Source: Secundilactobacillus malefermentans DSM 5705 = KCTC 3548 (GTDB lineage: Bacteria; Bacillota; Bacilli; Lactobacillales; Lactobacillaceae). From it: a stretch of DNA of 33,796 nucleotides. Shown here in pieces: positions 1 through 33,796 of the stretch. The stretch's first letter is position 1; every line of letters begins with the position of its first letter. A program made the translations under genes and the position numbers. The DNA is taken from contig NZ_AZGJ01000020.1 in the NCBI RefSeq assembly GCF_001436395.1, positions 1 to 33,796 of the forward strand. The letters are read 5' to 3'. The notes beneath the pieces are model-generated. The model was not told where the DNA came from, made no database searches, and worked only from the letters and a program-made list of their open reading frames with translations.

Positions 1-300
1 CTAACTTGATTATAAAACGCGCGCAAAACATTCGTTTTGTCCCAGCCCCGTTGCTATTTCCGAATATTCTTGCTTAGTCGGGTTCCAAAAAGCTACTTTC
101 TCTGCCTAGCTACGATCAACAAACAATCCCAAGTGCAGGATTATTCGTTAATCTAGGCTGCGACTTGGACTGTCGCACTTCGACATAGTCCAATCGACAT
201 CGTAGCGGAGCGTAGTATGCTCAAAAGCAAACCGCCTTTTGTCTCACCCTCGTTTTATTGAGCTTTAAAGGCTCAATTACTAGGTGGGTTACATTAAATA
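1..300. other. Structured intergenic element, possibly a dispersed repeat or ncRNA
   Basis: No credible ORF is present in this stretch. Two near-identical boxes, TTTTGTCCCAGCCCC (35-49) and TTTTGTCTCACCCTC (237-251), lie in direct orientation at its two ends. Between them are several inverted repeats. The strongest pairs 165-175 with 181-193 (11 bp with a 2-nt bulge). GCTACGAT (109-116) can pair with ATCGTAGC (199-206), and GCCTAG (104-109) with CTAGGC (153-158); these two pairings cross, so they are alternatives or a pseudoknot. A further hairpin, CAAAAC/GTTTTG, lies at 24-39 and ATTGAG/CTCAAT at about 257-277. From general memory, GGCTGGGACAAAA-type boxes recur between genes in lactobacilli, but I cannot verify that here. 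The coding strand, if it is an RNA, is unknown. Confidence 0.4.
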
Positions 301-357
301 GTGGCGTCACTGACTTCTTAGTCGTAAACTATTAACTATCAAAGGGAGTGACAGGTA

Positions 358-786
358 GTGGAAATGGAAATTCGACCGATGCGAATAGCTGAGCAGGAAC
401 AGCTTGCTGCAATCTATTTGAAAGCCAGGCAGGTGAGCTTTCCTTGGGTTCAGGATCCGCAATTAGCAGATTTTAAACGGGATTCAATGGGCGAGTCCGT
501 GATTATTGCGGCAATTGATGGCAAAATCGTGGGATTTGCGTCGCTGAATCGGTTATTGGCCTTTGTCCATTTACTGTTTGTTGATCCGGATTGGCAACGA
601 ATGAGTGTGGGACATCGACTCATTGAGGAAATGGATAAAAGAACGCAACGACCATTAACTTTGAAGTGCGTCATCGAGAACAAACCCGCCTTGGCCTTTT
701 ATAAGCGAGAAGGTTTTGAAATTTTACGGGAAAATCGCAATGACGTACCTGCAAATGATACGTTAATTAAACAAAAAAATGAGTGA
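358..786 (+). CDS. GNAT family N-acetyltransferase
   Basis: This 142-residue protein has the length and layout of a single-domain GCN5-related acetyltransferase, which transfers an acetyl group from acetyl-CoA to an amine. The core strand VHLLFVDPDWQRMSVGHRLI is followed by a short version of the acetyl-CoA loop. Near the C-terminus NKPALAFYKREGFEIL is the usual last helix and strand of the fold. The GTG start at 358 lies about 8 bases after AAAGGGAG; an ATG two codons later is further from the site and less likely. The stop codon lies inside the stem of the following terminator. The substrate cannot be inferred, and the gene has no functional partner next to it. Confidence 0.85.
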   Translation: MEMEIRPMRIAEQEQLAAIYLKARQVSFPWVQDPQLADFKRDSMGESVIIAAIDGKIVGFASLNRLLAFVHLLFVDPDWQRMSVGHRLIEEMDKRTQRPLTLKCVIENKPALAFYKREGFEILRENRNDVPANDTLIKQKNE

Positions 787-820
787 CTTCCGTTTATTTT
801 ACGGAGGCACTCATTTTTGT
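781..820. terminator. Bidirectional terminator between convergent genes
   Basis: GAGTG-A-CTTCCGT (781-793) pairs with ACGGAGGCACTC (801-812), with one bulged A and a 7-base loop. A T-run follows on the plus strand. The A-rich sequence before the stem gives a T-run on the minus strand, so it can end both the acetyltransferase gene and the small membrane protein gene. Confidence 0.8.
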
Positions 821-1065
821 TACTGGTTTAATTTAACTTCAAGTTCCATTTGTTTTGTCTTTTCACGCTCAATCTTTAGCTTCTTCTTTAGGGAACGATT
901 ATGGAAGAAACCAACCGCTGCAATTGCCACCGGAATCGTTGTCAATGCGACAACTGGCGGAACAATCCATGGATTTTCTTTAACAAAATCAAGGTGTTTT
1001 TCGCGCATCATTTTTTCAAATTCAAATAGTTTTTTAGGATCCATTTCTGGTAGTTTACGACTCAT
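820..1065 (-). CDS. Small single-pass membrane protein, unknown function
   Basis: This 81-residue protein is not recognised. It has a charged N-terminal part (about residues 1-30), one hydrophobic segment (about 33-54, starting after ENPWIVPP), and a very charged, probably helical C-terminal tail (56-81, many Lys and Glu). This suggests a single-pass membrane protein with a cytoplasmic coil. The ATG follows AAAGGAG by about 11 bases. A 105-residue plus-strand ORF overlaps the same DNA, but it would run through the terminator and lacks a good ribosome binding site, so the minus-strand reading is preferred. A promoter with a partial catabolite response element lies just upstream. Confidence 0.7.
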   Translation of the reverse strand: MSRKLPEMDPKKLFEFEKMMREKHLDFVKENPWIVPPVVALTTIPVAIAAVGFFHNRSLKKKLKIEREKTKQMELEVKLNQ

Positions 1066-1089
1066 CGTACATCACGCTCCTTTAACTCT

Positions 1090-1118
1090 ATCATAGCGTA
1101 AATGAAAGCGCTTGTCTG
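1090..1118 (-). promoter_or_regulatory. Candidate promoter with cre-like half-palindrome
   Basis: Read on the minus strand, CAGACA (1113-1118) and TATGAT (1090-1095) are 17 bases apart, in front of the 81-residue membrane protein gene. The sequence GACAAGCGCTTTCA (1103-1116) overlaps the -35 box and spacer. It matches the CcpA cre consensus in all but the first three bases. Carbon catabolite control is an inference from this partial match. Confidence 0.35.
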
Positions 1119-1127
1119 CAAATATGT

Positions 1128-2270
1128 TTAATGGATGATTTGGTTCTCATCGGTGGAAAGTGGGAAGCCCCGGCCAAACGATTCTAATAGAAATTGCCAA
1201 AGTGGACGGGGAATTTGTAATTCAGCGCGGTCACTCTCTGAAATTGTGTAGCGGATGGCGGATTCGTCATCATTTTGAACTTTTTGAATCCATTGAGGTT
1301 CGCGAATTAATTCCCGACCCATTGCCACAAAATCATTGCCAGCATCGATTAGCGCGTCGGCCTGTTGGGGACTGGCAACGTGACCGACCGTTATTAATGG
1401 CAAATCGTCAGCAAGCACCGCTTTAATTTGTTCAAAGACTGGGGTCGTTTGCGTCGAATCAACAATAGAACCTGCCCAAGCGTCTGCCAACGAAATATGA
1501 AGGTAATCAATGGCTGTTTTGTTGAGCTTTTTGACGAATTCAAGTGTATCTTCCAAACGAATGCCCGGTTCCTCGCGCTCTTCAGGCGAAAGTCGATAGC
1601 CTAAAATAAAGGGCCGGTCTGCGGTCTCCTTGATGACCCGAGTGGCTTCCTCGATAACGGCAAGGGGGAAGGCCATTCGTTTGTCCAATGAGCCACCCCA
1701 TTGGTCAGTCCGTCGGTTGGAGTGGGGGCTAAAGAATTGTTGCAAAAGGTAAGTGTTGGCACCATGAAGTTCGACACCATCAAACCCTGCTTCAATAGCA
1801 AGTTTGGTTGCATTGCCAAAGTCTTTAATGGTTTGCTCAACTTCAGCTTCTGTCAAAGCGCGAGGGATTTCAGCATCAGGACGAAGGGATGGAATCGCAC
1901 TTGCGGAGACGGGTTGCTGGCCACGCAGAATTTTTGAATTGGTCATGCGTCCAGCACTAAATATTTGAAGAATTGCCTTGGTATGACCGACCTTGATTGT
2001 ACGAGCTAAGCGTTGCAGGCCTGGCAGCATGGCCTCGTTTGTGATACTTAATTCGCCTTCAAAGCCCTTGCCGAGGTCGTTCACGTTAGCACAGCCAGTA
2101 ATGAGCATCCCAACGCCGCCAGCCCGTGAATGATAGTAGTTAAGCTCGTCCGTGGTAATGGTACCGTCGTGAAAGCTCGATTTTTCAGTCATTGGCGACA
2201 TGGCAATTCGGTTGGCAATAGTGACGCCATTTCGTAGTTTATAGGAATTTAAAAAGTGCCATTTTTTCAT
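1128..2270 (-). CDS. NADH:flavin oxidoreductase, Old Yellow Enzyme family
   Basis: This 380-residue protein is a TIM-barrel FMN enzyme of the OYE group, which reduces activated C=C bonds or similar substrates with NAD(P)H. The family signature is clear: RIAMSPMT near residue 21, AGFDGVELHGANTYLLQQFF at 161-180 with the substrate-binding His169 and Asn172, then SPHSNRRTDQWGGS. The FMN phosphate region near the C-terminus is seen as ITVGHVASPQQAD and FVAMGRELIREPQW. It lacks the extra FeS and dinucleotide domains of 2,4-dienoyl-CoA reductase, so it is the short form. The ATG follows AAAGGAG by 7 bases. The gene has its own upstream space and appears monocistronic. The physiological substrate is unknown. 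Confidence 0.92.
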   Translation of the reverse strand: MKKWHFLNSYKLRNGVTIANRIAMSPMTEKSSFHDGTITTDELNYYHSRAGGVGMLITGCANVNDLGKGFEGELSITNEAMLPGLQRLARTIKVGHTKAILQIFSAGRMTNSKILRGQQPVSASAIPSLRPDAEIPRALTEAEVEQTIKDFGNATKLAIEAGFDGVELHGANTYLLQQFFSPHSNRRTDQWGGSLDKRMAFPLAVIEEATRVIKETADRPFILGYRLSPEEREEPGIRLEDTLEFVKKLNKTAIDYLHISLADAWAGSIVDSTQTTPVFEQIKAVLADDLPLITVGHVASPQQADALIDAGNDFVAMGRELIREPQWIQKVQNDDESAIRYTISESDRAELQIPRPLWQFLLESFGRGFPLSTDENQIIH

Positions 2271-2329
2271 AGTTAACTCCTTTCTGACGCTAATTGTTTT
2301 AAGTTTACTCGTTTGGAAAAGAAGGCAAA

Positions 2330-2356
2330 AGAAAAACGTTCCGAAAAATCGGAACG
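2330..2356 (-). terminator. Intrinsic terminator of the lipoprotein gene
   Basis: CGTTCCGA (2337-2344) pairs perfectly with TCGGAACG (2349-2356) around a 4-base loop. Read on the minus strand it is followed by TTTTTCTTTT, just past the lipoprotein stop codon. Confidence 0.85.
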
Positions 2357-2365
2357 CTTCAACGG

Positions 2366-2917
2366 TTATTCTTTAGCAATTTTAACGAAGACGTTATTTG
2401 TTTTGTCTTCATCAATATCCCGGACGATCTTATAGCCCGTGACGTGAAGCCTTGTAGACTTGTTCTTGCCAGTCGTTGTGTCCTTGACGGTGAACGTTTG
2501 GGTCATTGGGATGTCAGATAGCTTTCCCTTGAATTTGATAACGGTTTGAGACTTGCTGTTCTTACCAAATGAGTACGAAAGGGTTCCTTCCTTACTTAGG
2601 GCGTTTGCTTTTTGAGCGGCTGAGTAAGTCTTGTAATATTTGCTGACGTTGTAGATTGTCACCTTTTTTGAATCCTTATCAAATTTGTAGGCTTCAAATC
2701 CAGAATTACTCTTGGAATTGATACCGCCCGAAAGATACCAAAGATCACTATTATTTGAAATTTGAGATTGAACGGAAGTTGCTTTGGTACTTTTGACTTC
2801 GTTACGGAAACTAGCTTGCTGGTTTGATTGATTGCTGCTCTTACCGCAAGCACTCAATACAACCACAAGAACCGCGGCAAGACTGATAAAAATGGCCATT
2901 GTCCGTGATTTTTTCAT
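2366..2917 (-). CDS. Putative lipoprotein, unknown function
   Basis: This 183-residue protein begins with a classical lipoprotein signal: Lys/Arg-rich start, hydrophobic core (about 7-20) and lipobox LSAC with Cys24 as the lipidated residue. A Ser/Asn/Gln-rich linker follows (about 26-57). The mature part (about 58-183) looks like a small beta-rich domain with repeated short strands such as LWYLSGGI and TQTFTVKDTTTGK, and it ends shortly after a strand. I do not recognise the family. It should sit on the outer face of the membrane. The ATG follows AGAGGAGTG closely, and a TATACT -10 box lies at 2944-2949 on the minus strand. The gene has its own terminator, so it is probably transcribed alone. 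Confidence 0.75.
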   Translation of the reverse strand: MKKSRTMAIFISLAAVLVVVLSACGKSSNQSNQQASFRNEVKSTKATSVQSQISNNSDLWYLSGGINSKSNSGFEAYKFDKDSKKVTIYNVSKYYKTYSAAQKANALSKEGTLSYSFGKNSKSQTVIKFKGKLSDIPMTQTFTVKDTTTGKNKSTRLHVTGYKIVRDIDEDKTNNVFVKIAKE

Positions 2918-3009
2918 GATATATCACTCCTCTATTTGACGATAGTATAGCACAGTCTCGTATGGGACAAAATTCTAACCTAAATTCTTAGCAAATAAAA
3001 AATAAATTG

Positions 3010-3186
3010 TTAACGGTTGTTCATGTATCGATAAATACCATATAGAACGATGGCGAGTAGAATGCCAAACCCAATCACCGGGTTCTCCCGGAAAATCCAA
3101 TGGAAGACGCGAAACGTACCACGGCCATGGGGAATGGCAACGCCAGAAATGAAATTTGTCAGCATTGAAAGCAGAACCTTTCCCAT
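3010..3186 (-). CDS. 58-residue small membrane protein, unknown function
   Basis: An uninterrupted minus-strand frame from ATG (3184-3186) to TAA (3010-3012) encodes 58 residues. CTGGAG lies 6 bases before the ATG. The protein has a weakly amphipathic start (MGKVLLSMLTNFISGVA), a central region rich in Arg, His and aromatic residues (HGRGTFRVFHWIFREN), a hydrophobic segment (about 36-53) and a short basic end (YRYMNNR). The strong ribosome binding site, membrane-protein composition and otherwise empty DNA support a real gene. It is close to the lipoprotein gene on the same strand but has no obvious link to it. I do not recognise the family. Confidence 0.6.
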   Translation of the reverse strand: MGKVLLSMLTNFISGVAIPHGRGTFRVFHWIFRENPVIGFGILLAIVLYGIYRYMNNR

Positions 3187-3293
3187 ATTTTTCTCCAGTT
3201 TAACGCATTTTTCAGGTAAAAGATAAGCAAAAGCGTTAAAATTTCGGTATCATAGGGACTATATGATTTTAATCGGGGAACGGGGTGCTTTAA

Positions 3294-4751
3294 GTGACCA
3301 TCAATTGGTATTTAATATTCGAAATAATCGTTTTTATTAACGCGGCGCTTGCCTTTATTACCGTTTTTAGAGAAAAACGGGATATTGCGGCAACTTGGGC
3401 CTGGCTGATTGTGTTAGTTTTTGTGCCAGTTGTCGGCTTCCTGGCCTACGCCTTTATTGGTCGAAAGCTCCCAAGGCGTCAAATTTATCGAGTTAAAAAC
3501 CAGGTCAGAATGCAGTTGGACAAACGGGTCATGCAGCAACGAACGCAAATTGGGTTCGATCATCTACCTGCTGACGACGTGACAGAAGAGACGTCCTCAT
3601 TGGTGAGCCTCTTTGTCAGGACGGACCACGCTTTCCTGTCCCGTAAAAATCGAGTGAAAATTTTCATTGATGGTAATTCCCTATTTCACCGCATGATTCA
3701 GGATATTGAAGCGGCGCAATCCAGTATTCACATTGAATTTTATACTTTCTACAACGATAAGATTGGAAATGAAATTCTCGATTTATTGATTAAAAAAGCG
3801 CAGTCTGGCGTTGAAGTTCGGGTAATTTATGATTCTTGGGGGTCGATGGGAACTTGGCGAAGTTTCTTCAAGCCACTTATGGCCGCTGGAGGGCACGTTG
3901 AACCCTTCTTGGCCACCCATTCAGCTCTACTGGATTTCCGTTTGAACTTCCGTGACCATAGGAAAATTGTGGTAGTTGATGGAAAAATCGGCTACGTTGG
4001 CGGATTTAACATTGGGGATCAGTATTTGGGGCGTAAGGAAAAATTTGGTAACTGGCGCGACACCCATTTGAGAATTGTGGGTTCCGGCGTCTTCGGATTA
4101 CAAGCCCGCTTCATTTTGGACTGGAACGTCACTGATAAGCACCATCCAATTCCAACTGATTACGTGGAACCAAAGTACTTCCCACTGACTAAAATTAAGG
4201 GCGAAACTAACCTGCAAATTGTCTCAAGCGGTCCGGATTCTGATTTGCAACAGATTAAAATGGGTTACATTCGCCTCATTCAAACGGCGCAAAAGCGACT
4301 TTGGATTCAATCGCCGTACTTAATTCCGGATGATAGTGTTTTTGATGCGTTGCGGATTGCCTCGATGGCGGGCGTTGACGTGCGAATTATGATTCCAAAT
4401 ATGCCGGATCACCCGTTTGTCTATCGGGCAACACAGTATTATGCGCGCCTGCTTGCGAATGATGGTATTAAAATTTATTTTTACGGAAATGGGTTCTTGC
4501 ACGCAAAAACGATGGTTGTCGATAGTAAAATTGCCTCGGTTGGTTCAGCCAATCTGGATTACCGCAGTTTCAAATTAAACTTCGAAATTAACGCATTCTT
4601 GTATGACGCTAAGTTGGCAAAAGAGTTGGAAGATATTTTTGAAAATGATGTCACTAGTAGTGAGCTGATGACCCCGGAGAAGTTTGCGGCGCAGTCACTC
4701 TATTTAAAATTCAAACAAGACGCGAGTCGATTGTTGTCTCCAATTTTGTAG
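3294..4751 (+). CDS. cls: Cardiolipin synthase (phospholipase D superfamily)
   Basis: This 485-residue protein condenses two phosphatidylglycerol molecules into cardiolipin and glycerol at the membrane. Two N-terminal transmembrane helices (about 5-23 and 35-56) have the PLDc_N form (WLIVLVFVPVVGFLAYAFIGRKL). Two HKD catalytic motifs follow: HRKIVVVD at 222-229 with GGFNIGDQYLG after it, and HAKTMVVD at 403-410 with GSANLDYRSF. Length and order fit bacterial ClsA-type synthases. The start is GTG at 3294, a few bases after GGGGTG; an earlier in-frame start is not seen. No strong promoter stands out. A terminator shared with tetR follows directly. Confidence 0.95.
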   Translation: MTINWYLIFEIIVFINAALAFITVFREKRDIAATWAWLIVLVFVPVVGFLAYAFIGRKLPRRQIYRVKNQVRMQLDKRVMQQRTQIGFDHLPADDVTEETSSLVSLFVRTDHAFLSRKNRVKIFIDGNSLFHRMIQDIEAAQSSIHIEFYTFYNDKIGNEILDLLIKKAQSGVEVRVIYDSWGSMGTWRSFFKPLMAAGGHVEPFLATHSALLDFRLNFRDHRKIVVVDGKIGYVGGFNIGDQYLGRKEKFGNWRDTHLRIVGSGVFGLQARFILDWNVTDKHHPIPTDYVEPKYFPLTKIKGETNLQIVSSGPDSDLQQIKMGYIRLIQTAQKRLWIQSPYLIPDDSVFDALRIASMAGVDVRIMIPNMPDHPFVYRATQYYARLLANDGIKIYFYGNGFLHAKTMVVDSKIASVGSANLDYRSFKLNFEINAFLYDAKLAKELEDIFENDVTSSELMTPEKFAAQSLYLKFKQDASRLLSPIL

Positions 4752-4761
4752 AAGTTGACAC

Positions 4762-4803
4762 AAAAAGGGACCGAAATCCGTTAAGATTTCGATCCTTTTT
4801 TTA
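4762..4803. terminator. Bidirectional terminator between cls and the TetR gene
   Basis: GGACCGAAATC (4768-4778) pairs with GATTTCGATCC (4785-4795) with one mismatch, followed by a run of T. The A-run before the stem supplies T on the minus strand for the convergent regulator gene. Confidence 0.85.
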
Positions 4804-4805
4804 TT

Positions 4806-5465
4806 TTATGATTTTACTATTTTCGTTTTCAAGCCTTCAATAATGATTTCCAGGCCCATTTCAAACTGTTCCTTTGCCGAAAAAGAATTTCTAATTTTGA
4901 TGGAGGCGGCCATGTGTTGGAGCGCGTGTTCCTGAACGTTTTCATGGATAAGGGCAACGTGTTTGGCAATCTCCTGGCCTTTATGATCCACAATCTGTTG
5001 CCGAAAGCGATTTTCGGTGGATAGATCAATAATCGATCCAGTCAGGAGAAAATCGATGGAGGTCATGGCAACCGTTGATGTTTGCTCATCAATTCCAGCA
5101 TCGGCCATAATCCCGATGGCGTGATCGATTAATCGGAGTCGTACAAGGGAGGAGGGAATTGTTTCAACCATCAAAATGGCTGAGGATGGGTAAGCAATAT
5201 AAACGTCTAAAATATTATCAAAAAGTTGACGGAGTTGGTCTGCCCAGTTGAGGCTTGGGTCAGGAAATTTAATTTTTCCAATAATCACTTCGGCCATCGC
5301 CTGGAGAATTTCCTGTTTGTTTTTAAAATACCAGTACAACGTTGATACATCAATGTGCAGGTCGCGAGCAACGTGCCGGAGAGAAAAGGCATTAAAGGAT
5401 TTTTCTTGTCCTAACGTTTTGATGGCTTGCTGAATAATCTGTTCTCGTTTAATTTCCTTTGGCAA
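4806..5465 (-). CDS. TetR/AcrR family transcriptional regulator
   Basis: This is a 219-residue regulator. The N-terminal helix-turn-helix (about 27-54) has the usual TetR elements: FSLRHVARDLHIDVSTLYWY, then FKNKQEIL. The remaining helical part should bind ligand and form the dimer. I chose TTG at 5463-5465 as the start because AGGAGG lies 6 bases before it and the protein then begins MPKEIKREQ, typical for the family; the longer ORF would add 23 residues that cover the binding site and promoter. The gene is divergent from an ABC exporter pair, the common arrangement for a drug-responsive repressor. The palindrome at 5571-5587 is its likely operator. The inducer is unknown. Confidence 0.9.
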   Translation of the reverse strand: MPKEIKREQIIQQAIKTLGQEKSFNAFSLRHVARDLHIDVSTLYWYFKNKQEILQAMAEVIIGKIKFPDPSLNWADQLRQLFDNILDVYIAYPSSAILMVETIPSSLVRLRLIDHAIGIMADAGIDEQTSTVAMTSIDFLLTGSIIDLSTENRFRQQIVDHKGQEIAKHVALIHENVQEHALQHMAASIKIRNSFSAKEQFEMGLEIIIEGLKTKIVKS

Positions 5466-5570
5466 AATAAGCCTCCTTTTTAAATTAATAAGAAATAGTA
5501 ATTGTTTTTTAAGGTGTGATTTGGTAATATACAAATTGCTTTTGCTTCAGCGCTATTTTTTTGTTATTTA

Positions 5571-5587
5571 CTCCAACACTGTTGGAG
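5571..5587. promoter_or_regulatory. Palindrome, probable TetR-family operator
   Basis: CTCCAAC-ACT-GTTGGAG is a perfect 7-bp inverted repeat around 3 bases, in the space between the divergent regulator and ABC exporter genes, about 50 bases before the exporter start. Position and symmetry suit a TetR dimer. I saw no second copy nearby, and the exact promoter boxes are not clear. Confidence 0.6.
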
Positions 5588-5637
5588 AGTTGATTTATTC
5601 TAACATATTTAAACAAGTTATCAAGGGAGGGTTCACT

Positions 5638-7377
5638 GTGATCACAAAGGCAATTGGTAAATATAAGCTGTTAGTGACTGCTGCTATTCTAACCATGTTA
5701 ATCCAGGTTGGGGCAACGTTATGGCAGCCCAGTTACATGAAAAGTATTCTAAGTGTGATGGCAAATACAGCACTTTCCACGTCAGGCAAAATTGATCGGA
5801 TAAGTGGGTACGGGGTCGCACTGATTGTTATTGCGGTAATCGGATTAATTGGCTCTGTTTTAAACACGATTACTGCGGCTAAAATTGCCCAAGCAGTTTC
5901 AGCCGACTTACGAGAAAATACGTTTCGAAAAATTCAGACCTTCTCATATGAAGATGTTGAAAAATTTAAATCAGAAAACCTCGTTGTCCGAATGACGAAT
6001 GATATTAACCAAATTCAAATGCTCCTAATGATGATTTTTCAGGTTCTCATTCGGGTCCCACTCCTTTTTGTTGGGGCGTTTGTCCTCTCGATTATTACGA
6101 TGCCCCAACTTTGGTGGATTATCATCGTCATGGTGGTCCTAATCGTTGTGGTCACAGGCTTATCAATGCGCGCAATGGGGCCACATTTCTCAGCTTTCCA
6201 AAAATTAATGGACCGCATTAATGGAATTGCCAAGGATAATCTGCGAGGCGCACGCGTTGTTAAATCATTTGTGCAAGAGAAAAACCAAGAAGCTAAATTC
6301 GATAAGGAATCGGATGACCTATTTGGCCATAACTTATCAGTTGGGTATATTTTCTCAACGATGATTCCGGCCTTCACCATTATTTCGCAATTAGCTATTT
6401 TTGTCGCTATTTTATTCGTTTCAACCTTTATTACGAAATCGGCATCGTTTGCGCAGGATCAGTTGGGGGGCATCATGTCCTTTATTCAATATATGATGCA
6501 AATTATGTTCGCCATTATTATGGGCGGAATGATGTCGATGTTTGCTTCACGTGGCTTCGTGTCGATGGGCCGAATTGCTGAGGTTCTCGATACGAAGGTT
6601 TCAATGATTTTCGACGATGTGCCGGATGAAACGCTTGATGGGACGATTGAGTTTGATCACGTTTCGTTTGCCTATCCAAATGACGATGAACCAATGCTAA
6701 AGGACGTCAGTTTCAAAATTAATTCCGGTCAAATGGTGGGAATTGTTGGAGCAACCGGTGCCGGTAAATCTACCTTGGCCCAATTAATTCCTAGACTGTT
6801 TGATCCAACTTCTGGAACCGTCAAAGTGGGCGGTAAGGATTTGAGACATGTGTCAAAGGGAACCCTAAAGAAGAATATCTCGATTGTTTTGCAAAAGGCT
6901 ATTCTATTTTCCGGTACCATTTCTGGAAATCTGAAACAGGGAAAGCAAGATGCGAGCTCGAGTGAAATGGATCGCGCAGCGCAAATTGCGCAGGCGGCCG
7001 AGTTTATTAATAAGTTACCGGACCGGTATGAAGCAAACGTTGAGGAACGAGGGAATAACTTCTCTGGTGGCCAAAAACAACGAATGTCGATTACCCGGGG
7101 AATAATCAAATCACCGAAAATCCTTATTTTAGATGATTCGACATCCGCTTTGGATGCCAGATCTGAAAAGCTTGTACAGGATGCCTTTAGCCAAGAATTA
7201 AAGGACACCACTACAATTATTATTGCCCAAAAAATTTCGTCTGTTGTCCATGCGGATACCATTTTGGTAATGGATGAAGGGCGAATTGTCGCGCAAGGAA
7301 ACCACAAAGAGTTGGTGGCAACTTCTGATGTTTACCAACAAATTTATGCAACCCAAAAAGCAAAGGAGGAAGCCTAA
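5638..7377 (+). CDS. Heterodimeric ABC exporter, degenerate-ATPase half (LmrC/BmrC-like)
   Basis: This 579-residue half-transporter has six membrane helices followed by a nucleotide-binding domain. Walker A is GATGAGKST (371-379) and the signature is intact, FSGGQ (475-479). The residue after the Walker B aspartate is Asp500 instead of the catalytic Glu ([12 protein letters not shown]), and the switch His is Gln531 (IIIAQKI). This subunit therefore supplies the degenerate site, as known for LmrCD, BmrCD and similar heterodimeric multidrug exporters. Its partner is the next gene, two bases downstream. GTG at 5638 follows GGGAGG by 7 bases; the 39-residue upstream extension from TTG would cross the operator and is rejected. 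Drug export is inferred from family and TetR context. Confidence 0.9.
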
Positions 7378-7379
7378 AG

Positions 7380-9476
7380 ATGAATGATACGACTAGAGCA
7401 ATTCGCTTTTTTTACCTTTACTTAAAGAAGTACAAGCTGCAGTTCCTTATCATTGCCATTTTTATTTTTGCGGCAACCTATTTGCAGGTTGAGGCGCCCG
7501 TCGTGATGGGACACGCCATTACTCACTTAACGACTTATGTAGGCGATTTTTTCACTCATCAGCATGCGCCAGAAGCAATGAAGGCTTTGAAAAAAATTGC
7601 TAGCGCCGCAACCACCTCGCAGGATTCACTTCAAAAGATTGCGGAACAGTTAGGTCAAGCGACCGGGCAGCACGTTTCCTGGAAAGCGCTGACGGATTCA
7701 AATGTACCGCAACAGGTTCTCTCAAGCTTGCCAAAGGGGACCTCAATTCATCAGTTACAACAAATGGCGCAGATGCCAACCAATTGGAAATTTCTCACGG
7801 ATTCAAACGTCCCAGCTTCACTATTAGATGCATTGCCAAAGGGAACCACCATTCACAGTCTGCGCCAAGTTGCGTTATCAAATCCAGCAAGTAAGGCGGA
7901 TTTCTTCGGTGCAATGTGGAAGCTGCTAGGTTTCTATGTGTTTACAGGAGTTGCCCAGCTTATTTACACCATTTTGTTTACGCCAATTGTCGCTCATTCA
8001 ACGAACCGTATGAGAAAAGGGCTTTTCGGTAAATTGGAACGGATGACGATTGCGTACTTTGATAAGCACGAAGATGGTGATATTTTAGCTCGATTTACCT
8101 CTGATTTGGACAACATTCAAAACACTTTGAATCAGGCTGCGGTGAACGTCGCGACCAATGCGGCGCTGTTTATTGGAATAATCATCATGATTTTTAACCA
8201 AAACGTCAGCATGGCCTGGGTCACTGTTTCGACAACACCAGTCGCAGTTTTATTTGCCGTCATCATTATCATTCAAGCCAAGCGGTCAACTGACCGGCAA
8301 CAGGCCGAGGTCGGAACGCTTAACGCCTACATGGATGAAAAGATTTCCGGCCAAAAGGCAATCATTGTTGAAGGTCAGCAGCAAGACGCCATTGACGGTT
8401 TCGTTAGCCGCAATAAAAAAGTTCAAAAGTCCACGTTTGCATCCCAAACCTGGTCAGGAATGATTTTCCCATTAATGAACGGGTTTTCGTTAGTGACGAC
8501 AGCCCTCGTTATTTTCCTGGGAACTAAAATTGCGCTGAATGACAGTTCTTTGAGTACCGCTGCAGCCCTTGGATTGGTTGTCACATTTATTCAATATGCC
8601 CAGCAGTATTACAATCCAATTATGCAAATTTCCTCTTCATTTGGACAATTGCAGTTAGCCATTACCGGCGCAACTCGATTGAACATTATGTTTGATGAGC
8701 CGGATGAGGTCCGTCCCGAAAATGGCAAGACCTTTAATGGAGTTGGAAAGGGAATTCAGATTCAGGATGTTGATTTTGGTTACAGTCCAGATGTTCCAAT
8801 CCTAAAAGATGTGTCAATTGATGTCAAAAAGGGGCAAATGGTTGCGCTTGTTGGGCCGACTGGATCTGGTAAGACAACGGTCATGAACTTGATGAATCGA
8901 TTTTACGATGTGGATAAGGGTGTTATTAAGTACGATGGCACCGATATTCGGGAATTTGATTTGGATAGCTTACGGGCCAAAGTCGGAATCGTCCTGCAAG
9001 AGTCAGTTCTATTCTCTGGCACGATTGCGGATAATATCCGATTTGGGAAGCCAGATGCAACGATGGCAGAAGTCATTACGGTTGCCAAGACGACTCACAT
9101 TCATGAGTTTATCGAGGGACTGCCGGACAAGTATGAGACGGTAGTTGATGATAATAATTCAGTTTTCTCAGTTGGACAGAAGCAGCAAATTTCGATTGCG
9201 CGAACTATTCTAACCGACCCAGATATTCTGATACTGGATGAAGCAACTTCTAACGTAGATACAGTTACGGAGCAACAAATTCAGTACGCGATGGAAGCTG
9301 CCATTGCTGGGCGAACTTCATTTGTGATTGCCCATCGACTTAAGACAATTCTAAATGCGGATAAGATCATCGTTTTGAAGGATGGTCAAATCATTGAAAC
9401 CGGAACGCATCACGAATTAGTTGAGCAAAATGGTTTTTATGCCGAGTTGTATCATAATCAATTTGTATTTGAGTAA
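7380..9476 (+). CDS. Heterodimeric ABC exporter, catalytic half (LmrD/BmrD-like)
   Basis: This 698-residue partner half-transporter is about 120 residues longer than its neighbour because of an insert of about 130 residues between the first two membrane helices (about 48-178), predicted to be extracellular; BmrD-type subunits are known to have such an insert. Here it contains two tandem repeats. The nucleotide-binding domain has Walker [10 protein letters not shown] (492-500), a changed signature SVGQ (597-600), Walker B with the catalytic Glu621 ([12 protein letters not shown]) and the switch His652. Together with the partner's intact SGGQ it forms one consensus ATP site, the partner's Walker motifs with SVGQ forming the degenerate one. 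The gene is translationally close to the first half, with AAAGGAGG inside the latter's end. Confidence 0.92.
7680..7880 (+). repeat. Tandem repeat of about 35 codons within the exporter insert
   Basis: Within the extracellular insert, residues from Trp101 ([20 protein letters not shown]) are repeated from Trp136 ([20 protein letters not shown]), followed by [10 protein letters not shown] and [10 protein letters not shown]. The period is 35 residues. The copies have diverged, so the duplication is not very recent. Confidence 0.85.
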
Positions 9477-9483
9477 ATTTAAA

Positions 9484-9518
9484 AAAGCCAGAACTTCGAT
9501 TTTCGAAGTTCTGGCTTT
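9484..9518. terminator. Bidirectional terminator after the ABC exporter operon
   Basis: GCCAGAACTTCGA (9487-9499) pairs perfectly with TCGAAGTTCTGGC (9503-9515), with AAA/TTT extending the stem. T-rich tracts on both strands serve the exporter and the convergent queT gene. Confidence 0.9.
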
Positions 9519-9526
9519 CTTGGTAG

Positions 9527-10057
9527 TTAGTTTAATAGTTTATCCAAATTAATCCGCTTATTCATGATGTATAGCAGGATTGCCCCGATTGTCAGTGAGA
9601 TGAACTCACCAATGGCAATGGTTCCCCAGCTAAGCCAAAATGTTGGCCAAAAAGCAGTTTTACCAATGAAGGCAATTTCTGCGGCGATGGTGAACATTGA
9701 GAAGGTCACCCACAGATCACCCACGATTAATCGGGGAATGAATCCCTTAACGTGGGGAATGATAAATCGGAGCAGAATCAACGTGAATAGGGTAGACAGG
9801 CTTCCCCAGACAACGTCAATCAAACCAAGTGACGACATAAGAAAGTTGGAAATGGCAACGCCTAATGTAACCGCAACAACGTACCGTTTGTTGAAGATAG
9901 CTAAAATATTAAACATTTCAGCCAGTCGAACCTGAACGGCAGCGAAGCTAAAGGGCGCCAAGACCATCGTAATTACGACGTAGAGTGCAGCGACAACCGC
10001 AACGCGTGTGACATCATACACGTTGTCAATGCCTAAAAAACTAGTCTTAGAATTCAT
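9527..10057 (-). CDS. queT: QueT family transporter (queuosine precursor)
   Basis: This 176-residue integral membrane protein belongs to the QueT family, thought to be the substrate-specific component for uptake of queuosine precursors in Gram-positive bacteria. The N-terminal part ITMVLAPFSFAAVQVRLAEM (about 29-48) is typical: the VQVRLAEM stretch sits at the mouth of the helix bundle. About five hydrophobic segments follow. The start at MNSKTSF is chosen because GGAAGG lies 8 bases upstream; the longer ORF would add 15 residues that cover the leader. The purine permease gene lies 82 bases upstream on the same strand without a convincing terminator, so co-transcription is possible. I looked for a preQ1 riboswitch and found none. 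Confidence 0.85.
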   Translation of the reverse strand: MNSKTSFLGIDNVYDVTRVAVVAALYVVITMVLAPFSFAAVQVRLAEMFNILAIFNKRYVVAVTLGVAISNFLMSSLGLIDVVWGSLSTLFTLILLRFIIPHVKGFIPRLIVGDLWVTFSMFTIAAEIAFIGKTAFWPTFWLSWGTIAIGEFISLTIGAILLYIMNKRINLDKLLN

Positions 10058-10075
10058 AACAAATTCCTTCCTTTG

Positions 10076-10110
10076 CTTAGATAGTGAATTATTAAATTTC
10101 AATATCTAAG
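10076..10110 (-). repeat. Inverted repeat in the queT leader
   Basis: CTTAGATA (10076-10083) and TATCTAAG (10103-10110) are perfect inverted repeats separated by 19 A/T-rich bases. In the minus-strand message the hairpin ends directly before the queT ribosome binding site AAGGAAGG. It could affect translation or be a protein site; there is no T-run, so it is not an intrinsic terminator. Confidence 0.45.
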
Positions 10111-10139
10111 AATACTCGTTTTCTAGGCGATGCGCAACG

Positions 10140-11453
10140 CTATTTGGTATTCAAAATCCAAAGAAAAATGATGAAGACGACGGCAAGGCCGTACATCATT
10201 GGACCAACTTGTTTGCCTCGTTTAGCAGCAATCATCGTTAGTGGGTAAGTGATAAAGCCTAAAGCAATTCCGTCAGAAATACTGTAAGTTAGGGGCATCC
10301 CAATGATGATTAGGAAGGCTGGTGCAGCAATTTCGAACTTCTTCCAATCAATTCCGCTCATTGATTGCGCCATGAGAATTCCGACGATAATCAAAGCTGG
10401 CGCGGTTACTTGGCTTGAAACAACGGCAAGTAGGGGCGAGAAGAACATTCCTAAGATAAAGAGACATCCAGTGATGATGGCGGTGAAACCAGTTCGGCCA
10501 CCGACTGCAATCCCGGCAGATGATTCAACGAAAGCACCCATTGGGGAAGTTCCCAATAGTGACCCAACAACCATTGTTGAAGAATCAGCAGCAAGTGCCT
10601 TACCAATTCGTGGAATTTTATTGTCTTTAACGAGACCGGCTTGTTCAGCAAGGCCCACTAAAGTTCCAGTTGTATCAAAGAAGGTCACTAACAGGAACGT
10701 TAGCACAACGACCACCAGTTGCAGCGAATTAATATCAGTTACATGATAGAAGGCTTGCATAAAGGTTGGTTTCAAACTTGGAACACCGGAAACGATGTGG
10801 CTAGGAACCGCAATCAAATGGGTGAACATTCCCACAATTGTCGTACCAACCATTCCGATGAAGATGGCACCGGGAACCTTTGCGCTCATCAGAACCAGCG
10901 TTAGAATCAACCCAACAATTGTTAACCAAGTTGTCCCAACGTTTAAGGGCCCTAAGCCAATGATGTTCGACTTGTTAGCGACGACGAGCCCGCCTTCGCT
11001 TAACCCAATAAAGGCGATGAATAGCCCGATCCCGGCCGCAATCGCCATTTTTAAATCACGAGGAATTGCATCAACAATTTTTTCACGGAGTTTAAATGCC
11101 GTCAAAATGATGAACAGGATTGAGGCAACAAACACACCGGCTAAGGCAGTCTGCCATGGGAAGCCCATTCCGATGACAACGGAATATGAGAAGAAGGCGT
11201 TAATCCCTAAACTTGAAGATAGTGCAATTGGATAACGGGCAACAATTCCCATTACGAAACAGCCAAAGGCACTGGCTAGCGCGGTTGCTGTAAACACAGC
11301 GCCCTTATCCATGCCGGAGTCTCCTAAAACGCTAGGATTTACGAATAAAATGTAAACCATTGAAATGAACGTGGTTAATCCCGCAAGTGTTTCGGTACGG
11401 AAGTTGGTACCGAGTTCGTCAAACTTGAAATACTGAGCAATTTTGTTAGTCAT
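10140..11453 (-). CDS. NCS2/AzgA-like purine permease (adenine, hypoxanthine or guanine)
   Basis: This 437-residue membrane protein is a member of the AzgA/PbuG/PbuO group of nucleobase:cation symporters. It begins with MTNKIAQYFKFDELGTNFRT, followed by ETLAGLTTFISMVYILFVNP, the group's standard start, and contains about 12 to 14 hydrophobic segments. Other recognisable parts are FDTTGTLVGLAEQAGL and LGTSPMGAFVESSAGIAVGG, which in related proteins contain substrate-binding residues. The ATG follows AAGGAG. Upstream are a good promoter and a perfect inverted repeat that resembles paired PurR boxes, which agrees with purine transport. Whether the preferred substrate is adenine, guanine or hypoxanthine cannot be told from sequence by eye. 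Confidence 0.92.
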   Translation of the reverse strand: MTNKIAQYFKFDELGTNFRTETLAGLTTFISMVYILFVNPSVLGDSGMDKGAVFTATALASAFGCFVMGIVARYPIALSSSLGINAFFSYSVVIGMGFPWQTALAGVFVASILFIILTAFKLREKIVDAIPRDLKMAIAAGIGLFIAFIGLSEGGLVVANKSNIIGLGPLNVGTTWLTIVGLILTLVLMSAKVPGAIFIGMVGTTIVGMFTHLIAVPSHIVSGVPSLKPTFMQAFYHVTDINSLQLVVVVLTFLLVTFFDTTGTLVGLAEQAGLVKDNKIPRIGKALAADSSTMVVGSLLGTSPMGAFVESSAGIAVGGRTGFTAIITGCLFILGMFFSPLLAVVSSQVTAPALIIVGILMAQSMSGIDWKKFEIAAPAFLIIIGMPLTYSISDGIALGFITYPLTMIAAKRGKQVGPMMYGLAVVFIIFLWILNTK

Positions 11454-11490
11454 TAATAAACGACTCCTTCAATAAATTATGATAAATGCG

Positions 11491-11525
11491 AAACACGAAC
11501 ATTAATTTCGCTAATGTTCGTGTTT
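11491..11525. promoter_or_regulatory. Inverted repeat, probable PurR operator pair
   Basis: AAACACGAACATTA (11491-11504) and TAATGTTCGTGTTT (11512-11525) are perfect 14-bp inverted repeats around 7 bases. Each arm contains the CGAAC core of the Gram-positive PurBox (AWWWCCGAACWWT), in the head-to-head arrangement bound by PurR in Bacillus. It lies about 15 to 50 bases after the predicted transcription start of the purine permease, a place that suits repression. The same sequence could also fold as an RNA hairpin. Confidence 0.65.
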
Positions 11526-11546
11526 TATACGACCTTTTACTTATTA

Positions 11547-11575
11547 ATGATAACATCTTATGAATATAATGACAA
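11547..11575 (-). promoter_or_regulatory. Sigma-A promoter of the purine permease gene
   Basis: On the minus strand, TTGTCA (11570-11575) and TATCAT (11547-11552) are exactly 17 bases apart. The predicted transcript starts near 11540, upstream of the PurR-type inverted repeat. Confidence 0.65.
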
Positions 11576-11584
11576 TACACGAAT

Positions 11585-11621
11585 AAAAAAAGATAGCCTC
11601 CGATAAAGGTTATCTTTTTTT
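11585..11621 (-). terminator. Terminator of the aldo/keto reductase gene
   Basis: GATAGCC (11592-11598) pairs with GGTTATC (11608-11614) with one G-U pair, flanked by A and T runs that lengthen the stem. On the minus strand a T-run follows, just beyond the reductase stop codon. Confidence 0.75.
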
Positions 11622-11632
11622 GAATGGAATTT

Positions 11633-12574
11633 TTAATTTGAAAGTGATTTAAAGGCATTATCAATTGAATTATAGTCGTTATCTGAAAGGGTAAGATCCA
11701 TTGCTTTAGCATTGTTAAGGACCTGTTCCGGCTGTCTAGCACCAGGAATGACAACGCTAATCGCTGGATTTTTGATGTACCAAGCAAGAATTAACTGGGC
11801 CATGGTTGCATCGTGTGCATCTGCTAGAGGCTGTAAATTATTAACGGCTTGCACAATTCCAGCAAAGCGGTCACCTGAAAAGTTTGGGTTATTTTGACGT
11901 GGATCGTCGCTAGGAAAATCGGTTGCTTCATGGTATTTACCCGTTAAAAGGCCTGAACCTAACGGGAAGTAAGGAACAAATGAAATTTGATGTTCTTTGA
12001 GGTATGGGAAGAGGCTAGTTTCAGCATCGCGATGAATGAGGCTGTAATTATCCTCAATGATATCAATTTGGTTATCGACATTTCCCTCTTTAATTTGGTC
12101 GAGGCTGAAATTAGAAACACCGATTGCCCGAATTTTTCCGGCCTTTTTGAGATCAGCTAAAGCGTTAACAGCTTCTGCCTTTGGTGTGCTTGAGTCGGGG
12201 AAATGGATGTAAAAAATATCGATGTAGTCAGTTTTCAGACGCTTGAGTGCCTCATCAACTGATTGCTTGAGGAAAGCGGGTGAATTATTGAGTTTGCCAT
12301 TTTGGGTAGGATCCTGCGCAGCCTTTGTCGCAATCGTCACTTTACTGCGATCGTACTTTTGTAAAACTTGGCCGATGATTTCTTCAGATCGACCAAGACC
12401 ATAAGCATATGCCGTGTCTAATAGCGTAATGCCGTTGTCTAAGGCGGCTTCAACTACTTTGGCACCTTTGTCATCATCCAAATTCGGAAATAGATTATGG
12501 CCACCTACCTTATTCGTTCCCAATCCAAGTGGGGTTGAGACAACTCCAGTGTTACCAATTTTTACGATATCCAT
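11633..12574 (-). CDS. Aldo/keto reductase
   Basis: This 313-residue protein is an NADPH-dependent aldo/keto reductase with the complete catalytic tetrad: Asp53 and Tyr58 in LLDTAYAYGLGRSEEIIG, Lys84 in ATKAA, and His124 in YIHFPD. The C-terminal region has the usual cofactor-binding sequence SVVIPGARQPEQVLNNAKA. Length and the VSTPLGLGTNKVGG start fit the AKR group with YhdN/IolS-like members. The ATG follows AAGGAGG by 9 bases. The gene is divergent from an NAD(P)-binding protein gene with an imperfect palindrome between them. The substrate is unknown. Confidence 0.93.
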   Translation of the reverse strand: MDIVKIGNTGVVSTPLGLGTNKVGGHNLFPNLDDDKGAKVVEAALDNGITLLDTAYAYGLGRSEEIIGQVLQKYDRSKVTIATKAAQDPTQNGKLNNSPAFLKQSVDEALKRLKTDYIDIFYIHFPDSSTPKAEAVNALADLKKAGKIRAIGVSNFSLDQIKEGNVDNQIDIIEDNYSLIHRDAETSLFPYLKEHQISFVPYFPLGSGLLTGKYHEATDFPSDDPRQNNPNFSGDRFAGIVQAVNNLQPLADAHDATMAQLILAWYIKNPAISVVIPGARQPEQVLNNAKAMDLTLSDNDYNSIDNAFKSLSN

Positions 12575-12610
12575 GACGACGGAACCTCCTTGTTTAAATT
12601 AACGTTAGCG

Positions 12611-12639
12611 TACCCCCAAAGTATAGTACACTGGAGGTA
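12611..12639. promoter_or_regulatory. Imperfect palindrome between divergent oxidoreductase genes
   Basis: TACCCCCA (12611-12618) and TGGAGGTA (12632-12639) are inverted with one mismatch. The AGTATA between them is a TATACT -10 box read on the minus strand toward the reductase. Position and symmetry suggest a regulator site; a MerR-type operator is one possibility, but no such regulator gene is in the window. Confidence 0.35.
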
Positions 12640-12671
12640 TAAAAACATAATCATATGACGAGGCAATTGAT

Positions 12672-13232
12672 TTGAAAACAATTTTGATATTAGGAGCAGC
12701 TCAACCGGTAGCTAAGCTAGTGGCGGCTCAGCTTCAAGGCCAGGACCAATATAATTTAAGGCTGTGGTCGACAGGTGATCCACACAAGGCGGCTGCCTAT
12801 ATGGATGCGGTAAAGAATGCGGACATCATCTATTCGGACTTTACGGGGATGGATGTTGACTGGAATATTGAGGCGGTCACTGAGGCCATGCGCCAACAAG
12901 AAAATAACAGTGCTCGGTTCATTTTCCGATCAGTTTCGGGAATTGATGGAGAGCTAACAAATTCAGCTCAATATACGGGTATTCAGGATAAAGAGAAGTT
13001 TCTGGATCAACAGCGTTATGCCATCAAAATGATTGATGAGGCAGAAATTCCGTACACCATTTTGCGAGTGGGAAATGTGATTGACGGACCAAAGACAGAT
13101 TTCACCATTTATAATGAAGGAAACCAGATTCCATTTGGAAATGTTTCATGTGAAACACTGGCCACAATAGTGGTTGACGAGATTTCAAATGCAGCACACG
13201 TTAATCAGTCAATTGGTATCATTGAAAAATAG
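12672..13232 (+). CDS. NAD(P)-binding protein, NmrA/SDR-like
   Basis: This 186-residue protein begins with a Rossmann strand and nucleotide loop of altered form (TILILGAAQPVAKLVAAQL; the usual form is GATGxxG). Later parts match small atypical short-chain dehydrogenases: FIFRSVSGID, then YAIKMIDEAEIPYTILRVGN followed by VIDGP, then CETLATIVVDEI. Such proteins are annotated as NAD(P)H-binding or NmrA-like and may act as redox sensors or reductases. The start is TTG at 12672, with GAGG 9 bases before it; no better ATG is available at the N-terminus. The second Gly of the nucleotide loop is missing, so cofactor binding should not be taken for granted. Confidence 0.8.
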   Translation: MKTILILGAAQPVAKLVAAQLQGQDQYNLRLWSTGDPHKAAAYMDAVKNADIIYSDFTGMDVDWNIEAVTEAMRQQENNSARFIFRSVSGIDGELTNSAQYTGIQDKEKFLDQQRYAIKMIDEAEIPYTILRVGNVIDGPKTDFTIYNEGNQIPFGNVSCETLATIVVDEISNAAHVNQSIGIIEK

Positions 13233-13241
13233 GGATATAGC

Positions 13242-13270
13242 TTGCTATGAAAGCCTTTTTACGCTATTAT
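13242..13270 (+). promoter_or_regulatory. Sigma-A promoter of the proBA operon
   Basis: TTGCTA (13242-13247) and TATTAT (13265-13270) are separated by exactly 17 bases. They lie 45 bases before the proB start. No T-box or other leader structure is seen between them and the gene. Confidence 0.65.
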
Positions 13271-13314
13271 CTGATAAACTATTAAAAACTAATTAGGAAA
13301 AAGGGGAAATCAAG

Positions 13315-14160
13315 ATGCAAGTGGGGAACGCCAAACGCCAAATTAATGCGAATCGGATTGTGGTCAAGATTGGAACGAGCAGCTTGATTTACCCCGATGG
13401 CAAATTAAATTTAAAGACAATTGACCAGCTTGCTTTTGTGTTGAGTGCGCTTTGTAATCAAGGAAAACAGGTGATTTTGGTTTCCTCTGGCGCAATTGGC
13501 GTTGGGTTAAATCAACTAAATTTGACGGAACGGCCAACCAGTATTTCAGCACAGCAGGCCTTGGCATCCATTGGTCAAAGCAAGCTCATCATGATTTTTA
13601 ATCAACGCTTTGAACACTATGGTCAGCAAATTGGTCAATTGTTGTTGACGCATGACGTTTTTGATTATCCGAAAAGTCGGCAGAATGTGCTAAACACATT
13701 TGAGAAACTGCTTCAACGCAACGTGATTCCAATCGTTAATGAAAATGATTCGGTGGCCGTTGATGAACTTGACCATAAAACGCGATTTGGGGATAACGAT
13801 CAACTATCAGCGATTGTGGCGAGTCGAACAAACGCAGATTTGCTGATTATGCTGTCGGATATTGATGGTTTTTACAATATGAATCCCCTTAAAAGTCCGG
13901 ATGCAGCACTCATTTCTGAGGTTGATCAAATCACACCTGCCACCTTTGAGGTTGCGGGTGGTAAGGGCAGTGAATATGGCACAGGCGGTATGTTTACAAA
14001 GCTGAAGGCTGCCGAACGACTCATGAACGAGAACCGCCAAATGGTGCTCGCAAACGGTCGAGAACCTAAAATTATATTTGATATTTTAGCCGGTATTCCG
14101 GTTGGAACGTGGTTTAACCCCCTTCAACGAAAGGAGTTTTCTAGTCATGGAAGCAAATAA
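13315..14160 (+). CDS. proB: Glutamate 5-kinase
   Basis: This 281-residue enzyme phosphorylates glutamate to glutamyl 5-phosphate, the first step of proline synthesis. It has the amino-acid kinase fold: IVVKIGTSSLI at 15-25, VSSGAIGVGL at 56-65, PIVNENDSV and FGDNDQLSAIVA for substrate and Mg binding, and LSDIDGFY. The GTGGMFTKLKAAE stretch is typical for ProB. It ends after the kinase domain, without the C-terminal PUA domain of the E. coli enzyme, a short form common in Lactobacillales. AAGGGG precedes the ATG. The gene overlaps proA by 14 bases, so the two are coupled in translation. Confidence 0.96.
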   Translation: MQVGNAKRQINANRIVVKIGTSSLIYPDGKLNLKTIDQLAFVLSALCNQGKQVILVSSGAIGVGLNQLNLTERPTSISAQQALASIGQSKLIMIFNQRFEHYGQQIGQLLLTHDVFDYPKSRQNVLNTFEKLLQRNVIPIVNENDSVAVDELDHKTRFGDNDQLSAIVASRTNADLLIMLSDIDGFYNMNPLKSPDAALISEVDQITPATFEVAGGKGSEYGTGGMFTKLKAAERLMNENRQMVLANGREPKIIFDILAGIPVGTWFNPLQRKEFSSHGSK

Positions 14161-15394
14161 ATTAACGGTACTTGGTAAACAAGCCCAAACAGCGGCAAGT
14201 CAACTGGCCCAATTGGCTACAGCAAAAAAGAATGAGTTACTAGAAGCAATGGCAACGAGCCTAATCGCTCATCAAACTGAAATTTTAGCGGCAAATGCAC
14301 GAGATCTCGCTGAAGCAACCCAGTTAAAGCAGAGCTTTATTGATCGCTTAACGTTAACGGCGGATCGACTTGCGGATATGGCTGCTGGCATGCGCCAGGT
14401 TGCCCATCTTGATGATCCAATCGGCAACGTTGATAAAATGTGGCGAAATGAGGCTGGCCTATTAATTGGTAAGCAGCGGGTTCCTTTAGGCGTGATTGGG
14501 ATTATTTTTGAAGCGCGGCCAAACGTCACAGCCGATGCCGCAGCGTTGTGTTTTAAAAGTGGTAACGCCGTGATGCTTCGCGGTGGCAAGGAAGCAATTC
14601 AAACCAATATTGCGGTCAGCAATGCCTTGCGAAGTGCCTTGGAGGAACAACAGGTTGACGCTAACGCCATTCAAATGGTGACGGATACGACTCACGAATC
14701 TGCCAATGAAATGATGCAGTTAGTTGGCTATATCAACGTGTTAATCCCACGTGGTAGTCAACGGTTGATCCAGCACGTCGTTGAGACGGCAAAGGTTCCC
14801 GTCATCGAAACTGGTGCGGGAAACTGCCACATTTACGTGGATTCAGATGCTGATTTGCAAATGGCGATTGATATTACCGTCAACGCAAAGGTTCAACGCC
14901 CCTCCGTTTGTAATTCTGCTGAAAAATTAGTCATTCATTCGGCTGTTGCACAGAACTATTTGCCAAAGATTGCGGCTGCTTTAGCTGAAAAGGATGTGCA
15001 GTTGCGCGGTGATGATCGTGCTTGCAGCATTGTTCCCAACATGATTAAGGCGGATGAGGAAGATTGGTCGACTGAGTATAACGACCTGATTATGGCAGTG
15101 AAGGTGGTTGACTCAGAGGATGAAGCAATTGCCCATATTAATCGCTACAATACGAAGCATTCAGAGGCAATCATCACGAACAATTATCAAAATGGCCAAA
15201 CCTTTTTGCAACAAATTGACGCGGCCTGTGTTTACATTAATGCGTCAACACGATTTACGGATGGTTTTGAATTTGGGTTTGGTGCTGAAATTGGGATTAG
15301 CACGCAAAAATTACATGCGCGTGGTCCCATGGGGCTGAACGAATTGACCTCGATAAAGTACATTATTTACGGAAATGGTCAGGTACGAAAATGA
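14147..15394 (+). CDS. proA: Glutamate-5-semialdehyde dehydrogenase (gamma-glutamyl phosphate reductase)
   Basis: This 415-residue enzyme reduces glutamyl 5-phosphate with NADPH to glutamate 5-semialdehyde, which cyclises toward proline. It is an aldehyde-dehydrogenase-fold protein with FEARPNVTADAAALCFKSGN at 121-140, ETGAGNCHIYVD at 221-232 and the catalytic Cys255 in RPSVCNSAEKL. The C-terminus has TRFTDGFEFGFGAEIGIST, then LHARGPMGL, characteristic of ProA. The ATG at 14147 follows AAAGGAG; the longer ORF from 14102 lies wholly inside proB and is rejected. proC is not in the window. No terminator follows, so transcription may continue into the next gene. Confidence 0.97.
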   Translation: MEANKLTVLGKQAQTAASQLAQLATAKKNELLEAMATSLIAHQTEILAANARDLAEATQLKQSFIDRLTLTADRLADMAAGMRQVAHLDDPIGNVDKMWRNEAGLLIGKQRVPLGVIGIIFEARPNVTADAAALCFKSGNAVMLRGGKEAIQTNIAVSNALRSALEEQQVDANAIQMVTDTTHESANEMMQLVGYINVLIPRGSQRLIQHVVETAKVPVIETGAGNCHIYVDSDADLQMAIDITVNAKVQRPSVCNSAEKLVIHSAVAQNYLPKIAAALAEKDVQLRGDDRACSIVPNMIKADEEDWSTEYNDLIMAVKVVDSEDEAIAHINRYNTKHSEAIITNNYQNGQTFLQQIDAACVYINASTRFTDGFEFGFGAEIGISTQKLHARGPMGLNELTSIKYIIYGNGQVRK

Positions 15395-15463
15395 GAGTCA
15401 TTCTTAGTCCTATTTAGAGAAAAGGCTGTTAAAATATAGATGAGAAATGGAGGTGATTCGCAG

Positions 15464-15814
15464 TTGGCTATCAAAGTTAATCGAGAACAATTAGATGTCG
15501 TTAAACAGAATATGATGGAAGCAAATCAGCGCTCTCATTTCATTATTTTTGAATCAGTTGAGAATCAGACTAGCGAGGCCCTGCGACTCATCACGGATTA
15601 CGATAGTTTCCAAACGATTAAAGAGCAGCATCATGATGAAGCAAGCATGGCAATTGCGCAGGATATCGTTCCCATTACCGACACACTTGCAAAATGGGCA
15701 TTGGCTGAGAATGCAGCGGCTAATAATCCGACTGATTCGGGTGTTTTGAAAGATTTGGAAAAGTGTACGAATGATGTTTTGAAAGAGAATAAATTAGCAG
15801 AAAATCAAGCTTAA
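15464..15814 (+). CDS. Hypothetical protein, 116 residues
   Basis: I do not recognise this soluble, acidic, mostly helical protein. It has no signal peptide or membrane segment. One feature is a run QHHDEASMAIAQDIVPITDT, and it ends in a charged helix rich in Lys, Glu and Asn. The TTG at 15464 is chosen because GGAGGTGA lies 7 bases before it; an ATG at 15440 is in frame but has no ribosome binding site, and GGAGG would then be inside the gene. It follows proA after 69 bases and precedes the deacetylase by 49 bases, with no terminator on either side, so it may be cotranscribed. No function is inferred from that. Confidence 0.65.
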   Translation: MAIKVNREQLDVVKQNMMEANQRSHFIIFESVENQTSEALRLITDYDSFQTIKEQHHDEASMAIAQDIVPITDTLAKWALAENAAANNPTDSGVLKDLEKCTNDVLKENKLAENQA

Positions 15815-15863
15815 TATTATTGTTAGCGGCAAGTTGGTCACGTTTTGGAAGGGGAGATCCAAA

Positions 15864-16646
15864 ATGAAAAAATCAATGATGCTTCATAGCAACCTATTTA
15901 AAAATGTGAATCGGGGATTCATTATGGTTGCCGCCGTTTCTGGGGGACTTTTTCTAGGGGGACAGCAGCAAGCTTCTGCAGCGACGACACCAGCACCAGT
16001 CGAAATTAATCAGGGCTTTGCTCACACAACTGTCGGAAACACAAAAAAGTATGTCAGTTTGACGTTTGATGATGGGCCAAGCCCAACATTGACACCGAGA
16101 CTTCTAAAAATCTTGAAGAAGTACAACGTTCCGGCGACATTCTTTGAAGTTGGCTATAATGTGAAGGCGCATCCGGCAACCAGCCGTTTGGTCCTCAAGT
16201 ATGGCCACACAATTGGGAATCATTCGTGGAATCATCCCGATTTGGCAGGCATGTCAATGAGAAGTGCCAAGAGTCAAATTAGTCGAACGGATAAGGTCAT
16301 CTACAAGGCAACGAAGACTAAGCCGAAGTACATTCGTCCACCATATGGGTCAATTACGCACGCTGAAATTAAAGCGTTCAACCGTCCAATTATTCAATGG
16401 AACGTTGATTCATTAGATTGGTCCTATCTCAATGCGGCAAGAACAGCTAACCATGTCGTTGCAACCACTCATGGGCGTTCCATCATTTTGATGCATGATA
16501 TTCATGCAACTTCGGTGGCGGCGGTCCCAAGCATTATCAAACGATTGCGAGCTAAAGGCTACGTTTTTGTTTCACTTGATAAGCAGTTTAACGGAAATTT
16601 GAAACATGGTTATCAGTATTTTGGGTATGGTGATTATCGAAAGTAA
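15864..16646 (+). CDS. Secreted polysaccharide deacetylase (NodB domain)
   Basis: This 260-residue protein has a Sec signal peptide with a cut predicted after ASA (residues 37-39). The mature part is a NodB domain of carbohydrate esterase family 4. The metal and catalytic motifs are present: TFDDGP (67-72), HTIGNHSWNH with His120 and His124, RPPYGS (158-163), WNVDSLDW (179-186) and the C-terminal LMHDIH with His211. Such enzymes remove acetyl groups from N-acetylglucosamine in peptidoglycan or another glycan, and peptidoglycan deacetylation gives resistance to lysozyme; the substrate here is inferred. It has no extra binding domain or wall anchor. ATG at 15864 follows GGGGAG by 7 bases. A terminator follows. 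Confidence 0.92.
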   Translation: MKKSMMLHSNLFKNVNRGFIMVAAVSGGLFLGGQQQASAATTPAPVEINQGFAHTTVGNTKKYVSLTFDDGPSPTLTPRLLKILKKYNVPATFFEVGYNVKAHPATSRLVLKYGHTIGNHSWNHPDLAGMSMRSAKSQISRTDKVIYKATKTKPKYIRPPYGSITHAEIKAFNRPIIQWNVDSLDWSYLNAARTANHVVATTHGRSIILMHDIHATSVAAVPSIIKRLRAKGYVFVSLDKQFNGNLKHGYQYFGYGDYRK

Positions 16647-16663
16647 ATGAGAATGGTAGATTA

Positions 16664-16692
16664 ATCAGGGCTTAGCTGGCTCTGATTTTTTT
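16664..16692 (+). terminator. Terminator after the polysaccharide deacetylase
   Basis: ATCAGGGC and GGCTCTGAT (16664-16686) form a hairpin with a G-U or mismatched pair, followed directly by a run of T. Confidence 0.65.
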
Positions 16693-16715
16693 AATTGTAT
16701 CCGTTTACTTTCTCA

Positions 16716-16744
16716 TTGACTCAACCTTTGAATATCAGTATGAT
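16716..16744 (+). promoter_or_regulatory. Sigma-A promoter of the thiamine operon
   Basis: TTGACT (16716-16721) and TATGAT (16739-16744) with a 17-base spacer. The transcript would begin only a few bases before the TPP riboswitch. Confidence 0.8.
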
Positions 16745-16756
16745 TGAACCATAAAC

Positions 16757-16847
16757 AACACGAGGGGTGTCCATTAGTGGGCTGAGATGTTGCTGCACGC
16801 AACGATCCCTTTGAACCTGTAAGTTCACACTTGCGTAGGAACGTGTT
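16757..16847 (+). ncRNA. TPP riboswitch (THI element)
   Basis: The conserved thi-box landmarks are all present and in order: GGGGTG near 16765, GGCTGAGA at about 16779, CCCTTTGAACCTG near 16807, and GCGTAGGAA near 16833. The closing stem P1 pairs AACACG (16757-16762) with CGTGTT (16842-16847). A terminator hairpin follows before thiM, so bound thiamine pyrophosphate should cause early termination. Confidence 0.97.
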
Positions 16848-16867
16848 ATCAGTCGGTAAAGAAGTGA

Positions 16868-16908
16868 GGACCGTCATCCTATGTGTAAGGGTGGCGGTCC
16901 ATTTTTGT
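16868..16908 (+). terminator. Riboswitch-controlled terminator before thiM
   Basis: GGACCGTCATCC (16868-16879) pairs with GGGTGGCGGTCC (16889-16900) using G-U pairs, then ATTTTTG. It lies between the TPP aptamer and the thiM ribosome binding site, where the expression platform is expected. Confidence 0.85.
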
Positions 16909-16928
16909 GTTGAAAAAGGAGAAAATAA

Positions 16929-17720
16929 ATGAAACTTTCACTATTAACTAAGTTACGACAACAAAATCCCATCGTCCTCAATATTTCGAACTTTGTCACG
17001 GTACAAGATGTGGCAAACGGCATCAATGCCATCGGGGGCTCACCCATCATGTCCGAGGAAATAGCTGAAACTGAAGCCATGGTACAAATGAGTCGTGCGG
17101 TTGCCCTTAATTTGGGTGCGTTTACGGAAGCCCAAGTCGCCCACATCCGAAAAATGGGGCGTTTGGCAAATGAATATGGCAAACCGGTCATCCTTGATCC
17201 GGTCGCAGTTGGGGCAGTGAAGTATCGATTGGAAGTGGCCCAACGACTGCTGACTGATTTTCAAGTGTCAGTCATTCGGGGTAACGCTGGCGAAATTGCA
17301 GCACTCGCAGAGGTAGACTGGGCAGCCAAGGGAATCGACGCTGGTGAAGGAAGCGGCGACCTCGTGGAGATTGCAAAGGCGGCAGCGAGTCGATACCACT
17401 GTGTTGTTATTTTAAGTGGCCCAACCGATGTTATTTCGGATGGCAAGAACGTGGTAAAGGTTGAAAATGGGACCCCCCTATTCCAACTACACGTGGGATC
17501 AGGCGACATGCTTTCAAGCATCGTGGGAGTCTTTGATGCCGTGGCGGATGGTGATGATTTTGAAGCTGCTCAAACGGCATGCCTGGTCTTTGCAGCAAGC
17601 GGCCAATTAGTGGCCGAGGAACTGGGAGCTGAATTGCCAGGAACCTTTTCAATGAAGTTGATGGACAAACTCCATTTAGTGACTGAAGCAGATATTGAGA
17701 AAATTGCGAAATTTAAATAG
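16929..17720 (+). CDS. thiM: Hydroxyethylthiazole kinase
   Basis: This 263-residue enzyme phosphorylates the thiazole moiety of thiamine for salvage. Family motifs are ISNFVTVQDVANGINAIGGS, then PIMSEE (about 19-44), VILDPVAVGA (87-96), VIRGNAGEI (115-123) and the ATP site VGSGDMLSSIVGVF (189-202). The usual form of this last motif is GTGCMLS. Here Asp193 stands in the catalytic position where B. subtilis ThiM has Cys198, while the wider ribokinase family has Asp. As I recall, Cys to Asp in the Bacillus enzyme raised activity. The ATG follows AAAAGGAG. It is the first gene after the TPP riboswitch and 16 bases from thiD. Confidence 0.94.
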   Translation: MKLSLLTKLRQQNPIVLNISNFVTVQDVANGINAIGGSPIMSEEIAETEAMVQMSRAVALNLGAFTEAQVAHIRKMGRLANEYGKPVILDPVAVGAVKYRLEVAQRLLTDFQVSVIRGNAGEIAALAEVDWAAKGIDAGEGSGDLVEIAKAAASRYHCVVILSGPTDVISDGKNVVKVENGTPLFQLHVGSGDMLSSIVGVFDAVADGDDFEAAQTACLVFAASGQLVAEELGAELPGTFSMKLMDKLHLVTEADIEKIAKFK

Positions 17721-17736
17721 AAGGAGTTCAACAATA

Positions 17737-18552
17737 ATGAGTGAAATAAATGAGTTTCCACAAACCTTAACCATCGCTGGAACGGATTCTGGCGGTGGTG
17801 CGGGCGTCATGGCGGACATTAAAACGATGCAGGAACGCCACACGTTTGCTGCAGCAGTGATTGTTGCGGTGACCGCACAAAATACGCTGGGGGTGCAGGA
17901 TTTCATGGCCCTTCCAGAAAAAATCATTGATGAACAGTTTGCGTCCATTGCAGCTGATTTGAAGATTCGGGCGTGCAAAACGGGCATGCTAGCGGATGCG
18001 GAACACGTGCGAATTGTTGTGACTAATTTGAAAAAAGGTGATTTTGGTCCCCTAATTGTCGACCCAGTGATGATTGCAAAGGGCGGTGCTGCCTTATTAG
18101 CGGACGATGCAATTCAAGTTGTCCGGGATGAATTAGTTCCACTGGCAACCTTGATTACGCCAAATTTACCGGAAGCAGAACGTCTAACGGACATGAAAAT
18201 TAACTCAAAAGCGGATATGGAGCAGGCGGCCCGAAAGCTGCAAGAGATGGGGGCTAAAAACGTCCTGATTAAGGGTGGCCATGGGGATGAAGATGAAGTC
18301 AGTGATTTGACACGTTTGGAATCTGGGAAAACATTCTGGGTCTCTGCACCGCGAGTGGACACGATTCGAACTCACGGAACGGGCGACACTTTGTCGTCTT
18401 GTATCACATCTGAGTTGGCAAAGGGTCAGTCGATGGAGCAGGCCATCAGAATTGCCAAAAAATACGTTGAGGCCGCAATTGCGGATGGGATTCAGGTTGG
18501 AAATGGACACGGCCCACTCAACCATTGGGCCTATCGAAAGGTGGTAGACTAA
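17737..18552 (+). CDS. thiD: Hydroxymethylpyrimidine / phosphomethylpyrimidine kinase
   Basis: This 271-residue ribokinase-fold enzyme phosphorylates the thiamine pyrimidine twice to the pyrophosphate used by ThiE. Motifs are TIAGTDSGGGAGVMADIKT near the start, VTAQNTLGV, CKTGML, VDPVMIAKGGAALL and the anion hole THGTGDTLSSCI (the usual form ends TLSSAI). The end has GHGPLNHW, typical of ThiD. The start ATG at 17737 follows GAAGGAG; a 14-residue longer version would start inside thiM and is rejected. Its stop codon overlaps the thiE start by one base. With ThiM and ThiE it completes salvage from both moieties. Confidence 0.96.
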   Translation: MSEINEFPQTLTIAGTDSGGGAGVMADIKTMQERHTFAAAVIVAVTAQNTLGVQDFMALPEKIIDEQFASIAADLKIRACKTGMLADAEHVRIVVTNLKKGDFGPLIVDPVMIAKGGAALLADDAIQVVRDELVPLATLITPNLPEAERLTDMKINSKADMEQAARKLQEMGAKNVLIKGGHGDEDEVSDLTRLESGKTFWVSAPRVDTIRTHGTGDTLSSCITSELAKGQSMEQAIRIAKKYVEAAIADGIQVGNGHGPLNHWAYRKVVD

Positions 18553-19193
18553 TGGGAATTCAGTTTAAGCCAGAGCAGTTAAAAGCTTACTTTGTTTGTG
18601 GCTCACAAGATGTGCATGGTGATTTTGTGACGATTGTGAAGCAGGCGATTGATGCGGGAATAACGATGTTCCAATTTCGGGATAAGGGCGCTGGGTCGAC
18701 TTTGACACCCAGCCAAAGGTTAGTCGTTGCTGGCCAAATCCGCAAAATGTGTCGGGACGCTGAGGTGCCATTTGTCGTGGATGATGATGTTGAATTAGCA
18801 CTGGCAGTTGGCGCCGATGGGGTTCACGTGGGACAGTCTGACGAGCAAATTCAGCGTGTGATTCAGCAGGTGGGATCCAAGATGTTTGTGGGATATTCCT
18901 GCTCGAATTTAACTGAAATCAACCGGGCAAATGAAATTGCTGGAATTGCTTACTATGGGAGTGGTCCCATTTTTGAAACGGGCTCCAAGGCGGATGCGGA
19001 TCCGGTCATTGGAATTGCAGGGTTGGCCAAATTGGTGACCGCAGCCACGCGGCCAGTTGTGGCAATTGGTGGTATTACCGAAGCATCGTTGACCCCAATT
19101 ATCAAAACGGGTGCTGCAGGATCGGCCGTTATTTCAATGATTGCGCAGAGTGATGATCTTAAACGGACCGTTTCAGCGATGAACCGGGCGTAA
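18552..19193 (+). CDS. thiE: Thiamine-phosphate synthase
   Basis: This 213-residue TIM-barrel enzyme joins hydroxymethylpyrimidine pyrophosphate with hydroxyethylthiazole phosphate to make thiamine phosphate. Diagnostic motifs are MFQFRDKGAG (39-48), VDDDVELALAVGADGVHVGQ (76-95), GSGPIFETGSK and AIGGITEASL with VISMI near the C-terminus. ATG is read from the TAATG overlap with thiD, after AAGGTGG; the longer ORF starting at 18525 lies inside thiD. This order, thiM-thiD-thiE, is common in lactic acid bacteria, which usually lack de novo thiamine synthesis (thiC and thiG are not here). Confidence 0.96.
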   Translation: MGIQFKPEQLKAYFVCGSQDVHGDFVTIVKQAIDAGITMFQFRDKGAGSTLTPSQRLVVAGQIRKMCRDAEVPFVVDDDVELALAVGADGVHVGQSDEQIQRVIQQVGSKMFVGYSCSNLTEINRANEIAGIAYYGSGPIFETGSKADADPVIGIAGLAKLVTAATRPVVAIGGITEASLTPIIKTGAAGSAVISMIAQSDDLKRTVSAMNRA

Positions 19194-19208
19194 GGAGGGA
19201 ATTAATAA

Positions 19209-20381
19209 ATGTATAAGGCGTTAAGGAGTCAATTTTTACTCTGGATGGGCGCTGCAATCTCGATTGCAGAAATCGTCACGGGGACGCTCATTGCCCCGCT
19301 TGGATTAGCAAAAGGAACGCTCGCAATTATAGTGGGTCATTTGATTGGTTGTTTTTTGTTCTTACTGCCAGCGGGATACATAGGCGCCGTTCAGCACCAA
19401 ACCGCCATTCAGTCCACGGAATCGACTTTTGGCAAGCAGGGTGTGTGGGGCTTTTCACTGATAAATGCGTTGCAACTTCTGGGATGGACGGCCGTGATGA
19501 TTGTGAATGCTGCCCAGGCAATGAATAGTGTTTCAAGGCGATTATTTGGCTTTCAGAGTACTTGGGTCATGAGCGCCATTGTGGCGGTGCTAATCATTAT
19601 CTGGCTACTGTTGGATACAAAACTTCTTTTCAGAATAAATAATTTTGTGGTTGGCCTGCTATTTTTAGGAGCGCTACTGATGCTTTTTGAAATCTTCAAA
19701 GCCCCAGTTGCCAGTCATCAGGTGGCGACGGGGGGAATGACGTTTGGTGGTGCGGTCGAGCTCAACGTCACAATGGCGTTATCCTGGTTACCACTTATTG
19801 GTGATTACACGCGAACAACGAAACGGCCGCTACAGATTGCGTTGACCAGTGCTTTAGGGTATTTTGTTGGCAGTTTATTTATGTTCATGACGGGGTTACT
19901 GATTGTGACTCGAACGGGGATGACTGATATTGCCAGCTTGCTAACCGCGAGTGGCTTAGGATTAGTGGCATTATTCATTGTGATCTTTTCAACGGTCACA
20001 ACGACGTTCATGGATGCCTACTCAGCGGCCACCAATATCGATAATCTTTTTCACAGTAAAAAAACGAACTTTATTGGGGTTGGCGTGACAATCGTTGGGT
20101 TATTAATTGCGTTGGTGGTCTCGATGACGTTCTATCAAAACTTTCTTTACTTCATTGGGTCAGTTTTTACGCCATTGTACGCAATCGTATTTGTGACCTT
20201 TTTCATCACAAAACAAAGTCTGCCAAAGCTTTGGAACTTAGGATTGTGGTTAATAGGCGTTTGGGGTTACTATGCACTGCAACAGGTTGCTAGCCCACTA
20301 GGAACGACATTTCTATTGTTGATTGGAATGGCAATATTGGTGGTAGCGAGTCACTGGCTAGTGAAGCTGATTAAAAACTAA
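19209..20381 (+). CDS. cytX: CytX-like transporter, probable hydroxymethylpyrimidine permease
   Basis: This 390-residue membrane protein belongs to the NCS1 cytosine/purine permease family and has about 12 hydrophobic segments. The start SQFLLWMGAAISIAEIVTGT, followed by LIAPLGLAKG, and the conserved NVTMALSWLPLIGDYTRTTK segment match CytX, the subgroup that genome context links to the thiamine pyrimidine. Its position as last gene of a riboswitch-controlled thiMDE operon strongly supports that role. The ATG follows AAGGAGG. CytX proteins are somewhat shorter than CodB. Direct proof of the substrate is not in the sequence, so cytosine or another pyrimidine cannot be excluded. Confidence 0.85.
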   Translation: MYKALRSQFLLWMGAAISIAEIVTGTLIAPLGLAKGTLAIIVGHLIGCFLFLLPAGYIGAVQHQTAIQSTESTFGKQGVWGFSLINALQLLGWTAVMIVNAAQAMNSVSRRLFGFQSTWVMSAIVAVLIIIWLLLDTKLLFRINNFVVGLLFLGALLMLFEIFKAPVASHQVATGGMTFGGAVELNVTMALSWLPLIGDYTRTTKRPLQIALTSALGYFVGSLFMFMTGLLIVTRTGMTDIASLLTASGLGLVALFIVIFSTVTTTFMDAYSAATNIDNLFHSKKTNFIGVGVTIVGLLIALVVSMTFYQNFLYFIGSVFTPLYAIVFVTFFITKQSLPKLWNLGLWLIGVWGYYALQQVASPLGTTFLLLIGMAILVVASHWLVKLIKN

Positions 20382-20383
20382 AA

Positions 20384-20418
20384 ATACCGATCCGCAATTT
20401 TTTGCGGGTCGGTATTTA
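20384..20418. terminator. Bidirectional terminator between cytX and the M20 peptidase gene
   Basis: ATACCGATCCGCAA (20384-20397) pairs with TTGCGGGTCGGTAT (20402-20415) around a short T-rich loop. It separates the plus-strand thiamine operon from the convergent minus-strand gene. The T-runs after the stem are short. Confidence 0.8.
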
Positions 20419-20420
20419 TT

Positions 20421-21563
20421 TTAGCTTAAAAATGATTTCACCATGTTTTTATATATTTGATTGACTGCTAAATAATTTTCGATTTCGACGTGTTCATCTG
20501 TTCGGTGAGCTTGATCCCAGCCACCTGACCCAAGAACAACGAGCGGAAATTGATTAGCCGACTTCGTATACTCGGAAGCATCGGTGGCGCCATGAATCAC
20601 GGTCAGTTGACTTGGTTTCCCTAAAGCGTCATCGGCAATCTGCTTAATCTGTGTGACAAATTTAGAGTTAGGATCGGAAATGACGGGTTTAAAGCTGTAA
20701 TTCACTTTGAAGTCGAGGTCAACTTTATCTTCTTGATTCAATTTGGCAACGACTTCGTTTAGTCGATCGATGACGTGTTGGTTATCAAATTCGGGAATTG
20801 GGCGAATGTTTCCTTGGAGAACGGCGCTACCGGGGATGCTGTTGACCTGGTCGCCACTATGAAACATGGTGACGCTGTGCACCAATGGGCCGAGTTCAGG
20901 ACTTGGTTTGACGTCATCAAATGCAGTAGATTCGGCATTGACGAATTTGACGAGGTTAGTCAGTGCGTTGACGCCATCCTGTGGCATCGAACTGTGTACA
21001 CTAAGACCAGTAGAGGTAATGGTGTAATTGAATGAGCCGTTATGACCGTACACGACATTTCCGCCAGTTGGTTCACCTAAAATCATGCCGCTTAAATCAT
21101 CAGCGATGCCATCTTTAGTGAGGTCGCGAGAGCCCATGGCCCCATTTTCCTCACCAACGGTTCCGATGAATCGAACGCGTCCCTTTAATGGAACGTTTGC
21201 TTCACTTAGTTCAATGATGGCAATAATCATGGCTGCCAGGCCACTCTTCATATCGGCGCTACCTCTTCCGTAAATGCTGCCATCGTGAATTTCAGCGGAT
21301 AGGGGTGGGTACGTCCAGAGACTCTCATCTCCGACGGAAACGGTGTCCAAATGACCAGCCAGCGCAAGGACTTTATCGCTAGTGGGATCCCCAATTTCGG
21401 CGATGAGGTTTGCGCGATCAGGTGCATAGTCACTAATGTGCGAAACGATGCCGTGCTGTTTAAGCAATTCTTGCAAATAGTGCGCAACTTTGGCCTCGTG
21501 ATCATTTTCTGAATCAATTTTGATTAAGTCTTGTAGAATAGTAATTTTTTGATCCTTATTCAT
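20421..21563 (-). CDS. M20 metallopeptidase, ArgE/DapE family deacylase
   Basis: This 380-residue enzyme is a dizinc hydrolase. The metal ligands fit the M20 pattern: His71 and Asp73 in LAGHLDTVS, Asp104 in GRGSADMKSG, Glu138-Glu139 in TVGEENGA, Glu164 in LGEPT and the C-terminal His in QAHRTDEHVEIENY. The dimerisation domain has SVHSSMPQDGVNA. The family contains succinyl-diaminopimelate desuccinylase (DapE), acetylornithine deacetylase (ArgE) and peptidases; the HGATDASEY segment is common in the DapE-like group. No lysine or arginine genes are adjacent, so the substrate remains open. ATG follows AGGAGG by 7 bases. It is a single gene between two terminated or divergent units. Confidence 0.9.
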   Translation of the reverse strand: MNKDQKITILQDLIKIDSENDHEAKVAHYLQELLKQHGIVSHISDYAPDRANLIAEIGDPTSDKVLALAGHLDTVSVGDESLWTYPPLSAEIHDGSIYGRGSADMKSGLAAMIIAIIELSEANVPLKGRVRFIGTVGEENGAMGSRDLTKDGIADDLSGMILGEPTGGNVVYGHNGSFNYTITSTGLSVHSSMPQDGVNALTNLVKFVNAESTAFDDVKPSPELGPLVHSVTMFHSGDQVNSIPGSAVLQGNIRPIPEFDNQHVIDRLNEVVAKLNQEDKVDLDFKVNYSFKPVISDPNSKFVTQIKQIADDALGKPSQLTVIHGATDASEYTKSANQFPLVVLGSGGWDQAHRTDEHVEIENYLAVNQIYKNMVKSFLS

Positions 21564-21654
21564 AAAAGTCCTCCTGAACGAAATGAGATATGTTTAATTA
21601 TATTCTAACCCTTTTGCCAGATAAAAAGCGAAAGCAATTTCGTAATTAGTAATA

Positions 21655-21666
21655 GAACATGTGTTC
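21655..21666. promoter_or_regulatory. SOS box (LexA/DinR site) upstream of addBA
   Basis: GAACATGTGTTC is a perfect palindrome that fits the Gram-positive LexA (DinR) core GAACRNRYGTTC. It lies about 80 bases before addB, where the promoter should be, and in front of DNA repair genes. A weak promoter candidate, TTTACG and TAATAA 17 bases apart, lies at 21680-21708. Confidence 0.7.
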
Positions 21667-21745
21667 AAGTTTGCTAGTATTTACGTAAAAAAACCAGTAC
21701 AATAATAAGAAGATTAAGTGCGCGATTGAAAGGGGAATAACGAAA

Positions 21746-24700
21746 ATGACATTGCAACTCATAATTGGAAAAGCAAGCTGTGATCATCGTCAGGTTTTAC
21801 TGAAAGATTTATACGAAACGTTGGAGAAACAGCCATCTGACCAATTTTATTACATCGTTCCTAACCATATCAAATTTGAATCTGAGGTAGCTACCTTGGA
21901 GAATTTGGCTCGCCAGACTGGTGCGGTGGATCAGTATGCGCAAAGTCAGGTCCAGGTTTTCTCGTTTCCCCGTTTAGCTTGGTATTTCATGAAAAATACG
22001 CCATACTACCAAATTCCTAGAATTTCTAGTGCTGGTTTAAACATGATTGTGTATCAATCAATCGTCGACCATGCGGATGACCTCGTTTTGTTCAAAGGCG
22101 AAGCAACGCGACCGGGATTTATTTCCAAATTAGCCAATCAACTTTCTGAATTGAAGATTGGCCGAGTCACCGATGAAGATTTACAACAAGTAGCTGGCCA
22201 GGTAACGGGTCAAAGTGCCGATTTAGATGCTAAACTGCATGACTTAACGATCGTTTATCAAGCTTTTGATGCCGCAATGCGGGACAAGTATATTGAAAAT
22301 ACGGATATTTTGAATGCGTTGGCCGATTTTTTAAAGTCGGCAGATTTGAGCCAGGCTCACTTTTACATTGATGGGTTTTCTCAATTTTCAGCGCAAGAGA
22401 TTAAGTTGTTGCAACAAATGATGGGGTCTGCTGCGAGCCTTGAGGTGAGCTTAGTACTCGATCAGCCTGCCATTCGGGAAGATGGTCACGGTCAGGGACT
22501 CTTTTTTCAGTCCAAAAAGACGTACCATCAACTAGTCGGATTGGCGCGCGCTGAACAGGTGCAAGTCATGACGGATAAAGTTGCGAAAATTTCGCGGATT
22601 TGTCCCGACTTACAACAGGTCGAAAATTATTGGATAGCATCCTCTAATTCACAAAAAATCGCACCAGCAGTACCTTTTGAAAGTTCAAGCTCAATTGAGA
22701 TTGTGCAGGCGAATAATCGTTATTCAGAAGTTGCCCAAATTGCTGCCGAAATTCGGCGGTTAGTGGCGACAAAAGGGTATCGATACAGTGATTTCTTGAT
22801 TTTATCGAGAAAATTAGATCGATATCAGAACGTGCTGGCGCCTATTTTTAGTGCGCAAGAAATTCCCTATTTTAATGACAATCAACTGGCGATGACCAAT
22901 CATCCATTTGTGGAGCTGATAACGGCCCTCTTTGAAGTGAACCGGCATTACTATCGATACAAGGATCTCATGCGCCTTTTGAAAACAGAATTACTTATTC
23001 CAAAGGACCAAGAAGACCACTTTATGCCGATTGATGAATTTCGGCGGTCATTAGCGCTAGCAGAAAACTGGGTATTAAAAACCGGATATGAAGGTCGACG
23101 CTGGCTACAGGAGGACGATTGGCAATATGCCAAGTTTGAACCTGGTGATGGCGGCGTTGAGACAACGAAAAATGAAGAAATTGCGACCCAAATTAATCAA
23201 ATTCGGCGATTTGTGAAAGAAACTTTACCACCCTTTTTCAAGAAGATTAAGGCCGCCCAAACGGGTCAAGAAGCGGCAAAAATTTTGTATCAATTTTTAG
23301 AGGATACGGGAGTTGAAACCCAGCTAATTTCATGGCGGGATACATTTATTGATCAAGGCGACCTAGTTTCGGCAGACCAACCAGAGCAAACTTGGGATGC
23401 ACTTTGCGATATGTTGGATGAATATGTCGAAATTCTGGGGGATCGTGAGTTTGATTTAGACGAATTTTTGGCGCTGTTACAAGCTGGTTTTGAGGGTGCG
23501 GCATTTGCGCAGATTCCATCGACGTTGGATCAAGTTATCCTATCTGAAAGTGGAATGGTGCAAATGAATAATCGGAAAGTGACCTTTATGATTGGGTCAA
23601 CAGACGATGTGATGCCTGACACAACCGTTTCAAACCGCCTCCTATCTGATCAGGATCGAGAAAAGATGACCCTGCCGGACGATAAATATTTAAGCGACAC
23701 AAATTCCACCTCATTAAAAAATGAACCATTTTTAAACTATTTGGCATTCAGTTCTGCTAGTGAACGGCTCGTTTTCACATACTCATTGAATGGGGATGAG
23801 GACGAAGCACGCCAAATGAGTCCCTATGTCAGCCGCATTGCGAAACACTTCAACATTTCGATACAGGATCATGCGGCGGTACCAGATCCCAAGCAGAATG
23901 AAATTTGGCACTATTTGGGGGCAAAACGGGCAACGCTACGACACTTAGTGCAAGTTAGTGATGCCAGTCGAACGCAAGAAGAACCGTTGGCGCCAGCTTG
24001 GCAATATGTCTATCAAACACTGACGAATGATGATCACTATCGGGACATGACGGCTCAGTTATTAGGGGGCATGACTTACCACAATGTGCCGAAGTCTTTG
24101 GCCCCAGACATTGTTTCCGCTCTATATGGGCAAACAATATTCACTTCTATTTCTAAATTAGAGGAATTTTACACAAACGAGTACGCTTATTTTCTTAAGT
24201 ATGGTCTCAAGCTACAGGAACGATCAGTCTTTGAACTATCGCCTGCTAGCACGGGTGAATTTTTCCATGCGGCGATGGACTATCTCATTAAAATGGTTCG
24301 CAAGCAAAAGTTAGATTTGGCGGCGTTAGATTCTCAGCAGCTTAACGAAATGGTGGACGAAATTGTCGATCAAATTTTAAATGATCCTGAAAATCTGCAA
24401 TTTGCCATTTTAAAAAGTTCAAACCGAATGAGCTACATTTCGAGTCAACTCGTCGAAACAATTAGGCGAATGGCGGCAACCCTGCATGAGCAAAGTAAAC
24501 GAACGCCCATGCGTGCAACGCAAACAGAAGTGATGTTTGGCCGAATTGGTGCGGAACAAGGGATGAAATCACTCTCGTTTGAGCTACCAAATAACCGTAA
24601 AGTTGAGGTTCGGGGGAAAATTGACCGAATTGATCAAATGGCGATTGACGGAAAAAATTACGTTGGAATAGTGGACTATAAATCGAGTGATCACGATTTT

Positions 24701-25306
24701 AATTTGAGTGATGCCTACCAAGGCACAACCATGCAGATGATGACGTACCTGGATGCGGTCAAACGCAACCTCGATACAATTACCGGCGACAAAGATGCCC
24801 AGATTGCGGGGGCATTGTACCTTCATTTGAGTAATCCGAAGCTGGCCTTCAAGGAAATCCTCAAATTAGCGTCTGATGATGATTTTTTGGAAGCGTTACT
24901 CTCAAAAGAAAAGTACAAGGGAATTTTGGTGGACGATTCAGTGCTGATTGATAAGCTGGATTCAAAAATTGGCGTGGATGGTTACGGAAAATCCACAATT
25001 TACCCGTTTGGAAAGAAGAAAACCGATGGTGCGGCGATGGCAAATAGTCGCCTAATCCGCGTGAGCGATTTAACACTTTTACTTCGACATACTGAGAAAC
25101 TGATTAAAAACGCCGCAACGCGTATTTTTGAGGGAGAAACCGACTTAAATCCGGCCAAATGGACGAATCAACGGACTGCGTTACAGTACTCCCCCTTCAA
25201 GTCAATTATGCAATTTGATCCATTATTAACGGAAAATAAGTATCATGAAATCACAAAAATGGCGGATGAGGACGTGTTAGCAGCGCTCAGAAAGGAGTCT
25301 GATTAA
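21746..25306 (+). CDS. addB: ATP-dependent helicase/nuclease subunit B (RexB type)
   Basis: This 1186-residue protein is the second nuclease subunit of the AddAB (RexAB) complex, which processes double-strand DNA ends for recombination. The N-terminus LQLIIGKASCDHRQVLLKD occupies the place of a Walker A motif but lacks the GxGKT residues, so ATP binding is probably lost. The C-terminal RecB-type nuclease has VDYKSSDHDF (976-985) and the QGTTMQMMTYLDA stretch. The cysteines that hold a 4Fe-4S cluster in Bacillus AddB appear to be absent: by position they correspond to Asn811, Leu1146, Ser1149 and Met1155. This fits the RexB form of lactobacilli and streptococci. ATG follows AAAGGGG. addA starts 4 bases after the stop. 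Confidence 0.95.
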   Translation: MTLQLIIGKASCDHRQVLLKDLYETLEKQPSDQFYYIVPNHIKFESEVATLENLARQTGAVDQYAQSQVQVFSFPRLAWYFMKNTPYYQIPRISSAGLNMIVYQSIVDHADDLVLFKGEATRPGFISKLANQLSELKIGRVTDEDLQQVAGQVTGQSADLDAKLHDLTIVYQAFDAAMRDKYIENTDILNALADFLKSADLSQAHFYIDGFSQFSAQEIKLLQQMMGSAASLEVSLVLDQPAIREDGHGQGLFFQSKKTYHQLVGLARAEQVQVMTDKVAKISRICPDLQQVENYWIASSNSQKIAPAVPFESSSSIEIVQANNRYSEVAQIAAEIRRLVATKGYRYSDFLILSRKLDRYQNVLAPIFSAQEIPYFNDNQLAMTNHPFVELITALFEVNRHYYRYKDLMRLLKTELLIPKDQEDHFMPIDEFRRSLALAENWVLKTGYEGRRWLQEDDWQYAKFEPGDGGVETTKNEEIATQINQIRRFVKETLPPFFKKIKAAQTGQEAAKILYQFLEDTGVETQLISWRDTFIDQGDLVSADQPEQTWDALCDMLDEYVEILGDREFDLDEFLALLQAGFEGAAFAQIPSTLDQVILSESGMVQMNNRKVTFMIGSTDDVMPDTTVSNRLLSDQDREKMTLPDDKYLSDTNSTSLKNEPFLNYLAFSSASERLVFTYSLNGDEDEARQMSPYVSRIAKHFNISIQDHAAVPDPKQNEIWHYLGAKRATLRHLVQVSDASRTQEEPLAPAWQYVYQTLTNDDHYRDMTAQLLGGMTYHNVPKSLAPDIVSALYGQTIFTSISKLEEFYTNEYAYFLKYGLKLQERSVFELSPASTGEFFHAAMDYLIKMVRKQKLDLAALDSQQLNEMVDEIVDQILNDPENLQFAILKSSNRMSYISSQLVETIRRMAATLHEQSKRTPMRATQTEVMFGRIGAEQGMKSLSFELPNNRKVEVRGKIDRIDQMAIDGKNYVGIVDYKSSDHDFNLSDAYQGTTMQMMTYLDAVKRNLDTITGDKDAQIAGALYLHLSNPKLAFKEILKLASDDDFLEALLSKEKYKGILVDDSVLIDKLDSKIGVDGYGKSTIYPFGKKKTDGAAMANSRLIRVSDLTLLLRHTEKLIKNAATRIFEGETDLNPAKWTNQRTALQYSPFKSIMQFDPLLTENKYHEITKMADEDVLAALRKESD

Positions 25307-25310
25307 GCAG

Positions 25311-28300
25311 ATGGCAGATATAAATTACACTAAAAGTCAGCAGCAAGTGATTGATACGCGAAAGACTAATTTGCTTGTATCGGCTTCCGCGGGCTCAGGA
25401 AAAACACGAGTCTTGGTCGATCGGGTGATCAAACGCGTGACGGAAGAAGGGGTTGGCATTGATCAGCTCTTAATTGTGACCTTCACGAAGGCCGCTGCCA
25501 AAGAGATGAAGGAGCGAATTCGAAAATCACTCGAAAAAGAAATTAATCATGCTGAAGGTGAAAAGCGCCAACGATTAATGACCCAATTAAGTTTATTGCC
25601 GGTCGCTAATATCAGTACGCTCGATGCTTTTTGTCAGCAATTAATTGAGCATTACTACTATATTATTAATTTAGATCCTGTTTTCAGGCTGTTGGCGGAT
25701 AGAACTGAGGGCATTTTACTGCGGGACCAGGTTTGGCAAGATGTACGTGAAGACTTGTACGGTAATGACGAGGACGGATTATTCCGTCAACTGACCGTTA
25801 ACTTTTCAAATGACAGAAATGATGATGGCCTCACCGAGTTAGTTAATAAGGTTTATTTTTACGCAAATTCGAAGCCGAATCCAACTGAGTGGTTAGCCCA
25901 GTTAGCGCAACCCTACGATATAGGTGGGTCATTAAACGATAGTGATATTTATCAAAAGAAGATCTTACCATTAGTGAGTGACCGCTTAACCGAAGCTATA
26001 AAAGGTTTTAAACATGTTATTGCACTTGGCATCGAAATGGCTTATCCAAAAATTGTTGAGCGTAGTCAGGCGGATATTGAACGACTTGAGTCAGTCAAAA
26101 CGCAATTACCAATCTTAAAGTGGAATGAGTTAATAGAGACACTTTTTGTAGCAAGAAAAGCGGCACCACAAGTCTCAACAAAGGATGAAATGCATGATCA
26201 AAAGAAGGTCGTACAGGAGAGTTGGAAATCAACTTGGCAACCAATTGATGACTTAAAGGCGACCTACTTTGCCTTAAATGAAAGTCGAACGACCGAAGTG
26301 ATGCAGCAAAGTCATCAAATTGTCTCGACGCTTGCCAAAACGGTACAAGCCTTTAGTGAGGCATACCAAACAGAGAAGCTACGGCAACACGTGTTTGATT
26401 TTAGTGACTTAGAGCATTTTGCATTGGAAATATTGCAGTCAGAAACTGATCAGGGACGGGCTGTTCGCGAGCAATTACGCAATCAATACACGGAAATCAT
26501 GGTTGATGAATATCAGGATACGAATGAGCTGCAAGAATCAATTCTGCAGACGATTACGAAGCATGATCCTGGTAATTTATTCATGGTGGGCGATGTGAAG
26601 CAGTCGATTTACCGTTTCCGACTGGCAGATCCGAGCTTATTCCTCAACAAGTTTAAGCGGTTTAAGGAACATGATGAAGAAGGAACCAACATTGAACTTG
26701 CAGAAAACTTTCGCTCTGTCAAAAATGTCGATGACTTCACCAATCTCATTTTTACGCAGTTAATGGATCCGCAACTAGGAGAAATGACCTATACGGGGGC
26801 GTCAAAGCTCGTGTATGGTGCCACCTACTATCCGGCTGATTATCAACCAGGGACGGAGCTTTTAATTTACGAGAGCCAAAAGCAGGAAAAACATCAGGAT
26901 GAGGAATCAACGGATGAAGAACCAGTTGATGACGCTTTTCAAATTGATGGCAAAGCGGAAGGCCAAATTACAATGGTGGGTCAACGAATTCAAGAGCTGA
27001 TAGCAAATAAAACACCAATATTTGACCGAGAGACTGGTAAATTAAGACCTGTTGAGTATCGTGATATTGCGTTACTGACCCCAACGAAGGGGAACAATTT
27101 GGTCATTACTGAACTCTTTTCAAGATTGAATATTCCTGTGCTGGTTAATGATGCCCAAAATTACTTTAAGACGACTGAAGTTCAAATTATGATGGCGTTA
27201 TTAAGTATTATCGATAATCCCTATCAGGACATTCCACTGGTAGCTATTTTACGGTCACCAATTGTTGGGTTGGATGAAAATCAGTTGGCTTATTTGCGCA
27301 TTACCGATAAGACGGGGGACTACTTCCAAGCAGTTTTAAGATTTCATGATACGTACCAATCTGATAATTCGTACGGGGATGTTATTTATCCCAAAATTAA
27401 GCGTTTTTTGGAACAGTTACAGTTGTTTAAGAACGTTGCCAAGCAAAATCAACTGGTTACGCTCATTTGGCGAATTTACCAGGAAACGGGCTTCTTAGAT
27501 TATGTTGCGGCGATGCCAGCGGGAAAACAGCGGCAGGCAAATCTGCATGCCTTATACGAACGGGCAGCCGTGTATGAACAAAGTAACTTTAAAGGCCTCT
27601 TTCAGTTTGTCCAGTTTATTCAGCGGATGCAAAATGAGGACGAAGACCTATCCGAGGCACCAACTCAGGTGAGTGACAACGTGGTTCGGGTGATGACCAT
27701 TCATGGAAGCAAAGGACTCGAATTCCCGGTTGTCTTTTTGATGGACATGAGCCACAAGTTTAATATGCAGGATACGATGGGCGATGCCGTCCTGAATGAT
27801 AAGCTCGGCATTGGCATCACCTACTTTGACGAAAAGCATCGGGCCAAGTTTGATAGTCTCCAAAAAATGGTGGCGAGTGATGCAACGCGCCAGGCCAGCT
27901 TGGCTGAAGAAATGCGAAAGCTATATGTTGCCCTAACGCGAGCAGAGCAGCAGCTTTTCATTGTGGGTGCGGTCGATGATCACGAAAAGACGATTACGTC
28001 TTGGGAAAATGCACAGCAAAGTAATCAGTTGGTGCTAGATATGAATCAACGACTAGCCGCCAAGAATAACTTAACGTGGATTGGCATGTGCCTGATTCGC
28101 CATCCTAAATTTGATCAGGCACTCCGAGTTGCCGAGGGAAACCCTTTATTTACAGACTTAAACGGGGATGAAACAAAATTTTCAATTCGATTCGTCACCC
28201 CAGCAGATCTTCAGCAAATCGGGTCAAAGACTGCTCCCTTAACTGGTGAGGAATGGTTAAAACAGCTAGAGTCACAATCTAAGGAAGCTGATTTAACAGA

Positions 28301-29069
28301 TGTGAACGTGGATGAAATTGATCAAATTATGAATTTCAGCTATCCGGATCAAGTGGCCACCAGAACGACTGCTTATCAGTCAGTCTCAGAAGTTAAGCGC
28401 CTCTTTAATGATCCAGACTCAATGGAAATGGGACAATTCAGTAAAGATTGGGATAAAGCAGGTAGTGCTAACCGTTATGTTTCGAAAGAATTTGGACGAC
28501 CGAAGTTTTTGCAAACGGAAAGAAAACCAGTTCCAACGGAAATTGGTACGGCAACCCACTTGCTGCTTCAAGAAATTGATTTGACCCAACCCATTACGTC
28601 CGCCCGCATTGCCGAATTAATTCAACAATTGGTTAGAGGTGGCGTTATTTCCGAATCTGTTGCTTCACAGATTAACCAACAGAGTATTCTTAACTTCTTT
28701 GAAAACAGTCAGCTAGGGAAGCTCCTTTTGGAAAATCCGGACGAAGTTAAGCGAGAACAGCCATTTTCACTCCTACTTTCAGCTAATAAGCTGTTTAATG
28801 AGATTGTGGATGGGGATGCTAAAGTGCTTATTCACGGGATTATGGATGGCTATGTGACACTGGATGATGAGGTAATCCTGTTTGACTACAAGACCGACTA
28901 TGTATCGATGAAGGATCATGAGGCTAGTTTATTGAAGATTGAAGACCGATATCGTGGGCAAGTTAATTTGTACGGTGAGGCCCTTCGAGACATTTTGAGG
29001 CGCCCCGTTACGCACAAATATTTATACTTATTGTCGAGCGGTGATTTAGTTGAAATAAGGGATGACTAG
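25311..29069 (+). CDS. addA: ATP-dependent helicase/nuclease subunit A (RexA)
   Basis: This 1252-residue protein is the motor subunit of AddAB: a UvrD-type superfamily 1A helicase plus a C-terminal RecB nuclease. Walker A is AGSGKT (27-32), followed by TFTKAAAKEMKERIR; Walker B is MVDEYQDTN with Asp399-Glu400; GDVKQSIYRFR, MTIHGSKGLEFPVVF and LYVALTRAEQQL are the remaining helicase motifs. The nuclease motif is LFDYKTDY with Asp1192 and Lys1194, followed by the YRGQVNLYGEAL stretch. The domain order and length are normal for the family. AAAGGAG lies about 13 bases before the ATG, a longer gap than usual. A UDG-like gene follows almost without space. Confidence 0.97.
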   Translation: MADINYTKSQQQVIDTRKTNLLVSASAGSGKTRVLVDRVIKRVTEEGVGIDQLLIVTFTKAAAKEMKERIRKSLEKEINHAEGEKRQRLMTQLSLLPVANISTLDAFCQQLIEHYYYIINLDPVFRLLADRTEGILLRDQVWQDVREDLYGNDEDGLFRQLTVNFSNDRNDDGLTELVNKVYFYANSKPNPTEWLAQLAQPYDIGGSLNDSDIYQKKILPLVSDRLTEAIKGFKHVIALGIEMAYPKIVERSQADIERLESVKTQLPILKWNELIETLFVARKAAPQVSTKDEMHDQKKVVQESWKSTWQPIDDLKATYFALNESRTTEVMQQSHQIVSTLAKTVQAFSEAYQTEKLRQHVFDFSDLEHFALEILQSETDQGRAVREQLRNQYTEIMVDEYQDTNELQESILQTITKHDPGNLFMVGDVKQSIYRFRLADPSLFLNKFKRFKEHDEEGTNIELAENFRSVKNVDDFTNLIFTQLMDPQLGEMTYTGASKLVYGATYYPADYQPGTELLIYESQKQEKHQDEESTDEEPVDDAFQIDGKAEGQITMVGQRIQELIANKTPIFDRETGKLRPVEYRDIALLTPTKGNNLVITELFSRLNIPVLVNDAQNYFKTTEVQIMMALLSIIDNPYQDIPLVAILRSPIVGLDENQLAYLRITDKTGDYFQAVLRFHDTYQSDNSYGDVIYPKIKRFLEQLQLFKNVAKQNQLVTLIWRIYQETGFLDYVAAMPAGKQRQANLHALYERAAVYEQSNFKGLFQFVQFIQRMQNEDEDLSEAPTQVSDNVVRVMTIHGSKGLEFPVVFLMDMSHKFNMQDTMGDAVLNDKLGIGITYFDEKHRAKFDSLQKMVASDATRQASLAEEMRKLYVALTRAEQQLFIVGAVDDHEKTITSWENAQQSNQLVLDMNQRLAAKNNLTWIGMCLIRHPKFDQALRVAEGNPLFTDLNGDETKFSIRFVTPADLQQIGSKTAPLTGEEWLKQLESQSKEADLTDVNVDEIDQIMNFSYPDQVATRTTAYQSVSEVKRLFNDPDSMEMGQFSKDWDKAGSANRYVSKEFGRPKFLQTERKPVPTEIGTATHLLLQEIDLTQPITSARIAELIQQLVRGGVISESVASQINQQSILNFFENSQLGKLLLENPDEVKREQPFSLLLSANKLFNEIVDGDAKVLIHGIMDGYVTLDDEVILFDYKTDYVSMKDHEASLLKIEDRYRGQVNLYGEALRDILRRPVTHKYLYLLSSGDLVEIRDD

Positions 29070-29070
29070 C

Positions 29071-29715
29071 ATGATGCAGCTTAGTGATTTAAATAGCCAG
29101 TACGATAAAATGCAGTTGATGTATGGGGATGAAAACTTTCACTCTGTGTATGGTGGTGGTGCTACGCAGCAGCCCAAAACAATGTTCGTTTTTATGAATC
29201 CAACTGGCAGAAATGTGTCAACGGCCTTGGATTGGCAAGGACGGCGGGCACCATGGATTGGAACAAAACCCATTTGGCGACTATTTCATGACCTCGATTT
29301 AGTGGACGATACCGTTTGGCACGAAATTGATAGCAAACGGGGGAAAGATTGGACTCCAGAATTTGCTGAAGAAGTCTATCAGGACGTGAGCAAGCACGAT
29401 TACTTCTTAACTAATTTAGCAAAATGTACGTTTGCGGGAACGGCCCCAGTTTCTAATAAAATTTATCGTCAATATTTGGCCTATTTATTAAAGGAAATTG
29501 AGATAACGCAACCTAAGAAGATTGTTGCATTTGGTAATCAGGTGAGCTCAATTTTGCTGGGCCAAGCGCTCAGTGTTTCGACTACTAGACAAAAGAAGTT
29601 TGATTTATTGGTGGCGAATCACTACTATCCTGTATACCCAACCTATTATCCGGTTGGTAACGGAACCCGCAACTTAGGCAAAGCAGTTGAAGATCTCATG
29701 GAAATATTAAACTAA
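29071..29715 (+). CDS. Uracil-DNA glycosylase superfamily protein
   Basis: This protein, 214 residues from the ATG chosen here, has the layout of the uracil-DNA glycosylase superfamily: FVFMNPTGRN (40-49) at the place of the first active-site motif, TNLAKCTFAG (114-123), IVAFGNQVSSILLG (151-164) and YYPVGNGTRN (192-201) where the second motif normally begins HPS. These motifs differ from the classic UNG and family 4 enzymes, and no four-cysteine iron-sulfur set is seen, so activity on uracil is not certain. Three ATG codons (29062, 29071, 29074) are possible; 29071 is best spaced from AAGGG. At 29062 it would overlap addA by 8 bases. Position in the addBA operon supports a role in DNA repair. 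Confidence 0.75.
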   Translation: MMQLSDLNSQYDKMQLMYGDENFHSVYGGGATQQPKTMFVFMNPTGRNVSTALDWQGRRAPWIGTKPIWRLFHDLDLVDDTVWHEIDSKRGKDWTPEFAEEVYQDVSKHDYFLTNLAKCTFAGTAPVSNKIYRQYLAYLLKEIEITQPKKIVAFGNQVSSILLGQALSVSTTRQKKFDLLVANHYYPVYPTYYPVGNGTRNLGKAVEDLMEILN

Positions 29716-29754
29716 AAAAGGTCTAAATCAGATTTTCTGATTTAGACCTTTTTT
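29716..29754. terminator. Strong bidirectional terminator after the addBA operon
   Basis: GGTCTAAATCAGA (29720-29732) pairs perfectly with TCTGATTTAGACC (29736-29748), with A-run before and T-run after. It serves the DNA repair operon and the convergent acetyltransferase gene. Confidence 0.92.
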
Positions 29755-29758
29755 GCTG

Positions 29759-30283
29759 TTAATTGATCAGGAGTTGGTAGGCGAATCGTTTGGGATCATC
29801 TTCCGCCATATACACGATTCCTCGTTTGGTAAAGCCGTTAGAAGTAATAACGTGTTGCATTCCCTTATTATCAGGGTGGGTATCGATCCGGACATCCGTA
29901 TAACCCAAAACACCCGAAATCGTGATGAGACCACTAATCAGTTTTCCAGATAAATGTTGTCCACGAAAGTTGCCGGACAACGCAATTCGGTGGATTGCCG
30001 TATAGTTTGCCTCTGGCCCATTCGCCCACTGACCGTCCTCAATTTCCAAGTAGTGGGGATCAATTCCCTGATGAAGGGCAGCCGTTCCAGCAACTTCGCC
30101 ATCAATAACGAGGACGTATGAAATGCCATTTTGAATATCAGTTTCCAAGTCGGCGGACAGCGGATAATTTCCCTGCCACTGATTAATTTTCTGTTCCTTT
30201 AGATATGCCTTTGCATCGGCAATAATTGCACTAATCTTTGGTAAATCAGCTTGTGTTGCTTGACGTAAGTAGGTTGCTGACAT
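29759..30283 (-). CDS. GNAT family N-acetyltransferase
   Basis: This 174-residue protein is a GCN5-related acetyltransferase. The N-terminus YLRQATQADLPKISAIIADA is a typical beta1-alpha1 of the fold. The central part has IHRIALSGNFRGQHLSGKLI, with the acetyl-CoA pyrophosphate loop in RGQHLSGKL, then YTDVRIDTHPDNKGMQHVIT and GFTKRGIVYM. The HPDN stretch is common in a group of small-molecule acetyltransferases of Firmicutes with no known substrate. I chose the ATG at 30283 because GGAG lies 8 to 9 bases upstream; the longer ORF would add 33 residues over the promoter region. The gene is divergent from sfsA and has its own promoter. Confidence 0.88.
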   Translation of the reverse strand: MSATYLRQATQADLPKISAIIADAKAYLKEQKINQWQGNYPLSADLETDIQNGISYVLVIDGEVAGTAALHQGIDPHYLEIEDGQWANGPEANYTAIHRIALSGNFRGQHLSGKLISGLITISGVLGYTDVRIDTHPDNKGMQHVITSNGFTKRGIVYMAEDDPKRFAYQLLIN

Positions 30284-30316
30284 GATGGTCACTCCTGTTT
30301 TTGTAGAATTGTTTCT

Positions 30317-30345
30317 ATAATAGGGTAAACTAGAGCTAAATACAA
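30317..30345 (-). promoter_or_regulatory. Promoter of the acetyltransferase gene, overlapping the sfsA promoter
   Basis: On the minus strand, TTGTAT (30340-30345) and TATTAT (30317-30322) have a 17-base spacer. The plus strand carries TATAAT at 30316-30321, which may serve sfsA, though no good -35 box goes with it. The two promoters share the same few bases. Confidence 0.55.
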
Positions 30346-30361
30346 TATGGGAGCGGTTGAC

Positions 30362-31078
30362 ATGAAATACGATAACTACCAAATCGGGACATTTGTTAAA
30401 AAAGATAATCGGTTTACGGCAACTTGCCGCCTAAATGATGAACTCATCAAGGTGCACATTAAGAACACGGGCCGAAATAAGGAACTTCTAATTAGTGGTG
30501 TTCAGATTTCCTTGGTCCATAGTGATGCGCCCAAACGTGTGACTCATTGGGACCTGGTGGCGGTGAATAAGCACGGACACTGGATTAATATTGATAGTCA
30601 AGCGCCTAATTTGGTAACTGCTGAGGGGGTTAATCTTTCTCTGATTCACTTGCCGGGCATTCAGCAGGTGGCGGATTTTCATCCTGAGGTAAAATATTTC
30701 GATTCCCGGATTGATTTCAAAGGTGAATCAGCCGATGGAAAGCCATTCTTTGTTGAGGTAAAGGGTGTTACTTTGGAAGGAAATGGCTTGGCTGCCTTCC
30801 CAGACGCGCCCACCACAAGAGCGGTCAAGCATGTTCATACGTTAATACATGCATTAACGGAAGGCTACGGGGCCTACCTCTGTCTCATTGTGCAAATGGA
30901 TTACGTCTCCACTATGACGATTTATCGTGAGCGCGCGCCAAAATTATATGCAGCTATTCAGGATGCGATGAAGGCAGGCGTTCAGGTGGTCGCTTACCGT
31001 TGCCACGTGACGCCAGATGAAATAAAGGTTGAGGACCAGATTACATTTGATTTAACTCAAAAATTTACGGAAGAATAA
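30362..31078 (+). CDS. sfsA: SfsA family DNA/RNA nuclease
   Basis: This 238-residue protein matches SfsA, first described as sugar fermentation stimulation protein and now described as a DNA-binding protein with nuclease activity. Two domains are visible: an OB-like N-terminus with FTATCRLNDELIKVHIKNTG, then RNKELL, and a C-terminal endonuclease-like fold with DSRIDFKG, PFFVEVKGVTLE and FPDAPTTRAVKHVHTLIHAL. The EVK set is consistent with a PD-(D/E)xK active site. The usual NPGR motif appears here as NTGR. ATG at 30362 follows GGGAG; the longer ORF would begin at ATG 30347, which overlaps the binding site. Its cellular role is not settled. Confidence 0.9.
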   Translation: MKYDNYQIGTFVKKDNRFTATCRLNDELIKVHIKNTGRNKELLISGVQISLVHSDAPKRVTHWDLVAVNKHGHWINIDSQAPNLVTAEGVNLSLIHLPGIQQVADFHPEVKYFDSRIDFKGESADGKPFFVEVKGVTLEGNGLAAFPDAPTTRAVKHVHTLIHALTEGYGAYLCLIVQMDYVSTMTIYRERAPKLYAAIQDAMKAGVQVVAYRCHVTPDEIKVEDQITFDLTQKFTEE

Positions 31079-31120
31079 AAAGATGAGTCGCGACTTAATC
31101 AGCCGTGACTCATCTTTTTT
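31078..31120. terminator. Bidirectional terminator between sfsA and the thiolase gene
   Basis: GATGAGTCGCG (31082-31092) pairs with CGTGACTCATC (31104-31114) with one mismatch, with A-run before and T-run after. The thiolase stop codon is at the right-hand edge. Confidence 0.85.
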
Positions 31121-32282
31121 ATCTAGAAATTGCCATCGCAATTCCCATTCCACCACCGATGCAAAGGGACGCAACACCGGTTTGCAAATTGTCATTGATT
31201 AGATTATGAATGAGCGTGGTTAAAATTCGGGCACCTGAATCGCCAAGCGGATGGCCAAGCGCAATGGCACCTCCGTTGACGTTCACTTTTGCGGCGTCCA
31301 ATTTCAAATCACGAATGACGGCCGCACTCTGGGAGGCGAAGGCTTCGTTAATTTCCACACGATTAAAGTCCGCTACCGGATGATTCATTTTTTGGGCTAA
31401 TTTCGTAATGGCGTAGTAGGGGGCATAACCCATAATGTCGGGGTTGATACCCACTTCTGCATAGCCCGTTATTTTGGCAAGGTAGGGGAGTCCTAATTCA
31501 GTGGCACGGGACTCCTTCATCAAAATGAGGGCACTCGCGCCATCATTTAACCCCGCCGCATTCCCAGCAGTGACGGTACCATTTTCCTTGAAGACGGGCT
31601 TTAAGTTAGCTAAAGCTTCCATTGAGGTGTTATCGCGGATGGCCTCATCGTCGTGTACGAAGGAATCACCCACTTTAACAGGGACAATTTCTGCTTTAAA
31701 GTTGCCGCTATCTCGAGCAGCCACCGCTTTTTGATGGGACTGAAGGGAGAAGGCATCCTGAGTTTCCCGCGAGACGTGGAATTGGTCTGCAACATTTTCA
31801 GCAGTGATTCCCATTGGCTTTTTAGAAAATGCATCTTCCAAACCATCATGTTCCGCACTATCATAGAAGGGAACTTGCCCAAACTTATGCCCAAATCGCA
31901 CGTGCGGGGCGATGAATGGGGCGTTAGACATGCTTTCTGTACCGCCAACCAAGACGACGTCGGCATCACCCATCATAATGGCCGCCTGACCCAATCGCAC
32001 AGCTTTTAGACCGGAACCACAGACCTGGTTGATGGTCATGGCGGTGCTGGTATCTGGAATATTAACAGCTCGTTCAATTTGACGGGCAACGTTTTGACCA
32101 GAACCGGCCTGCAACACGTTACCAAAAATAACTTGTTCAATTTGTGTTGGCGAAATAGCTGCGCGTTTGATGGCTTCATCTGCCACAACGCTACCAAGCT
32201 GGACGGCATTTAATCCAGAGAGAACACCTCCCAGCTTACCAATTGGTGTTCGGACGGCACTAAGAATTACGACTGACTCCAT
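31119..32282 (-). CDS. Acetyl-CoA C-acetyltransferase (thiolase)
   Basis: This 387-residue enzyme condenses two acetyl-CoA molecules to acetoacetyl-CoA, or runs the reverse. It has the thiolase catalytic residues: the nucleophile Cys88 in [12 protein letters not shown], His344 in [16 protein letters not shown] and Cys374 in [10 protein letters not shown], with NEAF near residue 312. In lactobacilli such an enzyme normally supplies the mevalonate pathway for isoprenoids, since these bacteria lack beta-oxidation; that role is inferred, as no HMG-CoA synthase or reductase gene is in the window. The ATG is preceded by GAGAGGGG. The gene is alone, with its own terminator. Confidence 0.95.
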
Positions 32283-32390
32283 GAGTTGACCCCTCTCTAC
32301 TTATTCAAGTGATAAGCATACAAAATCGTGGCAAAATTGTCTCTTATTGTGTCTCAATCTTTAGTGATTATTATAGAAATAAAACGTAAT

Positions 32391-32419
32391 TTGAAAAAGA
32401 GACTGTTTTTTTCTATAAT
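32391..32419 (+). promoter_or_regulatory. Strong sigma-A promoter of the 335-residue protein gene
   Basis: TTGAAA (32391-32396) and a consensus TATAAT (32414-32419) are exactly 17 bases apart. It lies 37 bases before the start codon. Confidence 0.8.
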
Positions 32420-32456
32420 GGGGGCAGTACTTTCAAATCGGATTGGAGATTAATAC

Positions 32457-33464
32457 ATGAACCAGAAGGAAATCATCGATAAGTTTCAGAAGAGTAGCAT
32501 GTATCAAAAACTTTCTGACAATCAGCAGAAATTTACTGAGAGAGTGCTAACTTCTTTCTTGGCTGCCAATGAGCATGCCCTATCGAAATGGACCCCTAAC
32601 GATGTTACTGAAATTCTGACGGGTGAGTTCGCTACAAATCTAAATGAACCTCATAACTTTTACGTTGCTGTTACACCGATCCTAAGCAGTTTCTTCAAAT
32701 TTGCGGAGACAGAATCTACTATTACTGATGGTAAGGCGTTCATCGAAGCGGCAAAAGGCGCTCGTGATGAAATGCTTAACCTTAGTTCAACTAATAGTAA
32801 GAAACCGGCAAAAACCAGCAAGAAGGCTGAAAAGCCGGATACGACTAAAGTAGTGGCGGAGGATATTGATGTCAATCCCGCCCAAGTTGGTGATGAAGTT
32901 GATAATTGGCTGGATGAGATACATAAAGTCCCAGTCGTCAGCAATTTAACGGCTGCCGATTTACATTACTTCGATGTCATTGTTGATTCAGTCTCTGAAC
33001 TGATGATTCTGGGGATGAAGCGCGAACCTGATACCTGGGATACAGGGTTACTAGCTGAAGTTATGTTCAGACGTTTTGTTCCTATATTGGAAGAAGACGA
33101 AAAGACAAGTGCCCTTTTTGAAATAGTACCCTTTGGCCTTAGTGAGTTGATTAAGCATTTGGCCAGAACGAATGCTTTAACGAATGATCAAGAATTACTG
33201 GCATGGGTTAGAGAGCATCATGATGGATTAACGAGCCTTTACGATAAGAAGTTCGATAATTTCTATACGAATTTGACGCAAGCGATGAAACAGGCTGGCG
33301 TTGATACCACCAATCGTGACCAAGTTAATGCGTTCACGCAATATTATCTTTCTCAAAATGGTGAAGAAGGAAAACAACTTTACGCCGGAAAGACCAAAAA
33401 AAGTAAAGCAGGGCAGCAACTTGCCTTTAGAAAAAAAGGAAGACGGAAGAAGAAACGCCATTAA
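32457..33464 (+). CDS. Unknown protein with internal duplication and very basic C-terminus
   Basis: I do not recognise this 335-residue soluble protein. Two segments look like divergent copies of one helical domain: about 26-107 and about 172-261. Shared features are W[TD] near 45 and 194, then an E and F in the next helix, F..V.P..LS...K at 69-81 and 221-233, and a final helix ending in L. They are joined by a Lys/Ala/Thr-rich linker (about 111-133). The C-terminal 25 residues contain about a dozen Lys or Arg and end RRKKKRH, which suggests nucleic acid or ribosome binding. There is no signal peptide or membrane segment. A strong promoter and terminator frame the gene, which stands directly before an rRNA operon. 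Confidence 0.75.
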   Translation: MNQKEIIDKFQKSSMYQKLSDNQQKFTERVLTSFLAANEHALSKWTPNDVTEILTGEFATNLNEPHNFYVAVTPILSSFFKFAETESTITDGKAFIEAAKGARDEMLNLSSTNSKKPAKTSKKAEKPDTTKVVAEDIDVNPAQVGDEVDNWLDEIHKVPVVSNLTAADLHYFDVIVDSVSELMILGMKREPDTWDTGLLAEVMFRRFVPILEEDEKTSALFEIVPFGLSELIKHLARTNALTNDQELLAWVREHHDGLTSLYDKKFDNFYTNLTQAMKQAGVDTTNRDQVNAFTQYYLSQNGEEGKQLYAGKTKKSKAGQQLAFRKKGRRKKKRH

Positions 33465-33470
33465 AATAGG

Positions 33471-33508
33471 GAGCGGCAAATTCGGACTGAATTTGCTGCT
33501 CTTTTTTT
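33471..33508 (+). terminator. Terminator before the rRNA operon promoters
   Basis: GAGCGGCAAATTC (33471-33483) and GAATTTGCTGCTC (33489-33501) pair with one mismatch around a 5-base loop, followed by seven T. It insulates the upstream gene from the rRNA promoters. Confidence 0.9.
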
Positions 33509-33621
33509 GCAGACGAAATAGTGCATATTTAAACTATAATTCGGAAATAGACGAACTTAACGGGATATTCATTTTATAAAGTTCGGATATGAAATTAATT
33601 TCAAAAAAAGCGTGAAACTAC

Positions 33622-33650
33622 TTGACCAAGTTCTGATTTACTGGTAAATT
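33622..33650 (+). promoter_or_regulatory. rRNA operon promoter P1
   Basis: TTGACC (33622-33627) and TAAATT (33645-33650), spacer 17. It is 99 bases upstream of a second, better promoter, the common tandem layout for rRNA operons of this group. Between them is an inverted repeat, TAATTGT (33653-33659) and ACAATTA (33677-33683). Otherwise I see nothing in 33509-33621. Confidence 0.55.
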
Positions 33651-33720
33651 ATTAATTGTTGTCGCGAAGGAAAATGACAATTACCGGAAATGTTAAATGA
33701 ATTTTTATTCAAGTTACTTG

Positions 33721-33749
33721 TTGACATGAATAAAAATAAGTGATATATT
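33721..33749 (+). promoter_or_regulatory. rRNA operon promoter P2
   Basis: A consensus TTGACA (33721-33726) with TATATT (33744-33749) and a 17-base A/T-rich spacer. An A/T-rich stretch lies before it. Confidence 0.85.
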
Positions 33750-33796
33750 TAAGTAGTTGTCCTGAGGGACACGACGTAGACCTTTGAAAACTGAAC
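33750..33796 (+). other. Leader of a 16S rRNA operon, cut by the window end
   Basis: The transcript begins near 33756. TGTCC (33758-33762) and GGACA (33767-33771) make a hairpin, and CCTTTGAAAACTGAAC at the very end resembles the sequence common just before 16S genes and between rRNA genes in lactobacilli. The 16S gene is not in the window; its presence is inferred. Confidence 0.75.

Follow-up and report, generated by a model that had tools for sequence, protein, structure and literature searches.

A hairpin-forming repeat of the Lactobacillales that probably moves by replacing terminator hairpins behind stop codons, with a truncated copy in Secundilactobacillus malefermentans

Background

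The enterococcal repeat EFAR is said, in an abstract of 2007, to be modular, mostly 170 bp long, and inserted into stem-loops whose stem remnants are left at its ends. Small hairpin-forming intergenic repeats are also present in Streptococcus pneumoniae, a member of the same order, in the form of RUP and of BOX, the latter of which is modular. Efa-1 of Enterococcus faecalis is described as an intergenic repeat of 163 bp with 65 copies, consisting of a pair of adjacent stem-loops (PMC2267715), and EFAR is listed as the enterococcal MITE (PMC3733652). The ends of RUP tie it to an IS630-type transposase, and the NEMIS or Correia elements of Neisseria fall into classes of about 107 and 155 bp which differ by an internal stretch of 50 bp, and whose RNA hairpins have been proposed as substrates of RNase III (both in PMC2229807). 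We presume EFAR and Efa-1 to be one and the same repeat.

The locus considered here lies at the left end of the window, by which we mean the whole stretch of 33,796 nucleotides that was analysed, a complete contig (G000:C66) of Secundilactobacillus malefermentans. A first-pass annotation of its positions 1 to 300 described a gene-free structured element framed by two similar boxes, and suggested, among other possibilities, a dispersed intergenic repeat family or a pseudoknotted regulatory RNA. The reading that we prefer, to which we assign a probability of roughly 0.72, is that the element is a non-autonomous mobile repeat of the Lactobacillales which replaces the terminator hairpin behind a stop codon and brings its own, and that the copy in the window gained a module and was afterwards cut by an IS30-type element.

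Results

The copy in the window

No open reading frame of 60 or more amino acids overlaps positions 1-300, in line with the gene-free description, and the first one starts at 358. The two boxes, located at 35-52 and 237-254, share their orientation and 83% of their sequence across 18 nt, with a start-to-start distance of 202 nt; inverted repeats are present as well, including the 8-bp pair 109-116/199-206. A search of the organism's own genome with window 1-300 returned 38 matches, the window itself among them. One of these copies, L002, is 94% identical to the window over 24-256, and in several others the sequence corresponding to 24-159 is joined directly to that corresponding to 216-256, the 56 bases between them being absent. 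It follows from these back-to-back matches that the element in the window, which is on the minus strand, measures about 228 bp and that its module is optional. A structured element is thus present, with limits other than those first proposed: the unit extends over about 24-251, and the boxes, which do not frame an RNA, belong to the two ends of one minus-strand copy, where they form imperfect end repeats (5' GGTGAGACAAAA and 3' GCTGGGACAAAA), one of them inside the terminator palindrome.

The copy at 24-251, which was delimited by own-genome matches and whose edges were set by comparison of copies, is truncated at its 3' (left) end. All of its parts are read on the minus strand. The consensus structure assigns to 75-251 a four-helix hairpin core, inside which the module is found in this copy, and to 114-153 the apical hairpin P4; fold and consensus together define the basal helix P1, with its 5' arm CAAAAGGC at 234-241 and its 3' arm, which is GCTTTTTG in the window copy, at 86-93. 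The optional hairpin module of 56 bp, located at about 160-215 by the back-to-back matches and found at the same place in L002 and L005, breaks the match of the covariance model R1, which covers 75-194. The core is followed by a linker at 53-74, recognized by copy comparison, and by the remains of a terminator hairpin at 24-52, the second arm of which has lost its outer part when compared with the intact palindrome of other copies. The upstream gene of the window copy encodes an acetyltransferase (358-786) and is divergent, so that this copy is not adjacent to a stop codon. The spacer that separates this gene from the element holds a short palindrome, ATTGAGCTTT/AAGGCTCAAT, at 257-277. Elsewhere in the window, a TPP riboswitch at 16753-16858 (plus strand) scores 67.8 bits, which exceeds its gathering score.

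The minus strand of 24-256 folds at -76.8 kcal/mol, compared with -59.2 +/- 4.7 for shuffled sequences (z -3.8, 0 of 200), and so strong a fold speaks for a pseudoknotted regulatory RNA, or a riboswitch, that is confined to this locus. Comparing the copies goes most of the way to refuting that reading, which we consider hardly credible. One arm of the crossing pairing, 199-206, lies in the module, which is missing from most copies, so that a conserved crossing helix is not found; the consensus is a nested hairpin; many copies are present at other places; and no Rfam family reaches threshold over the element, either in the window at the gathering score or in 25 other loci at an E-value threshold, the matches that overlap it all being sub-threshold, such as Spd-sr07 with 30.2 of the required 55 bits.

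In the truncated terminator, one arm of the palindrome ends after CAAAAC and is followed by window 1-23, which is probably the end of an insertion sequence, of a type that we take to be IS30, interrupting the palindrome. The same bases form the end of contig C98 (23 bases) and of contigs C79 and C72 (22 bases), with unrelated DNA following in each. The motif is present, with at most two mismatches, in 21 of 151 genomes of the family, and a similar transposase-like frame adjoins it in three of the five loci inspected (L305, L306 and L308), a piece of the L306 frame matching HTH_38 and HTH_23.

Architecture and variants of the family

A full copy of the element is about 185 nt long and joins a 119-nt four-helix hairpin core to a linker and a terminator hairpin. 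In L007, which is full, free of modules and read on the minus strand, AGGGTGAGACAAAAGG is followed by the long hairpin, the linker, the palindrome and a run of T, and the whole folds at -86.8 kcal/mol (z -11.1), compared with -69.0 for the opposite strand. Modules sit, as judged by eye, at internal loops: on the 5' side of the core in the window copy, L002 and L005, on the 3' side in L015, and near the base of the core in L021, L036 and three copies of genome G008 (L048, L056 and L058), where by eye they seem to be that hairpin in reversed orientation. Hairpins of the GACAAAAC..GTTTTGTC type also occur singly, and one of these, L041, carries a truncated core.

Several individual copies show further peculiarities. 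In L011, on contig C24 of the own genome, a perfect complement of the 5' arm has taken the place of the 3' arm of the inner helices, which removes a conserved internal loop. L012 and L013, also of the own genome, carry assembly N exactly where the terminator palindrome is expected, which implies that hairpins may be lost in assembly. L311, in genome G539, is a tandem array of about six units with a period of about 123, the beginning of which coincides with the stop codon of an apparent aminopeptidase C gene.

Distribution

With model R1, the own genome yields 24 copies whose E values are no higher than 4.5e-12, among them the one in the window, and a further copy at 9.5e-8, the weaker matches being mostly echoes on the opposite strand. 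Nucleotide search finds copies in two of the 15 genomes of the genus, the own genome included, and R1 finds the core in 14 of the 15. For the family as a whole, the genomes with a match number 176 of 397, and 19 of the 40 genera are represented. Across the order R1 matches 64 of 395 genomes, 37 of which belong to five other families (f2, f3, f5, f7 and f9), some of these order-level matches reaching only E near 1e-4, and the order-level search places the element in 25 genera. In the phylum-wide search, which covered 199 genomes, the own genome matched and none of the 198 others did. The suggestion of a dispersed intergenic repeat family is therefore borne out by the strong own-genome copies and by their relatives across the order, and no copy inspected shows homology to a protein gene, as a decayed coding sequence would.

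When more candidates were scored in 15 genomes chosen from the 37 of the other families, up to 71 matches (G539) and 66 matches (G560) were obtained, counts that possibly include echoes, and the layout of the element was recognized by eye in 28 of 29 slices inspected from these genomes. The slice of L145 misses the element, and neither L145 nor L149 entered the model searches. Tandem arrays occur, for example in G539. A pattern built on the family consensus matched at least 120 stretches in genome contigs and none in viral contigs, and a pattern built on own-genome copies had no matches in genome contigs. The hosts among the matches listed include Lactiplantibacillus, Companilactobacillus, Pediococcus, Paucilactobacillus and Lapidilactobacillus. 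A blastn search of plasmids with four queries gave, for one query, a single plasmid of Latilactobacillus curvatus, in which the copy starts 10 nt past an annotated CDS, and nothing for the other three. In the text of the literature, four conserved 11-mers gave matches that are unrelated by title, and no paper describing the family outside E. faecalis was recognized from titles and the starts of abstracts.

Covariation and the constrained strand

Two alignments were used to evaluate the pairing. A1 is a MAFFT alignment of 16 copies which was not fitted to the model and serves as an independent check on A3, which comprises 122 matches at E 1e-8 or better from 97 chosen loci; another alignment, A2, was dropped because it included opposite-strand echoes. 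Changes on both sides are found in 11 of the 40 consensus pairs in A1. In A3, whose pair counts lean towards structure because it was fitted to the model, double compensating changes are found in 39 of 40 pairs, 95.4% of cells pair as compared with 36-43% when the pairing is slid, and the covariation score is 0.766 as compared with 0.081-0.115 slid and 0.185 shuffled. The compensating changes that the first-pass annotation had proposed to look for are thus very strong.

Cells with G-U exceed those with A-C by 65 to 1 in A1 and by 264 to 49 in A3, which indicates either that one strand, the terminator strand, is constrained, or that it has undergone asymmetric mutation, as expected of a strand that is transcribed. 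Some unpaired columns are nearly invariant (G 100%, A 99% and A 91%), and the loops GAGCAUAGCCUAG and CGUAGCUAAGCGGA are conserved within Lactobacillaceae. Since mean column identity over the whole order is 70% for unpaired and 68% for paired columns, loop conservation is limited to certain positions and to Lactobacillaceae, and does not extend to every loop base.

Stems which drift fast and yet stay paired on one strand imply that a folded single strand, of RNA or DNA, is what is kept. A structure acting in DNA, whether a folded single-strand recombination site or a cruciform, would require no role for RNA; it would account for a conserved fold with freely changing stems, and for L011, in which an arm replaced by an exact complement of its partner resembles the product of hairpin-templated repair. 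The G-U bias, however, misfits a two-strand cruciform, although a one-strand DNA substrate could accommodate it, and we regard a purely DNA-level structure as very unlikely.

Position relative to genes and terminators

Of 117 copies found by pattern, 14 were not counted because they lie near an end or have no open reading frame, and the other 103 have readable flanks. The upstream frame is co-directional in 70 of these and antisense in 33, the window copy being of the antisense class. Among the 70 co-directional copies, 54 have a core that starts between -6 and +25 nt relative to the stop codon, a raw count which uses frames called by a simple script. A previous count, for which different limits were set, found 74 copies in sense and 38 in antisense among 112 intergenic ones, and two more inside open reading frames; of the 25 copies in the own genome, 13 begin no more than 16 nt from a sense stop codon. 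A strict scan of the 103 copies detected a terminator-like hairpin 3' of the core in 37 and 5' of it in five, leaving 66 that lack a 3' terminator by this measure.

The host genes upstream look unrelated to each other. Among the matches listed, copies after the same gene are found in two or three species: L262, L215 and L209 have their loops and apical stem in common and quite different basal stems, in which both arms have changed together, and L265 and L267 occupy the same place in different species with few changes. Copies that follow the same gene in several species tell against movement having been recent in every case, and could mean that they are under host selection.

Filled and empty sites

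Comparison of genomes with and without a copy provides direct information about insertion. The site 3' of the L091 gene holds the element in one of 21 Lactiplantibacillus genomes, as determined by pattern and by eye. The empty site in G275, which is 91% identical, consists of TAG followed by a plain terminator, GTAAAAAACG-TGCCACAGAA...TTCTGTGGCA-CGTTTTTTAC, and at the filled site GGAACG precedes the element and CGTTTTTGC follows it. At this clean site, most of the terminator hairpin has been replaced and its outer bases have been kept. The site 3' of the L095 gene is also filled in one of 21 genomes; among the 20 others, one (L346) leaves its contig soon after the stop codon, and the empty sites are mostly a terminator by eye. 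One clean site thus shows a copy set into a stem-loop of which stem remnants survive, and the second site is consistent with such an insertion. No target site duplication is evident at the clean site, no candidates for the long inverted end pairs of a related full-length transposon were found within the loci retrieved, and no mobilising enzyme came to light.

These insertions bear on the possibility that the element is a 3' UTR component serving its host, in which the invariant bases would bind a protein or nuclease and set mRNA stability or 3'-end processing, and in which spread would be secondary. Such a role would be in keeping with pairing on one strand, with adjacency to stop codons and, among the matches listed, with copies that have kept their place behind one gene in two or three species as their stems changed. 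It is difficult to reconcile with two insertions that are each confined to one of 21 genomes, with an antisense upstream frame in nearly a third of the copies (33 of 103), and with upstream genes that look unrelated, and we consider it unlikely.

Discussion

If the element is a mobile repeat, as we prefer to believe, then new copies would insert into the terminator hairpin behind a stop codon, or next to it, and would swap out most of the host hairpin and supply the element's terminator in its place. Because the element brings its own terminator, the upstream gene would stay terminated, and the cost to the host may be low because termination is restored. The replacement step draws on the comparison at the one clean site and on its consistency with the second, from which the general rule is extrapolated. 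Targeting of terminators would be the cause of the adjacency to stop codons, and the folded strand may be recognized by a trans-acting factor or by whatever copies the element. In the window copy, the extra hairpin module would have been gained before the cut by the IS30-type element. Several results count against the mobile-repeat reading: neither a mobilising enzyme nor, at the clean site, a target duplication was found, the upstream frame is antisense in 33 of the 103 copies, the strict scan detected no terminator in 66 of them, and some copies follow one gene in several species.

A further possibility, which we think quite improbable, is that the element is a SINE-like RNA parasite. Transcription of a host gene would continue through it as far as the element's terminator, so that it forms the 3' end of the mRNA; it would fold on that strand and, with RNA as the intermediate, be copied into the terminators of other genes. 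This would jointly explain the strand-specific pairing, the stop-codon adjacency and the 3' terminator, and, if true, it would mean that a parasite takes over the 3' ends of many genes.

The covariation signal of the family is very clear, and the mobile-repeat reading adds an insertion rule that can be tested, namely the swap of the terminator that follows a stop codon. It offers a way into the question of how gene ends tolerate mobile DNA, and a handle on the enzyme that moves such hairpins.

BOX, integron attC and TnpB guide RNA were provisionally set aside as identities for the element. The sequences of BOX and RUP probably differ from that of the element, and no link to an IS630-type transposase, such as RUP has, was found here. 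The NEMIS or Correia elements resemble it in having size classes that arise through an internal stretch, and differ in belonging to another lineage; the insertion site and terminator hairpin of the present element are absent from their description in the excerpt of PMC2229807.

The closest known kind appears to be EFAR/Efa-1, to which the fit is close when the repeats are compared by description. With Efa-1, the likeness lies in the length (about 185 nt in L007), in the two adjacent hairpins, here core and terminator, and in a mostly intergenic position. EFAR, as it has been described, is matched in the variation of length by modules (in the window copy, L002, L005, L015, L021, L036 and the three G008 copies) and in insertion into a stem-loop with remnants, which is seen here at one clean site. 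What distinguishes the present element from EFAR/Efa-1 is its presence in 25 genera of the order, its strong covariation and its adjacency to stop codons. The comparison suggests that the E. faecalis type of repeat forms a single branch within a family that spans the order and is absent from Rfam at threshold.
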